Of a stretch of DNA of 64,000 nucleotides, positions 1 through 64,000 are shown in pieces (position 1 is the stretch's first letter; each line of letters begins with the position of its first letter). Under the pieces are notes generated by a model. The model worked only from the letters and a program-made list of their open reading frames with translations. It did no database searches and was not told the DNA's origin. The DNA is taken from positions 27,617 through 91,616 of the forward strand of contig CACWOZ010000007.1 of the NCBI GenBank assembly GCA_902762655.1, in the 5' to 3' direction. This DNA comes from an uncultured Bacteroidia bacterium (lineage in GTDB: Bacteria > Bacteroidota > Bacteroidia > Bacteroidales > UBA932). A program made the position numbers and the translations under genes.

Positions 1-888
1 ATCACCGAGACCAGCGGGACCTACACCTACGACTACGCTAACTCCCGCTTCTGGCCCCGCAACACCCTGGACAGGATATCGTTCATCGCCTACTACCCCT
101 GGAATAAACTCAACACGAGCGGATCCGCCAGCGAAGAAACCATCGTGGAGCCCTTCCTGGACAGCAGGTCCGAGCGTCAGGGCATGGTGGGCTTCTATTA
201 TGTGGTGCCGGAGAAATCGGAAGACCAGATAGATTTCTGCGTTTCCGACCTCTGCCTCGAGCAGAGCAAGGCATTGTGGAGCGGAGATAATTCCAAAGGC
301 CTCACCGGAAACACCAACGGCAAGGTGAAATTCTTCTTCCATCACGCCCTCAGCCAGGTGCGAGTGAAGAGTGTCAATTTTGATACCGGCGGCAACGACA
401 AAGTGGATCTGAAGATCAACTACATTGTCTTCAGGAACGTGGCGGTGTTCGGCCAGTGCATTCCCGTGCCTGATTTCAGCAACACTGATGCTACCGGACG
501 CACCCCCGTTACACCCACATGGCCTACCGGCACGCTGGTGCCCAGACGCCCGAACTATACTTCCGGCGTAATCGCAGACGTTTGTTATGACTCTTCCACG
601 AGTACTTGGGATGTGAACAAGTTCCTCCTAATGATTCCCCACACCTTCTTTACTGGGGCGACTATCGAGGTGAACTTCGACGTAACCCGCAGGAATAACA
701 ATACAGGAGAATATTATTCCTACTTAGGCAACACGCTGTCGGCCCCCCTTACTACCACATCCGTGTACGAGTGGCAGGCAGGTAAGATATACACTTACAA
801 TATTACTTTGGACCTCAAGCAGATCAAGGTTACCGCAGATGTGGTTGACTGGCTCGATGCAGGCGAAGACGTAATTATGGACAAGTAG
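1..888 (+). CDS. Fimbrillin family (Mfa/FimA-like) protein, 5' end outside window
   Basis: The frame is open from base 1, so the gene begins upstream; at least 295 residues are present. Early in the fragment FWPRNTLD and then FIAYYPW match the usual core of fimbrillin-like (Mfa_like_1) lipoproteins, where a WP..LDF.AYYPW segment sits in the N-terminal domain. Further on, VKFFFHHALSQVRVKSV is the family's second hallmark (F.HALS.V.V). Known members are exported lipoproteins that are cut outside the cell and polymerise by strand exchange into fimbriae. The stop at 886-888 is 5 nt before the next fimbrial gene, so it is in the same operon. No start, signal peptide or promoter can be seen. An accessory (minor) fimbrial subunit or anchor is equally possible. 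Confidence 0.8.
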   Translation: MTETSGTYTYDYANSRFWPRNTLDRISFIAYYPWNKLNTSGSASEETIVEPFLDSRSERQGMVGFYYVVPEKSEDQIDFCVSDLCLEQSKALWSGDNSKGLTGNTNGKVKFFFHHALSQVRVKSVNFDTGGNDKVDLKINYIVFRNVAVFGQCIPVPDFSNTDATGRTPVTPTWPTGTLVPRRPNYTSGVIADVCYDSSTSTWDVNKFLLMIPHTFFTGATIEVNFDVTRRNNNTGEYYSYLGNTLSAPLTTTSVYEWQAGKIYTYNITLDLKQIKVTADVVDWLDAGEDVIMDK

Positions 889-893
889 CGCTT

Positions 894-3056
894 ATGAAGA
901 CTCTCAGAATATTGGCATTGCTTTCATTCGCGGTAATCGCTCTTTCCTGCGTGAAGGAGCAGCACCCGCGCTTGAAGCCTGAAATCTATCACAAGAGCAA
1001 TGTAGAAGTCAAGGCTACTGCGGCACTCCCGGAGGGCTGGACTCCCATGACCAAGGCGGCGAGCGACATCACTGACATTGACAATACCGAGCTTCAGAGC
1101 CGCGGCTTTGGCGTATATGCCTTCTACACTGGCACAGAGGAATACTCTTCCGCGAAGGACTCATCAGCCTACTCAAAATTCGGTATGGTGCTCAAGAACC
1201 GTAAATTCCAGTATTCAACATCCGTCTGGGAAAACTCAGGCACAGCAGAGTTCTGGCCCGCCAGCGATGGCGAGAACCTCACCCTTTTGGCATATGCCCC
1301 CTGGGACACCTGGAATGACAAGGTGGTCTATGACGGCAAAGTGCCTTCCATCAAGTATGATGATTATATTGCGCAGAATCTTTCCGTAAGCGAACTGGAG
1401 AAGCAGCGTGATATCCTCTGGGGCACCAACACTTCCGGCAACCCCCACAAGAATGTTGAGAAGGATGACTACAGTCCCGAGGGAACAGTCGACTTCCACT
1501 TCCGTCACGCCGTTGCCAAAGTGCGTTTCGGGGTGAAAGGTACGCTGCCTGGAGAGGTGAGGAACCAGACATATGGCGGAAGCTCAAATTCGAGTACCGG
1601 GTCTGCCGGGGTGATTGAGGCCGGCGAGACTATGTCCTCTGTCGGGAGTCCTGAGTTCTCCGTTGCAAATTCATCGGCATACTACAGGAGTGATGGATTT
1701 GATTACATGGATTGGGTTTACGTCAGATATTACCATGCGGTGCAGACACAAACTGAAACCGAAAGTATAATCCAGACGCGTTATCGCACCAGAACGGAGA
1801 CGGCGACTGGTGCAGTGTATTCGGTCAGCGGCCAGCGGTACCTGGTAGAACAGGTAACGATGAAAGGATTTAACCAGAAGGGTACCTTGGTGCTGGATAA
1901 CACAGCCTCATACGAGCCTACATGGATTGATGTCACCCGTTTCAGCGGCGCTGATCCGGAATATGTACTGAACAGCAGCAATATCCTTTCTCAGTCATTA
2001 CGGTATGTCCCGGCAGCTACTGTACAAAGCAATTTCTCTACATATACAGGCATTTCAGAAACGACATCAGACCTGATGTCCGGGTATTTCCTGTACGCAA
2101 TCCCCAGGGAATCTTCGTCCGGCGACCGTATCGCGGTTACCATCAAATATCATAAACTGAATGTTGCAGGTACGCTTACCGCAAACCAGACCAGGGAAGT
2201 TGTCCAAAAGCAAACCAGAACTATTTCGCGCTCCCGTACACGTACCCGCAATTCGGAGGAAATCAGGGTAACGTCTGACAGGAACGGGACAAATTCTTGG
2301 AACAATGCTTATAATGCTAATGCCAGTACCGAAGATAAATATACCTTCTCTGCAGATTGGGGTGGCTGGAGCGGTTGGAGCGGTTGGAGCGATCCCGACT
2401 GGGGTGCATGGCAGGACGAACCTGCCCCCGACTGGACTATCACAAGCGAAAGTCTGACCGGTGCAACGGTTAATTATAACGATGATCCTGCTCCGGCACT
2501 TTCGGGAGAGGTTTTGACCTCGCTACAGGGCGGGCGAGTATATGATATCAACCTTGTGGTGGCCGGTGACAAGATTGAGCTGGACGTAGTTCCCCAGCCT
2601 TGGAATCTCAAGGAGTTCGAGTTTGACTACAATGCCAACGTCAATGACGTTATTCAGCCGCTCACATACGATTCTTCATTCATAGACTATGCAGATGCCC
2701 AGGGCAACGTTTACATAAACAACCGTATGGGCAAGTTCTTCTTCCAGTTGGGAGCCGGTAAGTATGCTTCGTGGCAGGCTTCCCTCGTAGGAGACGCTGC
2801 ATTCGGTTTCTGTGACGAGAATGGCAACTTCATCCTCGACGAGCACGGCAACCGCGTGGCATCCATACGAAATGCCATAGACCCGGAAGTGATGAACTAC
2901 ATTTACATCAAGCCTGTGAACTCTGAAGCGTCGGTCACCAGCCACGCAAAACTCAGGATCTACTACATCGACGCCACCGGGGATGCCGTTGTCGCACTCA
3001 ACCTGGTTGAGATGGCAGGCGTTACCGAATGGACCATCTGGCAGAATGCAAACTAA
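894..3056 (+). CDS. Fimbrillin-like lipoprotein with Arg/Thr-rich and Trp-rich insertions
   Basis: 720 residues. The N-terminus MKTLRILALLSFAVIALSC is a lipoprotein signal with Cys19. LTLLAYAPW and VDFHFRHAVAKVRFGV are the paired fimbrillin (Mfa_like_1) motifs, so the protein is probably a fimbrial subunit. It is about twice the usual length of a structural fimbrillin. The extra mass lies around residues 285-530 and contains repeated Thr/Arg dipeptides (RTRTET, SRSRTRTR) and a Trp-rich stretch (GGWSGWSGWSDPDWGAW) encoded by three copies of a 9-bp unit at 2364-2390. Third gene-junction spacing is tight (5 nt upstream, 1-13 nt downstream), so it is co-transcribed with its neighbours. The function of the insertion is unknown. 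Confidence 0.75.
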   Translation: MKTLRILALLSFAVIALSCVKEQHPRLKPEIYHKSNVEVKATAALPEGWTPMTKAASDITDIDNTELQSRGFGVYAFYTGTEEYSSAKDSSAYSKFGMVLKNRKFQYSTSVWENSGTAEFWPASDGENLTLLAYAPWDTWNDKVVYDGKVPSIKYDDYIAQNLSVSELEKQRDILWGTNTSGNPHKNVEKDDYSPEGTVDFHFRHAVAKVRFGVKGTLPGEVRNQTYGGSSNSSTGSAGVIEAGETMSSVGSPEFSVANSSAYYRSDGFDYMDWVYVRYYHAVQTQTETESIIQTRYRTRTETATGAVYSVSGQRYLVEQVTMKGFNQKGTLVLDNTASYEPTWIDVTRFSGADPEYVLNSSNILSQSLRYVPAATVQSNFSTYTGISETTSDLMSGYFLYAIPRESSSGDRIAVTIKYHKLNVAGTLTANQTREVVQKQTRTISRSRTRTRNSEEIRVTSDRNGTNSWNNAYNANASTEDKYTFSADWGGWSGWSGWSDPDWGAWQDEPAPDWTITSESLTGATVNYNDDPAPALSGEVLTSLQGGRVYDINLVVAGDKIELDVVPQPWNLKEFEFDYNANVNDVIQPLTYDSSFIDYADAQGNVYINNRMGKFFFQLGAGKYASWQASLVGDAAFGFCDENGNFILDEHGNRVASIRNAIDPEVMNYIYIKPVNSEASVTSHAKLRIYYIDATGDAVVALNLVEMAGVTEWTIWQNAN

Positions 3057-3069
3057 AATGAAAGGAACG

Positions 3070-5460
3070 ATGAAAAGCATATTCAAAGTAATAACGGCGC
3101 TGCTGCTCCCGCTCCTTTTCTGGACGGGCTGCGGAAGGGAAACCATGCCTACCGAAGGAATCCCTGACCACTGCATAGAGATTACTCTGAGCGGCCTAAA
3201 CCCGACGCTCGCCACCAAAGCTAGCAGCCGTGGTGCGGACGTTTACAACGAGAATCTTGTAAAAAGCGTCGACTGCTTCTTCTACCCTAACGGCGCCACA
3301 AATTCCGACGCCGTATTCATGGCCCTTGGCCGTGGTGCCGAAGCGGTTGCGGAGGGAGACAGCACCATCTATAAAGTAAAGGTCTTTTTCACCGACGCAG
3401 ATGCCAACAGGATGTTCGGAAGCACTGTTTCCGGAACCTGTCAGCTATATGTGATATGCAATGCCCCGCTTAGTTACAGTGGCCATACTGATGTTGCCAG
3501 CTTGAAGGAACTTGTGGTGGAGAATGACTTTACGGCTCAGACAATCCAGAGTAGTTTTGTTATGTCGGCAGACGAGATGGCCACAGTCACCCTCACTACC
3601 GACGGAGATAACCGTACCGCCAGCGGGCGCATCAAGGTTTCCCGTGCTGCTGCCAAGATCCAGTTCTTCCTGCTTATCCCGAGCGAGTTTGAGGATGAAT
3701 CCAACCAGATCTGGGAACCTGTCCTGGATGCCGGTATTGGAATCAGTATGACCAATGCGGTGAAGCGTGGCAAGGTGGATGGAGATTACTCGGTCCAGAA
3801 TTCGGATTATATAACTTACGGGTCCCGCGCCATAACGGCACTCGCTCCGTCTGACCTTGTGACCGGTCATGAGGAATATACCTACAGTCACGTTCCATTC
3901 TACTCCTACCCTTGCGCATGGAGCGACCTCAGTGACTACGGGGCCTCGGTGGTGTTCCGTATTCCCTGGAGAATCCGTGGCGAAAGCAGTTATCGGTACA
4001 GGAAGTACCAGCTGAACCCCAACGTGGGTACTATGGACCTCCAACGCAACAAGTATTACCGCACCTTCGTAAAGGTGGCTTCGCTGGGAGGTGCCGATAA
4101 GGAAAGCATTGTCATTATCCCGGAATGTGATTATGAGATAATCCCCTGGATGAACGAGAGCGCATCCGGCGGCGGACAGGGTATAGTCCCTGGAGAACTT
4201 ATTACATATAAGTATCTGGTTTTTGACCATCCTGAACAGACCATCAACAATGAGACTACGGTTTACTTTACGTACGTCAGCAGTTCTCCTATTGCTTCCG
4301 TCAAGATTAATACTATCAAGTATTACGTGAACTCAAACGCTAATCCTGAGTCAACCCAGAATGTAAACAGTTCCGTTACAGCGGATAGTCAGGATGTGAA
4401 TACAAATGCCGGTACCATTACCGTAGACAAATCCAATCCCGGCTATGTAACATTCGCCCATTCGTTGGATAATATGTACAGTGCCCTCACGATATATGCA
4501 ACAATCACCAACGAAGATGGCTGCACACAGGACGTTGTGGTTGAGCAGAATCCTTCCATCAGTCTTTATCGTAAGGCCGAATCCGGTGACGTTTTTGTGA
4601 ACGGTTATTTTGCCCGTGTGGCAAATTCTCCGTTCGGCACCAGGTATTCTCAAGGGGGCAATTATTATTACAGGGACCCCAAGTCTAGCAACAGCGACCG
4701 CGACCAAGCCGTAACTATGCCTAACCCCTCTAGGGATTATGGCACAACCATATACAAAGGAGCGACCTCCGGAAGTTTGTCCACTTTCTATACTACCGAA
4801 GTCCGCATTTCATCTTTCAATACGGGCAATAACACCTATACTTACACATACGGAGGCTCCCAGCACACCGAAGTGTATCGTATCGGAGATCCGCGCAAGA
4901 CTACCGAGGAAGTCTATAATTCCTCCTGGTCACTTCACCCGTACTTGTATTACAATGGCACCAACCAAGGTGCGACGGATGCTTGGCAGGAGCCGCTGAA
5001 GATACTTACGACGTCACAGAATGCTGAAGACCAGAATATAGTGGCACCTAAGTTCCTGGTTTCATCTTCCCTGAATGCAATGCTTACCTCCGGCCTGCCC
5101 ACATTCGACCAGGCAGTATCCCGTGCGGCGGTTTATCAGGAAGCCGGATATCCTGCCGGCAGGTGGAGAATTCCCACAGAGGCGGAGATGGCTTTCATAG
5201 TGGCAAGGCAGCAGGACGGCACTATCCCGGACCTTTATGTGGCAAACTCCGACTACTGGTCCGGTAGCGGAAGGCTTATGAATATTTCCAGTTCCGGAAC
5301 AAAGATTACTATGAAAGACGGAAACAGAGACAGACAGTCTGTGCGTTTCGTCTACGACCTCTGGTATTGGGGTGATGATGCCTCCACTACCAATGTCTAT
5401 CATCCTAACGGCCATCTCTACAACTACGATGCTGCCGGCAATGCAACACTTATAAGATAA
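3070..5460 (+). CDS. Large fimbrial lipoprotein (DUF4906/Mfa1-like), probable accessory subunit
   Basis: 796 residues from ATG 3070, chosen because MKSIFKVITALLLPLLFWTGC is a clean lipoprotein signal (Cys21); an ATG at 3058 in the same frame would add four residues. The N-terminal half has a short ATKA segment after the signal followed by FFTDADANRMFG, LYVICNAP and GRIKVSRAAAKIQF, typical of large Bacteroidales fimbrial proteins in which a beta-sandwich pair is preceded by a maturation site. The C-terminus (GRWRIPTEAEMAFI, then SDYWSGSGRL and VRFVYD) resembles the C-terminal region of DUF4906/Mfa1-type and FISUMP-like surface proteins. Family assignment is by motif only. It lies in the fimbrial operon and ends 6 nt before the next gene. 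Confidence 0.65.
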   Translation: MKSIFKVITALLLPLLFWTGCGRETMPTEGIPDHCIEITLSGLNPTLATKASSRGADVYNENLVKSVDCFFYPNGATNSDAVFMALGRGAEAVAEGDSTIYKVKVFFTDADANRMFGSTVSGTCQLYVICNAPLSYSGHTDVASLKELVVENDFTAQTIQSSFVMSADEMATVTLTTDGDNRTASGRIKVSRAAAKIQFFLLIPSEFEDESNQIWEPVLDAGIGISMTNAVKRGKVDGDYSVQNSDYITYGSRAITALAPSDLVTGHEEYTYSHVPFYSYPCAWSDLSDYGASVVFRIPWRIRGESSYRYRKYQLNPNVGTMDLQRNKYYRTFVKVASLGGADKESIVIIPECDYEIIPWMNESASGGGQGIVPGELITYKYLVFDHPEQTINNETTVYFTYVSSSPIASVKINTIKYYVNSNANPESTQNVNSSVTADSQDVNTNAGTITVDKSNPGYVTFAHSLDNMYSALTIYATITNEDGCTQDVVVEQNPSISLYRKAESGDVFVNGYFARVANSPFGTRYSQGGNYYYRDPKSSNSDRDQAVTMPNPSRDYGTTIYKGATSGSLSTFYTTEVRISSFNTGNNTYTYTYGGSQHTEVYRIGDPRKTTEEVYNSSWSLHPYLYYNGTNQGATDAWQEPLKILTTSQNAEDQNIVAPKFLVSSSLNAMLTSGLPTFDQAVSRAAVYQEAGYPAGRWRIPTEAEMAFIVARQQDGTIPDLYVANSDYWSGSGRLMNISSSGTKITMKDGNRDRQSVRFVYDLWYWGDDASTTNVYHPNGHLYNYDAAGNATLIR

Positions 5461-5466
5461 GAGCCT

Positions 5467-8400
5467 ATGAAAAAGATATTCACATACCTTACCATAATAG
5501 CCTCTCTGGTGCTGCTTGCGCCCTCCTGCGTCAAGGAAAACCTTCGTGCGGTGGACCCTTCCGCAAAGAACGAGGATGGAAAGATCTCCCTTGACGGCAG
5601 CCTTATACTTCCTTTGGCCCAGGACCAGGGCGATTGGGTCTCTACCAAAGCGGCAACGATGGGCGAGGAAACTCCCAAGGTGAAGTTCCTGTACCTCGCC
5701 GTTTTCAGCGCAGGTGACATCCTTTATGAGATAGTCAAGGCCAAGCCTGGCACCCAGTCCCACCCGACTGCTGAAGAAGCCGGCTTCAACTGCGGTTCCG
5801 AGGCCGAGAACTACATTACCAAGTTCCACGTAGACAAGCTCACCAGCGTTTCTTCCGGTGACCGCTATATCCAGTTCATCGCCACTACCAAAGCAATTCC
5901 GGAATTCGAGGATATGGAGATGAACCTGATGGACGAAGGCACTTTCGTGCGTACTCTGGTCACTAACAACGGCGGACTGGCATACTGGGGGCGCCGCCAC
6001 TTCACTTCCATATTGGAGACCACGGATATGACCGGAATCAAGATGATCCGCAACTTTGCCAAGGTCAAGGTCAAAGTGGCGGATGGCGTAAGCAATTTCC
6101 GCGTGCTGGGATTCAAGGTTTTCAATACTCCCGTATATGGTACCATTGCTCCTTTCAATACAAATACGGAAGATTATCAGACTGTTAACAACGAACTCCA
6201 GATTAACTTCGACCGTTTTGCCCATTACGAATTGGCTGCAGAGCAAGATGCTCCGTATACATGGATGACAAATACGGATATGTATTATGGCTTTATGCCG
6301 CCGGTGATCCAGTATAATTCCTGGAGCAGTTATTACTCTTCCGACGGTACGGATACTATGGATGCCAACAACCTGTGGATAGATCCGGCCGAGGCAGACT
6401 ACCTCTATGAGTGTTCCTACCGTCCGGACCAGAACCCGTTCATAATCCTGAAAGCCCAACTAAATGAGAGTGGCACGTGGAGGACATACTATTACAAGGC
6501 GGATTTCGTGTATAAGGATACGGATACCGGGGACAACGTTTACTACAATATCCTCCGTAATTTCTGCTACACCCTCAATATCACCGGTGTGAACGGAAAG
6601 GGCAGCACCAGCGTTTACGATGCGGTGAACAGTATCGCCCTCAACAACTTCGAGGGTTCAACAATGGCTCAGGAGCTCACCAACATAGCAAACGACGACA
6701 GCCGCCTGTATGTGAGCAAGACAGATATTCTGATTACCTTCGGTACCTCGTTCACGATGTACGTCAAGAGCGGCACCGGCACTAACTTCGCCACTGATGA
6801 TAATAACAGCATCACCGCCGAGATCCGCGAAGCTACCAACGGAAGCAATATCGTTGCATCTGCTGCCAACATCTCCATTGCAAGCAGCAATGTGGGTGGC
6901 ACCGGAGCTTATAGCGGTTGGCGCGAGGTAACAATAACCTGCGCAGATCCCGAAGCCCTCAAACCCGGTGAGGTGTGGAAACAGCCCATCGTATTCAAGA
7001 ATGGCAGTGGCCTCACCAGGACGGTGAACCTCACGTTTCGCCGTCCCTTCTCCCTCTCCGTGGACGTTCAGGATTACGTAGACCCCGTGAAAGGTACGGA
7101 AGTATGGGTAGATTTCAACGTGCCGGCTGGTCTTACCGTGGCGCGTTTCCCCCTGTACTTCTATCTGGAGCAGGAAGAGAACACAATGTATCCCAAGCCG
7201 CTTGCATCCGGCGCAAATGAGACCCTTACCGTGGAGAACGGTCCCAGTCTGATCCCCGGCCATACCAAGAACAACTACTACTACCGCAGGACCATCAACT
7301 GGGACGAGTATACTTCCATCCCCACCGATGTAAACGGTATCAAGACTTTCCGCAGCTATTTCAAAACGATGGTAGAGGAAAGCGCCACCACCGTATGGGT
7401 GGTTGCATCCCCGAACAATGACTTCTACTATCCTGTGGACGATGGCAACAATTCCACCAACAGGGACACCTTTGCAAACAATATGGAAGAGGGTAACCTG
7501 TACTTCAGCGTATACGGAATGCAGCTGAAAGTGGGCCAGAAAGCTACCAACAAGGCAACATCCAACGCCGGTGCCCCCATTGTCTATACATCCTCCAATC
7601 CTTCCGTAGCGACGGTGGACGAAAACGGCGAGGTCACAGCTGAAGGATTAGGAACCGCCACTATAACGGCATCTGCCGGTGCCTACAAGAACTACAGCGC
7701 CGCCGACCCTGTCACCTATACTGTGACGGTAACCAACGACGAGTTGAGCGAACTGGCGGTGAAATGGAAGACAGAGCCTGTCTTCGTGGTCAAAGTCGGT
7801 TCAGATGTCCAGACCGAAGGCGAATACACCGTTGCTTCCGGATACACCGGAACTCCCGTGGTCACATACTCATCTGCCGATACGGGCATCGCCACCGTTT
7901 CATCCAACGGCACCGTTCACGGCGTGGCGGCTGGAAAAGTGCTCATCACCTATTCCGTAACGGCACCTGCAGGAAACGGCTATGCTGCAGCCACCCAGGC
8001 CGTGCATTACGAGATCCAGGTTACGGCGAACAAGGCCGAATCCGGCACCATTCACCACGAGGAAACCTTCCTCGAAAACAACATGGGAGACTATGAGATA
8101 GTAGAGGAAAGAGTTTCTGATGGCGAGAGATGGAATACCGGAAACGACAAGACGGATAAGTTCCTTCAATACACATATTTCAGCGCAGGCCGCTGCTACA
8201 GGCACCTGTGGTATCCTTATTATAATGTGGGCACAGGGATGTCCTTCGGCGTGGCACAGTCTGCCTGGGGCGCCATAGACGAGCCTACAGATCGCTGGAA
8301 CGTGAGCGAAGGCTTTTGGGAAACCGATTACCACAACCGCCGTTTTGCCGGTTATTCCAAGATATCTTCCAAAGACATAGACCTTTCCTGCTCGGCCGGG

Positions 8401-8868
8401 GCCACGATTACCTTCTATCATGCAGGTAACTATTTCTCCGACCCGGCACATCCCGATGCCCGTGCCAATATGAGGTCCGACGCCAAAATGCGCTTCAGCA
8501 AGGACGGCGGCGCCTCCTGGAGCGATCCCGTGAACATCAACTATCCTCCGGGAACCAACTGGATCTACATCAAGGCCCAGGCTGAAATTCCATCGGATTA
8601 TCTGGTGTCCAACTTCCGTGTTGCATTCGAATGCGAGAGCTTCCCGGACCATATGTCCCCGCTCTATTACACGAACGACAGTTATACTGCTACCACGACA
8701 ACAGCAACCGCGTATCCGGTATATTATAAGGTAATTACCGTTGGATCGGAGGAGCGCGTGACAACCAGTTACACGCACGAGAATACCGGTTATCCGGTCA
8801 CAGTCAGCCTCGACGACGGCCGTGCCGGCACATGGGAAATAAAGAACCTTATTATAACTGAAAACTAA
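5467..8868 (+). CDS. Giant fimbria-associated lipoprotein with BIG2-type repeats (DUF4906-like), probable tip adhesin
   Basis: 1133 residues; MKKIFTYLTIIASLVLLAPSC is a lipoprotein signal (Cys21). The first ~500 residues resemble the DUF4906/fimbrial fold (TKAATMGEE early, FLYLAVFSAGD, IRNFAKVKVKV). Residues ~680-760 form a bacterial Ig-like BIG2 domain (YTSSNPSVATVDENGEVTA, then GLGTATITASAG) and ~774-853 a second, divergent copy (SSADTGIATVSSNGTVHGV). Residues ~858-1133 look like a separate beta-rich C-terminal domain with a jelly-roll-like pattern (DLSCSAGATITFYHAGNYF, FRVAFECESF). In Bacteroidales fimbrial clusters the last, largest protein is commonly a tip or surface adhesin, so a tip role is inferred. 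It is the last gene of the cluster and is followed by a terminator. Confidence 0.65.
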   Translation: MKKIFTYLTIIASLVLLAPSCVKENLRAVDPSAKNEDGKISLDGSLILPLAQDQGDWVSTKAATMGEETPKVKFLYLAVFSAGDILYEIVKAKPGTQSHPTAEEAGFNCGSEAENYITKFHVDKLTSVSSGDRYIQFIATTKAIPEFEDMEMNLMDEGTFVRTLVTNNGGLAYWGRRHFTSILETTDMTGIKMIRNFAKVKVKVADGVSNFRVLGFKVFNTPVYGTIAPFNTNTEDYQTVNNELQINFDRFAHYELAAEQDAPYTWMTNTDMYYGFMPPVIQYNSWSSYYSSDGTDTMDANNLWIDPAEADYLYECSYRPDQNPFIILKAQLNESGTWRTYYYKADFVYKDTDTGDNVYYNILRNFCYTLNITGVNGKGSTSVYDAVNSIALNNFEGSTMAQELTNIANDDSRLYVSKTDILITFGTSFTMYVKSGTGTNFATDDNNSITAEIREATNGSNIVASAANISIASSNVGGTGAYSGWREVTITCADPEALKPGEVWKQPIVFKNGSGLTRTVNLTFRRPFSLSVDVQDYVDPVKGTEVWVDFNVPAGLTVARFPLYFYLEQEENTMYPKPLASGANETLTVENGPSLIPGHTKNNYYYRRTINWDEYTSIPTDVNGIKTFRSYFKTMVEESATTVWVVASPNNDFYYPVDDGNNSTNRDTFANNMEEGNLYFSVYGMQLKVGQKATNKATSNAGAPIVYTSSNPSVATVDENGEVTAEGLGTATITASAGAYKNYSAADPVTYTVTVTNDELSELAVKWKTEPVFVVKVGSDVQTEGEYTVASGYTGTPVVTYSSADTGIATVSSNGTVHGVAAGKVLITYSVTAPAGNGYAAATQAVHYEIQVTANKAESGTIHHEETFLENNMGDYEIVEERVSDGERWNTGNDKTDKFLQYTYFSAGRCYRHLWYPYYNVGTGMSFGVAQSAWGAIDEPTDRWNVSEGFWETDYHNRRFAGYSKISSKDIDLSCSAGATITFYHAGNYFSDPAHPDARANMRSDAKMRFSKDGGASWSDPVNINYPPGTNWIYIKAQAEIPSDYLVSNFRVAFECESFPDHMSPLYYTNDSYTATTTTATAYPVYYKVITVGSEERVTTSYTHENTGYPVTVSLDDGRAGTWEIKNLIITEN

Positions 8869-8881
8869 ATACAGAGAAACA

Positions 8882-8915
8882 AAAGGTCCCCCGACCAAAT
8901 GGCCGGGGGACCTTT
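8882..8915. terminator. Bidirectional factor-independent terminator between fimbrial operon and tRNA-Val
   Basis: A perfect 12-bp stem (AAAGGTCCCCCG with CGGGGGACCTTT) closes a 10-nt loop that can itself pair further. Both flanks provide A/T ends, so it can stop the fimbrial operon (+) and the tRNA-Val transcript (-). Confidence 0.85.
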
Positions 8916-8919
8916 GTTG

Positions 8920-8994
8920 TGAGGATTACTGGATTTGAACCAGTGACCTCTTGCCTGTCAAGCAAGCGCTCTAAACCAACTGAGCTAAACCCTC
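8920..8994 (-). tRNA. tRNA-Val (GAC)
   Basis: Read on the minus strand, a 7-bp acceptor stem (GAGGGTT with AATCCTC, one G-U pair) encloses the D arm, an anticodon arm CTTGC-TTGACAG-GCAAG and a T arm with loop TTCAAAT. The loop places GAC at positions 34-36, so the tRNA reads GUC (Val). The discriminator base is A (8920). CCA is not encoded, as usual in Bacteroidota. A tRNA-Asp (GTC) call would require reading the loop on the wrong strand. Confidence 0.92.
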
Positions 8995-9035
8995 GAAAGG
9001 ACTGCAAAGATAAGTATTTTTTTCAAATTTTTACC

Positions 9036-9043
9036 TATATTTG
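9036..9043 (+). promoter_or_regulatory. Bacteroidales -7 box (TATATTTG) of the histidine-kinase operon
   Basis: TATATTTG matches the Bacteroidota consensus TAnnTTTG exactly. It ends only 6 nt before the ATG at 9050, so transcription would begin at or within a base or two of the start codon. The -33 region is only T-rich (around 9017-9023), with no clear TTTG. Confidence 0.6.
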
Positions 9044-9049
9044 AAAATT

Positions 9050-10993
9050 ATGAAAAAAACGACGCTTATAGCACTGATTTTTTCTCTGTGCCTGCTCCCC
9101 CTGAAAGCACAGAACAATCCCTACGAGATCAACGATGAGTGCTATAAATATTTCACCGAGGCTGAAAACCTTGTCGGCACGCCGGAGTTCGATGAGGTCG
9201 CCAATGCTCTCCTCCATTCATCCATTACGCATAGCGACACTAAAGCTCAGACCCTCTACTATGTTATGCGTCTGAAGCACGTCATTCGCTTGATTCCCAC
9301 ACAGCGCTTATCCTCTGCCGAAGAGGATGAACTCGTTCTCAAGAGGCAGGAGGAACTGAAAGAGGTGGCCGATAAGTTTGGATTCCCTCAGTATTATTAT
9401 TACTCCTACGAGTTGGTGCAGAACTACTTCTACAATCATAAGAAGCCTGTGAGGACGATGGAGTTCCTGCAGGAGATGCAGAAGGAAGCGGCAAGCCGGA
9501 AGGAGCCTTATGGGGAGTGGCTCAGTTACCGTTATATGGTGGCGCTTTACATAGCCCAGAGCGATTATATAACTGCCAAGAAATACATCCTCGGGGCACT
9601 TAAAATCTACGATGAAAGCAACGATCCCATCGTGCGCAAGCAGAGTGTGTCTCGTCTTTACTGCGACCTTTCGGACACCTACGTAATAGGAGCAGACTCC
9701 GTCAAGATCAATGTCAACAAGGCTGTAAAGGCCAGCCAGGTGCATTTGGATACGCTCCGGTGCGAATATCATCTGGCCAAGATTGCGGCCTACGAGCAGC
9801 GTGCCGAGGACTATCGCCGGCATCGGGACTACTGCATGGCAGACAAGCAATTGAAAATCATCAGCCCCACTGCCTATAAGCTTTTCGAGACCCTGGATTC
9901 CATCATTGAGGGCAATTTCGACTATCATAAGGTCAACAACCTGGCATTCTCCCGCGTGCGGGAAGTGAAATATATCGCCAATGTGGCGGAGAACTATGGC
10001 TATAAAGACCAGGCGTTCGAACTTGAGCGGCTACTCGTCCGCAAGTTCGAACTCCAGCTCGCTACTCTGAACCAGTCCAAGATCGCGGAGATGGACGCCC
10101 GCCTCGGCAACACCAGGCTCAGTACCGAACTTGACGCGAAGCAGCAGGAGGTAAGGAATGTCACACGTCTGGTGCTGATCCTGATAACCATCATCCTGAG
10201 CGGTATCCTCATCTTCCTCCTCATCCATATCCGCGGCCTTCGCAGGTACAACCGAGAACTTGAGGCCGCGAACGAGCAGGTGCTGCTCGCGAACGCCGCC
10301 AAGACGCGTTTCGTGCAGAACATGAGCCATGAGGTGCGCACACCGCTGAACGCCATAGTCGGCTTCAGCCAGCTGCTGAGTCTGCCGGACGGGAGTTTCC
10401 CGGAAGAGGAAAAAGAGGAGTTCGCAGGGCACATCGTCAATAATACAAAGATGCTGACCATGCTGCTGGACGACATCCTGAATACTTCCGCGATGGATTC
10501 CGGCAATTACAAGATAACATACGAGGAAGGGGAGTGCGGATTCATGTGCCAGGCAGCCATCAGCAGTGCGGAGCATCGTCTGCAGCCGGGCGTTACCATG
10601 CGCTACGAGCCCGACTTTGACGGCCCTTACACCTTCACCACCGATCCCCGCCGCACGCAGCAGATACTGATCAATCTCCTTACCAATGCCTGCAAGCACA
10701 CGTCCCAGGGGGAGATCGTTCTCGGATGCTCTCTCAAAGAGAATCCGGGAGAGGTCACCTTCTCCGTAACAGATACGGGCCCCGGTGTGCCGGACGACCA
10801 GGCCGAGCATATTTTCGACCGTTTCACTAAATTGAACCAGTTCGTGCAGGGAACTGGCCTGGGCCTGAGTATCTGCAGGGATATTGCTGGCAAGATGGGC
10901 GGCCGCGTCTTCCTCGACACCTCTTACAAGAAGGGAGGAGCCCGTTTCGTATTCGTACTCCCTGTCCAGCCTGATATAGATAATAATCAATAA
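9050..10993 (+). CDS. TPR-sensor membrane histidine kinase
   Basis: 647 residues. ATG 9050 gives the signal peptide MKKTTLIALIFSLCLLPLKAQ; the upstream TTG (9041) would lie inside the promoter box. Residues ~25-350 are an alpha-helical periplasmic region with TPR-like repeats. A TM helix covers ~375-395 (LVLILITIILSGILIFLL), followed by a short coiled coil. The HisKA H-box FVQNMSHEVRTPLNAI puts the phospho-acceptor at His427. The ATPase domain has the N-box NLLTNACKHT and the G-boxes DTGPGVPDD and GTGLGLSICRDIA. All catalytic motifs are intact. The next gene is a receiver protein 5 nt downstream, its probable partner. The signal sensed is unknown. A kinase-less relative of the sensor half is encoded two genes later. 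Confidence 0.92.
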   Translation: MKKTTLIALIFSLCLLPLKAQNNPYEINDECYKYFTEAENLVGTPEFDEVANALLHSSITHSDTKAQTLYYVMRLKHVIRLIPTQRLSSAEEDELVLKRQEELKEVADKFGFPQYYYYSYELVQNYFYNHKKPVRTMEFLQEMQKEAASRKEPYGEWLSYRYMVALYIAQSDYITAKKYILGALKIYDESNDPIVRKQSVSRLYCDLSDTYVIGADSVKINVNKAVKASQVHLDTLRCEYHLAKIAAYEQRAEDYRRHRDYCMADKQLKIISPTAYKLFETLDSIIEGNFDYHKVNNLAFSRVREVKYIANVAENYGYKDQAFELERLLVRKFELQLATLNQSKIAEMDARLGNTRLSTELDAKQQEVRNVTRLVLILITIILSGILIFLLIHIRGLRRYNRELEAANEQVLLANAAKTRFVQNMSHEVRTPLNAIVGFSQLLSLPDGSFPEEEKEEFAGHIVNNTKMLTMLLDDILNTSAMDSGNYKITYEEGECGFMCQAAISSAEHRLQPGVTMRYEPDFDGPYTFTTDPRRTQQILINLLTNACKHTSQGEIVLGCSLKENPGEVTFSVTDTGPGVPDDQAEHIFDRFTKLNQFVQGTGLGLSICRDIAGKMGGRVFLDTSYKKGGARFVFVLPVQPDIDNNQ

Positions 10994-10998
10994 GATAT

Positions 10999-11418
10999 AT
11001 GACACCACTTTACGCACAGAATCACGATTATTCCAAGTTCAGCGTCCTTGCAGTGGATGACATCCCCCTGAATCTTCTTCTTGTTCAGAAGATGCTTTCA
11101 CGTTTCAAATTCCGCATGCGCACCGCCACCGGCGGACAGCAGGCCCTCGACGCCGTGGCCGCCGAGAAGCCGGACCTTATCCTGCTGGACCTCATGATGC
11201 CCGGAATCGACGGTTTCGAGGTGATTCGCCGCCTGCGTGCCGACCCCGCCACGGCAGACATCCGGATCGTGATACTCTCCGCCCTCAATTCGAACGAGGA
11301 TGTAGTAAAGGGGTTCAATGTGGGGGCTGATGACTTCATCATGAAGCCAATCATCATGGAAAAACTTCTTACCTGCGTGGTTACGCAGATCCAGATAGTG
11401 GAGTCGAAACAGAAATGA
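10999..11418 (+). CDS. Receiver-only response regulator (CheY-like)
   Basis: 139 residues, a single REC domain and no output domain. Acidic pair VDD (residues 19-21), phospho-acceptor Asp64 in LILLDLMMPGIDGF, conserved Ser/Thr in ILSALNS and Lys in DDFIMKPI are all present. It begins 5 nt after the histidine kinase and overlaps lgt by 4 nt (ATGA), so translation is coupled. With no DNA-binding domain it must act through protein contacts or a phosphorelay; one candidate partner is the kinase-less membrane protein at 12304. Confidence 0.93.
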   Translation: MTPLYAQNHDYSKFSVLAVDDIPLNLLLVQKMLSRFKFRMRTATGGQQALDAVAAEKPDLILLDLMMPGIDGFEVIRRLRADPATADIRIVILSALNSNEDVVKGFNVGADDFIMKPIIMEKLLTCVVTQIQIVESKQK

Positions 11419-12302
11419 CATTTTTAGCAATCAATTGGAACGTTGATCCGGTGTTCTTCCACATCGGAGCGCTGCAGGTGCGCTGGTATGGCCTGCTGTT
11501 CATCTCCGGGTTCATAATCGGATGGTATATTTTCCGCTGGTTCTTCCGCCGCGAAGGCGTAAAGGAAGAGCTGCTCGACCCGCTGCTCTATACGCTGCTG
11601 CTCTGCACCATAGTAGGCGCCCGCCTCGGGCACTGCCTTTTCTATCAGCCGGACTATTTCTTTGGATCTTGGAAGGGATTCTGGGAGATATTCATGCCTT
11701 GGAAGGGAGGCCTTGCCAGCCATGGCGGAGCCATCGCTCTGCTGCTTGGAATGTGGTGGTTTTCTGCGCATTACGGCAAAAAGAACGGCTTCGACTTCCT
11801 GTGGATAATGGACCATCTCTGCATTACCGTGGCCTTTGCCGGATGCCTCATCCGACTGGGCAATCTCTTTAACTCCGAGATTTACGGGGATGTAACATCT
11901 TTACCCTGGGGTATTATTTTCGAAAGAAATGGTGAGACGGAACCCAAGCATCCTACCCAACTCTACGAGGCTGGTTCATACCTTATTCTCGGCCTGTATC
12001 TTATCTGGCGATACTGGAAGAAACTGGACCGCACCTACCGTGGCTTCTTCTTCGGAGTATTCCTTCTCGGCTGTTTCGGCATGCGCTTCCTCATCGAGTT
12101 CATCAAGGAGCCCCAGGTGGAATTCGAGAATAATATGGTCCTCGATATGGGCCAGTGGCTTAGCATCCCCTTCATAGTCGCCGGCATCTGCATCCTCATT
12201 TATTCCTATAGGAAAAAGGTGCCTGCGGCTGCCGTGCCGCCGGTCGCTCCTCCTAAAAAGCCCTCCGGCCCTACAACCCTAAGCAACGCACATCCCCTAT
12301 AG
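11415..12302 (+). CDS. lgt: Prolipoprotein diacylglyceryl transferase
   Basis: 295 residues, multi-pass inner-membrane enzyme that transfers a diacylglyceryl group from phosphatidylglycerol to the lipobox Cys of prolipoproteins. VRWYGLLFISGFIIGW, GGLASHGGAIALL (conserved His), RLGNLFNSEIYG (Lgt signature with its Arg and Asn) and HPTQLYE are all recognisable. Length fits the family with a short Pro-rich tail. It overlaps the response regulator by ATGA and is followed after 1 nt by the TPR protein. Its position inside a two-component operon is unusual, but the enzyme is essential for the many lipoproteins encoded in this window. Confidence 0.95.
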   Translation: MTFLAINWNVDPVFFHIGALQVRWYGLLFISGFIIGWYIFRWFFRREGVKEELLDPLLYTLLLCTIVGARLGHCLFYQPDYFFGSWKGFWEIFMPWKGGLASHGGAIALLLGMWWFSAHYGKKNGFDFLWIMDHLCITVAFAGCLIRLGNLFNSEIYGDVTSLPWGIIFERNGETEPKHPTQLYEAGSYLILGLYLIWRYWKKLDRTYRGFFFGVFLLGCFGMRFLIEFIKEPQVEFENNMVLDMGQWLSIPFIVAGICILIYSYRKKVPAAAVPPVAPPKKPSGPTTLSNAHPL

Positions 12303-12303
12303 T

Positions 12304-13635
12304 ATGCGTCGGGTCCTGTTGTGCATCCTTGTCTTGTCTGCTTTCTTCCCCGCAGGAGCGCAGATAGTGAACCGTCTGAAGGTGGATGACGCTGTATTTC
12401 AGCGCTATGCATACGGGCGTATGCAGATGTACAACCCGGCGAATCTCGCCCTGGCGGACTCCATCTATCAGGCGGGAGTGATGCGCGAGAGTTTCCGCTA
12501 CAAGTGCCTGGGCCTTTCCCTGGAATTCCCGGTGCGATTCGCACAGGGGGATTATGAGCGTATGGATGAGGCGGTTGCGGAAATCAAGGAACTGGTGAAA
12601 GGGCATGTGGACGCGCGCCCCTTCTACTTCGCGGTCATCCATGAATACTGCCAGTATCTCATCCACATAGGCCGCGCTTCCGACGCAATGCTGGAAGCCC
12701 GCGACATGGAGCGCCGTGCCGCCAAACTGAAGATCCCCCTCGGCATCATGTACTCCCACCGGATAGTGGGCCTCATCCAGAGCTACCGTACGAATTCCTG
12801 GCTGGCCATCCGCAATTTCGAGGAGGCCGCCCTTTATTGCAAGGAGGCCAAAGCGGAGCAGGAACTGCCTAATCTCTACATACTTATCGCTCAGGAATAT
12901 GTAAAGATGGGCGAGTTTGAGCAGGCCGAGGCGAACTGCGTGAAGGCCGAGCAGTACCAGGATTTCTTCCCTTCCATCCGCATCAAGGCCCGCATGACCA
13001 GGGCCTACCTCTATAATGCCGAGAAGGACTGGGACCGTTTCTGGGAGACCTACGATTCGCTGGTGAGCGATCCTCTCTATGAAGTTCAGACCGAGAATGA
13101 CGCCCGCTGCGAGATGGACGTGGCCTACCTGCGCTCGAAGGGTCTCTTCCTGGAGGCGCTTGCCAAGGCGGATTCGCTCGGCACCGCGCGCGACCGGCAC
13201 GCACTCAAACACGGCATCTACGCCGACCTGGGTTCATTTGGCGACGCTTACGGTGAACTTTCTTCGCTGATGGCGGAGAAGGACTCCATCTATATAAAGG
13301 TACAGAACGAAGATATGGCCATCCTCGATGCCGAGATGAACAATGCTAAACTGCGGGCCGAGGCGGAGCGTCTGAAGCACCAGAACCAGATAACCATCAT
13401 GCTCGGCTTCCTGGTGATGTTTGCAATTGCCTTCTTCGCCATCTTGCTGAGCCAGTGGCAGTTGAGGCAGAATCTCGATGAGATGCGCCGCCGCAATGCC
13501 GAAGTGATCCGCGCCCGCAGGGCCTTCCAGAAAGCGATGGATGCAAAGGAATCCGAGAATGCCAACAAGATAAAGATTCTCCAGAACCGTACAACCAACC
13601 CCATGATCGATTATGAAGATTTCCTCAATAGTTAA
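12304..13635 (+). CDS. TPR membrane protein resembling a sensor half without kinase domain
   Basis: 443 residues. Signal peptide MRRVLLCILVLSAFFPAGAQ, then a long helical TPR-like periplasmic region, one TM helix at about 362-385 (IMLGFLVMFAIAFFAILLS) and a ~58-residue charged cytoplasmic tail with coiled-coil character. The order signal peptide-TPR-TM-coiled coil is that of the histidine kinase at 9050, and the pre-TM segments are similar (both have AxxDAxxxNxxL-type spacing followed by a charged helix). The protein stops where HisKA would begin; there is no H-box or ATPase. It is intact, not a fragment, since the downstream DNA encodes another gene in a different frame. Probably a co-sensor or scaffold; function not established. 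Confidence 0.7.
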   Translation: MRRVLLCILVLSAFFPAGAQIVNRLKVDDAVFQRYAYGRMQMYNPANLALADSIYQAGVMRESFRYKCLGLSLEFPVRFAQGDYERMDEAVAEIKELVKGHVDARPFYFAVIHEYCQYLIHIGRASDAMLEARDMERRAAKLKIPLGIMYSHRIVGLIQSYRTNSWLAIRNFEEAALYCKEAKAEQELPNLYILIAQEYVKMGEFEQAEANCVKAEQYQDFFPSIRIKARMTRAYLYNAEKDWDRFWETYDSLVSDPLYEVQTENDARCEMDVAYLRSKGLFLEALAKADSLGTARDRHALKHGIYADLGSFGDAYGELSSLMAEKDSIYIKVQNEDMAILDAEMNNAKLRAEAERLKHQNQITIMLGFLVMFAIAFFAILLSQWQLRQNLDEMRRRNAEVIRARRAFQKAMDAKESENANKIKILQNRTTNPMIDYEDFLNS

Positions 13636-14035
13636 GAATCACGTCAACGAACTGATAGCACTTGCTGTTTTCCTTGTGGGTTCCACCCTGGGAATGCTGG
13701 GCCTCATCCAGAGGGTGCCTTTGATCATAGGTATTCTCGGGATAGTGTTCCTCGCCTCCGGAATGTTTTACTTCTGCATCAGTTACACTTCCGAAAAGGT
13801 GTACAAAGAGTACTACAAGGACAGTTACGAGATCGAGCATGAAACCATCGAGGACGAAATCCGCAAATCGATGGTATATCACCGCTATCAGGAAGCGGTC
13901 CTTGGCCGTTACGAAAGCGCCTGCCGCGACCTTGGCCTTGTCGATGAGCAGAAAGACTGGCTCCTCGACCTTCTAATGGCCGAAAAGAACAAGGTTGACG
14001 AGGAGCTCAAGGCCGAAGGCGGCGGCCATATCTGA
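13613..14035 (+). CDS. Small two-TM membrane protein of unknown function
   Basis: 140 residues, start codon 23 nt inside the end of the TPR gene, so translationally coupled. Two adjacent hydrophobic segments (about 15-35 and 38-58) form a hairpin in the membrane, followed by an ~80-residue, highly charged, helical soluble tail (KVYKEYYKDSYEIEHETIED and on). I do not recognise the family. Being last in the HK-RR-lgt-TPR operon it may belong to the same signalling complex, but that is inferred from position only. Confidence 0.65.
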   Translation: MKISSIVKNHVNELIALAVFLVGSTLGMLGLIQRVPLIIGILGIVFLASGMFYFCISYTSEKVYKEYYKDSYEIEHETIEDEIRKSMVYHRYQEAVLGRYESACRDLGLVDEQKDWLLDLLMAEKNKVDEELKAEGGGHI

Positions 14036-14076
14036 TTCCCATAACGGGAGTCAGTCAGATATGCTCCTGTCTTTTT
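14028..14076 (+). terminator. Probable terminator of the HK-lgt operon
   Basis: ATATCTGA (14028-14035) and TCAGATAT (14055-14062) are perfect complements and enclose an inner TCCC/GGGA pair; a T-run follows at 14072-14076. The stem begins inside the last codons of the upstream gene. The inner asymmetry (GTCAG bulge) makes this a moderate prediction. Confidence 0.5.
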
Positions 14077-14138
14077 TGTGGCACTGCCCCTGAAGTGCCC
14101 TGCGCCCCTATGGTGCTTTTTTCTATTCATTATTCCCG

Positions 14139-14226
14139 GACCTTCCCCAGTTTAATTGATTTTCGGGGAAGGTCAAGGATTTGCAGGGCTACCTTCCCCG
14201 CTGGAGGCCCATATTGGGGAAGGTCA
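14139..14226. repeat. Two tandem hairpins with identical arms (ACCTTCCCC / GGGGAAGGT)
   Basis: Arms lie at 14140-14148/14165-14173 and 14191-14199/14216-14224, so the unit repeats every 51 nt while the loops differ completely. The first pair extends by one extra G-C. Downstream (about 14221-14278) GGTCACCGGAGG-like words recur (GGTCACCGGAGG at 14222 and again near 14265). No coding signal is seen in 14036-14311 other than these structures and the terminator. Confidence 0.7.
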
Positions 14227-14311
14227 CCGGAGGGACGGTCATCAGGGAAAAACTGCATGGGGACGGTCACCGGAGGCAGTGAGTGGCCGGGGGTAGATGA
14301 GGATACTAGAT

Positions 14312-15400
14312 TTATTTTTCCAACCAGGACAGGAAAGCGTCCACGCGGGCGCGGCTGACCTCGAGACTGCCGGCACTGCCGGGAGCCGTTTCTCCAAAGA
14401 CCGTTTCCAGCATCAGGCGTCCTCCGGGAATGCGCTCCGCCCCGCGTACCGCGGCCTTCGCGATAATGGCGCTGCGCGAGATGCGGAAGAATTTTGAAGG
14501 GTCAAGGCCGTCAAGCAGTTCATCGAGCGAGGGATTTACTACGTATCTGGAGCCGTCCATCAGGATTTGATACGTTCCCTTATTTTCGGAAATAAAACAT
14601 GCTATGTCGGAGGTCTGCACCGGCACGATGCGGTCGCCGACGCGTACCAGATATCTTTCCTTATAGGCGACATTGTCAACTGCAGCTGCCGGAACGGCAA
14701 TCTCCGGAAGCCTCTCCAGCAGTTTCCCCAGCCCTTCTTCCTCGCCTGTCTTGCGGTATTGCTCCACGGCATTCTGCAGCGAATCAACATGTTTCTTGAG
14801 AACATTGTAGCGCTGCCGGGCCTCATCTCCCTTTTCGCGTTCCGCTTCCACCTGGCGGCTCACGAAGCGGCTGATGAAGATAACGTCTGCAACGAAAATC
14901 AGCAGCGCCAGCGCGTTGCCCACGATTTCGGAACGGGAACCTGCGCCGGACGAATACAGGTCCAGCATGACGCGCACTATGTATACCACCGCGATGCCTA
15001 TCACCAGCACCATGATCTGCCGGTCGCTGAAAGCGAAGTTGTTACCTCGACCACGGGCGGCTAAGGAAGAACGGGCGGACAGCCACAGGCCCCATCCGAT
15101 CAACTCTGTGGTGAGGAAAGTAGCCAGACCGGACTGAAGCAGCGACCCGCCGATGAAAAGATTCAACAGCGCCGCCAGGCCCACACCGGCAAAGTAGCCC
15201 AGGATATTCACAAGTACAATCGCTGCCGCGGTAAACTCCAACGACAATCTTTCCCGAAGGCAGATGATTACGGTGAGCGTCATAGTGAGAAGAGTAAGCA
15301 GGAGTGTGTCGCTAAGGCCGGCAGCACGGCAGAGTACGGCGGTGCCGAGATGCAGCATCGCGAAGATGTGGATTATCCATCCTGTGCTCAACTTCTTCAT
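14312..15400 (-). CDS. Membrane-anchored LytTR-family transcription regulator
   Basis: 362 residues from the ATG at 15400; an in-frame ATG at 15436 would add 12 residues but a -7-like box (TATCTTGC, 15407-15414 on this strand) lies between the two, favouring 15400. The N-terminal ~190 residues contain about six hydrophobic helices, then comes a charged coiled coil (about 190-245) and a C-terminal LytTR DNA-binding domain (DIACFISENKGTYQILMDGS, then FFRISRSAIIAKAAV). LytTR proteins bind direct repeats about 21 bp apart. This one has no receiver domain, so it would sense through its membrane part. It is divergent from the starch operon and shares the intergenic region with it, making it a candidate regulator. 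Confidence 0.85.
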   Translation of the reverse strand: MKKLSTGWIIHIFAMLHLGTAVLCRAAGLSDTLLLTLLTMTLTVIICLRERLSLEFTAAAIVLVNILGYFAGVGLAALLNLFIGGSLLQSGLATFLTTELIGWGLWLSARSSLAARGRGNNFAFSDRQIMVLVIGIAVVYIVRVMLDLYSSGAGSRSEIVGNALALLIFVADVIFISRFVSRQVEAEREKGDEARQRYNVLKKHVDSLQNAVEQYRKTGEEEGLGKLLERLPEIAVPAAAVDNVAYKERYLVRVGDRIVPVQTSDIACFISENKGTYQILMDGSRYVVNPSLDELLDGLDPSKFFRISRSAIIAKAAVRGAERIPGGRLMLETVFGETAPGSAGSLEVSRARVDAFLSWLEK

Positions 15401-15431
15401 ATCGCTGCAAGATACGAAAAAAACGTTACAA

Positions 15432-15482
15432 TTCATCCGTCAAAAGCAGCGCTTCGTCCGAAAAAAGCATCCATTCATCGCA
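15432..15482. promoter_or_regulatory. Three 9-bp direct repeats with exact 21-bp period, candidate LytTR operator
   Basis: TTCATCCGT (15432-15440), TTCGTCCGA (15453-15461) and TTCATCGCA (15474-15482) begin exactly 21 bp apart, i.e. one face of the helix, the spacing known for LytTR-domain sites. They lie just upstream of the likely -33 region of the starch operon and over the upstream part of the divergent LytTR gene's promoter. The words do not match the classical LytTR consensus, so the call rests on geometry and position. Confidence 0.5.
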
Positions 15483-15511
15483 CGCGCTTATTATTTATAA
15501 GTAAAATGCCC

Positions 15512-15519
15512 TAAATTCG
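15512..15519 (+). promoter_or_regulatory. Possible -7 box (TAAATTCG) of the starch operon
   Basis: TAAATTCG differs from TAnnTTTG in one position and lies 20 nt before the MFS start codon. No clear TTTG is found 19-22 bp upstream (only TTATTTAT), as would suit an activator-dependent promoter. Confidence 0.4.
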
Positions 15520-15539
15520 CATGAATTTTAACACTGGAC

Positions 15540-16874
15540 ATGACCAACAAGAGTAATCTTAACTTCTGGCAGATGTGGAATCTGAGTTTCGGATTCTTCG
15601 GCGTGCAGATTGCCTATGCGCTGCAGAGTGCCAACATCAGCCGCATATTTGCGACGCTCGGCGCCGATCCGCACCAACTAAGTTTCTTCTGGATACTTCC
15701 TCCCCTCATGGGCATGATAGTCCAGCCCCTCATCGGCAAGTGGTCCGACCGCACCTGGTGCCGTATGGGCCGTCGCAAACCCTATCTTCTGGTGGGCGCC
15801 ATCGTGGCCGTGCTGGTGATGGTTCTCCTGCCCAACGCCGGCAGCCTGAATCTCTCCACATCATACATGCTTCTCGGGCTCAATGCCGCCATGTGGTTCG
15901 GTCTGTTCAGTCTTATTTTCCTCGACACCAGCATCAATGTGGCCATGCAGCCCTTCAAGATGATGGTAGGGGACATGGTAAACGAGGAGCAGAAGGCCAA
16001 GGCCTACTCCATCCAGAGTTTCCTCTGCAATGCAGGCAGCCTTTTCGGATATCTTTTCCCCATCTTCTTCACCTGGATAGGAATCGCGAACGAAGCGCCT
16101 GAGGGTCAAGTGCCTCCGAGTGTCATCACCTCCTTCTATGTGGGAGCCGCCATCCTAATAATCTGCGTGCTCTACACTTTCATGAAGGTCAAGGAGATGC
16201 CTCCGGCAGAGTATGCCGAATTCCATGGGATCGACCCGTCAAAAACCGAAAACGCCAAGAGCGAAGGGCTCCTGAAGCTCCTCACCAAGGCCCCCCGCAC
16301 CTTCTGGACCGTGGGCCTCGTGCAGTTCTTCTGCTGGGCAGCCTTCCTCTACATGTGGACCTACTCCAACGGCACCCTGGCATTCAACTGCTGGGGCGGA
16401 GTCACCGACACCGCTTCCGCAGACTATCAGGCCGCCGGCAACTGGGTGGGAGTCGTGTTTGCCGTGCAGGCCGTCGGCTCCATCCTCTGGGCCACCATCC
16501 TGCCTAAGTTCAGGAACCTGAAGACCGCTTATGTGCTGAGCCTTCTGCTCGGTGCGGTGGGATTCGCGTCCCTGTTCTTCATCCACGACAAGTTCCTCGC
16601 CTGCGGCGCCTACTTCCTTATCGGCGCAGCCTGGGCGGCGATGCTTGCACTGCCATTCACCCTGCTCACCAATGCGCTTGAAGGTAACCCCCATATGGGC
16701 AGTTACCTCGGCCTGTTCAACTGCACCATCTGCCTGCCGCAGATAATAGCTGCCGCAACCGGAGGCCTGGTACTCAAAGTCTTGGGCAGTCAGCCCGCAA
16801 TGCTCATGGCAGCAGGCGCCTTCCTCGTGCTGGGAGCGCTCTGCGTGAGATTCATCGAAATCAAACAGAAATAA
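15540..16874 (+). CDS. MFS sugar transporter, SLC45/maltose type
   Basis: 444 residues with 12 predicted TM helices. WNLSFGFFGVQIAYALQSAN at the N-terminus, PLIGKWSDRTWCRMGRRKPY (the MFS A-motif loop in its SLC45/GPH form) and the late SYLGLFNCTICLPQII segment are typical of the disaccharide carriers that accompany GH13 enzymes in Bacteroidales. It probably imports maltose or short maltodextrins from the periplasm with protons. It is the first gene of the starch operon, 10 nt before the SusC gene, so carrier, outer-membrane importer and enzymes are made together. Substrate is inferred from neighbours. Confidence 0.88.
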   Translation: MTNKSNLNFWQMWNLSFGFFGVQIAYALQSANISRIFATLGADPHQLSFFWILPPLMGMIVQPLIGKWSDRTWCRMGRRKPYLLVGAIVAVLVMVLLPNAGSLNLSTSYMLLGLNAAMWFGLFSLIFLDTSINVAMQPFKMMVGDMVNEEQKAKAYSIQSFLCNAGSLFGYLFPIFFTWIGIANEAPEGQVPPSVITSFYVGAAILIICVLYTFMKVKEMPPAEYAEFHGIDPSKTENAKSEGLLKLLTKAPRTFWTVGLVQFFCWAAFLYMWTYSNGTLAFNCWGGVTDTASADYQAAGNWVGVVFAVQAVGSILWATILPKFRNLKTAYVLSLLLGAVGFASLFFIHDKFLACGAYFLIGAAWAAMLALPFTLLTNALEGNPHMGSYLGLFNCTICLPQIIAAATGGLVLKVLGSQPAMLMAAGAFLVLGALCVRFIEIKQK

Positions 16875-16884
16875 TAAAATAGAT

Positions 16885-19851
16885 ATGAAGAGAATCCTTA
16901 CTCTCACAACAATGCTCGTCCTGAATCTGACGGCCTTTGCACAAGGCTATCAGGTCAAAGGTATCGTAGTCGATCCCCTGGGCCCCGTGTTTGGAGCCAC
17001 GGTCCTGGAGCAGGGAACCACCAATGGTGTGTCCACGGGCATCGACGGCGATTTTGTCTTCACCGTTTCCGGACCGGAAGCGATCGTGGAAGTCAGTTGC
17101 ATCGGCTATGGCACCCAGACGTTCAAGGCGTCCGAAATGCCTGCCACCATCACACTTTCCGACGACACCACTTTCCTCGACGAGGTTGTGGTGATCGGTT
17201 ACGGTTCACAGAAGAAAAAAGAGGTCACCGGTTCTGTCGCTTCCATTAAGAGCGAGGATTTCAATGCCGGTGTCAAGACCAACCCTATGGGGCTCCTTCA
17301 GGGCAAGGTCGCAGGTCTGAACATCATCAAGACCACCTCCGACCCTACCAGCACCGGATATAATATCCAGATCCGAGGCTTCTCCACCCTTGACAAGGGC
17401 GCGGGAACATCTCCTCTGTTCATAGTCGACGGTGTGCCCGTGAGCAACATAGACAACATCTCCAGCGATGAAATCGCTTCGATGGATGTGCTCAAAGATG
17501 GCTCCGCTGCCGCAATCTACGGCACCCGCGGAACCAACGGCGTCATCATAATCACCACCAAGCGCGGCGAGAACTTCGAGGATGTGGCCAACACACATGT
17601 TGAGTATTCAGGATACGCCTCTGTTTCCGTCAAGAACGGCGACCTCGGCATGGCGACTCCTGAAGAGTACCGCAATCTTGCCGAACTCAGCGGCGGCATG
17701 GTGAAACCTTCGCTCTATACCGATGCCGAAGGCAATACCTATAATACCGACTGGCTCAAGGAAGTGACACGCGCGGCCGCCATAGCCCATAACCACAATG
17801 TGGCTATCGTGGGTTCATCACGCAAGTTCAACTATCGCGCGTCGGTCAACTATAAGAATGCCGAGGGTATCGCCCGTAACACCAACCGCAACGAGATGAT
17901 CGCCAAGATTGCCGCCGGCCAGAAAGCTCTCGACGGCTGGCTCGATCTGCAGTACGACATGTCCTACATGCACTACCGCAACGATTACTTCTGCGGAGAT
18001 TTTAAGTATGCCTCGCTGCTCAATCCGACCTATCCCATCTACGATGCAAGCACTGCCAACGGCTACTATTTCCCTACTGAAACCGGCGCGGTGAACCCTG
18101 TCGAGAACATGAACCGGAAGGAATCCTACGGCGACGGCAACTACTTCCGCGGAAGTGTCAAGGCCACGGTGAACATCAAGCCGGTGGAAGGCCTGAAAAT
18201 CAACGCATTCGGCGCAATGGAAGAGGGCGACAACCGTAGTTTCTCCTACAATCACGGCGTCAATACCGATCTTTCCAATTCCGGTACCGCTTCCCGCGGA
18301 GGCAACTTCAACTACAGCCGTCTGCTGGAAATAACCGCCGACTACGTGCACAGTTTCAATGGTCACAGTCTCGCCCTTGTCGGAGGTTTCTCCTGGCAGA
18401 ACTTCCTTTATGACGGAGCTGACATCTCCAACAAAGGATTCCCTACCGATGATGCCAAGTATTACCAGATAGGCAACGGTGACGCTACCAAGCAGTATCT
18501 GAATGTCAGTTCTTACCGCAATTCCAATACCCTGGCAGCTCTGTTCGTACGTGCCAATTATAATTATAATGATAAGTACCTTCTCTCCGCTTCGGTCCGC
18601 CGCGAGGGCTCTTCCCGCTTCGGTGCCAACCACAAGTGGGGTCTCTTCCCGGCAGTAAGCGCTGGCTGGCGTATCAGTGGCGAAGACTTTATGAAGGATG
18701 TGGCGTGGGTGAACGACCTCAAACTGCGTGCAGGTTTTGGCGTTACCGGCAACAACCTTGCAAGCGACCTCCGTTCCATAGAAATGCTCTCCAACGGGGG
18801 CACCTTCTGGTACAACGGCCAGTATGTTTATACCTATGCCGTCGCCCAGAACGTCAACCCCGATCTCAAATGGGAGAAGAAGTTCGAGTACAACTTCGGT
18901 GTTGACTACAGCCTTCTGGACAACCGCCTTTACGGAAGCCTGGATGTGTACTACCGCCACACCGCCGACCTGCTCTGGGACTATGAAGTGCCTACTCCTC
19001 CCTATCAGTTCCATACGCTGCTTGCAAATGCCGGGCAGATGGACAGTTACGGCGCCGAACTCTCGCTCAGTTATGTTGCCGTCAAGAAGGATGCCCTCAC
19101 CTGGACAACGACTCCTACCATCTCCTTCAACCGCAACTATATCACCCGCCTGTCCGACCCTGAGAAGGGCTTCAACTACAAGGAAACCACTTCCGGCGGC
19201 GTAGGTGAGAACGGTATCATGAACACCAATACCCAGATACTCATCGAAGGCCAGCCCGTCGGTGCATTCTACGGCCTCGACTTCGCAGGTTTCAAGTCCG
19301 ACGGCACTTGGATGTTCAATACTCCCGAGGGCGGTGTGGTTTCCGGTGCAAATGCCACCGAGGGCCATCGCCAGGTGATAGGTAACGCCCAGCCTCTGTT
19401 CACTTTCGGATGGAACAACAACATCCGCTACAAGAACTGGGACGCATCTCTCTTCTTCCGCGGAGTTTTCGGCAACAAGATCCTGAACCTCACCCGCTGG
19501 GCATACGGCCCTCAGGACTCCCAGACCTTCAATGTGTTCATGAAGGATATCGACGGTGCCAACACCGTCCTTTCCGATAAGGCGCACTTCTCCAGTTATT
19601 ATCTGGAGGATGGCTCCTACATCAAACTCGACAACCTTACCATAGGTTATACTTTCAACCTCAAGGAGAACAAGTTCATACGTTCCGCGAGGGTTTATGC
19701 AACCGGCCAGAACCTGCTGACCATCACCAGGTACAGCGGCCAGGATCCCGAAGTCAACACCACCGGCGTATGGGATGCAGGTATAGACTGGTGCTCATTC
19801 TATCCAACCGTGGCTACCTTCCTGATCGGTGTCAACATCAGCCTTTATTAA
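16885..19851 (+). CDS. susC: SusC/RagA-family TonB-dependent outer-membrane transporter (starch)
   Basis: 988 residues. Signal peptide MKRILTLTTMLVLNLTAFAQ; residues ~22-95 are the carboxypeptidase-like beta-sandwich (VKGIVVDPLGPVFGATVLEQ), then a TonB-box region and the plug domain starting VIGYGSQKKKEVTGSVASI, with IRGFSTL, PLFIVDGVPV and IYGTRGTNGVIIITTK, the standard SusC motifs. The remainder is a 22-strand beta-barrel ending in an aromatic/Leu-rich final strand (VNISLY). It should form the pore of a SusCD pedal-bin complex and move malto-oligosaccharides with energy from TonB. SusD follows after 12 nt. The gene symbol is used for the family role; orthology to Bacteroides susC is inferred from the operon content. 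Confidence 0.95.
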   Translation: MKRILTLTTMLVLNLTAFAQGYQVKGIVVDPLGPVFGATVLEQGTTNGVSTGIDGDFVFTVSGPEAIVEVSCIGYGTQTFKASEMPATITLSDDTTFLDEVVVIGYGSQKKKEVTGSVASIKSEDFNAGVKTNPMGLLQGKVAGLNIIKTTSDPTSTGYNIQIRGFSTLDKGAGTSPLFIVDGVPVSNIDNISSDEIASMDVLKDGSAAAIYGTRGTNGVIIITTKRGENFEDVANTHVEYSGYASVSVKNGDLGMATPEEYRNLAELSGGMVKPSLYTDAEGNTYNTDWLKEVTRAAAIAHNHNVAIVGSSRKFNYRASVNYKNAEGIARNTNRNEMIAKIAAGQKALDGWLDLQYDMSYMHYRNDYFCGDFKYASLLNPTYPIYDASTANGYYFPTETGAVNPVENMNRKESYGDGNYFRGSVKATVNIKPVEGLKINAFGAMEEGDNRSFSYNHGVNTDLSNSGTASRGGNFNYSRLLEITADYVHSFNGHSLALVGGFSWQNFLYDGADISNKGFPTDDAKYYQIGNGDATKQYLNVSSYRNSNTLAALFVRANYNYNDKYLLSASVRREGSSRFGANHKWGLFPAVSAGWRISGEDFMKDVAWVNDLKLRAGFGVTGNNLASDLRSIEMLSNGGTFWYNGQYVYTYAVAQNVNPDLKWEKKFEYNFGVDYSLLDNRLYGSLDVYYRHTADLLWDYEVPTPPYQFHTLLANAGQMDSYGAELSLSYVAVKKDALTWTTTPTISFNRNYITRLSDPEKGFNYKETTSGGVGENGIMNTNTQILIEGQPVGAFYGLDFAGFKSDGTWMFNTPEGGVVSGANATEGHRQVIGNAQPLFTFGWNNNIRYKNWDASLFFRGVFGNKILNLTRWAYGPQDSQTFNVFMKDIDGANTVLSDKAHFSSYYLEDGSYIKLDNLTIGYTFNLKENKFIRSARVYATGQNLLTITRYSGQDPEVNTTGVWDAGIDWCSFYPTVATFLIGVNISLY

Positions 19852-19863
19852 AATCTGACGGTT

Positions 19864-21588
19864 ATGAAAAAGATAATATTTGCTTCGATACTTGCTCTTC
19901 TCGCCCTGAATTCCTGCGACAGCATGCTGGACGAGGTCAATTATGGCAACCCTACCACCAAGGATATGATGTCCAAGGAAGAGAATGTTGCCCTGCTTGT
20001 AGGCCAGGCCTACGCCGATGTCAAATGGCTGCACGACCACTGGGGATACTGGGGCGTCGTGACCCTTACCGCCGATGAGGGCGTATGCCCCATCCGCATG
20101 CCCGACAAGGACTGGGCTGACGGCAACTATTGGCGCAACCTGAATACCCACAACTGGGATGTCATGGGCCAGGCCTTCCGCAATATCTGGAACACCACCA
20201 TCTCCGGCGCAGTGCTCTGCAACAAACTGATTGCTACTCTCGAGAACAATAAGGAATCGATGTCCGAGAAGGTTTTCGCACAGTATGTGGGAGAACTCGA
20301 GGTTATGCGCAGTTACTACTATTACATGCTCTTCGACTGCTTCGGACGCATCCCTTATCAGGAAAAATTCGAATCTGACACAGAACCCCTCATGGCTCCC
20401 GAAAAAGTATGGAGCCGTCTGGTGGACTGTCTCGAGAAGAATGCTCCCAACCTCCCCGTGGTAACCGACGCCAACCGTGCACTGAACTATGGCCGCGCCA
20501 CCCAGGGCTTCGCATATGCCCTGCTCGCACGCCTTTACCTCAATGCCGAGTCTTTCGGGTGCACTCCTTCCAACATCGACCTGACCAACAGCGCAAGCAG
20601 CAAGATCGGTTCCGCTGCCGACTTCTACACCAACGCCGTACGCTGCTGCGACGCCATCATCGATGCCAAGTCATATACCATCGAAGAGAATTTCTTTACG
20701 AACTTCAAGATCAACAACGAAGGCAGTAAGGAGAATATCTTCGTGATAGTCGAGAACGGCAATGCCAAGTTCGATGCCCGCAGCAACGGAAGCATGTCGA
20801 ACAAGCTCCGCCTTACCATCCTCACCCTCAACTATAACCATCAGCAGACCTATGGCATGATAGAGAAGCCCTGGAACGGCTTCTGTGCCCGTCCTTCGTT
20901 TATCGAACGCTATAACAAGAACGATGTCCGTGGAGCCGGCACCGACGCAGAGCGCGCCCTTGGAACCAATGCCACCCATCAGTGGGGCTGGTTCGTGGGA
21001 CCCATTTACGATGCAGATGGCAAGACTCTCCTGAAGGACAAGGACGAAGCCAAGTCCGATGCTATCATCGTTCCTACCCTTCATTCCCTCACCGAGGCTA
21101 CCGACCTCGAGGGCGCCCGCATGTTCAAGTATGAAGTCGACAAAGAAGGTAAATACGACTACTGCGAGAACGACTTCGTTCTCTTCCGCTATGCAGATGT
21201 GCTCTGGATGAAGGAAGAAGCCATCCTCCGCGGAGGTTCCGGTACCAGCGGCGCGAACAGCGCCGACTTCAAACGTCTGCGCGCACGCTGCTTCGACTAC
21301 AACGAAGGTGACAAAGAGGCTGCCTTTAACTCAGCCTATGCCACAGTTGCCCCAGGGACCATGACCCTGGACGGCATCCTGGACGAACGCGGCCGTGAGT
21401 TCGCATGGGAGAACATGCGCCGTCGCGACCTCATCCGTTTCGGCAAGTTCAACGATCCCAAGTATGTGGAATTCGTGACAGGCACCGACGAGTATCGCAA
21501 GTGGTTCCCCATTCCCTATGCAGTGCTGGAGACCTCGCTCCGCGATGAGAACGGCAATGCGATCTGGACCCAGAACCCCGGTTATTAG
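19864..21588 (+). CDS. susD: SusD/RagB-family surface glycan-binding lipoprotein
   Basis: 574 residues; MKKIIFASILALLALNSC is a lipoprotein signal (Cys18). The body has the SusD pattern: N-terminal helix bundle with TPR-like packing (FRNIWNTTISGAVLCNKLI, MRSYYYYMLFDCFGRIPY) and the C-terminal RagB domain ending in RGREFAWENMRRRDLIRFGK, the family signature. Partner of SusC at the outer membrane, acting as a lid that captures starch oligosaccharide. Aromatic residues are abundant in the middle region, as expected for glucan stacking. Confidence 0.95.
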   Translation: MKKIIFASILALLALNSCDSMLDEVNYGNPTTKDMMSKEENVALLVGQAYADVKWLHDHWGYWGVVTLTADEGVCPIRMPDKDWADGNYWRNLNTHNWDVMGQAFRNIWNTTISGAVLCNKLIATLENNKESMSEKVFAQYVGELEVMRSYYYYMLFDCFGRIPYQEKFESDTEPLMAPEKVWSRLVDCLEKNAPNLPVVTDANRALNYGRATQGFAYALLARLYLNAESFGCTPSNIDLTNSASSKIGSAADFYTNAVRCCDAIIDAKSYTIEENFFTNFKINNEGSKENIFVIVENGNAKFDARSNGSMSNKLRLTILTLNYNHQQTYGMIEKPWNGFCARPSFIERYNKNDVRGAGTDAERALGTNATHQWGWFVGPIYDADGKTLLKDKDEAKSDAIIVPTLHSLTEATDLEGARMFKYEVDKEGKYDYCENDFVLFRYADVLWMKEEAILRGGSGTSGANSADFKRLRARCFDYNEGDKEAAFNSAYATVAPGTMTLDGILDERGREFAWENMRRRDLIRFGKFNDPKYVEFVTGTDEYRKWFPIPYAVLETSLRDENGNAIWTQNPGY

Positions 21589-21643
21589 AATTTTTACTAA
21601 AACCTGAAATATTTATTAACAACTTTATTAACTAAAACGTTTT

Positions 21644-23095
21644 ATGAAAAAGTTTTTCCTTTTGAGTGCACTTGCACTCACCGCTGTCTGCTTCGCTTCT
21701 TGCGGAAAGGACAACAAGAATACCAACCTTGACGAGGCTGTCGAGGACGGTTTCTACGTAGCCGGCGAGGCTACCGGAGTTTCCGAGCTTAAGCCCGCTT
21801 ACATGATGACTGCAGGTATCAACGAGGCTGCAGACCAGACCAAGCGCGCTGGTATGTACGAGAAGTACCTCGTGCTTCAGGGTGGCAAGGAGTTCGACCT
21901 CAAACTTTATGAGGCCGGCAAGCAGACCCGCTACAGCGCAACTCTCGCCGAGTTCACTCCCGAAGAGGGCAGCACCATCTACGGCGAGGATCCCCAGATG
22001 GCCATTATGAAAGGCGAACTCAAGACCGGTGACACTGCTCCTGCAATGAAGGTCTCCGCTACCGGACTCTATCACATCGTGCTCGACCTCAACAAGGCCG
22101 GCGACCTTGCAAACGCACAGATCATCGTCGCTCCCGTGGAGTGGGGTGTCCGTGGTGCAATGAACGGCTGGGGCTTCACCAAGATGGAAGCCACCGCATT
22201 TACCAACGACGGTATCACCTACACCATCAAGGACGCCGAGATGCCCAAGAACGGTGAGTTCAAGTTCGCTTACGGCGGTGCCTGGAAGATCACCCTCGAC
22301 GATGCCGGAAAGGTTCGCGCCAACACCAACCTCGGTAATGTCAACGAGGACAAGGCAGAAGACGCTCTCGCAGCTGGCGGAAAGAACATCAAGGTCGAGA
22401 AGGGCGGTCTCTACGACATCACCCTTACCTTCAAACTCACTGCAGGTGAGCTTGGCGCTTCCTACACTTCCAAGATTGTCCTCACCCAGGAATCCACTCT
22501 TCCCGAGGAAATGTATATGATCGGCGAAGGCATCCAGGGATGGAACCTTGCTGCGGGCGGCGATGCTGTTGCAATGCACCCGTTCCACAGCCAGCCCGGC
22601 CAGTTCTGGGCAATCCGCTATATCGAGGCCGGCAAGGGCTTCAAGTTCAGCACCATTAACACTGACTGGGGCAAGGAGTTCACCGATCTCGGTAATGGCA
22701 AGGGCTTCACTGTTGCCGATGGCAACTGCTCCGTCGCTGAAAGCGGCCTCTACACCCTCCAGGTCGACTACGCAAACAGTAAGGTCATCGTTGAGCCCGC
22801 AGTTATCGTCGGTATGGCGGAACCTTTCGGCAACGCCAACTGGAACAAGGACCTCGAGAGCGCCCGCTTTACTATCAACGGCAAGCTCGCAAGCTACACC
22901 ACCGTTGCTGCCGGCACCCAGATCCGCACTTGCGTCGTATGCGAACTCAGCGGTGACTGGTGGCATGCAGAGTTCATCCCCAAGGATGGCAAGATCGTTT
23001 ACCGCGAGGCTGGCGGCGACCCTGAACAGATCGCCATCGCAGCAGGAAAGAAGATTACCTACGACTTCAACGCCGGTACCGGTGTGGTCGAGTAA
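21644..23095 (+). CDS. SusE/SusF-type outer-membrane starch-binding lipoprotein
   Basis: 483 residues; MKKFFLLSALALTAVCFASC is a lipoprotein signal (Cys20). Internally duplicated beta-sandwich modules carry the starch-binding pattern of SusE/SusF: VRGAMNGWGFTKMEAT, MYMIGEGIQGWNLAAGG and VGMAEPFGNANWNKDLE each begin a module with a conserved Trp. Three modules can be seen after an N-terminal domain. It lacks any catalytic domain. Known homologues are lipid-anchored at the cell surface and add avidity for starch. The gene follows susD by 55 nt of AT-rich DNA and is followed by a hairpin that may trim expression of the enzymes downstream. Confidence 0.9.
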   Translation: MKKFFLLSALALTAVCFASCGKDNKNTNLDEAVEDGFYVAGEATGVSELKPAYMMTAGINEAADQTKRAGMYEKYLVLQGGKEFDLKLYEAGKQTRYSATLAEFTPEEGSTIYGEDPQMAIMKGELKTGDTAPAMKVSATGLYHIVLDLNKAGDLANAQIIVAPVEWGVRGAMNGWGFTKMEATAFTNDGITYTIKDAEMPKNGEFKFAYGGAWKITLDDAGKVRANTNLGNVNEDKAEDALAAGGKNIKVEKGGLYDITLTFKLTAGELGASYTSKIVLTQESTLPEEMYMIGEGIQGWNLAAGGDAVAMHPFHSQPGQFWAIRYIEAGKGFKFSTINTDWGKEFTDLGNGKGFTVADGNCSVAESGLYTLQVDYANSKVIVEPAVIVGMAEPFGNANWNKDLESARFTINGKLASYTTVAAGTQIRTCVVCELSGDWWHAEFIPKDGKIVYREAGGDPEQIAIAAGKKITYDFNAGTGVVE

Positions 23096-23114
23096 TATCG
23101 CCTGAAAACCTTTT

Positions 23115-23145
23115 GCCTGCAAGCCCCTGATACGGACTTGCAGGT
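23115..23145 (+). terminator. Intra-operon hairpin after the SusE/F gene
   Basis: CCTGCAAG (23116-23123) pairs perfectly with CTTGCAGG (23137-23144) around a 13-nt loop; only a weak T stretch follows. More likely an attenuating or mRNA-stabilising stem than a full stop, since the amylase gene begins 20 nt later. Confidence 0.5.
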
Positions 23146-23165
23146 CCTGTTAAAAAACATTGTCC

Positions 23166-25157
23166 ATGAAAAGATTTTTCTGTATTCTGATGCTGGCCGC
23201 CATGTTCGCGGCCTGCGGCAAGGAAAAGAATCCCGGAGAGCCGGCGTTCGAACGCCCTTCCTATGCTTCCGGGCAGAAGCAGGGGAACATCACCTACCAG
23301 CTGCTTATCTATAGTTTTGCTGACAGCGACGGAGACGGCATAGGAGACTTCAACGGCATTAAGTCGAAACTGGACTATCTCGATGCCCTCGGAGTATCTG
23401 CGCTGTGGCTTTCCCCGGCCCACCCTGCAGATTCCTACCATGGTTACGACGTGCAGGATTACTCCAAGGTCAATCCCAAGTACGGCACCGAGGCAGATTT
23501 CAAGGCCCTTATCGATGCTGCTCATGCTAAAGGCATCAAAATCTACATGGACTATGTACTGAACCACACCGGCAAAGGGAATGTCTGGTTCGCTGAGGCC
23601 AAGAAAGGCCCCGCATCCGACAAATTCGGCTGGTTCCACATCTCCTCCAACCCTTCCGCAGACATAGCGGCAGGCAAGTTCCCCATGCTGACATCCTACA
23701 ATTCCGGTGAGTGGCACGACGTGACAGTGGGGGAGATAGGTTATACCGGCCGGCTCCATTTCAAGGTAGATTTTTCCGGAACCCCCAGGACCATGACCGT
23801 GACCGCCGCCGACGGGGCCGCCCAGACCTCCAACACTGACACATCGGTAAATATGTTCCTTTGGGTAGGCGAACCTGGGCAGGCCGTCCGCATGTACAGG
23901 ACCGGTACGGACATATATGAGATAACTCTCGATGTAGATACTCCATGGGGCGTGCTGGTGCGCACATCAGATACTTCCTGGGACGGCGGGACAAAGTGGG
24001 GCGCTCCCAAGGGCGCGAACGTGCTGATATTCGGAGAGCCTCTGGCCCTCAGCACCGAAGATGCCCAGGACATCCTTTTCGGAAGTCCGACCCCGATGAA
24101 GTTCCAGGGCGCGTTCGGCAGCTGGATGCCGGACCTCAACTACGGCCCGGTCAGCACCGCATCCTCTTCCGGCGCCTTCCAGGCCCTGGCGCAGACTGCG
24201 GACAAGTGGATGGACATGGGTGTGGACGGATTCCGCCTGGATGCAGTCAAGCACATCTATTCCGCAGAGCGAGGGAACGAGAATCCGGAATTCCTGCGCC
24301 AGTGGTACGAGCGCTGCAATTCCACCTTCCGCAGGACTCACTCATCCGACCTTTACATGGTTGGAGAAGTATGGATGGGTTCATCCGACGTCGCCCCCTA
24401 CTACAAGGGTCTGCCCGCCTGTTTCGAGTTCGATTTCTGGGAAAGGTTGAAATGGGTGCTCAACCAGCGTACCGGCTGCTACTTCGTGAAGGACCTGACC
24501 GGCTATCGCAAGGCGTATGCTGCCGTCCGTCCGGGTGCTATTGCAGCCACTAAACTCACGAACCACGATGAGACCCGCGCTGCCTCCATACTCGGGCGCG
24601 ACCTGGCAAAACTGAAGCAGGCCGCAGCCTTCCTGATGACGGCGGAAGGAGAACCTTATATTTATCAGGGAGAGGAACTTGGATACTGGGGGAAGGACGG
24701 CGATGACGGCGGACGCGATGAACTCGTGCGCACTCCTATGGTGTGGGAATCTGCATCCACCGCTGCCACCGGAGACCTCGGCGGACATGTCGACATGAGC
24801 CTGGTTACGGATGCCATATCCGTAGCCGCACAGGAAAAGGATGAGGAATCGCTCCTGCGCACCTACTACGAATGGACCTACGCACGCAATACCTGTTCCG
24901 CCCTTGCTTCCGGGAAGATGTCTTCCCACGGCAGATATAACGAAAGCAATACCCTGGATTCGTCTGTTGCAGCCTGGTATATGACCGCCCCCGACGGCGC
25001 CAAAGCCCTTGTCGTGCACAATGTGGGTGCATCGCCGGTGGATTTGGACCTTGACGGAGACAAGCTTTCCGACATGCTGGTCTCACTCGGTTCCGTCTCG
25101 GTTTCCGGCACAACGCTCGAACTCGGCGCCAACTCCTCGGCTGTATTCCGGCAGTAG
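23166..25157 (+). CDS. SusG-like GH13 alpha-amylase lipoprotein with inserted starch-binding domain
   Basis: 663 residues from ATG 23166 (a TTG at 23160 adds two residues). MKRFFCILMLAAMFAAC is a lipoprotein signal (Cys17). The GH13 barrel carries region I (MDYVLNHT), region II with the nucleophile (GFRLDAVKH, Asp359), region III (VGEVW, Glu401) and region IV (TNHDET, Asp468); all three catalytic acids are present. Residues ~160-318, in the loop of domain B, hold an additional beta-sandwich (GRLHFKVDF, MFLWVGEPGQAVRMYRTG) placed as CBM58 is in SusG. The C-terminal beta domain ends at the stop. Likely a surface-exposed endo-amylase that cuts starch before import by SusC/SusD. Fifth gene of the operon. 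Confidence 0.9.
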   Translation: MKRFFCILMLAAMFAACGKEKNPGEPAFERPSYASGQKQGNITYQLLIYSFADSDGDGIGDFNGIKSKLDYLDALGVSALWLSPAHPADSYHGYDVQDYSKVNPKYGTEADFKALIDAAHAKGIKIYMDYVLNHTGKGNVWFAEAKKGPASDKFGWFHISSNPSADIAAGKFPMLTSYNSGEWHDVTVGEIGYTGRLHFKVDFSGTPRTMTVTAADGAAQTSNTDTSVNMFLWVGEPGQAVRMYRTGTDIYEITLDVDTPWGVLVRTSDTSWDGGTKWGAPKGANVLIFGEPLALSTEDAQDILFGSPTPMKFQGAFGSWMPDLNYGPVSTASSSGAFQALAQTADKWMDMGVDGFRLDAVKHIYSAERGNENPEFLRQWYERCNSTFRRTHSSDLYMVGEVWMGSSDVAPYYKGLPACFEFDFWERLKWVLNQRTGCYFVKDLTGYRKAYAAVRPGAIAATKLTNHDETRAASILGRDLAKLKQAAAFLMTAEGEPYIYQGEELGYWGKDGDDGGRDELVRTPMVWESASTAATGDLGGHVDMSLVTDAISVAAQEKDEESLLRTYYEWTYARNTCSALASGKMSSHGRYNESNTLDSSVAAWYMTAPDGAKALVVHNVGASPVDLDLDGDKLSDMLVSLGSVSVSGTTLELGANSSAVFRQ

Positions 25158-25206
25158 TACCCAGCCGGAGGCCGGGCAGCTAAATGGTTGATTAACAGCA
25201 AATTGC

Positions 25207-25243
25207 TGAAAACAAATCGGCGAAAAAAGACGATTTGTTTTCA
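25207..25243 (+). repeat. Perfect 13-bp inverted repeat between the two GH13 genes
   Basis: TGAAAACAAATCG (25207-25219) and CGATTTGTTTTCA (25231-25243) are exact complements with an 11-nt A-rich loop. A smaller palindrome CAGCAAATTGCTG precedes it (about 25196-25208). No T-run follows, so an mRNA-stability or processing hairpin is more likely than a terminator. The 25158-25279 gap holds nothing else. Confidence 0.6.
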
Positions 25244-25279
25244 GGAAAACATTGATATACAATAAGTTAAATGCCCGAT

Positions 25280-26590
25280 ATGAAAAAGATCATTTTCGCC
25301 GCAATCGCGGCCGCAGCGCTGAGCGCCTGCTGCAGCGCCCCCGTGAAGAACGTGCATCCGGAGTGGACCTACAATACCGTAGTGTACGAGGTAAACGTCC
25401 GTCAGTTCAGTCCCGAGGGTACATTCAAGGGGGTTGAGGCCCAGCTGCCCCGCCTGAAAGACCTTGGTGTGGATATCCTCTGGCTCATGCCCATCAACGA
25501 AATCGGCACCGAGGGGCGCAAGGGCACCCTCGGCAGTTACTATGCCATCTCCGACTACAAGGCGGTCAATCCGGAATTCGGCACCATGCAGGATTTCGAG
25601 GACCTGCTTGCCGCCGCTCACGCGCAGGGCTTCCGCGTAATCCTGGACTGGGTGGCTAACCAGACCGCTCCCGACAATGTGTGGATGACGGAGAAACCCG
25701 CCGGTTTCTATGAGCGCGACTCCCTCGGAAACGCCATCTGGGAGTATGACTGGACCGACACCCGCAGCCTCAATTACGAGAACAAGGAAGTCTGGTATGC
25801 CCAGGAAGATGCCATGCGCTTCTGGCTCGACAAGGGAGTGGACGGATTCCGCTGCGATGCCGCCGGCGAGATGCCCACAGAAACATGGCAGTATCTCGTA
25901 CCGGCCCTGCGCCGCGCCTATCCCGAAATCTATCTTCTCGCAGAGGCTGAAAAGCCTGAATTTATGGTAGATACAATGTTCGATGCCACCTATGCCTGGG
26001 AGATGCATCACATCGAGAACGCCATCGGCAACGGACCCGCCAACAAGGACGGCGTGAAGACTGCGGCCGACCTCCGCGAGTATCTTGCAAAGGACGCGGA
26101 GAATACCCCGGCATCCGCTTTCCGTCTGGCCTTCACTTCGAACCATGACGAGAATTCCTGGAACGGCACCGAGTTCGAGCGCCTCGGAGATGCCTGGCAG
26201 GTGATGGAGGTGCTGAACTTCACCCTTCCGAAGACCCAGCCTCTCATCTATACAGGGCAGGAGATCGGCTTGGACCGCAGGCTGGAATTCTTCGAGAAAG
26301 ACCCTATAACCGACTGGACTGCAAATGAATATACGGATTTCTACAAATATCTGGTCTCCCTCAGGCACTCTAATCCCGCCCTTGCCGCAGGTGAACGTGG
26401 CGGCTGCGTGAAGTGGATCGAGACCGGCGATCCCGACGTGCTTGCCTTCAGCCGCAAAGTTAAAGGCAACAGGGTTACCGTCTATGCCAACCTCAATCCT
26501 GAGCCCTCGAAGCCGGTCAAGGCCCTCCGTGGAGTGTGTCCCCCCGACGGAATCCTGCCGCCCTGGGGCTGGAAAGTGCTGACAAGATAA
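25280..26590 (+). CDS. GH13 alpha-amylase family lipoprotein
   Basis: 436 residues from ATG 25280 (an ATG at 25271 adds three residues); MKKIIFAAIAAAALSACC is a lipoprotein signal (Cys17). A compact GH13 barrel: NTVVYEVNVRQFSPEGTF, LDWVANQT (region I), GFRCDAAGEMP with Asp193, LLAEAEK with Glu222 and SNHDENSW with Asp290. There is no added carbohydrate-binding domain. Lipoprotein export suggests the periplasm or outer-membrane inner leaflet, where it would shorten imported maltodextrins. Some close GH13 groups are cyclomaltodextrinases or glucosidases, so exact specificity is open. Last gene of the starch operon. Confidence 0.9.
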   Translation: MKKIIFAAIAAAALSACCSAPVKNVHPEWTYNTVVYEVNVRQFSPEGTFKGVEAQLPRLKDLGVDILWLMPINEIGTEGRKGTLGSYYAISDYKAVNPEFGTMQDFEDLLAAAHAQGFRVILDWVANQTAPDNVWMTEKPAGFYERDSLGNAIWEYDWTDTRSLNYENKEVWYAQEDAMRFWLDKGVDGFRCDAAGEMPTETWQYLVPALRRAYPEIYLLAEAEKPEFMVDTMFDATYAWEMHHIENAIGNGPANKDGVKTAADLREYLAKDAENTPASAFRLAFTSNHDENSWNGTEFERLGDAWQVMEVLNFTLPKTQPLIYTGQEIGLDRRLEFFEKDPITDWTANEYTDFYKYLVSLRHSNPALAAGERGGCVKWIETGDPDVLAFSRKVKGNRVTVYANLNPEPSKPVKALRGVCPPDGILPPWGWKVLTR

Positions 26591-26616
26591 CATCTCCCGT
26601 TACACAAGTTGTATAT

Positions 26617-26643
26617 GGCGCGAAATTTGCTTAATTTCGCGCC
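26617..26643. terminator. Perfect 11-bp inverted repeat: terminator of starch operon and/or operator of efflux operon
   Basis: GGCGCGAAATT (26617-26627) and AATTTCGCGCC (26633-26643) are exact complements around TGCTT. TAATTTTAT follows, giving a modest U-tract on the plus strand, so it can terminate the starch operon. The same site lies 20-46 nt before the tolC start, where a repressor operator for an efflux operon would be expected. Confidence 0.6.
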
Positions 26644-26662
26644 GTAATTTTATGTGTGTAGA

Positions 26663-28141
26663 ATGTTTAGTATAATGTTGGTTGTTACGGCTGGGATTCT
26701 GTCAGCCGCGGCCGATACCACGGCAGAGCAAGCCCCTGCGGTAATAACTTTGGAACAGGCGTTGGAAATCGCCCTGTCCAACAACCCCACCGTACGGATT
26801 GCCGATTTGGAAATCCATCGCGCGAATTATGCCAGGAAAGGCTCCTATGCGAGCCTTCTTCCACAGATTAACGCCAGCGGCTCATATCAGCGCACCATCA
26901 AGAAACAGGTGATGTATATGGGCGGCGGCGATGACGACGATTCCGAAGGCGGCGGAGGAGGCATGGCAAGCATGATGGCCGGCATCCTGGAGCCGGTAAT
27001 GTATCATATTGAACAACTCTATAAAGGCACGGGCGTGCCCTATGTGCCCTACGTGCCGAAACCGGCCGAAACGACTTCGTCTTCTGACGATGGCATCACG
27101 GTAGGCCGCTGGAACGCCTTCAACGCAGGCATCAGCGCCAGCATGCCTCTCATCAACGCCCAGCTTTGGAAGAGCATCTCCATCTCCGGCGACGATGTGG
27201 AACTCGCGGTCGAGAAGGCCCGCTCCTCCCGCCTCGAGATGGTGAACCAGGTGAAGCAGGCTTACTACGGCGTGCTCCTCGCCAAGGAGGCCAACCACGT
27301 GTTCCAGAGCGTGTTCGACAACGCCGTGCAGAATCTTGAACTGACACAGAAGAAATATAACGCATCGAAGGCTTCCGAACTCGACCTCGCAAGGGCCAAG
27401 ACCACGGTGGCCAACGCCGTCCCTAACCTCTACGACTCCGCGAACGCGATCGATCTCGCCCTATGGCAGCTCAAGGCTGTTATGGGTGTCGAACTCAGCG
27501 AAGAGATCGACGTGAAGGACTCCCTGCTGGTTTACTCCGAAGGGATGGCGAAGGAGCTCGACCGGGACTATGGCCTGGACGGGAACTCCTCCCTGCGCCA
27601 GCTGAACATCCAGGCGGAGCAGCTCGCAAAGAGCATACAGATGCAGAAATACGGCTATCTGCCCACTCTTGCGCTGACCTTCTCCTACAGCCTGAACGCC
27701 ATGACCAACGACTTCAAGTTCAGCGAATATAAGTGGACGCCCTATTCCTTCGCGGGCCTCAGCCTTAACATCCCCATCTTCTCGGGCGGGCAGAAAGCAA
27801 ACAGCATCAATCAGGCGAAGGTCCAGGCACAGGAGCTCGCCATCCAGCGCGAGAATGCCGAACGCCAGCTGCAGATAGCCATCCGCCAGAGCCTCGGCAC
27901 CATGGAAACCGCGGTCAAGAGCCATGAATCGGCTCTGGACGCCCTCGAATCCGCACAGAAGGCATATGACATCGCCGCCAAGTCATACGAGGTGGGGCGC
28001 AGTACCCTGACGGATCTCGACGCCGCCCAGCTCGCGCTCACCCAGGCCCAACTCTCGGCGAGCCAGGCGATATATAATTATCTTGTGGCCAAGGCAGGTT
28101 TAGAAAGTACAATCGGAGCAGATTACACAGCAGAAAAATGA
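26663..28141 (+). CDS. TolC-family outer-membrane efflux protein
   Basis: 492 residues from ATG 26663, which begins the signal peptide MFSIMLVVTAGILSAAA. ITLEQALEIALSNNPTVRIA is the usual start of an OEP repeat; LTQKKYNASKASELDLARAK and SYEVGRSTLTDLDAAQLAL are the paired helix segments; both halves are present. Residues ~85-135 contain an extra acidic, Gly-rich and Pro-rich loop (MYMGGGDDDDSEGGGGG and PYVPYVPKP) where other TolC proteins have a short extracellular turn. It overlaps the adaptor gene by ATGA; the three genes form one tripartite pump. Confidence 0.92.
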   Translation: MFSIMLVVTAGILSAAADTTAEQAPAVITLEQALEIALSNNPTVRIADLEIHRANYARKGSYASLLPQINASGSYQRTIKKQVMYMGGGDDDDSEGGGGGMASMMAGILEPVMYHIEQLYKGTGVPYVPYVPKPAETTSSSDDGITVGRWNAFNAGISASMPLINAQLWKSISISGDDVELAVEKARSSRLEMVNQVKQAYYGVLLAKEANHVFQSVFDNAVQNLELTQKKYNASKASELDLARAKTTVANAVPNLYDSANAIDLALWQLKAVMGVELSEEIDVKDSLLVYSEGMAKELDRDYGLDGNSSLRQLNIQAEQLAKSIQMQKYGYLPTLALTFSYSLNAMTNDFKFSEYKWTPYSFAGLSLNIPIFSGGQKANSINQAKVQAQELAIQRENAERQLQIAIRQSLGTMETAVKSHESALDALESAQKAYDIAAKSYEVGRSTLTDLDAAQLALTQAQLSASQAIYNYLVAKAGLESTIGADYTAEK

Positions 28142-29157
28142 AAAAGACAGTTATCATAGCGATCGCAGTCCTCGTACTCGCAGGCTGCGCACAGAAAAAG
28201 AATTCACAGGAGCAGGCCGCAGCAGCCATGCAACCCGCCGCACAGGCGGTAAAGGTGATGAGTGCCTCCAAGCAGAATGTAAGGCAGGACGGCACTTACT
28301 CCGCTACCGTACAGGCATTTGCGGTCAACAACATCGCACCCCAGAGCGGCGGCCGCATACAGAAGATCAACGTCGAGGTTGGGGACTTCGTAGGCAAGGG
28401 CCAGGTCCTTGCGGAGATGGACCGCGTGCAGCTGGACCAGGCCAAACTCCGCCTCTCCAACGCAGAGACCGAACTCGGGCGCCTGAAGCAGCTCTATGAG
28501 CAGGGAGGCCTCGCCCAAAGCGATTACGAAGCCGCCGAACTCAACTATCAGGTAAGCAAGAGCACCTACGACAATCTCCTCGAGAACACTATACTCCGTT
28601 CGCCCATCAGCGGCGTCGTCTCGGCCCGCAATTACGACCGCGGCGACATGTACGGCATGGCGGCCCCCATCTTTACGGTGCAGCAGATAACCCCCGTGAA
28701 GATATTGGTGGGCATCTCCGAAGGCGACTATACCAAGGTGAAGAAGGGTGATGTGGTCACTCTCACCGTGGATGCTCTTCCCGGCAAGACTTTCAGCGGC
28801 ACCATAAAGAGGATATATCCCACTATCGACCCCATGACCCACACCGTCAACATCGAAGTCAGCGTGCCTAACCAGAACCGCGAACTCCGTCCCGGCATGT
28901 ACGCCAAGGTCAACGTCACCTTCGGGCAGAGCAGCAGCATAGTGGTTCCTGATGCGGCCGTGGTGCGCCTGCAGGGCTCGGGCCAGCGTAACGTATTCGT
29001 GGTCGAGGACGGCATCGCTGTGCAGCGCGAGGTTACCCTCGGACGCCATTTCGACTCCCAATACGAGATACTTTCCGGCATCGAGGTCGGGGAGCAGGTA
29101 GTAGTCAAGGGCGGCTCGGCTCTGCGTAACGGAGCGGCCGTCGAGGTAATCGGGTAG
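28138..29157 (+). CDS. RND efflux periplasmic adaptor (membrane-fusion protein)
   Basis: 339 residues; MKKTVIIAIAVLVLAGC is a lipoprotein signal (Cys17). The HlyD/AcrA layout is clear: biotinyl-lipoyl-like halves (IAPQSGGRIQKINVEVGDFV and ILRSPISGVVSARNYDRGDM) flank an alpha-hairpin, followed by a beta-barrel (GDVVTLTVDALPGKTFSGTI) and the membrane-proximal domain (YEILSGIEVGEQVVVKGG). It bridges the RND pump and TolC. Overlaps tolC by 4 nt; the RND gene begins 4 nt after its stop. Confidence 0.95.
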   Translation: MKKTVIIAIAVLVLAGCAQKKNSQEQAAAAMQPAAQAVKVMSASKQNVRQDGTYSATVQAFAVNNIAPQSGGRIQKINVEVGDFVGKGQVLAEMDRVQLDQAKLRLSNAETELGRLKQLYEQGGLAQSDYEAAELNYQVSKSTYDNLLENTILRSPISGVVSARNYDRGDMYGMAAPIFTVQQITPVKILVGISEGDYTKVKKGDVVTLTVDALPGKTFSGTIKRIYPTIDPMTHTVNIEVSVPNQNRELRPGMYAKVNVTFGQSSSIVVPDAAVVRLQGSGQRNVFVVEDGIAVQREVTLGRHFDSQYEILSGIEVGEQVVVKGGSALRNGAAVEVIG

Positions 29158-29161
29158 AGCC

Positions 29162-32100
29162 ATGAGCATAATCAAATCTGCAGTAAAGAACAGGGTGACG
29201 ACTGCCCTGATTTTCGTCGCCTTCGTGATCCTCGGTCTCTACTCCCTGGTGAACACCTCTATCGCGCTCTTCCCGGAGTTCGACTCCAACACCATCATGG
29301 TGATGAGTTCCTACCCCGGCGCGAATGCATCCGATATTGAGGCGAACCTCACCAAACTTCTGGAGAACAGCCTGAACAGTGTCGAGGACCTCAAGAAACT
29401 GAGTTCCCAGAGCAAGGAGAACGTGAGCATACTCACCCTCGAATTCGAATACGGGACGGACATCGAGGAAGCCACGAATAACGTGCGCGACAAGCTCGAC
29501 ATGATCAACTCCGTGATGCCCGACGGTGCCAGTACCCCGGTGATCTTCAAGTTCAGCGCGGACGATATGCCGATCATGATGTTCACCGCCTCGGCAACCG
29601 AGAGCGTGTCCGGCCTCGACAAGATACTCGACGACCAGGTGGCCACCCCTCTCGCCCGTATCAAGGGCGTGGGTACCGTGAGCATCGACGGGGCCCCCAC
29701 CCGCGAAATCCAGGTGTATTGCGATCCCAACAAGTTGGAGGCTTACCATCTGAGCGTGGCAGCCATCTCCCAGATAATCGCCTCGGAAAACCGCAACCTC
29801 CCTTCCGGAAACATCGACATCGGTTCCAACACCTACACCCTCCGTGTGGAGAAGGAGTTCGATGATCCTTCCGAACTGCTCGACATCGTGGTCGGTTACA
29901 ACGGCAGCCAGACCATCCTCCTGCGCGACGTGGCAACTATCCGCGATGGCAGCGAAGAGCGTGAGCAGGAGTCTTACACCGACGGCATCCGCGCCGCCCG
30001 TATAGTAATCCAGAAGCAGGCCGGAGCCAACACCGTGAACGTCAGCCGCGGTGTGCACAGACAGCTCGAGCAGATAAAGAAGACTCTTCCTTCGGACATC
30101 AAGATCAACCAGATCTTCGACTCCTCCGACGAAATCGTAGATACCATCCACTCCCTGATCGAGACAATCCTCATCACTTTCATGGTGGTCATGCTGGTGG
30201 TATTCGTGTTCCTGGGCAGATGGAAGACGACCTTCATCATCATCCTTTCCATCCCTATCGCCCTGCTGGCTTCGATGGTATACCTCTTTGCCACCGGCAA
30301 CACTCTGAACATCATATCGATGGCTTCGCTGTCGCTGGCCATAGGCATGGTGGTGGATGATGCGATCGTGGTGCTGGAGAACGTGACAACCCACATAGAG
30401 AGGGGGGAGAAGCCCAACGAGGCCGCCATCCACGGCACCTCCGAAGTGGGTATATCCGTCATCGCATCCACCCTTACCATGCTCTGCGTCTTCCTGCCCC
30501 TGACAATGATCAAAGGAATGACGGGCGTGATGTTCCAGCAGCTCGGATGGATCGTGACCATCATCATGGTAGTGTCCACCACCGCCGCCCTTACCCTTGT
30601 ACCAATGCTCTGCGCCCAGTTCCTCGGCGGGAAGAAGAGCGAGAGCAAGCTCTACAAGTGGTTCTTCACCCCCATCGACAAGACCCTGGACGCCATCTCC
30701 GCAGGATATGCACGCATCATCGGCTGGGCCACAACCCACCGTAAGACCGTCATCTTCGGAGCCTTCGGCATACTGATGGCGGTGCTGGTTTTCATTGCAC
30801 CCAGGCTCAAGACCGAGTACTTCCCCAAAACTGATGCCGACCGTATCACCGTGTCGGTGACACTGCCCGTGGGAACGGCCCAGAGCGTGACCGGCGAGCT
30901 TGCGCACAGCATCTACGCCGAACTGGTCAAGGAGATTCCGGAGATCAGCGTCTGCAACCTCACCTATGGTCAGGCGGACTCGGACAATCTGCTGGGTTCG
31001 ATGCGCAGCAACGGCACCCATATCCTGTCGATCAACATGCACATAGGCACGAAGAGCGAGCGTGAGCGCAGTTCCGGCGAGATAGCGGATAATGTGAGGC
31101 AGATACTCCGCCGCTATCCCGAAATCCGCAAAGCCACTGTCAGTGAAGGCGGCGGAATGATGGGAGGGGGGTCCAGCGTATCCCTCGAAATCTACGGCTA
31201 CAGCTTCCAGGAGACCGATGCGGCAGCCAGGGAGATACAGGCTAAACTTCTGCAGCATAAGGAGTTCGCCCAGGTCATCCTGAGCCGCGACGAGTATACC
31301 CCTGAATATCAGGTCGACTTCGACCGCGAGAAACTCGCGCTCAACGGACTCAATTCCACCACCGCCGGCTCCGCTTTCAGCGCAGCCATGAGCGGCAGCG
31401 TGGCGTCCCTTTACCGTGAGGACGGCGAGGAATACAACATCCGCGTACGCTACGCCCCCGAGTTCCGCACGAGTATCGAGGACATGGAGAACATAATCAT
31501 CTATACTCCTGCCGGAAAGGGCATTCGCCTGAAGGAGCTTGGGACCATTGTCGAGACGGAGGTCCCTCCTACTATCGAAAGGCGCAACCGCCAGCGCTAC
31601 ATCACCGTCACGGCCCTTGTCGCCAACAAGGTCGCCCTGTCGGACGCCGTAGCTGTGACCAACCAGGTGCTGGACGAAACTCCTCTGCCTTCCAGCCTCT
31701 ACAGCGTGATTTCCGGCGACTATGAAGATCAGCAGAAGATGTTCTCCGACATGGGAATCCTCATGCTGCTGATGGTCCTTCTCGTCTACATCGTGATGGC
31801 GGCGCAGTTCGAGAGTTTCATGAGCCCGTTCGTCATCATGTTCAGCCTGCCTTTCGCGGCAGTCGGCGTAATCCTCGGCCTCTGGCTGACTGGCACCGCC
31901 CTCAGCGTGATGGGCATGGTGGGTATCATAATCCTCATAGGTATAGTGGTTAAGAACGGTATCGTGCTGATCGACTACACGATTCTCTGCCGCGAGCGCG
32001 GCATGACCGTGCTGGAAGCCTCCGTGACCGCGGCCCGCAGCCGTCTGCGCCCTATCCTCATGACCACCCTGACCACAGTCCTGGGTATGCTCCCGATGGC

Positions 32101-32266
32101 CATCGGCAACGGTGACGGCGCCGAGCTCTGGAATGGCCTCGGTATGGTCGTCTGCTGGGGTCTGAGCATTTCCACCCTGGTCACCCTGGTGCTCATCCCC
32201 ACCGTATATTGTGTGTTTGCAACACGGCAGGAACGCCGTGCATCTAAAAAATACGAAATAATATGA
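29162..32266 (+). CDS. RND-family efflux permease (AcrB/MdtB type)
   Basis: 1034 residues, the full RND length with 12 TM helices in two halves. SIIKSAVKNRVTTALIFVAF and PGANASDIEANLTK open the protein; TM4 has GMVVDDAIVVLENV with the proton-relay Asp pair; the second half has AAQFESFMSPFVIMFSLPFA and LIGIVVKNGIVLIDY. The large periplasmic domains point to hydrophobic/amphiphilic substrates (HAE-type) more than metal ions; no Met triad typical of CusA was noted. Drives export through the adaptor and TolC encoded upstream. ATGA overlap with the next gene. Confidence 0.95.
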   Translation: MSIIKSAVKNRVTTALIFVAFVILGLYSLVNTSIALFPEFDSNTIMVMSSYPGANASDIEANLTKLLENSLNSVEDLKKLSSQSKENVSILTLEFEYGTDIEEATNNVRDKLDMINSVMPDGASTPVIFKFSADDMPIMMFTASATESVSGLDKILDDQVATPLARIKGVGTVSIDGAPTREIQVYCDPNKLEAYHLSVAAISQIIASENRNLPSGNIDIGSNTYTLRVEKEFDDPSELLDIVVGYNGSQTILLRDVATIRDGSEEREQESYTDGIRAARIVIQKQAGANTVNVSRGVHRQLEQIKKTLPSDIKINQIFDSSDEIVDTIHSLIETILITFMVVMLVVFVFLGRWKTTFIIILSIPIALLASMVYLFATGNTLNIISMASLSLAIGMVVDDAIVVLENVTTHIERGEKPNEAAIHGTSEVGISVIASTLTMLCVFLPLTMIKGMTGVMFQQLGWIVTIIMVVSTTAALTLVPMLCAQFLGGKKSESKLYKWFFTPIDKTLDAISAGYARIIGWATTHRKTVIFGAFGILMAVLVFIAPRLKTEYFPKTDADRITVSVTLPVGTAQSVTGELAHSIYAELVKEIPEISVCNLTYGQADSDNLLGSMRSNGTHILSINMHIGTKSERERSSGEIADNVRQILRRYPEIRKATVSEGGGMMGGGSSVSLEIYGYSFQETDAAAREIQAKLLQHKEFAQVILSRDEYTPEYQVDFDREKLALNGLNSTTAGSAFSAAMSGSVASLYREDGEEYNIRVRYAPEFRTSIEDMENIIIYTPAGKGIRLKELGTIVETEVPPTIERRNRQRYITVTALVANKVALSDAVAVTNQVLDETPLPSSLYSVISGDYEDQQKMFSDMGILMLLMVLLVYIVMAAQFESFMSPFVIMFSLPFAAVGVILGLWLTGTALSVMGMVGIIILIGIVVKNGIVLIDYTILCRERGMTVLEASVTAARSRLRPILMTTLTTVLGMLPMAIGNGDGAELWNGLGMVVCWGLSISTLVTLVLIPTVYCVFATRQERRASKKYEII

Positions 32267-32556
32267 AAGCGCTCTTCATAGTTTACAATCAGGCCTATGG
32301 CGACGAGATAGTCGCCTTGCTCGAAGGCTTCGGGCAGCATGGTTTCACCCGTTTCGACGGAGTGGGCGGGCGCGGATCCGTTTCCGGCATCCCGCATCTC
32401 GACAGCCATGCCTGGCCGGAGTACAACGACGCTCTTCTGCTGATGACGGAGGACGATAAGGTGCGCCCGATCCTGGATGCCCTCAAGGCTAAGGACGAAG
32501 AAACCCCCGACCTGGGGATCCGCGCTTTCTCATGGAATTTGGAACAAATTCTATAA
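32263..32556 (+). CDS. Small PII-like protein at the end of the RND operon
   Basis: 97 residues, cytoplasmic, translationally coupled (ATGA) to the RND permease. MKALFIVYNQAYGDEIVALL and a later LLLMTEDDKVRPILDAL-type segment fit the ferredoxin-like fold of PII/CutA-type proteins (compare DUF3240, found beside metal RND pumps). The PII T-loop Tyr and ATP-binding motifs are not recognisable. A role in sensing or tuning the pump is inferred only from position. Confidence 0.6.
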   Translation: MKALFIVYNQAYGDEIVALLEGFGQHGFTRFDGVGGRGSVSGIPHLDSHAWPEYNDALLLMTEDDKVRPILDALKAKDEETPDLGIRAFSWNLEQIL

Positions 32557-32571
32557 TTTTTTATATCTTTG
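32538..32571 (+). promoter_or_regulatory. Promoter of the thioredoxin gene (TTTG-N22-TATCTTTG)
   Basis: TTTG at 32538-32541 and TATCTTTG at 32564-32571 match the Bacteroidota -33/-7 pair. The ATG at 32577 is 5 nt after the -7 box, so the mRNA would start at or beside the start codon. The -33 box lies in the end of the PII-like gene. Confidence 0.65.
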
Positions 32572-32576
32572 TGAAT

Positions 32577-32888
32577 ATGAATGTTATAGACGAAAACAAC
32601 TTCGAGCAGATAATTAACTCGAAACCTGTGGCCCTGGTAGACCTCTGGGCTGCATGGTGCGGTCCCTGCCGCATGCTCTCTCCCACTGTCGACGATATCG
32701 CCGCCGAATATGAAGGCCGTGTCGAGGTCGCCAAGTGCAATGTTGACGACAACGAGGAAATCGCCGCCCGTTTCGGTGTGCGCAGCATCCCTACCCTCCT
32801 CTTTTTCAAGAACGGCGAACTTGTCGACAAGTCCGTCGGCCTTGTTTCCAAGCAGGAAATAGAAACAATTCTAAATAATTTACTGTAA
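32577..32888 (+). CDS. trxA: Thioredoxin
   Basis: 103 residues from ATG 32577; a longer frame from 32532 runs through the upstream gene and promoter and is not used. The active site VDLWAAWCGPCRM places the redox pair at Cys28 and Cys31; the cis-Pro loop is VRSIPTLLFFKNGE. No signal peptide, so a cytoplasmic reductant for ribonucleotide reductase, peroxidases and methionine sulfoxide reductase. One nucleotide separates it from the following outer-membrane protein gene. Confidence 0.95.
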   Translation: MNVIDENNFEQIINSKPVALVDLWAAWCGPCRMLSPTVDDIAAEYEGRVEVAKCNVDDNEEIAARFGVRSIPTLLFFKNGELVDKSVGLVSKQEIETILNNLL

Positions 32889-32889
32889 T

Positions 32890-33558
32890 ATGAAAAAATT
32901 GATTTTCGTTGTCGCCGCTGCCCTTGTTGCAGTCAGCGCATCCGCTCAGGTCGGCGTTATCGCCGGTATCACCTCTACGAAGAGCGACTATAAAGAGGCC
33001 TGGGCAAGCATCAACGAGGTTACTCAGTATCACGTGGGTGCCACCCTCAAATTCCCTCTCCCTTTCGGACTTGCAGTTCAGCCTTCGGTCATATATAATG
33101 TCAAAGGTACTTCTATTGAGGCATTGAAGGGCGAAGATGTAAGCGCTTTCAAGACCGATTCCAAGACCGGTATCCTCGAGGTTCCCGTCCAGGTGCAGTG
33201 GGGTGTCAGTATTGCCGATGTAGTTCGTCCTTACGTGTTTGCAGAGCCTTTCGTAGGTGTTGCGATCAACGGAGAGAACAAAGTTGACCTTGCAGGTCTC
33301 GTAGATACAGAAGACAAGGCAGAATGGGATAATCTCAAGGATCGTATCGAATATGGCTTCGGTGTAGGCGTCGGTGTCGAGGTTCTCAGCCACCTCCAGG
33401 TTGCCGTCCGCTACTTCTGGAATCTCGGCGGCCTGTATGGCACCGATGATGAAGGCAACAGCAAGCCTGTAGCAAGCACCAATCCCAAGGATTATGTGAA
33501 CATCGCCCAGAATCAGAAAGTGTCCGGTGTGATGGCTTCCGTAGCATTCTTGTTCTAA
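32890..33558 (+). CDS. Outer-membrane beta-barrel protein (PorT/OMP_b-brl type)
   Basis: 222 residues. Signal peptide MKKLIFVVAAALVAVSASA, then alternating strands such as YHVGATLKFPLPFGLAVQPS, EVPVQVQWGVSIADVVRPYV and FGVGVGVEVLSHLQVAVRYF, ending in ASVAFLF with the terminal Phe typical of barrel proteins. About 8 strands can be counted. Function unknown; related Bacteroidota proteins are annotated only as porin-family or outer-membrane beta-barrel proteins. Codon use is lighter in GC than its neighbours, as expected for a highly expressed protein. Confidence 0.8.
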   Translation: MKKLIFVVAAALVAVSASAQVGVIAGITSTKSDYKEAWASINEVTQYHVGATLKFPLPFGLAVQPSVIYNVKGTSIEALKGEDVSAFKTDSKTGILEVPVQVQWGVSIADVVRPYVFAEPFVGVAINGENKVDLAGLVDTEDKAEWDNLKDRIEYGFGVGVGVEVLSHLQVAVRYFWNLGGLYGTDDEGNSKPVASTNPKDYVNIAQNQKVSGVMASVAFLF

Positions 33559-33567
33559 AGGAGTTAT

Positions 33568-34098
33568 ATGTCAGAAAAAAAGGCGGTGTTCTTTTGCTCC
33601 GCCAGTAGTAATATAGATCCGAAATACAATCAGGCCGCGCGGGAAGCTGTCCGTGCGGCTTGTTTGGCTGGATACGGCATAGTGTCCGGAGGTTCGTTCC
33701 GGGGAACTATGGGCGTGGTTTGCGACACGGCGCGAGAATGCGGTGCCCCCAACTACGGAGTTCTCCCGGATTTCATGAAAGGCCTTGAGTATGACGGCCT
33801 TGACGAACTTCGCTGGGCTTCCACCATGAGCGAGCGCAAGGAGATGATGCGTGAAGGCGTGTCGCTTGTGGTAGCGCTGCCCGGAGGCATAGGTACCATG
33901 GACGAACTCTTCGAGACCATGGTGCTCGTGAAACTTGGCCGTATGAAGGCCACCCTGGCCGTGTTGAACGTAGATGGTTTCTACGAGCCTCTGCGTTCGC
34001 TGCTGGACCATTTCGTAGAACATGGGATGCTGACCCCCGAAGACCGCAGCCTGCTGCACTTCGTCTCGACTCCCGCCGAACTTGAAAAACTTTTGTGA
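33568..34098 (+). CDS. LOG family (TIGR00730) nucleotide phosphoribohydrolase
   Basis: 176 residues. The two signature motifs of the Rossmann-like LOG family are present: GGSFRGTMGVV near the N-terminus (here in place of GGG..GLMG) and LPGGIGTMDELFE (PGGxGTxxE) with catalytic Arg and Glu residues nearby (ERKEMMREG). Family members hydrolyse nucleoside 5'-monophosphates (cytokinin-type or AMP) to base and ribose 5-phosphate. Slightly shorter than the usual ~190 residues. Its TGA stop overlaps the next gene's ATG by one base. Confidence 0.88.
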   Translation: MSEKKAVFFCSASSNIDPKYNQAAREAVRAACLAGYGIVSGGSFRGTMGVVCDTARECGAPNYGVLPDFMKGLEYDGLDELRWASTMSERKEMMREGVSLVVALPGGIGTMDELFETMVLVKLGRMKATLAVLNVDGFYEPLRSLLDHFVEHGMLTPEDRSLLHFVSTPAELEKLL

Positions 34099-35072
34099 TG
34101 GACAGGAAAACGGTCATAGCCCTGCTGGGCAAGGATTGGGAAAGGATGCGCGGCCTCATACGCAGCACCCTCGGTTCCGACGTCCCCCTGCTCGACGAAA
34201 TCAATACCTCCATCCTCGACAATACCGGCAAGATGCTGCGTCCAATGCTGACGCTGCTCTTCGCCCGCATCTGCAATGGCGGCACGGCCTCGGACGAAAG
34301 CGTCAAGAACGCCGCTGCCGTCGAAATCCTGCACAATGCCACCCTCCTGCACGACGATGTCGCCGACGAGGCCATGACGCGCCGCGGCATCCCCACGGTA
34401 ATGTCGCGTCTCGGTGCCGTCCCTGCGGTGCTGGTAGGGGATTTCTGGCTCGCCAGCGCAGTCTCCCTCCTCTCGGACTCTTCCGACATTAAGTGGACGC
34501 TGGACGAGTTCGCCCGTACCCTTACCAATCTTGCGGAAGGGGAAATGCTGCAGCAGCAGAAGGCTTTCACCTCCGACACCACCGCCGAAGATTATCTGCG
34601 CATCATCTTCTGCAAGACCGCCAGCCTTTTCGTGACGGCATGCGAGTGCGGAGCGAAGTCGGTGAAGGCGGCAGAAGCCCAGATGCTGGCGGCCGGCAGC
34701 TATGGCAAGGCCCTCGGGCTGGCTTTCCAGATCCGGGACGACATCCTGGATTACTCCGGAGACGAAAAGACGGGCAAGCCCGTCGGGGTGGATCTCCAGG
34801 AGCAGAAAATCACCCTGCCCCTCCTCGGGGCACTTTCCGCATCTGCCGACGAGGCTCTGTGGCGGAAAAAAATACACGACATCCCCTCGCATCCGGAGTA
34901 CTGCGGCGACATCCGCGAGTTCGTGCTCTCGGAGGGCGGCGTGGAGTATGCCGAAGAGAAATTGAATGCCTATGTGGCGGAGGCCCTGCATGCCCTGGAA
35001 GTCTTTCCAGACTGCCCCGAGCGGGAGATCCTCGCCTTCATAGCGAAAGATAATGCAGTGCGCACGAAATGA
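34098..35072 (+). CDS. Trans polyprenyl diphosphate synthase
   Basis: 324 residues from ATG 34098 (a GTG at 34095 is also in frame). First Asp-rich motif HDDVADEAMTRRG (LLHDDVAD) and second motif QIRDDILDYSGDEKTGKP, plus GKMLRPMLTLLFA for isopentenyl diphosphate binding. It condenses IPP onto allylic diphosphates to make the menaquinone side chain or a related long chain; chain length is not deducible here with confidence. Linked by one-base and ATGA overlaps to the LOG gene and holB. Confidence 0.92.
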   Translation: MDRKTVIALLGKDWERMRGLIRSTLGSDVPLLDEINTSILDNTGKMLRPMLTLLFARICNGGTASDESVKNAAAVEILHNATLLHDDVADEAMTRRGIPTVMSRLGAVPAVLVGDFWLASAVSLLSDSSDIKWTLDEFARTLTNLAEGEMLQQQKAFTSDTTAEDYLRIIFCKTASLFVTACECGAKSVKAAEAQMLAAGSYGKALGLAFQIRDDILDYSGDEKTGKPVGVDLQEQKITLPLLGALSASADEALWRKKIHDIPSHPEYCGDIREFVLSEGGVEYAEEKLNAYVAEALHALEVFPDCPEREILAFIAKDNAVRTK

Positions 35073-36001
35073 GTGAACTTCTCGATACCCTGTGCAGGAT
35101 GGTCGACACCGGCCGTGTCCCTCACGCCCTTCTTCTCCACGAGGATGACGGGGGCGGAGGCGTCGCCCTCGGGATCCAGTTCCTGCAGCACCTCTATGGG
35201 GGCAATCCCAGGGTGGGGAAGATGATCCATCCGGACATCCATTTCATCTTCCCGCTGGTGCAGGCGGGGGATTCTGTGTCGGAGCAGTATGCGAAGGAGT
35301 GGCGTGCGCTGGTGCAGGAGAATCCTTCCTTCAGCGAGGGGGATCTCTATGCGGCCCTGGGCTTCGAGGGCAAGAACACCATCATAGCCGTGAAGGAGGC
35401 AAACGCCCTGCTTCGGATTCTGAGCCAGTACTCCCTCGAGGGCGGCTACACCACAGTGCTTATCTATCTGCCCGAAAAGATGAACGCCGTGGCCGCCAAC
35501 AAACTGCTGAAGATTCTGGAGGAGCCTCCTCAGCAGACGCTGTTCCTGATGGTGACGCACGCTCCCGAGCGCTTGCTGCCCACTATTCTGTCGCGCTGCC
35601 AATTATTCCGTGTATCCTCCGGCACAGATGCGTCCGAGGTTACCCTGCGCTATGACGACGGGGGCTTGCTGGCGGAACTGATGCAGGCTGCGATTTCGAG
35701 GAATCTCGCCGCGGCGCTGGAGGTCGGGGAGCAACTCGCGGACCTTCCTTCGCGTGACAGCATGCGCGCTTTCTGCCGCTACGCCGCCGAGAAGATGCGG
35801 CACGTATTTTTGATTCAGCAGGGCCTGGATTCGCTTGCGGGAGACGATCCCGAAGCGCATGAGTGGGCATCCGCCTGCAAGAAAAGTTTCCCGCGCAAGG
35901 CACTGGAGGCCCTGGACAAGGCTTCGGCCTTGATAGGAAGGAATGTGAACCAGAAGATCCTCTTCACCGACTTCGTGGACAGGATTTATGTCAATATATA
36001 G
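35069..36001 (+). CDS. holB: DNA polymerase III delta' subunit
   Basis: 310 residues. GRVPHALLLHEDDGGGG is at the place of the clamp-loader P-loop, degenerate as in Bacteroidales delta'; VKEANALLRILSQYSLEGGY, AANKLLKILEEPPQQTLFLM and PTILSRCQLFRVS (SRC motif) are the clear DnaX/HolB marks. It is the stator of the clamp loader. ATGA overlap with the polyprenyl synthase gene; ricT starts 4 nt after the stop. The holB-ricT(PSP1)-gldH order is common in Bacteroidetes. Confidence 0.9.
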   Translation: MSELLDTLCRMVDTGRVPHALLLHEDDGGGGVALGIQFLQHLYGGNPRVGKMIHPDIHFIFPLVQAGDSVSEQYAKEWRALVQENPSFSEGDLYAALGFEGKNTIIAVKEANALLRILSQYSLEGGYTTVLIYLPEKMNAVAANKLLKILEEPPQQTLFLMVTHAPERLLPTILSRCQLFRVSSGTDASEVTLRYDDGGLLAELMQAAISRNLAAALEVGEQLADLPSRDSMRAFCRYAAEKMRHVFLIQQGLDSLAGDDPEAHEWASACKKSFPRKALEALDKASALIGRNVNQKILFTDFVDRIYVNI

Positions 36002-36005
36002 AATT

Positions 36006-37121
36006 ATGGATAACGAGAACATAAGGATGGACTGCAACCGTGGATGCGTTTGCGTGACTAACGGTGAGGAACATTTCAAATACCGCGAGGGTTGCTGCAA
36101 ACTCCGCGACCACAACTATCTGGCCGGCATTCCCGACCAGAGTTTCAAGGATATTTTCGAGGTTCGCTTCAAGAATACCCGCAAGGCTTTCTACCGCAAT
36201 GCTTCCGGGCAGAACATCAAACTCGGCGACATGGTGATCGTCGAGGCGGCCACCGGCTGCGACCTTGGTATAGTGACACTCGAGGGGCCGCTGGTCGGAC
36301 GCCAGCTCAAGTGCAAGGGGGTCGACCCTTCCACGGCGGAGTTGAAGAAGATCTACCGCAAGGCCAAACAGAACGACATCGAGAAGTGGCAGGAGGCTAT
36401 CGCCAGGGAGCAGGATACCATGATCCAGGCCCGCCGCATCGCTGCTGAGATGGGGCTGGATATGAAGATAGGCGATGTGGAGTTCCAGGGGGACGGCAGC
36501 AAGGCCATCTTCTACTACATTGCCGACGGACGCGTGGACTTCCGCCAGTTGATCAAGGTCTTCGCCGAGGAGTTCCGCATCCGCATCGAGATGAAGCAGA
36601 TCGGGGCGCGTCAGGAGGCCGGACTGATAGGCGGCATCGGTGTCTGCGGGCGTGAACTTTGCTGTGCGCGTTACATCACCAATTTCAAGAGCATCTCCAC
36701 CGCCGCCGCCCGCGTGCAGGACCTGTCGCTGAATCCCCAGAAACTTGCCGGCCAGTGTGGGAAGTTGAAGTGCTGCCTGAACTACGAAGTGGCTGTGTAT
36801 CAGGATGCCCAGAGCCGTATCCCGCGTGTGCTGGAGCCTTTGGAGTTCGAAGATGGCTTCGCCTATCTGCGCAAGACCGACATCCTCAAGGAGATCATGT
36901 ACTTCTCCTACGACAAGCATTCAGATGCGGATCTTTATGCGTTGGATGCCGCCGATGTGCGGGAGATCATCAAGATGAACCGCAACGGGGTGAAGCCCGA
37001 GTCTTTGAAGTCCGAGCCCGAGCCTGCCGCTCCGGAGTTCGTGACGGCCGTCGGTGACGACAGTATTTCGCGTTTCGATGCCCCAAGGCGCAAGAAGAAG
37101 CGTAATAAAGGCCGCCGGTAA
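36006..37121 (+). CDS. ricT: PSP1-domain protein, RicT (YaaT) family
   Basis: 371 residues from ATG 36006. PSP1 core: FRIRIEMKQIGARQEAGLIG, then GVCGRELCCARYI and LAGQCGKLKCCLNYE. The CxxxLCC and CGxLKCC cysteines are those that bind an iron-sulfur cluster in the RicAFT (Y) complex of Bacillus; here the partner proteins are not nearby. A basic Lys/Arg-rich tail (RRKKKRNKGRR) may bind RNA. Overlaps the following lipoprotein gene by one base. Confidence 0.88.
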   Translation: MDNENIRMDCNRGCVCVTNGEEHFKYREGCCKLRDHNYLAGIPDQSFKDIFEVRFKNTRKAFYRNASGQNIKLGDMVIVEAATGCDLGIVTLEGPLVGRQLKCKGVDPSTAELKKIYRKAKQNDIEKWQEAIAREQDTMIQARRIAAEMGLDMKIGDVEFQGDGSKAIFYYIADGRVDFRQLIKVFAEEFRIRIEMKQIGARQEAGLIGGIGVCGRELCCARYITNFKSISTAAARVQDLSLNPQKLAGQCGKLKCCLNYEVAVYQDAQSRIPRVLEPLEFEDGFAYLRKTDILKEIMYFSYDKHSDADLYALDAADVREIIKMNRNGVKPESLKSEPEPAAPEFVTAVGDDSISRFDAPRRKKKRNKGRR

Positions 37122-37813
37122 TGTTTTTCCTCGCAAACGCCCTCGCGCTCTGCCGGCAGGCTTTCCCGGTCCTACATTTTTTTACCGACCGGGAACATAT
37201 TGGAAGGATTCTGTGCCCGTTTTTTTCGGCAGCGCTGATACTGGCGCTGGCGGCATGCAGCCGGCCGGTATCCTACGAGCAGTTCATCAAGGCGGAAGAT
37301 GCTCCCGCCGGCATATACGAATTCGCCATCCCCTCCAGCATCTTTACATCCTCCGCCTCGCCTGCCGCTGCGGCTCCCAAACTCTCCGCTGTGTCGGGTC
37401 CTACCTACAACATATCCATCTACACCGCCCCACTGGAGAAAGCCCTGCAGCTCGACATCCTCTGGATTGCGGCATCTTCAGAGGACCTGCAGCATTTTCC
37501 GTCTAAAATGCCGCAGGTGCCCTTCGAAAAGGGTAGGCAAATCATTCTCCGCGAAAGCGTCTGGTTCCCGGCCGGGGAACATCGGGCGCTGTACCGCAGC
37601 GGGGTATCGCTTGGCGTCCGGGAGGAGGATATTGTCGAACGACCTGCCACCCCCGGCCAGGGGGAGGGGCCCTTTAGGGATGGGGTCGGAGGAATGTCCT
37701 CCTTCCGGACAGAGACCGCATCCGGGATTCTGCTGCAAATCAGACCAATAAATCCGCCGGAAGGCTTCCGAGGCCTCGGCATAATCTTCCAAAGAAACGA
37801 TGGGACACGATAA
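37121..37813 (+). CDS. GldH-like lipoprotein with in-frame repeat insertion
   Basis: 230 residues. The lipobox is LALAAC (Cys46), preceded by an unusually long leader; no nearer ATG exists, so translation probably starts at the ATG that overlaps the ricT stop by one base. YNISIYTAPLEKALQLDILW, then ESVWFPAGEHRALYRSGVSL and the closing FRGLGIIFQRND fit the gliding-motility lipoprotein GldH in a general way, and the gene holds the position gldH has after ricT in Bacteroidales. Residues ~175-197 (PGQGEGPFRDGVGGM region) are Gly/Pro-rich, hairpin-forming at DNA level and probably inserted. GldH acts with the gliding/type IX machinery where that exists; no other gld gene is in the window. Overlaps trmB by 14 nt. 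Confidence 0.5.
   Translation: MFFLANALALCRQAFPVLHFFTDREHIGRILCPFFSAALILALAACSRPVSYEQFIKAEDAPAGIYEFAIPSSIFTSSASPAAAAPKLSAVSGPTYNISIYTAPLEKALQLDILWIAASSEDLQHFPSKMPQVPFEKGRQIILRESVWFPAGEHRALYRSGVSLGVREEDIVERPATPGQGEGPFRDGVGGMSSFRTETASGILLQIRPINPPEGFRGLGIIFQRNDGTR
37641..37712. repeat. Hairpin-rich insertion inside the GldH-like gene
   Basis: CCCCC-GGCCA-GGGGG (about 37650-37664) and GGAGGA-ATG-TCCTCC (37688-37702) form neighbouring hairpins; the second is framed by GTCGGAGG and CCTTCCGGAC. The core GTCGGAG-GAATG-TCCT resembles the ends of the insertions in aroK and truA. Borders are approximate. Confidence 0.45.
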
Positions 37814-38594
37814 ACTCCGTAAATTCGCCGAAAACGAAACTTTCCGCTGCCTCCTCCAGCCATCCGCGGAGCAGGTTCTCTCGAAAGGGTACGCCAATCT
37901 CACCGACCATCCTGTCAAAGGGCATTGGATCGAGCAGATGTTCGGCGGGCATCCTGGCGAAATCGTGCTGGAACTCGGCTGCGGAAAGGGGGAGTACACC
38001 CTGGAACTGGCACGCCGCAATCCCGACAAGAATTATATAGGTGTGGATATCAAGGGGGCGCGTCTCTGGCGCGGGGCCAAGACAGCGACGGCGGAAGGAC
38101 TGCCAAATGTGGCCTTCCTCCGCACCCGGATAGAGTTCATCACCGCTTTTTTCGGCCCCGGTGAAGTTTCCGAAATCTGGCTTACTTTTTCCGATCCCCA
38201 GTTGCGTGCCAGCGAGAACAAGCGCCTGTCGTCCGCGTTGTTCCTGGACCGTTACCGCAATTTTTTGAAGCCGGAAGGCATCATCCATCTCAAGACCGAC
38301 AGCCGCTTCCTCTTCGAGTACACCCGTGCTGTCGCCTGCGTGAACGGTCTGCCCATCCTTGCTGAAACCACTGACTTGTATGGCCAGGGTACACCCCACC
38401 ACCTGCCGGCCGAAGTCCGCGAAGTCCAGACATTCTACGAAAGTATGTTCCTGGAGATGGGCCTCCCCATCACTTATATGGAATTCCGCCCCTGGAAAGA
38501 AGGCCCCTATCTGAATCCCCGCGATCCCGACGACTTCGACTCCGCCCGTTGGCGCGAACTCGAAGGTCCGCGCCGCTCCTTCGGACATCAGTGA
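37800..38594 (+). CDS. trmB: tRNA (guanine-N7)-methyltransferase
   Basis: 264 residues. The SAM site is LELGCGKGEYTLELA, followed by YIGVDIKGARLWRGAKTA and the TrmB motif EIWLTFSDPQLR (usual form PDPWPK/R; here SDP with Gln-Leu). HLKTDSRFLFEYT is the conserved TD-binding segment. It methylates G46 in the variable loop of tRNAs. Starts inside the end of the GldH-like gene (14-nt overlap). Slightly longer than the E. coli enzyme because of its C-terminal extension. Confidence 0.92.
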   Translation: MGHDKLRKFAENETFRCLLQPSAEQVLSKGYANLTDHPVKGHWIEQMFGGHPGEIVLELGCGKGEYTLELARRNPDKNYIGVDIKGARLWRGAKTATAEGLPNVAFLRTRIEFITAFFGPGEVSEIWLTFSDPQLRASENKRLSSALFLDRYRNFLKPEGIIHLKTDSRFLFEYTRAVACVNGLPILAETTDLYGQGTPHHLPAEVREVQTFYESMFLEMGLPITYMEFRPWKEGPYLNPRDPDDFDSARWRELEGPRRSFGHQ

Positions 38595-38641
38595 TCGGTG
38601 TAGTGCTGATGGGAGTAACAGGTGAAAGACCGGAATACAAT

Positions 38642-38672
38642 TTTGCGAATAAAAGAAGAATCGCTAAATTTG
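38642..38672 (+). promoter_or_regulatory. recJ promoter (TTTG-N19-TAAATTTG)
   Basis: TTTG at 38642-38645, 19-bp spacer and TAAATTTG at 38665-38672 match the Bacteroidota consensus perfectly. The first ATG (38679) is 6 nt beyond the -7 box. Confidence 0.8.
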
Positions 38673-38678
38673 TAAATT

Positions 38679-40412
38679 ATGATGAAGGAAAGCAAATGGG
38701 TGGTAAGCGATCCCGCTCCTGCTGACAAGGTGAACAGCCTTGCCGCGGAGGTGGGCATCGACAGGGTGCTCGCAGAACTCCTCGTCAAACGTGGCGTGGA
38801 GACCTTCGAGCAGGCCCGCGCTTTCTTCCGTCCCAGTCTCGACAATCTCCATGATCCCTTCCTGATGAAGGATATGGACAAGGCCGTGGAGCGTCTGCAT
38901 CAGGCCATCGCCGGCAACGAGAAGATCCTTGTATACGGCGACTACGATGTCGACGGTACTACCGCGGTGAGCCTGGTGTACTCTTTCATCAAGCGCTACA
39001 CCGACCTTGTTGACTTCTACATCCCCGATCGCTACGACGAGGGCTACGGAGTGTCTTCGAAGGGCATAAAATGGGCGGCCGAGAATGGATTCGGTCTTAT
39101 CATCACCCTGGACTGCGGCATCAAGGCCATCGAGAAGGTGGACCTCGCAAAATCACTCGGAGTGGACGTCATCATCTGCGACCATCATCTCCCGGAACTC
39201 GAACTTCCCAGGGCCGTCGCCGTGCTGGACCCGAAGCGCGAGGACGACACCTATCCCTTCGACGACCTCTGCGGTTGCGGTGTGGGCTTCAAACTCGTGC
39301 AGGCATACGCGCAGAAGCATGAGATACCCTTCGAGACCCTGATCCCCCTCTTGGACCTTCTGGTGGTGAGCATCGCATCCGACCTCGTGACAGTGGTCGG
39401 CGAGAACCGTATCCTCGCATACTATGGCCTCAAGCGCCTGAACGAGAGCCCGCGAAAGGGCCTTCTGGCGATGATCAATCTCTCCAAACTCGAGCCCGGG
39501 CATATTACGGTGGATGACATCGTATTCAAGATCGGTCCCCGCATCAATGCCGCTGGCCGTATGGAGACGGGGCGACTCGCGGTGGAGCTCCTTACCGCCA
39601 CTGAAACCGGCAAGGCGATGATAGTGGGGGAGAAGATCAACAATAACAACAACGAACGTAAGAACGTAGACCGCGAGATCACGGCGGAGGCGCTGGAAAT
39701 GGTAGAGTCCGGCAAGTGCCTGGCGCGGGAGAACGTCACTATAGTGTACAATCCCAACTGGAACAAGGGTGTCGTGGGCATCGTCGCTTCGCGATTGGTG
39801 GAGGCCTACTTCAAGCCCACGGTAGTCCTCACCAGCAGCAACGGATTCGTTACGGGTTCGGCTCGCAGCGCCGGCAAGTTCGACCTCTACGCAGCCATCG
39901 AAAGTTGCGCGGACCTGATGGAAAACTTCGGCGGCCATACCTACGCTGCCGGCCTCACCCTCACCGAGGACAAACTCCCTGAATTCGCCGCCCGGATGGA
40001 CAAGTTCGTCGGTGAGCACATCACCACCGACATGCTGACTCCAGTCGTGGAGATAGATTCAGAGTTGAACTTCTCGCAGATCACCCCGAAATTCTTCCGC
40101 ATCCTCAAGCAGTTCCAGCCCTTCGGCCCCGGCAACCACAACCCCATCTTCATGACCCAGGGTGTGTACGATGCCGGCGACGGCCGTCGCGTTGGTGCGG
40201 GCGGAGCGCACATGAAACTCGACCTCATCCAGGAAGACCAGCCCTACCACAAGGTGCCCGCCATCGCATTCAATCTGGCGGACTACTACGAGTACGTGAA
40301 GGAAGGCAATCCTGTCGATGTCTGTTACGCCATCGTCGAGAACTACTTCGCCGGCAACACCTTCACCCAACTCCGCATCCGCGACATGCGCAAGGGGGAA
40401 GATATCATCTGA
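38679..40412 (+). CDS. recJ: Single-stranded-DNA 5'-3' exonuclease RecJ
   Basis: 577 residues (ATG 38679; the next codon is also ATG). DHH phosphoesterase motifs: VYGDYDVDGTTAVSLVYSF (motif I), TLDCGIKAIE (II), ICDHHLPE (III, DHH) and DLLVVSIASDLV (IV); the DHHA1/OB half has FGGHTYAAGLTL and FRILKQFQPFGPGN. Mn-dependent ssDNA exonuclease for recombination and mismatch repair. Length matches the family. Own consensus promoter; nearly leaderless start. It ends the + strand housekeeping run before the toxin-antitoxin module. Confidence 0.95.
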   Translation: MMKESKWVVSDPAPADKVNSLAAEVGIDRVLAELLVKRGVETFEQARAFFRPSLDNLHDPFLMKDMDKAVERLHQAIAGNEKILVYGDYDVDGTTAVSLVYSFIKRYTDLVDFYIPDRYDEGYGVSSKGIKWAAENGFGLIITLDCGIKAIEKVDLAKSLGVDVIICDHHLPELELPRAVAVLDPKREDDTYPFDDLCGCGVGFKLVQAYAQKHEIPFETLIPLLDLLVVSIASDLVTVVGENRILAYYGLKRLNESPRKGLLAMINLSKLEPGHITVDDIVFKIGPRINAAGRMETGRLAVELLTATETGKAMIVGEKINNNNNERKNVDREITAEALEMVESGKCLARENVTIVYNPNWNKGVVGIVASRLVEAYFKPTVVLTSSNGFVTGSARSAGKFDLYAAIESCADLMENFGGHTYAAGLTLTEDKLPEFAARMDKFVGEHITTDMLTPVVEIDSELNFSQITPKFFRILKQFQPFGPGNHNPIFMTQGVYDAGDGRRVGAGGAHMKLDLIQEDQPYHKVPAIAFNLADYYEYVKEGNPVDVCYAIVENYFAGNTFTQLRIRDMRKGEDII

Positions 40413-40441
40413 TCAGATACGGCAACCTCTTGATATCACTT

Positions 40442-40489
40442 TTTGTTTTTTGATATCATTTTTTGCTATATTTGCAAAAAATGATGTCA
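40442..40489 (+). promoter_or_regulatory. Autoregulated promoter-operator of the toxin-antitoxin module
   Basis: TTTG (40442-40445), 21-bp spacer, TATATTTG (40467-40474). ATCATTTTTTGC (40455-40466) and GCAAAAAATGAT (40474-40485) are perfect inverted repeats; with one mismatch the symmetry extends to 40451-40489. The dyad is centred exactly on the -7 box, so antitoxin bound there would block polymerase. A further TGATATCA word lies just upstream (40431-40438) and again inside the left arm. Confidence 0.75.
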
Positions 40490-40761
40490 TGGAAAGAGTC
40501 CAAACCATAGTACGGCTGCGGCCGGATTTGATGACCCGGTTAAAGCAGGTAGCCAGACGGGAGAACCGTTCGGTTAACAGTTTCATCGAGCATGCCCTGG
40601 AAAAGGCCGCAGGCCTTGATTTTCCCAAACTCCCCGCAGACTTCAAGGTCTCGGAAGAAATCCTGAATCTGGCATGCTTTGATCTGCCCAGACCCACTCG
40701 GGAAGAATTAGATAATGACCCTAAATACGCCTATCTATATGAAAAATTCATTAAAGAATAA
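40489..40761 (+). CDS. Ribbon-helix-helix antitoxin
   Basis: 90 residues from ATG 40489; the nearer ATGs at 40481 and 40484 are out of frame. RVQTIVRLRPDLMTRLKQVA and the following NRSVNSFIEHALEKAA give the beta strand and two helices of an Arc/CopG-type DNA-binding domain; the C-terminal part (FDLPRPTREELDNDPKYAYL) is the acidic, flexible segment expected to wrap the toxin. It overlaps the toxin gene by 23 nt, antitoxin first. Visibly more AT-rich than the surrounding genes, consistent with horizontal arrival. Confidence 0.85.
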   Translation: MERVQTIVRLRPDLMTRLKQVARRENRSVNSFIEHALEKAAGLDFPKLPADFKVSEEILNLACFDLPRPTREELDNDPKYAYLYEKFIKE

Positions 40762-41191
40762 GCACAGGGTCTTTTTAGATACAAACATCATCCTTGATGT
40801 TTTGAGTTCTGAGTATCGTGAACATCGGGAGGCTTCCCGATGTATCTTTCAGGCGATTCATAATGGTGAACTGGAAGGATATATCACAACCCAAAGCATT
40901 TTGGATGCACAATATATACTTTCCAGAGAAAGGAATTTTCTTATGCAAAGATTCAGTCAGGTGATGCTGTACATCCTGTCTTTCGTAAACGTTACCCAGA
41001 TTGATGGTCTGTCCATACGTGAGGCTCTAAAGAACCCTACAGGGGACTTTGAAGACAATGTACAGTTCGTCCAGGCGGATTCCGAAGACTTCGATGTGGT
41101 GGTGACCTCCGACAAAAGTTTTCTTGCAAGGCCGAGCACTGACGGCCCCCTGTTCTTAAGCCCGGAAGGCCTTATAGAGAAAATGAGTTGA
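40739..41191 (+). CDS. PIN-domain toxin (VapC-like ribonuclease)
   Basis: 150 residues from ATG 40739, which starts within the antitoxin gene. RVFLDTNIILDVL gives the first catalytic Asp (Asp14), GDFEDNVQ and FDVVVTSDKSF the later acidic residues of the PIN active site. Members cleave tRNA or rRNA until bound by their antitoxin. Cytoplasmic. Its 3' end overlaps the convergent aroK gene by 20 nt, so the module was placed, or has been trimmed, right up to aroK. AT-richer than its neighbours. Confidence 0.88.
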   Translation: MKNSLKNKHRVFLDTNIILDVLSSEYREHREASRCIFQAIHNGELEGYITTQSILDAQYILSRERNFLMQRFSQVMLYILSFVNVTQIDGLSIREALKNPTGDFEDNVQFVQADSEDFDVVVTSDKSFLARPSTDGPLFLSPEGLIEKMS

Positions 41192-41816
41192 TTATCTGCC
41201 GGGCGATATCTGAATAGTCCATGCCGTCGATGTCGAGGATGATGTCGGCGGCTTTTTCGTAGATGGGGCCGCGGGCGGCCATCATTGAGGCGATGCGGGA
41301 TTCAAGGCTTTCGGGGAAGTCTGCCGGGGCATTCGGATTGGCACCTGCCAGCATCGGCCGGCCTTCGGTTCCAACTTCCCGGAGGTTTGCCACCAGCGTC
41401 TTTACGCTTGCCCTTAAGTATATGCACTTGCAGTTCTTCTGCACCAATTTGCGACTCTCCGGATCGGTTAATGTGCCTCCGCCCAGCGAAAGGAGCAGGT
41501 TGACTGTTGGAAGCGAGGCGTTCCCCCTGAGGGAGTTCGCTTCCGACAGCAGTTCCGCAAGCGTTGCACGTTCGATGGTGCGGAACGCAGCCTCGCCGCC
41601 ATCCGCGAAAATCTCCGGGACAGATCTACCTTCCCGCCGCACGATTTCCTCATCCAGGTCGATGAACTGCAGCGGGCCGGAGCTTTTCTGGCTGAGCCTT
41701 TTTTTGGCGAAGACAGGAATGACTCCGGACGCTGCCTTTGCGGCCAGGCGCTGAACGGTGCGGCCGATCGACGACTTGCCGCAACCCATAAATCCTATGA
41801 GAGCCCAGACCGCCAT
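41172..41816 (-). CDS. aroK: Shikimate kinase with a ~22-residue insertion
   Basis: 214 residues; normal enzymes have ~170. Walker A GFMGCGKSSIG, shikimate-binding FIDLDEEI, GEAAFRTIE and LSLGGGTL, and the lid with EGRPML are present, so it should be active: it phosphorylates shikimate at O3 in aromatic amino-acid synthesis. Residues ~28-49 (SGVIPVFAKKRLSQKSSG region) lie between the P-loop helix and the FIDLD strand and have no counterpart in the family; the DNA there is bounded by inverted repeats. Its ATG overlaps the parC stop by one base, so it is the last gene of the era-parC operon. Confidence 0.9.
   Translation of the reverse strand: MAVWALIGFMGCGKSSIGRTVQRLAAKAASGVIPVFAKKRLSQKSSGPLQFIDLDEEIVRREGRSVPEIFADGGEAAFRTIERATLAELLSEANSLRGNASLPTVNLLLSLGGGTLTDPESRKLVQKNCKCIYLRASVKTLVANLREVGTEGRPMLAGANPNAPADFPESLESRIASMMAARGPIYEKAADIILDIDGMDYSDIARQIINSFSL
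41670..41734. repeat. Inverted-repeat-bounded insertion inside aroK
   Basis: CAGCGGGCCGGAG (41670-41682) and CTCCGGACGCTG (41723-41734) pair with one small bulge. The 65-nt unit corresponds to the extra residues of the enzyme (about 28-49). On the aroK strand it starts CAGCGTCCGGAGTCATTCCT, sharing GTC(C)GGAG-N4-TCCT with the truA element. Confidence 0.6.
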
Positions 41817-44563
41817 TAGAACAGCGTAGGTTCCTCGATAATCAGCTCCGGCACTGTGATGTCTTCCGGATCCGGAAGGATAATCTCTCCGGTAGGAAGC
41901 GAAAGGTCCTCGTCATCTGGCAGAATTATCTCCATAGGCTCTTCTGGCATCTCGGGCTCCTCGTCCTCCGGCTTCACCAGCGGCTCGATGAACTCCACCT
42001 TCTTGACTTGCTCGCGGTCGTGGCACTTCTTGCCCTTGGCGGTGATGCCCTTCTTGGCAATCCACTCCTCCGCATCGATGCACTCAGGCTCCTTGTGAGC
42101 CGATTTTCCTCCGAAGATGCAGCGATACTGCGGATGTTTGTCTTCGGAGATGTCCACCAGATAGGATTTGGGGGCATCCGAGATGAACAACATGGGGGAA
42201 TTGTCGTTTTCCACGAAGGAGAAACGCTTGACATAGAAGGCCTTGGCGGCTCCGTCATAGTAGAGGACGGTGTAGGTCTTGGAAGTATCCAACTTGCTGA
42301 TACTCAGCACGTCGCCCTGGTATTTGTTGACCAGATCGAACGAGGTTGTGTAGAAGGTTCCGTTCTTGAAGATGGCGAGCACCTTGTCTTCGCCCTCGAA
42401 CTGGCCGAGATACTGCCCGCGGCCATCCTCGTTGAGTTTCTGGATATCGGCGTCGTACCAGATGTCCTTGCCGGCGATGGTGGATACACCCTTGCTCTTG
42501 AGCGTGATGCGGGCGATGGAATTCTTGCTCACCAGGTTGCCTCGCGCGGTCTTGCTCTTGATGGCGAGCTGGGCGAAATCGTACTCCAGCGAAGTCTTCT
42601 TGAGTTTCGGTTTCGGACGCAGGGCGATGCGGACGGTCTCGGCCTCTCCGTTATGATTGGCCGTGAACCACATGATCTGCGAACCAGGAGCCCCCGTGGT
42701 GATGTCGTATTCCTTGTCGCGGGTGATCGAGGTGATGGCGAAACGCTTGGCATAGTAGACGCTGGTCTTGCCTTCGCGGTAAATCACGTTATAGATGGTG
42801 CGGTCGTCGCCGCGGTTGAACACGCCCACATAGAGCAGGTCCTTGCCGAAGAAGGCCTTGTCCTCCACCTTGGTGATGCGGTACTTGCCATCCTTGCCGA
42901 TTACGATGATCTCCGAAAGGTCGGAGCAGTCGCAGATGTAGGTGCCATTGTCGTCGCGCTTGAGGCCGATGCCCACGAATCCTTCCGCAAGATTGGCCTG
43001 CAGCTTGGCGTTGTTGTTGATGACCTTGGTGGCGGCGATGGTCTCGAAGCCGGTAAGCTCGGTGAGGCGCGGGAAATCCTTGCCGTACTTCTTCTTGAGG
43101 CCCTTGAACCACTCGATGGTGTAGCCGGTGATGTTGTCGATGTCTGCCTGCACCGCGGCCATCTGCTCCTCAAGGCCTGCGATCTTCTCTTCCACGGCCT
43201 TGACATCGAACTTGGATATCTTGCGCACGGGTTTGTCCACCAGGCGATGGATGTCGTCCATTACGATCTCTCGGCGGAGCTGAGCCTGGAATTCCTTCAT
43301 GCGGGCGAAGATATCGTCCAGCTGCTGCTCCCAGGAATTCTGGTCCTGTTCGAGTATCTTGTATACGCGGTTTTCGAAGAAGATGCGCTCCAGGCTGGAC
43401 CAGTGCCAGTCGTCTTCCAATTTGGCGAGCTTGATGCGGAGCTGCCGCTCCAGGAGGTCGCGTGTGTGGAAGGTGTCGTATTCGAGGATGTCGTGTACGG
43501 TGAGGAACTGCGGCTTGTTGTCCACGATCACGCAGGCATTGGGGGCGATATTCGCCTCGCAGTCGGTGAAGGCATAGAGGGCGTCGATGGTCTTGTCCGG
43601 CGACACGTCGTTGGGAAGATGGATGATGATATTCACCTTGTCGGTGGTCATATCCTCGATCTTCTTGATTTTTATCTTGCCCTTGTCCTTGGCCTTGAGG
43701 ATGGAGTCGATGAGTACGTGGGTGGTCTTGCCGTAGGGGATCTCGGTGATGGCCACGGTGTTTTTGTCCACTTTCTCGATGCGGGCGCGCACCTTCACGG
43801 AGCCGCCGCGCTGGCCGCGGTTGTATTTGCTGCAGTCGGCAAAGCCGCCTGTAGGGAAGTCGGGGTAGAGTTCGTATGGCTTGCCTTCGAGTATCTTGAC
43901 GGAGGCGTCCAGGAGTTCGTTGAAGTTATGGGGGAGGATCTTGGATGCCATGCCTACGGCGATGCCCTCGGTGCCCTGGGCGAGCAGGAGAGGGAAGCGG
44001 ACCGGGAGTTCGGTGGGCTCCTGGTTGCGTCCGTCGTAGGAGTTCATCCAGTTGGTGATTTCCGGATCGAAGACTACCTCCTTGGCGAACTTGGAGAGGC
44101 GCGCCTCGATGTATCGGGGCGCGGCGTTGGAATCTCCCGTGAGGATGTTGCCCCAGTTACCCTGGCAGTCCACGGTCAGATTCTTCTGGCCGAGCTGCAC
44201 GAGGGCTCCAAGGATGGATGCGTCGCCGTGGGGATGGTACTGCATGGCCTGGCCCACGATGTTGGCCACCTTGGTAAAGTTGCCGTCATCCATCTTGAAC
44301 ATGGCGTGCAGCACTCGCCTCTGCACGGGCTTGAGGCCGTCCACTATATGGGGGACGGCACGCTCCAGGATTACGTAGGAAGAATAGTCCAGGAACCAGT
44401 CCTTGAACATCCCGGAAAGTTTGAAGCGGCGGCTGTCGCTGCCTAGCAGGCGGTCGAACTTGCCTGCCTTCTCTTCGCTTCCTTCGCCTTCATCCAACAC
44501 CTCTTCCTCGACAGTCTGATCGTCGAGTTCTTCGTTCTGGATATCTTCGTAGTCTTCGCTCAT
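41816..44563 (-). CDS. parC: DNA topoisomerase IV subunit A
   Basis: 915 residues. DGLKPVQRRVLHAM and QAMQYHPHGDASI mark the winged-helix DNA gate; the catalytic tyrosine is Tyr151 in AAPRYIEARL. The C-terminal half has degenerate beta-pinwheel blades and an acidic, Pro-rich tail (PLVKPEDEEPEMPEEP region) typical of the Bacteroidales ParC; the GyrA box (QRRGGKG) was not found, supporting ParC over GyrA. It decatenates daughter chromosomes with ParE, which is not in this window. The N-terminal 35 residues are very acidic. Era lies 9 nt upstream. Confidence 0.93.
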   Translation of the reverse strand: MSEDYEDIQNEELDDQTVEEEVLDEGEGSEEKAGKFDRLLGSDSRRFKLSGMFKDWFLDYSSYVILERAVPHIVDGLKPVQRRVLHAMFKMDDGNFTKVANIVGQAMQYHPHGDASILGALVQLGQKNLTVDCQGNWGNILTGDSNAAPRYIEARLSKFAKEVVFDPEITNWMNSYDGRNQEPTELPVRFPLLLAQGTEGIAVGMASKILPHNFNELLDASVKILEGKPYELYPDFPTGGFADCSKYNRGQRGGSVKVRARIEKVDKNTVAITEIPYGKTTHVLIDSILKAKDKGKIKIKKIEDMTTDKVNIIIHLPNDVSPDKTIDALYAFTDCEANIAPNACVIVDNKPQFLTVHDILEYDTFHTRDLLERQLRIKLAKLEDDWHWSSLERIFFENRVYKILEQDQNSWEQQLDDIFARMKEFQAQLRREIVMDDIHRLVDKPVRKISKFDVKAVEEKIAGLEEQMAAVQADIDNITGYTIEWFKGLKKKYGKDFPRLTELTGFETIAATKVINNNAKLQANLAEGFVGIGLKRDDNGTYICDCSDLSEIIVIGKDGKYRITKVEDKAFFGKDLLYVGVFNRGDDRTIYNVIYREGKTSVYYAKRFAITSITRDKEYDITTGAPGSQIMWFTANHNGEAETVRIALRPKPKLKKTSLEYDFAQLAIKSKTARGNLVSKNSIARITLKSKGVSTIAGKDIWYDADIQKLNEDGRGQYLGQFEGEDKVLAIFKNGTFYTTSFDLVNKYQGDVLSISKLDTSKTYTVLYYDGAAKAFYVKRFSFVENDNSPMLFISDAPKSYLVDISEDKHPQYRCIFGGKSAHKEPECIDAEEWIAKKGITAKGKKCHDREQVKKVEFIEPLVKPEDEEPEMPEEPMEIILPDDEDLSLPTGEIILPDPEDITVPELIIEEPTLF

Positions 44564-44572
44564 AGTTCTATT

Positions 44573-45454
44573 TTAATCCTCGTAACCGAATTTCCGCAGT
44601 TCGCGGCGGCTTTCCCGCCAGTCCGGATCCACCTTTACAAGCAACTGGAGGAAGACTTTCTTCTGGAAGAAGTCTTCCATCTCGATTCGGGCCGCGGTGC
44701 CGGTTTTCTTGAGGGCCGCACCGCCCTTGCCTATGATGATGCCCTTCTGGGAATCGCGCATCACGTAGATGATCGCACCGATGTCGTAGCGCTCCTCGCC
44801 CTCCTTGAAAGTCTCTATCTCCACCTGGCAGCTGTAGGGAATTTCGTCCTTGTAGTTGAGGAGGATCTTCTCGCGTATGATTTCGGAGGCGAAGAAGCGG
44901 AGATTCCTGTCGGTAAACGTGTCTTTGTCGTACCAGGCAGGGGATTCCGGGAGATGCTCCACCACTGTGTTCATGATGGTCTCCAGATTGAAGTTCTCCT
45001 GTGCGGATGCGGGAATGATGATGGCGGCGGGAACCTTCTCCTGCCACCAGTCCATCAGTTCGCGCACCTTCTCCTGGCTGCTTATGTCTATCTTGTTGAT
45101 GACTATGATCACCGGGCAGTCCAGGCGGGAGAGTTTCTCCACATAATCCATGTTCTTGTCCGGCTTCTCAACCGTATCCGTTACATAAAGGATGATGTCG
45201 GCGTCGCCGATGGCGGTGTCGACGAAATTCATCATGTTCTGCTGCAGGCGGTAGACAGGCTTGAGAATGCCGGGAGTGTCGGAGTAGACAATCTGGAAGT
45301 CTTCACCGTTCACGATACCCATGATGCGGTGGCGGGTGGTCTGGGCCTTGGCCGTGACTATGCACAGTTTTTCGCCCACCATCGCGTTCATCAGCGTGCT
45401 CTTGCCGACGTTGGGGTTGCCTATGATATTGACAAATCCGGATTTATGCGCCAT
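44573..45454 (-). CDS. era: GTPase Era, 16S rRNA maturation factor
   Basis: 293 residues. G1 GNPNVGKSTLMNAM, G3 DTPGI, G4 NKID and the C-terminal KH domain with GIIIGKGGAALKKTG, which binds the 3' end of 16S rRNA. Length is typical. Its ATG overlaps the stop of the pseudouridine synthase gene by one base; parC follows after 9 nt. Confidence 0.95.
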   Translation of the reverse strand: MAHKSGFVNIIGNPNVGKSTLMNAMVGEKLCIVTAKAQTTRHRIMGIVNGEDFQIVYSDTPGILKPVYRLQQNMMNFVDTAIGDADIILYVTDTVEKPDKNMDYVEKLSRLDCPVIIVINKIDISSQEKVRELMDWWQEKVPAAIIIPASAQENFNLETIMNTVVEHLPESPAWYDKDTFTDRNLRFFASEIIREKILLNYKDEIPYSCQVEIETFKEGEERYDIGAIIYVMRDSQKGIIIGKGGAALKKTGTAARIEMEDFFQKKVFLQLLVKVDPDWRESRRELRKFGYED

Positions 45455-46686
45455 TATACGTATGCTCCCATTTTAAGGATATTGATCTCTCCTTCGGTGA
45501 GATAGCGCCACTCTCCCTTCTTGAGGCCCTTCTTTGTGAGGCCTGCGAAGTAGACGCGGTCCAGGGTGCGGACCTCGCAGCCCACAGCCTCGAATATGCG
45601 GCGCACCACGCGGTTCTTTCCGGAGTGGATCTCGATGCCGAGTTTGCGCTTGTCGTCAGGGTCGATGAATTCCAGGGCGTCTGCAGCGACCTTGCCGTCG
45701 CTCAAGTCCACACCTGCGAGTATCTCCTGGCGGGCCTCCTCGGTGAGGGGCTTGTTGAGCACCACCTGGTAGATCTTCTTCTTGTCGTAGGAAGGATGCG
45801 TGAGGCGTTCGGAGATTTCGCCGTCGTTGGTGAACATCAGCACGCCCGTGGTGGCCTTGTCGAGGCGTCCGACAGGATAAACCCTTGTCTGGCAGCCTTT
45901 CAGAAGGTCCATGACCGTCTTCTCTGCGTGAGGGTCGGATGCGGTGGTGACATAGCCCTTGGGCTTGTTCATCACAATGTATACCTTAGCCTCTCCGCGG
46001 AGGGTTTCGCCGTTGAATTTGACTACGTCGGTAAGGATATTGACCTTGGTGCCGAGTTCGGTGACCACCTCTCCATTAACGGTGACGACGCCTGCCTGAA
46101 TCATGGTGTCGGCCTCACGGCGGGAGCAGACTCCTGAATTGGCGATGAATTTGTTGAGGCGGATTTCCTCCTTCACGAGGTTGGGAGCCGAGTCGAAATC
46201 GGATACCGGCCTTGCTTTGGGGCTGGCCTCTATCATGCGGCTGATGCCTTCTTCTGATGCCTTGTTGAAACCGTTGCCGGCGCGTTTGGCGCCATAAGAG
46301 GGTTTCTGCCCAAAGGGCTTGCGCTCTCCGTACTGCTGGCGCTCGCCGAACTGCTTACGCTCGCCGTACTGTTTGCGTTCGCCATACTGCTTGCGTTCGC
46401 CATATTGCTTGCGCTCTCCGTATTGCTTACGTTCGCCATTACTCCTGTGCTCACCGTAACTCCGGCCCTCGCCGGGACCGTTACGCCGATCGCCGTATCC
46501 GCGGCCTTCGCCGCCCCTGCGCTCACCGAAACCACGGCGCTCGCCGTAACTCCTGTGCTCGCCATAATTGTTCCCGCGCCCTTCGCCTTCACCGCGCTTC
46601 TCGCTGGTGCTGTAGGCGGGGCGGGATCCTGCCGAAGCCGACCTTCTCGGCCTTAACTTGCGGCCATCTTTACTGAATTCTGCCAT
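45454..46686 (-). CDS. RluB/RsuA-type rRNA pseudouridine synthase with repetitive basic N-terminal extension
   Basis: 410 residues. Residues ~172-215 form the S4 RNA-binding domain (RLNKFIANSGVCSRREADTM); the catalytic Asp is in VGRLDKATTGVLMFTNDGE; the C-terminal part (SGKNRVVRRIFEAVGCEV) is typical of RluB/RsuA. In front of it stands a ~150-residue low-complexity extension rich in Gly, Arg, Glu and Tyr, including about seven six-residue units of the GERKQY kind (18-bp repeats at about 46314-46437). The extension is expected to be disordered and RNA-binding. Which U in 23S or 16S rRNA is modified cannot be told. First gene of the era-parC-aroK operon. Confidence 0.88.
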   Translation of the reverse strand: MAEFSKDGRKLRPRRSASAGSRPAYSTSEKRGEGEGRGNNYGEHRSYGERRGFGERRGGEGRGYGDRRNGPGEGRSYGEHRSNGERKQYGERKQYGERKQYGERKQYGERKQFGERQQYGERKPFGQKPSYGAKRAGNGFNKASEEGISRMIEASPKARPVSDFDSAPNLVKEEIRLNKFIANSGVCSRREADTMIQAGVVTVNGEVVTELGTKVNILTDVVKFNGETLRGEAKVYIVMNKPKGYVTTASDPHAEKTVMDLLKGCQTRVYPVGRLDKATTGVLMFTNDGEISERLTHPSYDKKKIYQVVLNKPLTEEARQEILAGVDLSDGKVAADALEFIDPDDKRKLGIEIHSGKNRVVRRIFEAVGCEVRTLDRVYFAGLTKKGLKKGEWRYLTEGEINILKMGAYV

Positions 46687-46742
46687 TGTCTTGAATTAAT
46701 TGCATGAGTACGACTCACGTCGCGCTGCAATGCCTTTGAAAA

Positions 46743-47528
46743 TTATTGTAGGTTAAAAATATATGTAATCGTGCCTTCCTGCATGGCAGGTGCGTCGATT
46801 TTCTGATCGAAATGGGCTTTCATCGCGGCCGCCCGGGCTGCAGCCCAAAGTTTCGCGCTGGTTACCGTGGTGCCGTCGGCTCCCGCCTCTGCGCGCTTCA
46901 CATTGCCGTAGTTGTCGACCCATATCTTGACCACGACCTTGCCGCTTTCCTGCACATCGTAAGCGGGCTTGACCAGGGTGGACTTGTTCACCTTGCGGCC
47001 TTCCACATGGGCGTTGGCCACGCCTTCGGTGCGGGCTTTCTCGGTATTGCCTGTGGCCTGTCCGGCGCGGAAGTCGGAGGAAGCCTCGCGGGCGTTATGA
47101 GGTGCGGTAAGGGTGGTGTCCTTCTTTGCCATTCCGGGGAAAGCGGCGCGGGGATCGAGCTTGGGCTCTTCCTCGCGGGGAGGTTCAGGGGTTTCCACGT
47201 CGCCGAAGTCATCCGGCTTTGCGGCGGGAGTCAGGTTCTGCGCCAGACTCTCGTTGGGGGATTCGCTCTTCTGCACGAGCTCCACATCCTTTTCCAAATC
47301 GACATCCTCTCCCCGGGGTTCACGTCCGTATACCGGCTTGAACCGGACTTCTTCCTCCTCGGTATAGTCGATAAGGAAAGAAGTTTCTTCCGGCGGAGGA
47401 TAGATGTAGCTGAGCCCGGAGAAAGACACCAGACACAGGGCTGAGGCGTGCAGCAGCACCGTCAGCACGATGCCGGTCACCTTCGACCTGTCCTCGGTCT
47501 TCTTTCTTTCGCGCAGATACTCTTTCAT
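46743..47528 (-). CDS. TonB-like energy transducer
   Basis: 261 residues: short cytoplasmic N-terminus, one TM helix (about 18-40, VTGIVLTVLLHASALCLVSF), a Pro/Glu-rich periplasmic stretch (ETPEPPREEEPKLDP) and a C-terminal TonB/TolA-like domain (VVVKIWVDNYGNVKRAEAG, ending TYIFNLQ). The final domain is the divergent Bacteroidales TonB type. With ExbB and ExbD immediately upstream it would power SusC-family transporters such as the one in this window. Confidence 0.8.
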   Translation of the reverse strand: MKEYLRERKKTEDRSKVTGIVLTVLLHASALCLVSFSGLSYIYPPPEETSFLIDYTEEEEVRFKPVYGREPRGEDVDLEKDVELVQKSESPNESLAQNLTPAAKPDDFGDVETPEPPREEEPKLDPRAAFPGMAKKDTTLTAPHNAREASSDFRAGQATGNTEKARTEGVANAHVEGRKVNKSTLVKPAYDVQESGKVVVKIWVDNYGNVKRAEAGADGTTVTSAKLWAAARAAAMKAHFDQKIDAPAMQEGTITYIFNLQ

Positions 47529-47530
47529 CT

Positions 47531-47944
47531 TTACTCAGGCTGGGTTGCGAGTATTACTTTGTAGTGGTTGCGCTTGGCGATGTTCATCACCTGCACGATC
47601 TCGCCGATGGGGACGCTCTCGTCGGAGTAGATGCTGAAGGTAGGATCCTCCTCGTTCTGGAGAAGCCCCACGAGGTCATCTTCCACCTGCTCTATGCCAT
47701 TCTCGGCAAGTTCGTTACCGTTGATGTGATAGGTGTACTGCCCGTCACCCCAGTCCTTGATGCTCACGCTGACGGTGGGCTTCGCGCTCACCTGTCCGGT
47801 GCTCTTGGGGAGCAGGAGCTTGAGGGCGTTGGGATTGATGAGGGTGGACGTCACCAGGAAGAAGATGAGCAGCAGGAACACGATGTCGGTCATACTCGAC
47901 ATCGAGAACGAAGCGTCCACCTTTGTTGTTCTCTTGATTGCCAT
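47531..47944 (-). CDS. exbD: ExbD/TolR-family biopolymer transport protein
   Basis: 137 residues: cytoplasmic tail, one TM helix with the conserved Asp in SSMTDIVFLLLIFFLVTSTL, and a small periplasmic domain ending YKVILATQPE. The Asp carries protons in the ExbBD motor. ATG overlaps the exbB stop by one base and the TonB gene follows after 2 nt. Confidence 0.92.
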   Translation of the reverse strand: MAIKRTTKVDASFSMSSMTDIVFLLLIFFLVTSTLINPNALKLLLPKSTGQVSAKPTVSVSIKDWGDGQYTYHINGNELAENGIEQVEDDLVGLLQNEEDPTFSIYSDESVPIGEIVQVMNIAKRNHYKVILATQPE

Positions 47945-48669
47945 TATTCTTCGGGTTTGACCGTTGGTGTGGATTCGGGATCATTGAGCACATCCATGAA
48001 ACCGATGGTTGCATTCTCCATGGTGAAAACCACGTCGGAGATACGGGATGTGAGGTAGTTGTATCCGAAGTATGCAAGAATACCCACGATCAGACCTCCC
48101 ACGGTGGTGATCATTGCTTCGTAGATACCTCCGGAGAGAAGGGTGATGTCGATGTTGTTGCCTGCGTTGGCCATGTTGAAGAAGGCTCTTACCATACCCA
48201 TGACGGTGCCGAGGAATCCTAGCATAGGTGCGCCGCCGGCGATGGTCGCGAGGAAGGGAAGACCCTTCTCGAGACGAGCCACCTCAAGGTTGCCGGTGTT
48301 TTCGACCGCGGCCTGGATGTCGGTGAGGGGACGTCCGATGCGCTCGAGTCCCTTCTCTACCAGACGTGCGGTAGGATTGTCATATTTGCCGCAGAGGGCG
48401 ATGGCAGACTTGGTCTTGCCGTCGTGTATGTAATCGCGGATGTCGTCGATGAAATTCCTGTCCACATTCGATGCGCGGTTGATCTGCACGAGTTTCTTGC
48501 CGAAGATGTAAATCGCTATGATGGAGAGGAGGAGCAGGACAATCATGATCCATCCGCCCTTCATTGCCATGTCGATGAGCGAATAAGACATCTCCTGCGG
48601 AACCGGAGCGGCCTGCACTGCCTCTGCGAGAGTGTCGGCCTGGAGTAAAGTAAAGAGCATAATTCCCAT
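47944..48669 (-). CDS. exbB: MotA/TolQ/ExbB proton-channel protein
   Basis: 241 residues (ATG 48669; another in-frame ATG at 48660). Three TM helices: near 37-58 (GGWIMIVLLLLSIIAIYIFG), then the pair around GFLGTVMGMVRAF and ISTVGGLIVGILAYFGYNYL-like segments (here MITTVGGLIVGILAYFGYN). LATIAGGAPMLGFLGTVMGM is the signature of the ExbB/TolQ channel. With ExbD it forms the inner-membrane motor for TonB. Confidence 0.92.
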   Translation of the reverse strand: MGIMLFTLLQADTLAEAVQAAPVPQEMSYSLIDMAMKGGWIMIVLLLLSIIAIYIFGKKLVQINRASNVDRNFIDDIRDYIHDGKTKSAIALCGKYDNPTARLVEKGLERIGRPLTDIQAAVENTGNLEVARLEKGLPFLATIAGGAPMLGFLGTVMGMVRAFFNMANAGNNIDITLLSGGIYEAMITTVGGLIVGILAYFGYNYLTSRISDVVFTMENATIGFMDVLNDPESTPTVKPEE

Positions 48670-48685
48670 AAATTATAATATCGCA

Positions 48686-48693
48686 CAAATATA
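48686..48693 (-). promoter_or_regulatory. -7 box (TATATTTG) of the exbB-exbD-tonB operon
   Basis: On the minus strand TATATTTG matches TAnnTTTG exactly and lies 16 nt before the exbB ATG (48669). No convincing TTTG at the right distance; the region upstream is the end of the ROK operon (48694-48816), otherwise empty. Confidence 0.55.
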
Positions 48694-48816
48694 ATCAAAA
48701 AAACTCAATTCCCGCCGGTATATCCGCCTCGCATAAAAAATGCTCGACGGCAAAAGCTCCGGGCAGCCACCATAATGCCCACCGCAGCCGCTGTGCCTCC
48801 AGCGACGGCAGAGAGA

Positions 48817-49779
48817 TCAGAGTGTGGCGGCGAGGGAGAGGGCGGCGATGTCGCCGATGGATTCGCCGAGTTCGGCGGGTTTGACCTTGCAGACGGCGGC
48901 GGCGCCGGGGAGGGCGTCGCGGTCGATGGCGGCCTGCATGAACGGGCGGATGAGTTCCTCGGCGCGGACGAAGATGCTGCCTATGGCGATCACCTCCGGA
49001 TTCAGCATGTCTATAACCATCGCGAGGGCCTTGCCCAGATAGGTGGCGGAGGTGCGGTAGATGCTCTTCGCGAGTTCGTCCCCGGCCTTGGCTGCTTCGG
49101 CCACGGTGCGGGCGCTGATGGCGGAAAGATTCCCGTCCGGGCACCACGCCACCTTCTCTCCCATCATCAGCTTCTCTTTTACGGCAGATGCGGCGAGCTG
49201 GGCGATCCCTCCTCCGCTGGCGAATCCTTCCACGGATCCGGCCTTTCCGTAGCCCACCGGTCCGAATTCCGAGAGGCGGATGTGCCCTAGTTCGCCGGCA
49301 TTGTCGTTGGTGCCGGAGTAGAGTCTGCCGTCCAGCACCAGACCCGCTCCAAGGCCGGTGCCGAAGGTCAGGAAGACCATGTTGCGCGTGCCTCTGCCGG
49401 CGCCGTACTTCCACTCGGCCAGGGCGCAGGCATTTGCGTCATTCTGCAGCACCGCGGGGATGCCGGTGGCTTCGCGGACCATGTCCACGATGGGGATGTT
49501 GTCCCATCCGGGGAGATTCGGCGGCGACATCACTATGCCTTTGCGACTGTCCAGGGGGCCGCCGCAGGAGATGCCTATCCCTCTGGTGTTGGAGGCGTCC
49601 AGGCCGTGCCGGGCGCACATTCCCTTGAGTTCAGAGATGATGCGGCCGATGGTGCCTTGCACGTCGGTGGTGTCAAAGCGCACCTTATCGGCGATGGAGA
49701 TGTCGCCGTCGGTGTCCAGTCCGAAGATGACGGCGCATTTGGTGCCGCCTATATCTATTCCGAGGAGTTGCTGTATCAT
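48817..49779 (-). CDS. ROK-family sugar kinase lacking the zinc cysteines
   Basis: 320 residues. Phosphate-binding LLGIDIGGTKCAVIF, catalytic Asp114 in QNDANACAL, TFGTGLGAGLVLDG, and His166 in AGELGHI are present. The ROK zinc motif CGCGxxGCxE is replaced by VGYGKAGSVE (residues 175-184): all three cysteines are lost while the glycines and Glu remain. Likely a glucokinase or related sugar kinase, consistent with glucose produced by the starch system; no HTH is attached, so it is an enzyme rather than a repressor. It begins 1 nt after the truA stop. Confidence 0.85.
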   Translation of the reverse strand: MIQQLLGIDIGGTKCAVIFGLDTDGDISIADKVRFDTTDVQGTIGRIISELKGMCARHGLDASNTRGIGISCGGPLDSRKGIVMSPPNLPGWDNIPIVDMVREATGIPAVLQNDANACALAEWKYGAGRGTRNMVFLTFGTGLGAGLVLDGRLYSGTNDNAGELGHIRLSEFGPVGYGKAGSVEGFASGGGIAQLAASAVKEKLMMGEKVAWCPDGNLSAISARTVAEAAKAGDELAKSIYRTSATYLGKALAMVIDMLNPEVIAIGSIFVRAEELIRPFMQAAIDRDALPGAAAVCKVKPAELGESIGDIAALSLAATL

Positions 49780-49780
49780 G

Positions 49781-50692
49781 TCAGTATTCTATTTTGGAGA
49801 GGAACAATGCGTGCCCCGGCACCGACTCCCCGGCAAGACTGCGGTGTGTTGCCCGTCGCGGAGAGATTGGTCCGTCTGCCGGCAGGACGAGCCCGCCGAA
49901 CTTTTCGACACTGCGCTTTCCGCGCCCCACATCTATCAGCGTTCCCACGATCGCCCGCACCATGTTCCGCAGGAACCTGTCCGCCGCTATCCGGAAGAAC
50001 CAGTACTGCGGAATCTGCGAAGTCGGAGCCGCTCCCTCCACCGCGGCGGGCAAAGGGCCCGTCTGTGTCCCGCAAGGGGACCCCAGTACGGGCATTGCCC
50101 GGCCGTATGACGCCTTCGCAGGAGCGGCTCCGACTTCTCCCATAATCTGAACGTGCGACGGCGTATACGGCTGCCAGAACGCCTCGAAAACGGTGCACAC
50201 CGATGTCTTGTTGTCTGCCCCGGCCTTCTCGAAACACGAAAAATCATGCGTCCCTACCAGCAGCGAAGCCGCAAGGTTCATGGCATCGAAATCCAGCCCC
50301 GGATAACCGCATTGCCAGGAAAAAGCCTCCACGAAAGGATCTTTGCTCCTGTGTATGAAGTAGGTATATTCCCGCCTCACGGCATCGAAACGCGCATGGA
50401 AATCGTGGCCTGCCTCGGAGATGGAATTTACCACCACAGTGCGGGGAAGGATGGCATTTAATTTGTAGCGGAAGTCTTCTGCCGCAAGGCCTGCGGGGCC
50501 GTCGAAACACGCTACGTAACCGATTGCATTCACGCCTGTGTCCGTACGTCCCGCCCCGATCACCGGAGTCTCCGTGCCCAGAATCCTGCCCAGGGCTTCT
50601 TCGAGGCATTGCTGGACCGACGGGTCGGAGGGCTGGCGCTGCCAGCCGCGGAAGAGAGCACCGGCATATGACAATGTAATGGAATAACGCAT
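49781..50692 (-). CDS. truA: tRNA pseudouridine(38-40) synthase with an in-frame ~40-residue insertion
   Basis: 303 residues; TruA is normally ~245-265. MRYSITLSYAGALFRGWQRQ, the catalytic Asp51 in GAGRTDTGVNA, FHARFDAVRREYTYFI and RFLRNMVRAIVGTLIDVGRG identify it. Between the strand SHVQIMG and YWFFRIAADRF, where the family goes straight on, residues ~186-225 (EVGAAPAK... to ...AAVEGAAPTS) are added; they are encoded by a DNA segment with perfect 17-bp inverted ends. The insertion is in frame and both flanking parts are intact, so the enzyme is probably active. The start ATG (50692) is 6 nt after a TAACTTTG box. Confidence 0.93.
   Translation of the reverse strand: MRYSITLSYAGALFRGWQRQPSDPSVQQCLEEALGRILGTETPVIGAGRTDTGVNAIGYVACFDGPAGLAAEDFRYKLNAILPRTVVVNSISEAGHDFHARFDAVRREYTYFIHRSKDPFVEAFSWQCGYPGLDFDAMNLAASLLVGTHDFSCFEKAGADNKTSVCTVFEAFWQPYTPSHVQIMGEVGAAPAKASYGRAMPVLGSPCGTQTGPLPAAVEGAAPTSQIPQYWFFRIAADRFLRNMVRAIVGTLIDVGRGKRSVEKFGGLVLPADGPISPRRATHRSLAGESVPGHALFLSKIEY
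50019..50137. repeat. Palindrome-bounded element inserted in truA (119 nt)
   Basis: GAAGTCGGAGCCGCTCC (50019-50035) and GGAGCGGCTCCGACTTC (50121-50137) are perfect inverted repeats of 17 bp. Inside, CGGGCAA (50047-50053) pairs with TTGCCCG (50095-50101) and GGGGACCCC (50076-50084) is itself palindromic, so the whole unit can fold into a long branched stem. No ORF for a transposase; if mobile, it is non-autonomous. Confidence 0.75.
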
Positions 50693-50698
50693 AGCATA

Positions 50699-50706
50699 CA
50701 AAGTTA
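50699..50706 (-). promoter_or_regulatory. truA -7 box (TAACTTTG)
   Basis: On the minus strand TAACTTTG matches TAnnTTTG and ends 6 nt before the truA ATG. It occupies the 24-nt gap between divergent truA and moxR. A TTGATG word on the same strand (about 50730-50735) may serve as -33. Confidence 0.6.
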
Positions 50707-50716
50707 TCAAAAATAT

Positions 50717-51709
50717 ATGGAAAGTGTAAACATCAAGGAATTGAACGACCGCATCCAGCAGGAAAGCGGATTCGTCGATCTCCTTTCTCTCGAGATGGGC
50801 AAGGTGATCGTGGGCCAGAAGCATCTGGTGGAGAATCTGATGATAGCCCTTCTCGCCAACGGACACATCCTCCTCGAAGGTATGCCCGGACTCGCCAAAA
50901 CATTGGCTATCAGCACATTGAGCAAGGCTATAAATGCCAAGTTCAGCCGCATCCAGTTCACCCCGGACCTCCTGCCTGCCGACGTATCCGGCACCCTCAT
51001 CTACTCTCAGAAGAAGGAAGAGTTCGAGGTGCGCAAGGGCCCCGTCTTTGCCAACTTCGTGCTGGCCGATGAAATCAACCGCGCCCCGGCAAAGGTGCAG
51101 TCCGCATTGCTCGAGGCTATGCAGGAAAGGCAGGTCACCATAGGCGACCAGACCTTCGCCCTGCCCGAGCCCTTCCTCGTGATGGCCACCCAGAACCCCG
51201 TGGAGCAGGAGGGAACCTATCCTCTGCCCGAGGCCCAGGTCGACCGTTTCATGCTGAAGGTGCTGGTGGACTATCCGAAGAAGGAAGAGGAAAAACTCAT
51301 CATCCGCATGAACAATACCGGAGAGTTCCCCAAACCCAACCCCGTCGTCAATCCCGAAGACATCATCCGCGCCCGTGACATAGTTCGCGAGGTGTACATG
51401 GACGAAAAGATCGAGCGCTACATAATAGATATAGTTTTTGCCACCCGCACTCCCGGGGAATACGGCCTCAAGGGCCTGAAAGACCTTATCTCCTACGGAG
51501 GATCCCCCCGCGCCAGCATTAGCCTGAGCGCTGCCGCCAAGGCCTACGCCTTCATCAAGCGCAGGGGCTATGTGATTCCCGAAGATGTGCGCGCCGTCTG
51601 CCCCGAGGTGCTTCGCCACCGCATCGGCCTCACCTACGAAGCCGAAGCGGAGAATGTCACCACCGAAGAGATTATCTCGCAGGTAATCAATGCAGTGGTA
51701 GTTCCGTAA
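50717..51709 (+). CDS. MoxR-family AAA+ ATPase of the Bat operon
   Basis: 330 residues. Walker A EGMPGLAKTLAI, Walker B VLADEINRAPAKVQSALLEA, sensor 1 ATQNPVEQEGTYPLPEAQ and the following DRFMLKV are the MoxR subgroup pattern. MoxR ATPases act as chaperones for VWA proteins, here encoded downstream. Only 24 nt separate its ATG from that of divergent truA, so its promoter probably lies within truA. Its stop overlaps the DUF58 start by one base. Confidence 0.94.
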   Translation: MESVNIKELNDRIQQESGFVDLLSLEMGKVIVGQKHLVENLMIALLANGHILLEGMPGLAKTLAISTLSKAINAKFSRIQFTPDLLPADVSGTLIYSQKKEEFEVRKGPVFANFVLADEINRAPAKVQSALLEAMQERQVTIGDQTFALPEPFLVMATQNPVEQEGTYPLPEAQVDRFMLKVLVDYPKKEEEKLIIRMNNTGEFPKPNPVVNPEDIIRARDIVREVYMDEKIERYIIDIVFATRTPGEYGLKGLKDLISYGGSPRASISLSAAAKAYAFIKRRGYVIPEDVRAVCPEVLRHRIGLTYEAEAENVTTEEIISQVINAVVVP

Positions 51710-52590
51710 TGACACCGGAAGAATTAATAAAGAAGGTCCGGAAGATAGAGATCCGCACCAAGGCCCTCTCCCACCAGATTTTCGCGGGAGAGTACCACTC
51801 TGCATTCAAGGGCAGGGGTATGGCCTTCAGCGAGGTGCGTGAATACCAGTACGGCGATGACGTCCGCAACATGGACTGGAACGTGACCGCGCGCCTGCAC
51901 TCTCCATATGTGAAGGTGTTCGAGGAGGAGCGCGAGATGACGGTCGTGCTGCTGGTGGACGTGAGCCGCTCCGGGCTCTTCGGCACGCAGGTCCGCACGA
52001 AGCGAGAACTCCTTGCGGAGATAGCGGCCGTGCTGAGTTTCAGCGCCATACTGAATAACGACAAGGTAGGAGCACTCTTCTTCAGCGACCGCATAGAAAA
52101 GTTCATCCCCCCGAAAAAGGGCCGCAGCCATCTCCTGCATATAATCAGGGAGATGCTCGAACTGGAGCCTTCCTCCGACGGCACCGACATCGGTGCCGCG
52201 TTGCAGTTCCTGACGGGAGCCATCAAGAAGAAGTGCACGGCCTTCCTGCTGAGTGACATGCTGGATGCCGATGCTTCCGGAAAGCCCCGCTACGAAGATG
52301 CGTTGAAGGTGGCCGCCGGCCGCCACGACCTGTCCGTAATCAAGGTGTGCGACCCGAGGGAACGCAGCCTCGCGCCGGTAGGCCTAATCAATGTGAAAGA
52401 CAGCGAGACGGGGCGCTCCGCCTGGGTGAACACCGGCAGTGCCTCCATGCGGCGGGCCTATTCGCAGTGGTTCAGTACTTTGGCCGCGGCCGAGCAGCAG
52501 CTGTTCAACCGATATAAGATAGGGAGCGTGGAGATATCCACCGACGCCGACTACGTCCGTTCCCTTATGAGTTTCTTTGCTAAACGATGA
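51709..52590 (+). CDS. DUF58 protein of the Bat operon
   Basis: 293 residues. GRGMAFSEVREYQYGDDVRN and DWNVTARLHSPYVKVFEEER are the DUF58 signature; a VWA-like stretch VVLLVDVSRSGLFG with a DxSxS MIDAS form follows. Cytoplasmic. DUF58 proteins always accompany MoxR and are thought to be its clients or adaptors in assembling the membrane VWA complex. One-base overlap upstream and ATGA overlap downstream. Confidence 0.92.
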   Translation: MTPEELIKKVRKIEIRTKALSHQIFAGEYHSAFKGRGMAFSEVREYQYGDDVRNMDWNVTARLHSPYVKVFEEEREMTVVLLVDVSRSGLFGTQVRTKRELLAEIAAVLSFSAILNNDKVGALFFSDRIEKFIPPKKGRSHLLHIIREMLELEPSSDGTDIGAALQFLTGAIKKKCTAFLLSDMLDADASGKPRYEDALKVAAGRHDLSVIKVCDPRERSLAPVGLINVKDSETGRSAWVNTGSASMRRAYSQWFSTLAAAEQQLFNRYKIGSVEISTDADYVRSLMSFFAKR

Positions 52591-53528
52591 ATATCCTTGC
52601 AAGCATACTGGTGGTCTTTCTGGAGATCGTACCCCAAGGGGACGCGTTCATGCGGCCCATGCAGAAACGCGACTCCATCTACGTGGGAGACCGCCTGGAA
52701 TATGGATTCGAACTGAACGACGTGAAAAAGGGCACCGTCTTCTCCCTGCAGGACTTCAAATCTCTACCTGCGGATACCCTTGCCCTGGTGAGGGACTGGA
52801 AGGTGGATACCTTGAAATTCCGCCGCCGCCAGGGCCTTATGGACATCCGCGGAAGCGTAGTGCTGGCACCATTCGAAGAGGGTGATTTCCATCTGCCGCC
52901 AATGCTCGTGCAGCGCCAGTTGGATGGGAAGATAGATACTCTCCGCTTCGAGACGCCCGAATTCCATGTAGCCGAATTCCCCCTGGATTCCGCGAGGCTG
53001 GCGGAGAATGCCCTTGCGCCGCTCGCACGCTATCCTCTTACCTACGCGGAACTCTTCCCCTGGCTGGCCGGAGCGGATATCCTGCTGATAGCCTTGATAG
53101 TAGCGATCGTACTTTGGAGGCGCAGAGCCCGTCGAGAAGAGGAAAAACCTTCTGAGCCGGCACATATCACCGCACTGCGGAAACTCGACACCTATCGTGG
53201 GAACCAGTATTGGGCCCCCGAGAAGCAGAAGGGCTTCTATTCCGGGGTGACGGACGCCCTCAAGAACTATATAGAATCGCGCTTCGGAGTAGATGCTCCT
53301 GAGATGACGACCGCCGAAGTCTTCGATGCCCTAAAGGGCGACAAGGATATCAGCCCGGAACTTTTCGGGGAGACCCGGGAACTGTTCGAGACGGCCGATT
53401 TCGTGAAGTTCGCGAAGCATACCGCCCCGGACGATTATAACGCGAAAGTGGTGCCCATTGCGGTGAAGTTCGTCACGGACACCTACCGCACTACGCTTGA
53501 GGAGGAGCAGGAAAAGGATGTTCTTTGA
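52587..53528 (+). CDS. Single-pass membrane protein of the Bat operon (DUF4381-like position)
   Basis: 313 residues. A short N-terminal hydrophobic stretch (ILASILVVFLEIVPQGDAF) may be a signal peptide. Residues ~20-150 are beta-rich and probably periplasmic; a TM helix lies at about 160-180 (ILLIALIVAIVLWRRRARRE), and the C-terminal cytoplasmic part (YSGVTDALKNYIESRFGVDA, MTTAEVFDAL) resembles the cytoplasmic helical domain seen in BatD-like proteins. Found between DUF58 and BatA in Bacteroidales. Exact role unknown. Overlaps batA by 11 nt. Confidence 0.7.
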   Translation: MNILASILVVFLEIVPQGDAFMRPMQKRDSIYVGDRLEYGFELNDVKKGTVFSLQDFKSLPADTLALVRDWKVDTLKFRRRQGLMDIRGSVVLAPFEEGDFHLPPMLVQRQLDGKIDTLRFETPEFHVAEFPLDSARLAENALAPLARYPLTYAELFPWLAGADILLIALIVAIVLWRRRARREEEKPSEPAHITALRKLDTYRGNQYWAPEKQKGFYSGVTDALKNYIESRFGVDAPEMTTAEVFDALKGDKDISPELFGETRELFETADFVKFAKHTAPDDYNAKVVPIAVKFVTDTYRTTLEEEQEKDVL

Positions 53529-54501
53529 GTACCCCAAACTTCTGTGGCTGCTGTTGATTCCGCTGCTGCTCGTAGCCCACTACCTCTGGCAGGAACTGGG
53601 AGGCAGAAGGCCTCATATGCGCGTATCCTCCCTGCTGCCATGGCTCGCCGGAGGGAAGTCTGCGCTGGCATGGCTCCGGCACCTGCCCTTCATTCTCCGC
53701 ATCGCGGCCCTCTGCCTCATAATCGTCGCCATCGCCAGGCCTCGCTCATCTACCGAAACCGAGAAGGTGGACACCGAAGGCATCGATATAGTGTTCGCGA
53801 TGGACGTGTCGACGAGTATGCTGGCCCGCGACTTCAATCCGGACCGCATCAGCGCGGCAAAGGACATCGCGGTGGAGTTCATCGCCCAGAGGCCTTCGGA
53901 CCGCATGGGAATCGTGGTGTTCGCCGGTGAGAGCTACACGCAGTGCCCTCTGACCACCGACCGCGCCACCCTCATCAACCTGATGAAGGATGTGCAGACC
54001 GACCTGATCGAGGACGGCACCGCGATAGGCAACGGACTTGCTACCGCTGTGGCGCGCATGATGGATTCCGATGCGAAGAGCAGGGTGGTGATCCTGCTTA
54101 CGGACGGCGTGAACAACAGGGGAGAGATCGCCCCGGCCACCGCCGCCGAAATTGCGAAGACTTACGGCGTACGCGTTTACACGATAGGACTCGGAACGCA
54201 GGGGGAGGCTCCCTATCCGGTGATGACGCCCTGGGGTGTGGAGGTTCGCAAGATGCCGGTGGAGATAGATGAGGCCCTGCTGAAGAGTGTGGCGGAGGCC
54301 ACCGGAGGCCGGTATTTCCGTGCCACCGACAACACCAAACTGGCCGAAATCTATTCCGAAATCAATCAGATGGAGAAGGTCCGCACCACCGTGGACAGTT
54401 TCCCTGTATATAAAGAACTGTTCGGGAAGTATGCGTTGTGGGCACTTGTATGCCTGCTGCTCGAACTTGCCCTGACCCTTTTGTCGAGGAGGTTGCCGTA
54501 A
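53518..54501 (+). CDS. batA: BatA, VWA-domain membrane protein
   Basis: 327 residues from ATG 53518. FFEYPKLLWLLLIPLLLVAH and HLPFILRIAALCLIIVAIAR are two N-terminal TM helices (BatA N-terminal domain); the VWA domain has MDVSTSMLARDFNPDRI (MIDAS DxSxS) and later LLTDGVNNRGEI; a C-terminal TM helix ends the protein. Bat proteins contribute to oxygen tolerance in Bacteroides fragilis and form a membrane complex with BatB. The stop overlaps batB's ATG by one base. Confidence 0.93.
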   Translation: MFFEYPKLLWLLLIPLLLVAHYLWQELGGRRPHMRVSSLLPWLAGGKSALAWLRHLPFILRIAALCLIIVAIARPRSSTETEKVDTEGIDIVFAMDVSTSMLARDFNPDRISAAKDIAVEFIAQRPSDRMGIVVFAGESYTQCPLTTDRATLINLMKDVQTDLIEDGTAIGNGLATAVARMMDSDAKSRVVILLTDGVNNRGEIAPATAAEIAKTYGVRVYTIGLGTQGEAPYPVMTPWGVEVRKMPVEIDEALLKSVAEATGGRYFRATDNTKLAEIYSEINQMEKVRTTVDSFPVYKELFGKYALWALVCLLLELALTLLSRRLP

Positions 54502-55499
54502 TGCTGATATTCGCTAATCATCAATATTTGCTCCTGCTGGTCCTGGTGCCGCTGCTGCCGCTCCTGTACGGGCTCTCTCGCTGGCTCAGGAAGCGGAGGA
54601 TAAGCAAGTTCGGCGATCCGGAACTCGTGAATGTCCTTATGCCTTCGTGGTCCGGCGCCAAGGGCTGGGTGAGGCTGGTGCTTTTCGATCTTGCTTTCCT
54701 GTCTTTCGTGGTAGGTATGGCCCGTCCTCAGATGGGTGCCAAACTCCAGGAGAAGGAGACCAAGGGCGCCGAGATCATGATCTGCCTCGACGTGTCCAAT
54801 TCGATGCTGGCGAAGGACTATTCCCCGAACCGTCTGGAAAGGGCAAAACTCGCCATTTCCCGCATCACTGACAAGTTGCAGGGGGACCGCATAGGGCTGA
54901 TCATCTTCGCGGGTACGTCCTTCGTACAACTGCCTATTACCAACGATTACGTTTCGGCCAAGATGTTCCTCGGGAGCATCAGCACGGAGTCTATTCCGGT
55001 GCAGGGGACGGCCATAGGCGATGCGGTGCTGACCGCCGCACGCGGGTTCAGCGCCCAGAGCGAGAAAAGCCGTGCGATCATTGTGATCACGGATGGCGAA
55101 AATCATGAAGACGACCCTGTGGATGCGGCTAAGCAGGCCGCAGAACTGGGGATAAAGGTATATACGATAGGAGTCGGGTCGCTCCGGGGCGAACCCATCC
55201 CCATGGACGGGGACCTGCTGAAGGATAAGGACGGCAACATCGTGGTGACGCGCCTGGACGAGGGTACGTTGCAGAAGATGGCTGAAGTCGGAGGGGGAGC
55301 ATACGTGCATGCGGGCAACGAAGAGTTCGGCCTGAATCCTATAATCAACGATATAAACAGGATGGAGGAGGAATACTTCAAGTCGATGGTGTTCGAGGAG
55401 TATGATGAGTTGTACATGTATTTCTTCGCCGTTGCGCTGGCCCTTCTCGTGCTGGAGATGCTGATAGGTGCAAGGCGCTGGAAAAGGAGTTTGTTCTGA
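54501..55499 (+). CDS. batB: BatB, VWA-domain membrane protein
   Basis: 332 residues from ATG 54501; a longer frame from 54438 would overlap batA needlessly. Same plan as BatA: N-terminal TM helices (FANHQYLLLLVLVPLLPLLY), VWA domain with CLDVSNSMLAKDYSPNRLER and a C-terminal TM helix (MYFFAVALALLVLEMLIGA). In place of TDG the third MIDAS segment is VITDGENHEDDP. Pairs with BatA. One-base overlaps on both sides. Confidence 0.93.
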   Translation: MLIFANHQYLLLLVLVPLLPLLYGLSRWLRKRRISKFGDPELVNVLMPSWSGAKGWVRLVLFDLAFLSFVVGMARPQMGAKLQEKETKGAEIMICLDVSNSMLAKDYSPNRLERAKLAISRITDKLQGDRIGLIIFAGTSFVQLPITNDYVSAKMFLGSISTESIPVQGTAIGDAVLTAARGFSAQSEKSRAIIVITDGENHEDDPVDAAKQAAELGIKVYTIGVGSLRGEPIPMDGDLLKDKDGNIVVTRLDEGTLQKMAEVGGGAYVHAGNEEFGLNPIINDINRMEEEYFKSMVFEEYDELYMYFFAVALALLVLEMLIGARRWKRSLF

Positions 55500-56215
55500 T
55501 GAAAAGACTGATAGTCATAATGCTGATTTTGAGCGCATTACCTATGTCGGCGCAGGTCGACAGGAAGGAGGTGCGTGCGGGTAACAGGGCTTTCCGCAAG
55601 GGAGATGCCGCAACGGCCGAACTTGAATACAGGAAGGCTGTGGCGAAGGACAGCACTTCGGTTGCCGGATTGAACAACCTCGGCGTGGTGCTGAGCGGCA
55701 AAGGCGACAAGCAGGGGGCCGCGGAGTCTTTCGGCAAGGCTCTCAAGTCGTCCACCACTCCTCAGGATCTGATCCGCAGCTCCTTCAATCTGGGGACAGT
55801 CGCGATAGATACCCAGAACTGGCAGGAGGCCGTCAAAGATTTCCGGAACGTGCTGCTGATGGATCCGGAAAATATGGTCGCCAAGGAGCGTTACACTTAC
55901 GCCAAGAAGATGCTGCAGAACCAGCAGCAGGACCAGGACCAGAATCAGCAGCAGAACCAGAATCAGGACCAGGACCAGGACCAGAACCAGGATCAACAAA
56001 AAGACCAGAACCAACAGGACCAGCAGGATCAACAGAATCAGAATCAGGATCAGGATCAAAAGCAGGACCAGCCCCAGCCCCGCCAGCAGATATCTCCCCA
56101 GCAGGCACAGCAGATGCTGCAGGCCGTGCAGTCCAAGGAGAAGGAAACCCAGGACAAGGTGAACAAGGAAAAGGCGGCCTTGCTGAAATCCCGCCAGAAA
56201 GAGAAGAATTGGTAG
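55499..56215 (+). CDS. batC: BatC, TPR protein with Gln/Asp/Asn-rich tail
   Basis: 238 residues. Signal peptide MKRLIVIMLILSALPMSAQ, TPR repeats at about 25-135 (GNRAFRKGDAATAELEYRKA, then QNWQEAVKDFRNVLLMDPEN), and a striking 60-residue stretch made almost only of Gln, Asp, Asn and Lys (encoded at about 55920-56080). Periplasmic. BatC-type proteins are expected to contact BatA/B. The tail is compositionally biased and probably disordered; the coding DNA is a run of imperfect CAG/GAC/AAT triplets prone to slippage. Confidence 0.9.
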   Translation: MKRLIVIMLILSALPMSAQVDRKEVRAGNRAFRKGDAATAELEYRKAVAKDSTSVAGLNNLGVVLSGKGDKQGAAESFGKALKSSTTPQDLIRSSFNLGTVAIDTQNWQEAVKDFRNVLLMDPENMVAKERYTYAKKMLQNQQQDQDQNQQQNQNQDQDQDQNQDQQKDQNQQDQQDQQNQNQDQDQKQDQPQPRQQISPQQAQQMLQAVQSKEKETQDKVNKEKAALLKSRQKEKNW

Positions 56216-56217
56216 AA

Positions 56218-58803
56218 ATGAAGAGACTATATATCATATGTGCGTGCATGCTCGCGGCCCTTGGCCTGCGTGCACAGTCCATACGTGTCGAGGCGCCCAA
56301 TCTGGTTGCGGCCGACGAACAGTTCAACGTAACCTTCTCGGTAGAGGGGGACCATGCCGCATCCGAGTTCGAGTGGACTCCGGGGGACGGTTTCAAGCTG
56401 ATCTGGGGGCCGCAGAAGAGTACATCCACATCCATCAGCATAGTAAACGGAAAGCGCTCGAAGAGCGTCACCAACTCCTATACATATGTATTGATGCCTG
56501 CGCGCGCGGGCTCTTTCTCCCTTCCCGGGGCAACTGCCACGATTCAGGGTAAGAAGGTGAGTTCCCGCGGTTTTTCCATCGAGGTGGTGGCCGGTGGTAC
56601 GTCCGGCAGCGGCGCTGCATCTTCCGGAAGCAGCCGCCAGCAGAATCGCGGCAGCGCCTCCGAAGGCTCCATCTCTTCGGAAGATATCTACATGCGTCTG
56701 CTGGTCAGCAAGACCAGGGCCGTGGTAGGGGAGGGCATCTCCGCCACTCTCAAACTCTACCAGAGGGTGAGCATCGCCGGCTTCGAGGACGCACGTTTCC
56801 CCTCGTTCAACGGCTTCTGGACCCAGGAAATCCAGGCTCCGTCCAATATCGAGTTCAAGCGCGAGAATGTTGGCGGGGAGATCTTCAACACGGCGGTCAT
56901 CCGCAGTTGGAACCTCATCCCGCAGAAGGCGGGAAATTTCGAGATAGATCCTGCCGAACTGGTGTGCCTGGTGAATGTGAGGGCCTCGTCTTCATCTTCC
57001 GGAAGCATCTTCGACAGTTTCTTCCAGGACAGTTACAGGCAGGTGCGTAAGCGTGTAACCACCCAGCCCGTCACCCTTCATGTGTCGCCTCTGCCTGCCG
57101 GAGCTCCCGCGTCGTTCGGGGGAGGTGTCGGCAAGTTCGACATGAGGGCGGAACTGACGCGGGATTCGCTGAAGACCCATGACGCCGCATCGCTCAAAGT
57201 GACGGTGTCCGGCACCGGCAATCTGGCCCTTCTTTCCGCACCGAAGATCAACTTTCCTCCGGATTTCGAGGTCTATGATACCAAATCTTCCGACTCGGGG
57301 CGCAGCCGGGTGTTCGAATATCCTTTCATCCCCCGCAGCCATGGCGATTTCGAGATAGGGCCGGTGGAGTATAGTTATTACGATATCGCGGCCGGCCGTT
57401 ACGTCACTCTCAGTTCCGGACCGCTGCACCTTTCAGTGGCCCGCGGGGCCGAGCTGGAGAGCAGTGTGCCGGCTGGCGGACAGCTTGTGCAGAACCGCCG
57501 GGACGTGAAGGATCTCGGCAGCGATATCCGCTTCATCTCCACCAAGTTGCCTTCTTTGACCGGGGCCGGTAGTTTCTTTGTGTTTTCGCCTCTGTTCTGG
57601 GGCCTTTCCGCGCTGTTCATGCTCGCCGCGGCAGCAATTTGGTTCTTCCTCCGCATGCAGGCCGCCCGAAAGGCGGATGTTGCGGGGAGCCGTAACCGCG
57701 CAGCTACCAAGATGGCCCGCAAGCGCCTCTCCCTGGCAGGTGATTTCCTGCAGAAGAACCTCTATACCGCTTTCTACGAGGAACTGCACAAGGCCCTGCT
57801 GGGCTACATCTCGGATAAACTCAATCTCGACGCCGGCGACCTGAACAAAGACAATATCGTAGCCCGCCTTGATGCGGAGGGCGTTCCTGATGGACTGGCG
57901 GCTGAGTTCACCGGTCTGCTGGATGCCTGCGAGTATGCCCGCTACGCCCCTGATTCCGGGCACGAGGCCATGAATTCGCACTACGACAGTGCCGTTGCTG
58001 TGATCTCTGCAATAGATTCTTCCATGAAAAAGAGAAAAACTGCCGGCGGAGCCGCCCTGGCCCTGCTGCTGATACTCGTTCCGTCCGTTTCGCAAGCGGC
58101 GGATGCCTATCCGGATTCCCTGTGGAACGCCGGTGTGGCCGCATATTCCGACGGCCGCTGGGAGGATGCTTCCCAGGCCTGGTCCGCCATCGAGGACCTC
58201 GGGCTGGCTGCTCCGGAACTATATTGCAATATGGGCGATGCCTACTTCCGCCAGAGCCGTCTGGCGGAGGCTATCCTGTATTATTCGAGGGCGCTGAAGG
58301 CGGATCCTTCCTATGCCGATGCCCGCTACAATCTGGAATTCGCCAAATCGCTGACTCAGGATAAGATAGATTCCGTGCCGGAGTTTTTCCTCCGCACCTG
58401 GATGCGCCAGTTGTGCTGGATGCTGCCTTCGGATTCCTGGGCATGGCTCTCGCTGCTTTTCTTTGCAGTGATGCTCGCGATGCTGCTTCTTTTCCTGCTA
58501 TCCGGCGGGGCCGCCCGCAAATGTGGCTTCTTCGCAGGATTGGCTGCTGCCCTGCTGATGATTCTTACTCTCGTTTTCGCCTCCTGGCAGAGGCGGGACT
58601 ACTATCGCGCCGATGATGCCGTGGTGATGCGCCCGGTGGTGTCCGTGAAGAGTTCACCGTCTGATGCAGATACCAAGAATCTGTTCATCCTGCACGAAGG
58701 TACTGGTGTCGAGCTGCTTGATTCGGTGGGAGAATGGTGCAATGTACGTCTGAGCGACGGAAGAGAGGGGTGGTTGAAAAGGGAGGAGATTGACACTATT
58801 TAG
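56218..58803 (+). CDS. batD: BatD-BatE fusion protein
   Basis: 861 residues from ATG 56218. Signal peptide MKRLYIICACMLAALGLRAQ; residues ~21-450 are BatD-type beta-sandwich repeats in the periplasm; a TM helix at ~455-478 (FWGLSALFMLAAAAIWFFLR) leads to a cytoplasmic helical domain (~480-600). Then Met603 begins MKKRKTAGGAALALLLILVP ending SVSQA, an intact signal peptide of the BatE type, followed by TPR repeats (WNAGVAAYSDGRWEDASQAW), two TM helices (~740-763, 769-790) and an SH3-like domain (GTGVELLDSVGEWCNVRLSD). BatD and BatE are usually separate genes. In the fusion the former signal peptide would become a TM helix and return the chain to the periplasm. Internal initiation at 58024 could still produce free BatE. 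Confidence 0.9.
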   Translation: MKRLYIICACMLAALGLRAQSIRVEAPNLVAADEQFNVTFSVEGDHAASEFEWTPGDGFKLIWGPQKSTSTSISIVNGKRSKSVTNSYTYVLMPARAGSFSLPGATATIQGKKVSSRGFSIEVVAGGTSGSGAASSGSSRQQNRGSASEGSISSEDIYMRLLVSKTRAVVGEGISATLKLYQRVSIAGFEDARFPSFNGFWTQEIQAPSNIEFKRENVGGEIFNTAVIRSWNLIPQKAGNFEIDPAELVCLVNVRASSSSSGSIFDSFFQDSYRQVRKRVTTQPVTLHVSPLPAGAPASFGGGVGKFDMRAELTRDSLKTHDAASLKVTVSGTGNLALLSAPKINFPPDFEVYDTKSSDSGRSRVFEYPFIPRSHGDFEIGPVEYSYYDIAAGRYVTLSSGPLHLSVARGAELESSVPAGGQLVQNRRDVKDLGSDIRFISTKLPSLTGAGSFFVFSPLFWGLSALFMLAAAAIWFFLRMQAARKADVAGSRNRAATKMARKRLSLAGDFLQKNLYTAFYEELHKALLGYISDKLNLDAGDLNKDNIVARLDAEGVPDGLAAEFTGLLDACEYARYAPDSGHEAMNSHYDSAVAVISAIDSSMKKRKTAGGAALALLLILVPSVSQAADAYPDSLWNAGVAAYSDGRWEDASQAWSAIEDLGLAAPELYCNMGDAYFRQSRLAEAILYYSRALKADPSYADARYNLEFAKSLTQDKIDSVPEFFLRTWMRQLCWMLPSDSWAWLSLLFFAVMLAMLLLFLLSGGAARKCGFFAGLAAALLMILTLVFASWQRRDYYRADDAVVMRPVVSVKSSPSDADTKNLFILHEGTGVELLDSVGEWCNVRLSDGREGWLKREEIDTI

Positions 58804-58823
58804 TGTTTAGAATCGTGAATAGT

Positions 58824-58854
58824 TTTGGTTTTTACCGAAATCTTTATATATTTG
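58824..58854 (+). promoter_or_regulatory. ompA-like gene promoter (TTTG-N19-TATATTTG)
   Basis: TTTG at 58824-58827, 19-bp spacer and TATATTTG at 58847-58854 match the consensus. The 5' untranslated region would be about 75 nt, AT-rich, and ends in GTTAACTAAATAG before the ATG at 58935. In contrast to several other genes here this is a long leader, as expected for a very highly expressed porin. Confidence 0.85.
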
Positions 58855-58934
58855 CAGCGCAATTATGCCTTTGACAGTATTGATTGCCAGTTTAGTTTGT
58901 AGTTTATTTTTTAGTTAACTAAATAGAAAAAAGT

Positions 58935-60080
58935 ATGAAAAAGATTTTTGCAATTGCTGCCGCCCTTCTTATCGGTGTTGCTGCTTTCGCACAGGAAACC
59001 AACAAAGATGAGAACGGAAACACTAAGTTCGGCGGCTATGAAACCAACAAGTTCCTTGACAACTGGACCCTCGGAGTAGGTGTTGGCGTCAACTCTACTT
59101 GGGATCTCATTGGTGGCAACGAAGGTTTTACCGTTGCTTTCCCTGCAGTCCAGGTCGATCTCGGCAAGTGGTTTACTCCTGAATTCGGTGCCCGTCTCAG
59201 CTGGCGTGGTCTCCAGAACAAGCTCGGCAAGAGCGCTACTGATAACGAAGCATTCAACTATATAAAGGTTGACGGTCTCGTACATCTTTCCAACCTCTTC
59301 GCAGGTTACAAAGAGAACCGCTTCTGGGATGTTATCTTCCTCGGTGGTCTTGGTGACCTTATCGACGACGCCGCTGGTCATGAGTGGGGTATGGAGGCTG
59401 GTATCCAGAACAATTTCCATGTATGGCCCAAGGTTGACATCAACCTCGAACTCGGTGGAAATCTTGCCCCCGGTGCCCGCTATGGCAACTTCGGCAAGTT
59501 CGTTACCTTCCCCTACGCTGTTGTTGGTCTCGGAATTGACCTCGGCCGCAACAACTGGACCCGCGTAAGCACTACTGCTGCTGCCGCTGCCGCCGCTATC
59601 GCTGCCGCACAGGCTGCTCAGAAGGCTGCTGAAGACAAGGTCGCCGGTGCACAGAAGGCTGCTGACGATGCCAACGCTGCTGCTAAGAAGGCTCAGGATG
59701 AGGCTAAGCAGCTTGTTGACGAGGCTAAGAAGGCTGCTTCCACCAATGTTGAGGGTCTCTTCGACGAGCCCGTGGTTGTTTACTTCACCATTGGTAAGAG
59801 CACTCTCTCCAAGACTGAGAAGGCACACGCTGAATACGCTATCAAGAACATCATCTCCCGTGGCGAGAACGTTAAGTTCACCCTCAACGGAAGCGCCGAT
59901 ACCGGCACCGGTTCCAAGAAGCGTAACGAGCAGCTCAGCAAGGAGCGCGCACAGACTGTTTACAACCTTGTTGATGAACTCGGCGTAAGCCGTGAGAACA
60001 TTACCGTGGTAGAGTGGGATGGCTCCGAGAGGTTCGCTACTCCTGAACTCAACCGTGCGGTTATCATCGAGAAGCAGTAA
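58935..60080 (+). CDS. OmpA-family porin with Ala-rich linker
   Basis: 381 residues. Signal peptide MKKIFAIAAALLIGVAAFAQ; residues ~22-205 form an 8-stranded barrel (DNWTLGVGVGVNSTWDLIGG, FTPEFGARLSWRGLQ); ~206-265 is an Ala/Lys/Asp-rich coiled-coil linker; ~275-381 is an OmpA C-terminal peptidoglycan-binding domain (VYFTIGKSTLSKTEKAHAEY, LNGSADTGTGSKKRNEQLS, ERAQTVYNLVDELGV). Abundant structural porin anchoring outer membrane to cell wall. Codons are biased to preferred triplets. Strong promoter and terminator surround it; single-gene unit. Confidence 0.93.
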   Translation: MKKIFAIAAALLIGVAAFAQETNKDENGNTKFGGYETNKFLDNWTLGVGVGVNSTWDLIGGNEGFTVAFPAVQVDLGKWFTPEFGARLSWRGLQNKLGKSATDNEAFNYIKVDGLVHLSNLFAGYKENRFWDVIFLGGLGDLIDDAAGHEWGMEAGIQNNFHVWPKVDINLELGGNLAPGARYGNFGKFVTFPYAVVGLGIDLGRNNWTRVSTTAAAAAAAIAAAQAAQKAAEDKVAGAQKAADDANAAAKKAQDEAKQLVDEAKKAASTNVEGLFDEPVVVYFTIGKSTLSKTEKAHAEYAIKNIISRGENVKFTLNGSADTGTGSKKRNEQLSKERAQTVYNLVDELGVSRENITVVEWDGSERFATPELNRAVIIEKQ

Positions 60081-60105
60081 TTTTGCTGGTGCAAAATTAA
60101 GTTTT

Positions 60106-60132
60106 AGCGGGTCGCCTTTACGGCGGCCCGCT
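60106..60132 (+). terminator. Terminator of the OmpA-family gene
   Basis: AGCGGGTCGCC (60106-60116) pairs with GGCGGCCCGCT (60122-60132), one G-U pair, loop of 5, followed by TTT. A separate small hairpin AATTTTGC/GCAAAATT (60079-60098) lies right over the stop codon. Good terminator with short T-tract. Confidence 0.75.
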
Positions 60133-60143
60133 TTGCTATCCGG

Positions 60144-60167
60144 CCCCCTGCACCCTCTTTCAGGGGG
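60144..60167. repeat. Small hairpin CCCCCTG/CAGGGGG in intergenic region
   Basis: CCCCCTG (60144-60150) and CAGGGGG (60161-60167) are perfect complements around a 10-nt loop. The sequence that follows (to about 60215) is GC-rich and contains further short symmetries (GCTGGCAG/CCAGC). It looks like a degenerate interspersed repeat rather than part of the typA promoter, which lies beyond it. Confidence 0.45.
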
Positions 60168-60230
60168 ATACTGTCGCTTCGCGGCTGGCAGAAACCAGCT
60201 TGTCGCTGCGCACCTTTGGGGCCTTCCTTT

Positions 60231-60261
60231 TTTGATTTTTATAAGGATTTCCGTAAATTTG
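60231..60261 (+). promoter_or_regulatory. typA promoter (TTTG-N19-TAAATTTG)
   Basis: TTTG at 60231-60234, spacer 19, TAAATTTG at 60254-60261. ATG at 60289 gives a leader of about 20 nt. Confidence 0.8.
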
Positions 60262-60288
60262 CAGGTTATTTAGTAGTTGACAGTCAGT

Positions 60289-62094
60289 ATGCAGGAAATC
60301 AGAAATATTGCAATCATCGCCCATGTCGACCATGGAAAGACCACCCTGGTAGACCGTATGATCTATCAGGCCAATCTTGTGCGTCAGCCGGAAAACCTCG
60401 GGCAACTCATCTTGGACAATAACGACCTCGAGCGTGAGCGTGGAATCACCATCCTTGCGAAGAACGTGTCGGTAACATATAAGGATGTTAAGATCAACAT
60501 CATCGACACTCCCGGGCACAGTGACTTCGGCGGTGAAGTAGAGCGAGTGCTCAACATGGCGGACGGCGTGCTGCTGCTCGTCGACGCTTTCGAGGGATGC
60601 ATGCCTCAGACCCGTTTTGTGCTGCAGAAGGCCCTCCAGATGGGTAAGAAGGCCATAGTGGTCATCAATAAAGTAGATAAACCAAACTGCCGCCCCGATG
60701 AGGTGCAGGAGGAGGTTTTCGACCTTATGTTCAATCTGGATGCCACCGAGGAGCAGTTGGACTTCAAGACGGTGTATGGCTCCGCAAAGCAGGGCTGGAT
60801 GTCTCTCGACTGGCGCAAACCCACTACCGACATCACTCCTCTGCTGGATGTCATCCTCGAGGAAGTGCCCGCCCCCGCAGTGGTGGAAGGCACTCCGCAG
60901 ATGCTCATCTCCTCGCTCGAGTACTCTCCCTATGTGGGGCGTATCGCAGTGGGGAAGGTCACCCGCGGATCTCTTCGCACTGGCCAGCAGATCAGTCTCT
61001 GCAAGCGCTACGACATAGTGCAGAAGCATAAGATCAAGCAGCTGATGACCTTCGAGGGGCTGGGCAAGACGAATATAGAGGAGGTCGGCTGCGGCGATAT
61101 ATGCGCAGTGGTGGGCATAGATGGCTTCGAGATCGGGGACACCATCGCGGACCTCGAGAATCCGGAGGCCCTTCCTCCTATCGCGGTAGACGAGCCTACC
61201 ATGAGCATGCTTTTCACCATCAACAATTCCCCTTTCTTCGGCAAGGATGGCAAGTATGTGACTTCCCGCCACATCAAGGACCGCCTTGAGAAGGAACTGG
61301 AGAAGAACCTTGCCCTGCGCGTGAAACCGGGCCTGAGCGCGGATTCCTTCGTGGTGTACGGGCGCGGCGTGCTGCATCTTTCGGTGCTCATCGAGACCAT
61401 GCGCCGCGAGGGCTTCGAGCTGCAGGTAGGCCAGCCTAAGGTGCTGGACAAGACCATCAACGGCCAGCGCTGCGAGCCTATCGAGGAGATGTCGATAGAG
61501 GTGCCGGAAGAGTTCGTTGGTGCCGCCATCGAGATATCTACCCGCCGCAAGGGCGCCCTGATCCGCATGGAACCCCGCGGCGACCGGACCCTCCTCGAGT
61601 TCGAGATTCCTACCCGAGGCCTTATGGGCCTGCGCAGCAATCTTCTGACTGCATCCCAGGGCGAGGCCATCGTTGCCTACCGTTTCAAGGATTATCAGCC
61701 CTACAAGGGAGAGATCGAGCACCGCAACAACGGTTCACTTGTGTCGCTCGAGACTGGCGAGGCCAAGGCATATTCCATGAATAAACTGCTCGATCGCGGG
61801 CGCTTTTTCGTGGAGCCGGGCGAGGAGATTTACGCCGGCCAGGTGGTTGGCGAGCATACCCGCGAGCGCGACCTGAACATCAATATCTGCAAGGCCAAGC
61901 AACTCACGAATGTGCGTGCCGCCGGTTCCGACGAGAAGATCCTCCTGCCTCCGGCCATCAAGTTCTCGCTCGAAGAGGCTCTGGAGTATATTCAGGAAGA
62001 TGAACTTGTGGAGGTTACCCCTCACCACATGCGTATACGCAAGATTCTTCTCGATCCTCTTGCACGCAAAAGAAATAGTGATATCGCTGATTGA
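60289..62094 (+). CDS. typA: Translational GTPase TypA/BipA
   Basis: 601 residues from ATG 60289. G1 [11 protein letters not shown]3 [13 protein letters not shown]4 NKVDK, then beta-barrel, alpha/beta domains and the BipA-specific C-terminal domain ending [14 protein letters not shown]. Length and motifs are standard. Ribosome-associated factor for 50S assembly and stress growth. The stop overlaps a TTG that can start the DUF177 gene. Confidence 0.95.
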
Positions 62095-62627
62095 TAATAG
62101 AAAAAAAATTCGTACCTTTGCAACCCTTTGTTATACCCCTTAGTGGATTGGCACAAGGCGGCACACAGTTTGACTGGCGCGCCGACGGAACGTTCTTTGG
62201 CAATTCCGGCAACTCGGAGATTCTTGCAGCGGATCTCGAGGTTGCGGTCCATGTCGAAAGGTCGATGAGGTTTTTCGGGGTGGACTGCACCATCACGGGC
62301 AAGGTGACGGTTCTTTGCGACAGATGTCTCGAGGAATTGGAGCTGCCTGTGGATACGGGCTTTAAACTGAGTGTCAAATTCGGCGAGAGTGCAGAGACTG
62401 CTGATGCAGGTGACAGGGAAATCGTTATGATTCCCGAGGGTTCCCAGGAACTCGACCTGTCGCAGTTCGTCTACGACTATACCTGCATCTCCCTGCCGAT
62501 GCGCAGGGTTCATCCCGAAGGGGAATGCAATCCGGAGGCACTGAAGTATCTGAGAACGGAAGAATCCGTGGACGAGGCTCCCTCCGCAGGAAGTCCGTTT
62601 GCGGCGCTGAAGGACATTTTGAAATAA
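62091..62627 (+). CDS. DUF177 (YceD-like) protein
   Basis: 178 residues if it starts at TTG 62091, which overlaps the typA stop as TTGA. No ATG precedes the conserved FVIPLSGLAQGG. A TTG at 62118 fits the usual length before IPL but lies inside a TACCTTTG box (62113-62120) and so is uncertain. The family motif CDRCLEELELPVD (CxRCL) is intact. DUF177 is consistently paired with rpmF, as here (22 nt upstream), and is linked to 23S rRNA accumulation. Start codon needs experimental proof. Confidence 0.85.
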   Translation: MIIEKKFVPLQPFVIPLSGLAQGGTQFDWRADGTFFGNSGNSEILAADLEVAVHVERSMRFFGVDCTITGKVTVLCDRCLEELELPVDTGFKLSVKFGESAETADAGDREIVMIPEGSQELDLSQFVYDYTCISLPMRRVHPEGECNPEALKYLRTEESVDEAPSAGSPFAALKDILK

Positions 62628-62649
62628 ACAATAAATAATATAAAGTACC

Positions 62650-62832
62650 ATGGCACATCCGAAACACAAACTTTCAAAGCAGCGCAGGGACAAGCGTCGT
62701 ACCCACGATTTCGCTCCCGTTCCTACCCTTGCTACCTGCCCTAATTGCGGTGCTACCGTAATGTATCACAGGGTATGTCCTGAATGCGGTTACTATCGTG
62801 GCCGTCAGATCATCGTAAAGGACGCGCAGTAA
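62650..62832 (+). CDS. rpmF: 50S ribosomal protein L32
   Basis: 60 residues. MAHPKHKLSKQRRDKRRTHD and the zinc-ribbon pairs CPNCGATVMYHRVCPECG (four Cys) are the standard L32 of Bacteroidetes. Follows DUF177 by 22 nt; a tRNA gene lies 16 nt downstream. Confidence 0.97.
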   Translation: MAHPKHKLSKQRRDKRRTHDFAPVPTLATCPNCGATVMYHRVCPECGYYRGRQIIVKDAQ

Positions 62833-62848
62833 GCACGGCCTTCGGTTT

Positions 62849-62920
62849 GGCCTCTTAGTTCAACGGATAGAACGGAGGTTTCCTAAACCTTAGATACAGG
62901 TTCGATTCCTGTAGAGGCTA
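62849..62920 (+). tRNA. tRNA-Arg (CCT)
   Basis: Acceptor GGCCTCT/AGAGGCT (first pair G-U), D arm GTTC/GAAC, anticodon arm GAGGT-TTCCTAA-ACCTT with CCT at positions 34-36, variable loop AGAT, T arm ACAGG-TTCGATT-CCTGT. Discriminator A (62920). No encoded CCA. 72 nt with a short D loop. Reads AGG codons. Confidence 0.93.
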
Positions 62921-62927
62921 CGAGAAT

Positions 62928-62950
62928 TGCTGGCTTTGGCCAGCATTTTT
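62928..62950 (+). terminator. Terminator after tRNA-Arg
   Basis: TGCTGGC (62928-62934) pairs with GCCAGCA (62939-62945), loop TTTG, followed directly by TTTTT. Classic factor-independent terminator for the rpmF/tRNA-Arg transcript. Confidence 0.85.
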
Positions 62951-62969
62951 CGTTTTAACCTCGGTCACT

Positions 62970-63052
62970 TTGTTCCGAAAACAAGCCGAAAACGGGAACA
63001 AAAGCTTCATAATGACAGGTTTGTTCCGAAATAGCAGCAATATTCGGAACAA
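62970..63052. repeat. Cluster of TTGTTCCGAA motifs (direct and inverted)
   Basis: TTGTTCCGAA occurs at 62970-62979 and 63021-63030; its complement TTCGGAACAA at 63043-63052 makes a perfect 10-bp hairpin with the second copy (12-nt loop). GGGAACAA (62994-63001) is a half-copy. This is the only structure seen in the 306-nt gap 62921-63226 apart from the terminator and the -7 box at its end; the part 63053-63214 shows no coding signal. Confidence 0.6.
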
Positions 63053-63214
63053 CCATCAGGGGCACCTTTGTCATGCATGGCTTTGACCGGCCTCCGGGGT
63101 TCGGGGTGCTGCGATCATCTTCCTTTAATAGCGGGGGATGTGGCAGGGGACATTGGGGCAAATAAAGAGAACACAAATCGTTTAATGTTCTCGTATAATT
63201 TCCGGGAAAATGAT

Positions 63215-63222
63215 TAATTTTG
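63215..63222 (+). promoter_or_regulatory. -7 box (TAATTTTG) of the membrane AraC regulator
   Basis: TAATTTTG matches TAnnTTTG and ends 4 nt before the first in-frame ATG (63227). It contains an in-frame TAA (63215-63217), so translation cannot begin further upstream. The -33 region is poor (TTCT/TTTA near 63181-63192). Confidence 0.55.
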
Positions 63223-63226
63223 TAAC

Positions 63227-64000
63227 ATGGTTTCTGGAACGCAATTGGTTAATACCACGGTCGTAAGCCCTGCAGACAGTTCGATGTGGATTGCTACGTC
63301 GGCACGCGGGCTTGTCAGGGTAGGGAAGAACGGCAAGTCTTTTACCTATTCTGTCGAAAAAGGAGATTTTTCCTGCAACAACATTGTTGCACTCGCTTTC
63401 GATACAGATGGGGTTCTTTGGATAAAAGACGCCGAAGGTGAAGTATTTTCGTACACTTCTTTTACAGGTTTTGTAAAGCAGCCTGAGGTGCCCCAGAGTG
63501 TAGCCGCCGGGCTGGCCGGGCCTGTTACAAAAGAAGAAACGGTGGCAGAAACGCCAGTCCAGACCCCTTTGGTGCTTGTTCGACGCCCCTGGTACGGCTC
63601 GTGGTGGGTCCTCGCGCTTGCCATCCTCTTTTTTGCACTTTTTATATGGCAATTGCTGAAAAACCGGCGAAATGTTTCAAAATCACGGGTAGTCTACGCA
63701 CCGGCGCCGGCAACTGACAAACTTGTTACTTCGCACTCTGCCGACACCCATCCGCAACTCGCCGTGACCGACGCTCCTGCAGAAAAACCGGTCGCCACCG
63801 CGTACTCGGCCACTGCGCCGCACCAGGACACCGCTCCGAAACCTGTCACCCCGAAACCGGCTGTCGCTAAACCCGCAGACGGCAAGTTTGCCGACAAGGT
63901 TCAGGAAATCGTAAAGGCCAATTTCACCAATCCGGAGTTCGGAGTGGAAGATGTGGCTGCCTCCCTTGGAATCAGCCGGGTTCATCTGAACCGCAAACTA
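63227..64000 (+). CDS. Miniature membrane-anchored AraC-type regulator (3' end outside window)
   Basis: 258 residues to the window edge. Residues ~18-78 contain one or two beta-propeller (Reg_prop-like) repeats: SSMWIATSARGLVRVGKNGK and DTDGVLWIKDAEGEVFSY. Then a linker, a TM helix at ~126-144 (WWVLALAILFFALFIWQLL) with positive residues after it (KNRRNVSKSR), an Ala/Pro/Lys-rich stretch (~155-220) and the start of an AraC HTH (KVQEIVKANFTNPEFGVEDV, then AASLGISRVHLNRKL). The layout is that of a hybrid two-component regulator reduced to sensor, TM and DNA-binding domain, without kinase or receiver. No signal peptide precedes the sensor. The rest of the HTH, and anything after it, is not in the window. 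Confidence 0.75.
   Translation, partial: MVSGTQLVNTTVVSPADSSMWIATSARGLVRVGKNGKSFTYSVEKGDFSCNNIVALAFDTDGVLWIKDAEGEVFSYTSFTGFVKQPEVPQSVAAGLAGPVTKEETVAETPVQTPLVLVRRPWYGSWWVLALAILFFALFIWQLLKNRRNVSKSRVVYAPAPATDKLVTSHSADTHPQLAVTDAPAEKPVATAYSATAPHQDTAPKPVTPKPAVAKPADGKFADKVQEIVKANFTNPEFGVEDVAASLGISRVHLNRKL

Follow-up and report, generated by a model that had tools for sequence, protein, structure and literature searches.

Short palindromic repeats that lie within unrelated protein-coding genes, often in frame and apparently tolerated by the proteins that carry them, have been described in Rickettsia as the Rickettsia palindromic elements or RPEs (PMC10969869). Palindromes in coding DNA have also been reported from nematomorph mitochondrial genes, wherein perfect inverted repeats with identical arms extend over conserved coding sequence and template switching has been suggested (PMC6649704), and in yeast genes template switching between inverted repeats is reported to homogenise the arms and to invert the spacer between them (PMC8604942). 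Small dispersed hairpins form a further set of comparisons. Among these, the MITEs have terminal inverted repeats that are common to all copies. The REPs, for their part, are 20–40 bp in length and extragenic by name (PMC3733652). How protein-tolerated palindromes originate and persist has, to our knowledge, stood as an open problem since the Rickettsia elements. The Bacteroidales family described here is a second such system, from another phylum; a search of the open-licence literature by titles and starts of abstracts, which is weak evidence, yielded no description of elements of this kind in Bacteroidales.

The present locus lies in a window of 64,000 nt (i.e., the whole stretch of DNA analysed) from an uncultured member of the Bacteroidales, wherein the open frame of truA runs straight through a 119-nt palindromic segment (50019–50137). 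In our assessment, this segment is probably one copy of a small mobile hairpin family in a group of uncultured Bacteroidales—selfish, RPE-like hairpins that are tolerated as protein inserts, with their stems matched and their loops flipped by template switching during replication. The likeness to the RPEs lies in a dispersed palindrome occurring in frame in unrelated genes: 20 of the 21 copies in the own genome, i.e., the one that holds the window, lie in open frames of 19 genes, 13 of which match their gene family on both sides of the insert. In contrast, RPEs encode a conserved peptide whereas the Bacteroidales elements use all six frames, and the RPE description makes no mention of site-specific arms or inversion and concerns a different phylum (PMC10969869). 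The two are set side by side by their descriptions. With the nematomorph repeats, for which template switching has been proposed, the family has in common coding palindromes with matched arms; those inverted repeats, however, appear to consist of local sequence, whereas here a conserved dispersed core lies between the arms (PMC6649704). Template switching at quasi-palindromes likewise offers a parallel in the homogenisation of arms and the inversion of spacers in coding DNA, but there it is a mutational process acting on short inverted repeats, whereas here it would shape the stems of a dispersed family (PMC8604942). REPs and MITEs are also small dispersed hairpins without a gene of their own, but the arms of the Bacteroidales copies vary by site, which sets them apart from MITEs. 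The copies of the own genome are intragenic, unlike the extragenic REPs with their length of 20–40 bp (PMC3733652).

The initial annotation of truA had drawn attention to perfect 17-bp inverted ends, to internal symmetric blocks (CGGGCAA/TTGCCCG and a second pair) and to a stop-free passage of the frame through the segment. All three hold: the outer arms, of 17 nt each, are 100% complementary (17 of 17 pairs) across an intervening 85 nt, both blocks are found and the 303-codon frame is intact (Table 1). A perfect 17-bp pair has a chance expectation of about 4e-4 in 64 kb with uniform bases, and of the four inverted repeats that a window-wide scan listed at spacers of up to ~120 nt, the runner-up to truA scored 14. 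Folded as a single strand, the truA segment reaches -48 kcal/mol as against -27.3 ± 2.9 for shuffled sequences (z -7.3, 0 of 200). The encoded protein matches TIGR00071 (1.5e-43, above the cut-off) and PF01416 (1.9e-28), the latter with a match that spans the insert. In a sequence alignment with E. coli TruA (PDB 1dj0), one block ends at query residue 163 (chain residue 167) and the next begins at query residue 230 (chain residue 183), with 66 residues between them in the query versus 15 in E. coli; the aligned blocks bordering the insert are presumably strands of the enzyme. The truA of the related genome G120 is 91% identical to that of the own genome (G000), and a stretch of G120 stops inside truA at the same loop (L083), perhaps owing to an assembly break at an insertion. 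Elsewhere in the window, terminator-like perfect short inverted repeats with loops of 7–11 nt are seen at 8882–8915, 25206–25244 and 40455–40485.

Table 1. Features of the truA locus and of the palindromic segment within it, in window coordinates
Feature	Position	Strand	Basis
Host gene truA (303 aa), encoding tRNA pseudouridine(38-40) synthase, interrupted in frame	49784..50692	-	Translation; TIGR00071; PF01416; no second copy found in the genome
Outer arm, site-specific, partner 50121-50137; arm register class B	50019..50035	+	Inverted-repeat search; register comparison
Conserved 75-nt core, antisense to truA	50037..50111	+	Covariance model match, E 5.2e-18
P1 5' strand, pairs with 50095-50103, one mismatch in the truA copy	50045..50053	+	Structure model
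P2 5' strand, pairs with 50084-50093 around a bulged T	50057..50065	+	Structure model
P3 stem, GCAA tetraloop	50068..50080	+	Structure model; coordinates counted on the sequence
P2 3' strand	50084..50093	+	Structure model
P1 3' strand	50095..50103	+	Structure model
Core 3' tail and long spacer ending in CGCA; similar tail in the truA copies of G098 and G226	50104..50120	+	Copy comparison
Outer arm, inverted partner of 50019-50035	50121..50137	+	Inverted-repeat search

What recurs in the own genome is the interior of this palindrome: about positions 34–102 of a 146-nt truA query are repeated there, and matches to the 17-bp ends alone were found only at E ≥ 0.08. The arms were accordingly discarded as the unit of repetition, the strong own-genome matches being to the core instead. 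The expectation of many copies with the same ends, raised at the outset, is thus borne out for the copies and fails for the ends, which vary by site and match only each other. The element comprises a core of 75 nt and measures about 85–120 nt with its spacers and arms. A covariance model (R1) built on 16 aligned copies recovers 21 at E < 1e-4 in the own genome (2.18 Mb), which together with the further copies in relatives supports the proposal of palindromes dispersed in frame through genes. Within the window, the model finds the truA copy only (C7:77653–77727, i.e., window 50037–50111), so that the membership proposed for two other window genes is not supported. The core string that these were thought to have in common, GTCGGAGN{4,5}TCC, does exceed chance (4 vs 0.39), but two of the four occurrences are the truA arms themselves; the strings at 18379, 37685 and 41715 had no surrounding inverted repeat with a score of 12 or more in the window scan.

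Among 61 genomes of the genus two carriers were found, and among 400 genomes at least 17, the own genome being counted in both scans; the larger scan used stricter filters and scored at most 12 candidates per genome, so that its copy counts, and perhaps its carrier count, are lower bounds. For distribution beyond the genus the sole source is an exact pattern scan of the genome collection, which sees the main core variants only; it returned 51 stretches under 12 accession prefixes, all 51 of which are titled Bacteroidales or Bacteroidia. Fourteen of the 51 refer in their titles to a ruminant stomach (yak, buffalo, goat, sheep), and the rest bear names such as RUG257, which we take to denote rumen projects, or else state no source. 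All sequences come from genome assemblies, most of them metagenomic; since the family is present in genomes that were assembled separately, an artefact of assembly is improbable. A search with R1 of 60 further stretches and the earlier loci gave 127 copies from 17 genomes once overlaps were removed, those from other genomes being the best-scoring ones rather than a random sample; overlapping loci of one place (e.g., L046 644, L162 4591 and 3301) were excluded by hand, and L112 of G120 was left out, being identical to L030 of the own genome over the compared stretch. The copies are dispersed over unrelated loci: outside its own ortholog group, a core has a partner of at least 95% identity in 55 of the 127 cases and of at least 90% in 99, with values up to 100%, the ortholog grouping being imperfect, with same-site pairs possibly missed (perhaps L055/L070). 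Thus, the truA core is 98.5% identical to one in another gene of G167 (L062), and at two sites of G167 (L141 and L142) the compared core is identical. Tandem copies of the core, two or three per site, were noticed at L139, L152, L156 and L159.

In about half of the copies the outer arms are complementary to each other and unique to their site. When the left flank was compared with the reverse-complemented right flank in 126 of the 127 copies (one has no flanks), 44% reached an arm score of at least 9 as against 1.7% of re-paired flanks, and 17% reached at least 13 as against 0.2%. A further 45% have no clear arms (score below 8), and hence the arms are dispensable for persistence, a point against the account favoured here. 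Arms in the sense of shared terminal repeats are ruled out, their sequence varying between sites. At orthologous sites, the sequence enclosed by the arms is found in either orientation, several times with the same arms. Twenty-five orthologous sites account for 94 of the 127 copies, some of these in tandem at one site, and 10 of the 25 show both orientations, the pairwise orientations being without conflict. At six of these 10, the best opposite pair has at least 20 nt of arm in common, shared lengths in opposite pairs being 17 + 13 nt in ileS and 17 + 11 in folC; among 3000 unrelated pairs drawn at random, 0.03% attain 20 nt, with a maximum of 22, the choice of the best pair per site favouring the observed side. 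The arms at the remaining four are not clearly shared and these may represent independent insertions, truA included, whose arms are unlike one another in G000, G098 and G226. A site-specific invertase is disfavoured, since no arm sequence is common between sites.

We attribute these patterns to the formation of a hairpin during replication, which would make the polymerase switch template between the two arms; one arm might thereby be corrected to the sequence of the other, even where codons are conserved, and the spacer might be inverted. Template switching would bring matched arms, compensatory changes in the stems and flips under a single process. The metK gene is instructive in this regard: both arms overlie conserved codons that are native to the gene (those for IRH and MPYLR), and a codon that reads GAT, GAG or GAA in G000, G120, G084 and G327 is CAG in G226, G167 and G173, a change that lengthens the arm outward. 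Such arms over conserved codons together with the codon change point to a rewriting of the flank and not to its duplication, at least in metK. Matched arms and this codon change are thus the marks of arm homogenisation that are seen, from which we infer the event itself. Empty sites in relatives, in support of the initial annotation, are seen in several genes. ileS is without a core-family element in G378, G226, G166, G103, G171 and G327; metK gives a single uninterrupted match in 7 of 12 genomes (G378, G374, G329, G327, G171, G103 and G166); the folC loop is short in G327; one further gene is empty in G000 and G374 and has copies in G120 and G378; and the N-terminal part of rsmE is empty in G000 and has a copy without clear arms in G120. 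Some relatives are thus empty and second copies exist, contrary to the counter-case envisaged at the outset, wherein all relatives would have the insertion and no second copy would be present. At the ileS site, another repeat occurs in G171, a short palindrome in G226 and a second hairpin family, described below, in G084 and G329. The palindrome of G226 (L173; 21 nt, GGTGAAGGCACTGCCTTCACC) lies where others have the element and is possibly a remnant of loop loss.

Arrival at new sites lies outside this template-switching account; candidates for it would be an enzyme supplied in trans, whether nuclease or transposase, or else a template switch in trans. Two observations count against template switching as the source of the arms, namely the two fixed registers in which arms occur, which plain template switching does not predict, and an arm pair in one gene that appears to combine a native with a new arm, as expected under duplication. 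According to the latter alternative, which is possible though on the unlikely side, the inserting element joins one side of a nick and the free end copies the adjacent target backwards, such that an inverted duplication of the flank is created at birth, with decay of the arms and inversion following later. It would fit an inter-arm distance that is mostly 83–91 nt and the mirror relationship of the two registers, each of which has its long spacer on a single side, as well as the further gene mentioned above, wherein the left arm corresponds to sequence at the empty site and the right one appears to be newly made (L117/L171 vs L043/L167). However, nothing is duplicated in metK, both of whose arms are native, and insertions without arms are seen in ileS of G120 and G167 and in the N-terminal part of rsmE of G120. 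No target-site duplication was seen by eye in the empty-site pairs of the further gene and rsmE.

It is less probable that the family consists of ordinary elements of the MITE or REP type, mobilised by a Y1 (RAYT-like) transposase whose gene lies elsewhere, and we regard such an enzyme as no more than a lead. The hairpin shape and the dispersal of the copies would be in keeping with this, and Y1_Tnp is detected in 11 of 11 carriers against 2 of 8 non-carriers tested (Fisher p 0.001), but these are weak matches, the best at 5.5e-9, and kinship among the carriers confounds the association. Moreover, terminal repeats are not shared between copies, those of the own genome are intragenic, and at 14 of the 24 listed Y1 places the surrounding ~1.5 kb contained 0 core copies, so that no transposase among these is tied to the family. 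The 14 loci concerned (L281–L294) hold Y1 (HUH) transposase-like genes with open frames of ~300 aa.

Two other repeats were noticed in coding sequences. The second hairpin family has a constant loop, TCCGCTACCGCCACGC...CTCAAAAAACTTCC, within variable arms that by eye are often perfect and measure 10–22 bp. It occurs at six sites of the own genome with at most one mismatch (L273–L278; 0 in a reversed-pattern control) and in ileS, folC, truA, metG and other genes of relatives (L183, L191, L212, L087, L059, L076, L244, L267); by eye, a motif recurs among its arms in several genes, and the arms may thus be inherited in part. A third repeat, CATTCCGAGCGNAGCG, occurs at 16 sites of the own genome with at most one mismatch (L295–L310; control 0) and is found in rsmE of G000 and also, in G171, within truA and ileS. 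One might go further and regard such hairpins as a class of selfish DNA without a dedicated enzyme, modules that spread, nest in one another's loops, exchange loops within stems already present and grow site-matched stems purely by template switching during replication, with protein-coding constraint acting as their shield against deletion. We hold this to be decidedly unlikely as a whole, though consistent with it are related folC arms that by eye enclose different loops in different species, a family-2 loop that by eye lies within a family-1 frame at L076, and the lack of a family-linked transposase among the 14 Y1 places.

The internal stems of the core covary, three nested stems being kept by paired changes. 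In the 16 copies, 13 of 22 pairs have changed on both sides against a shuffled mean of 6.0 (0 of 500 shuffles), and the count of further pair types was equalled by 13 of 500 shuffles. Among 114 distinct rows, 22 of 25 pairs have changed on both sides, with 329 such cells vs 82 (0 of 500), in an alignment that, having been fitted to the model, is biased in its favour; kinship also inflates covariation counts of this kind. This covariation, together with conserved unpaired positions and a GNRA-like tetraloop, would suit a structured RNA selected within mRNAs for a regulatory or processing role, which we nevertheless judge to be highly improbable. In 11 of the 20 own-genome frames the core has the orientation of the gene, whereas in the other 9 it is antisense; orthologous copies flip, and the hosts are functionally unrelated. 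A search of the window against Rfam at the gathering threshold gave nothing but two tRNAs, the best match at the truA segment being a weak 19.3 bits against a threshold of 43. Covariation is, furthermore, also expected from template switching (PMC8794818).

The own-genome hosts, recognised by NCBIfam or Pfam, are ileS, a GH88 hydrolase, aroD-aroA, a GH3-type glycosidase, mutL, truA, apbE, uvrD, metK, a glycosyltransferase (with two copies), a PG_1098-like protein, purL, a SAM methyltransferase, hemW, murB, purM, rsmE, aroB and dapF. Curated cut-offs are passed by 13 of the 19; those below are ileS, the GH3-type gene, apbE, purL, hemW and aroB, some of the loci being cut. Two-sided family matches, with aroD and aroA counted as two sides of one frame, are found in all except uvrD, the glycosyltransferase, the PG_1098-like gene, the methyltransferase, purM and dapF, which have one-sided matches. 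The 21st copy (L049) lies outside a weak family match (49 bits vs a cut-off of 85). Intragenic counts cover the own genome only. A chimeric protein query returned 10 matches there, i.e., two halves of each of five genes split by the insert, and no spare uninterrupted ileS, rsmE, aroB, metK or truA in this 96% complete genome. The core is read in five combinations of frame and orientation in the own genome and in the sixth in folC of G120, G170 and G171; with all six frames in use, there is no common peptide. Read from the open frames, the insert would be translated and presumably placed in tolerant loops, the elements presumably being selfish and purifying selection on the host gene probably removing frameshifts and stops. 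That they are instead very small introns or translational bypass elements, removed at the level of the RNA or the ribosome, is hardly credible despite a strong hairpin and single-copy hosts, of which ileS, rsmE, aroB, metK and truA are essential in other bacteria, and was rejected because frames are kept: in 13 of 13 genes one open frame matches the host family before and after the insert (chance ~6e-7), and all six frames are open in 51% of the 127 cores as against 19% of Markov sequences, the copies sharing descent and not being independent.

The sites that are occupied or empty, the matched arms and the flips between related species should allow insertion, arm formation and inversion to be ordered on trees, and the process could be tested in E. 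coli. These patterns suggest that a replication error process may repeatedly rewrite parts of core enzymes, including a conserved residue of MetK, and annotators should expect such inserts in the proteins of these Bacteroidales. The gene names folC, metG, atpG, trmB and GH127 come from reading translations and not from a family search. At one locus (L054, G040:C30), a putative trmB and a putative GH127 gene each have a diverged copy of the core and an in-frame palindrome, CGTCATTGCCGGC...GACCGGCAATC.
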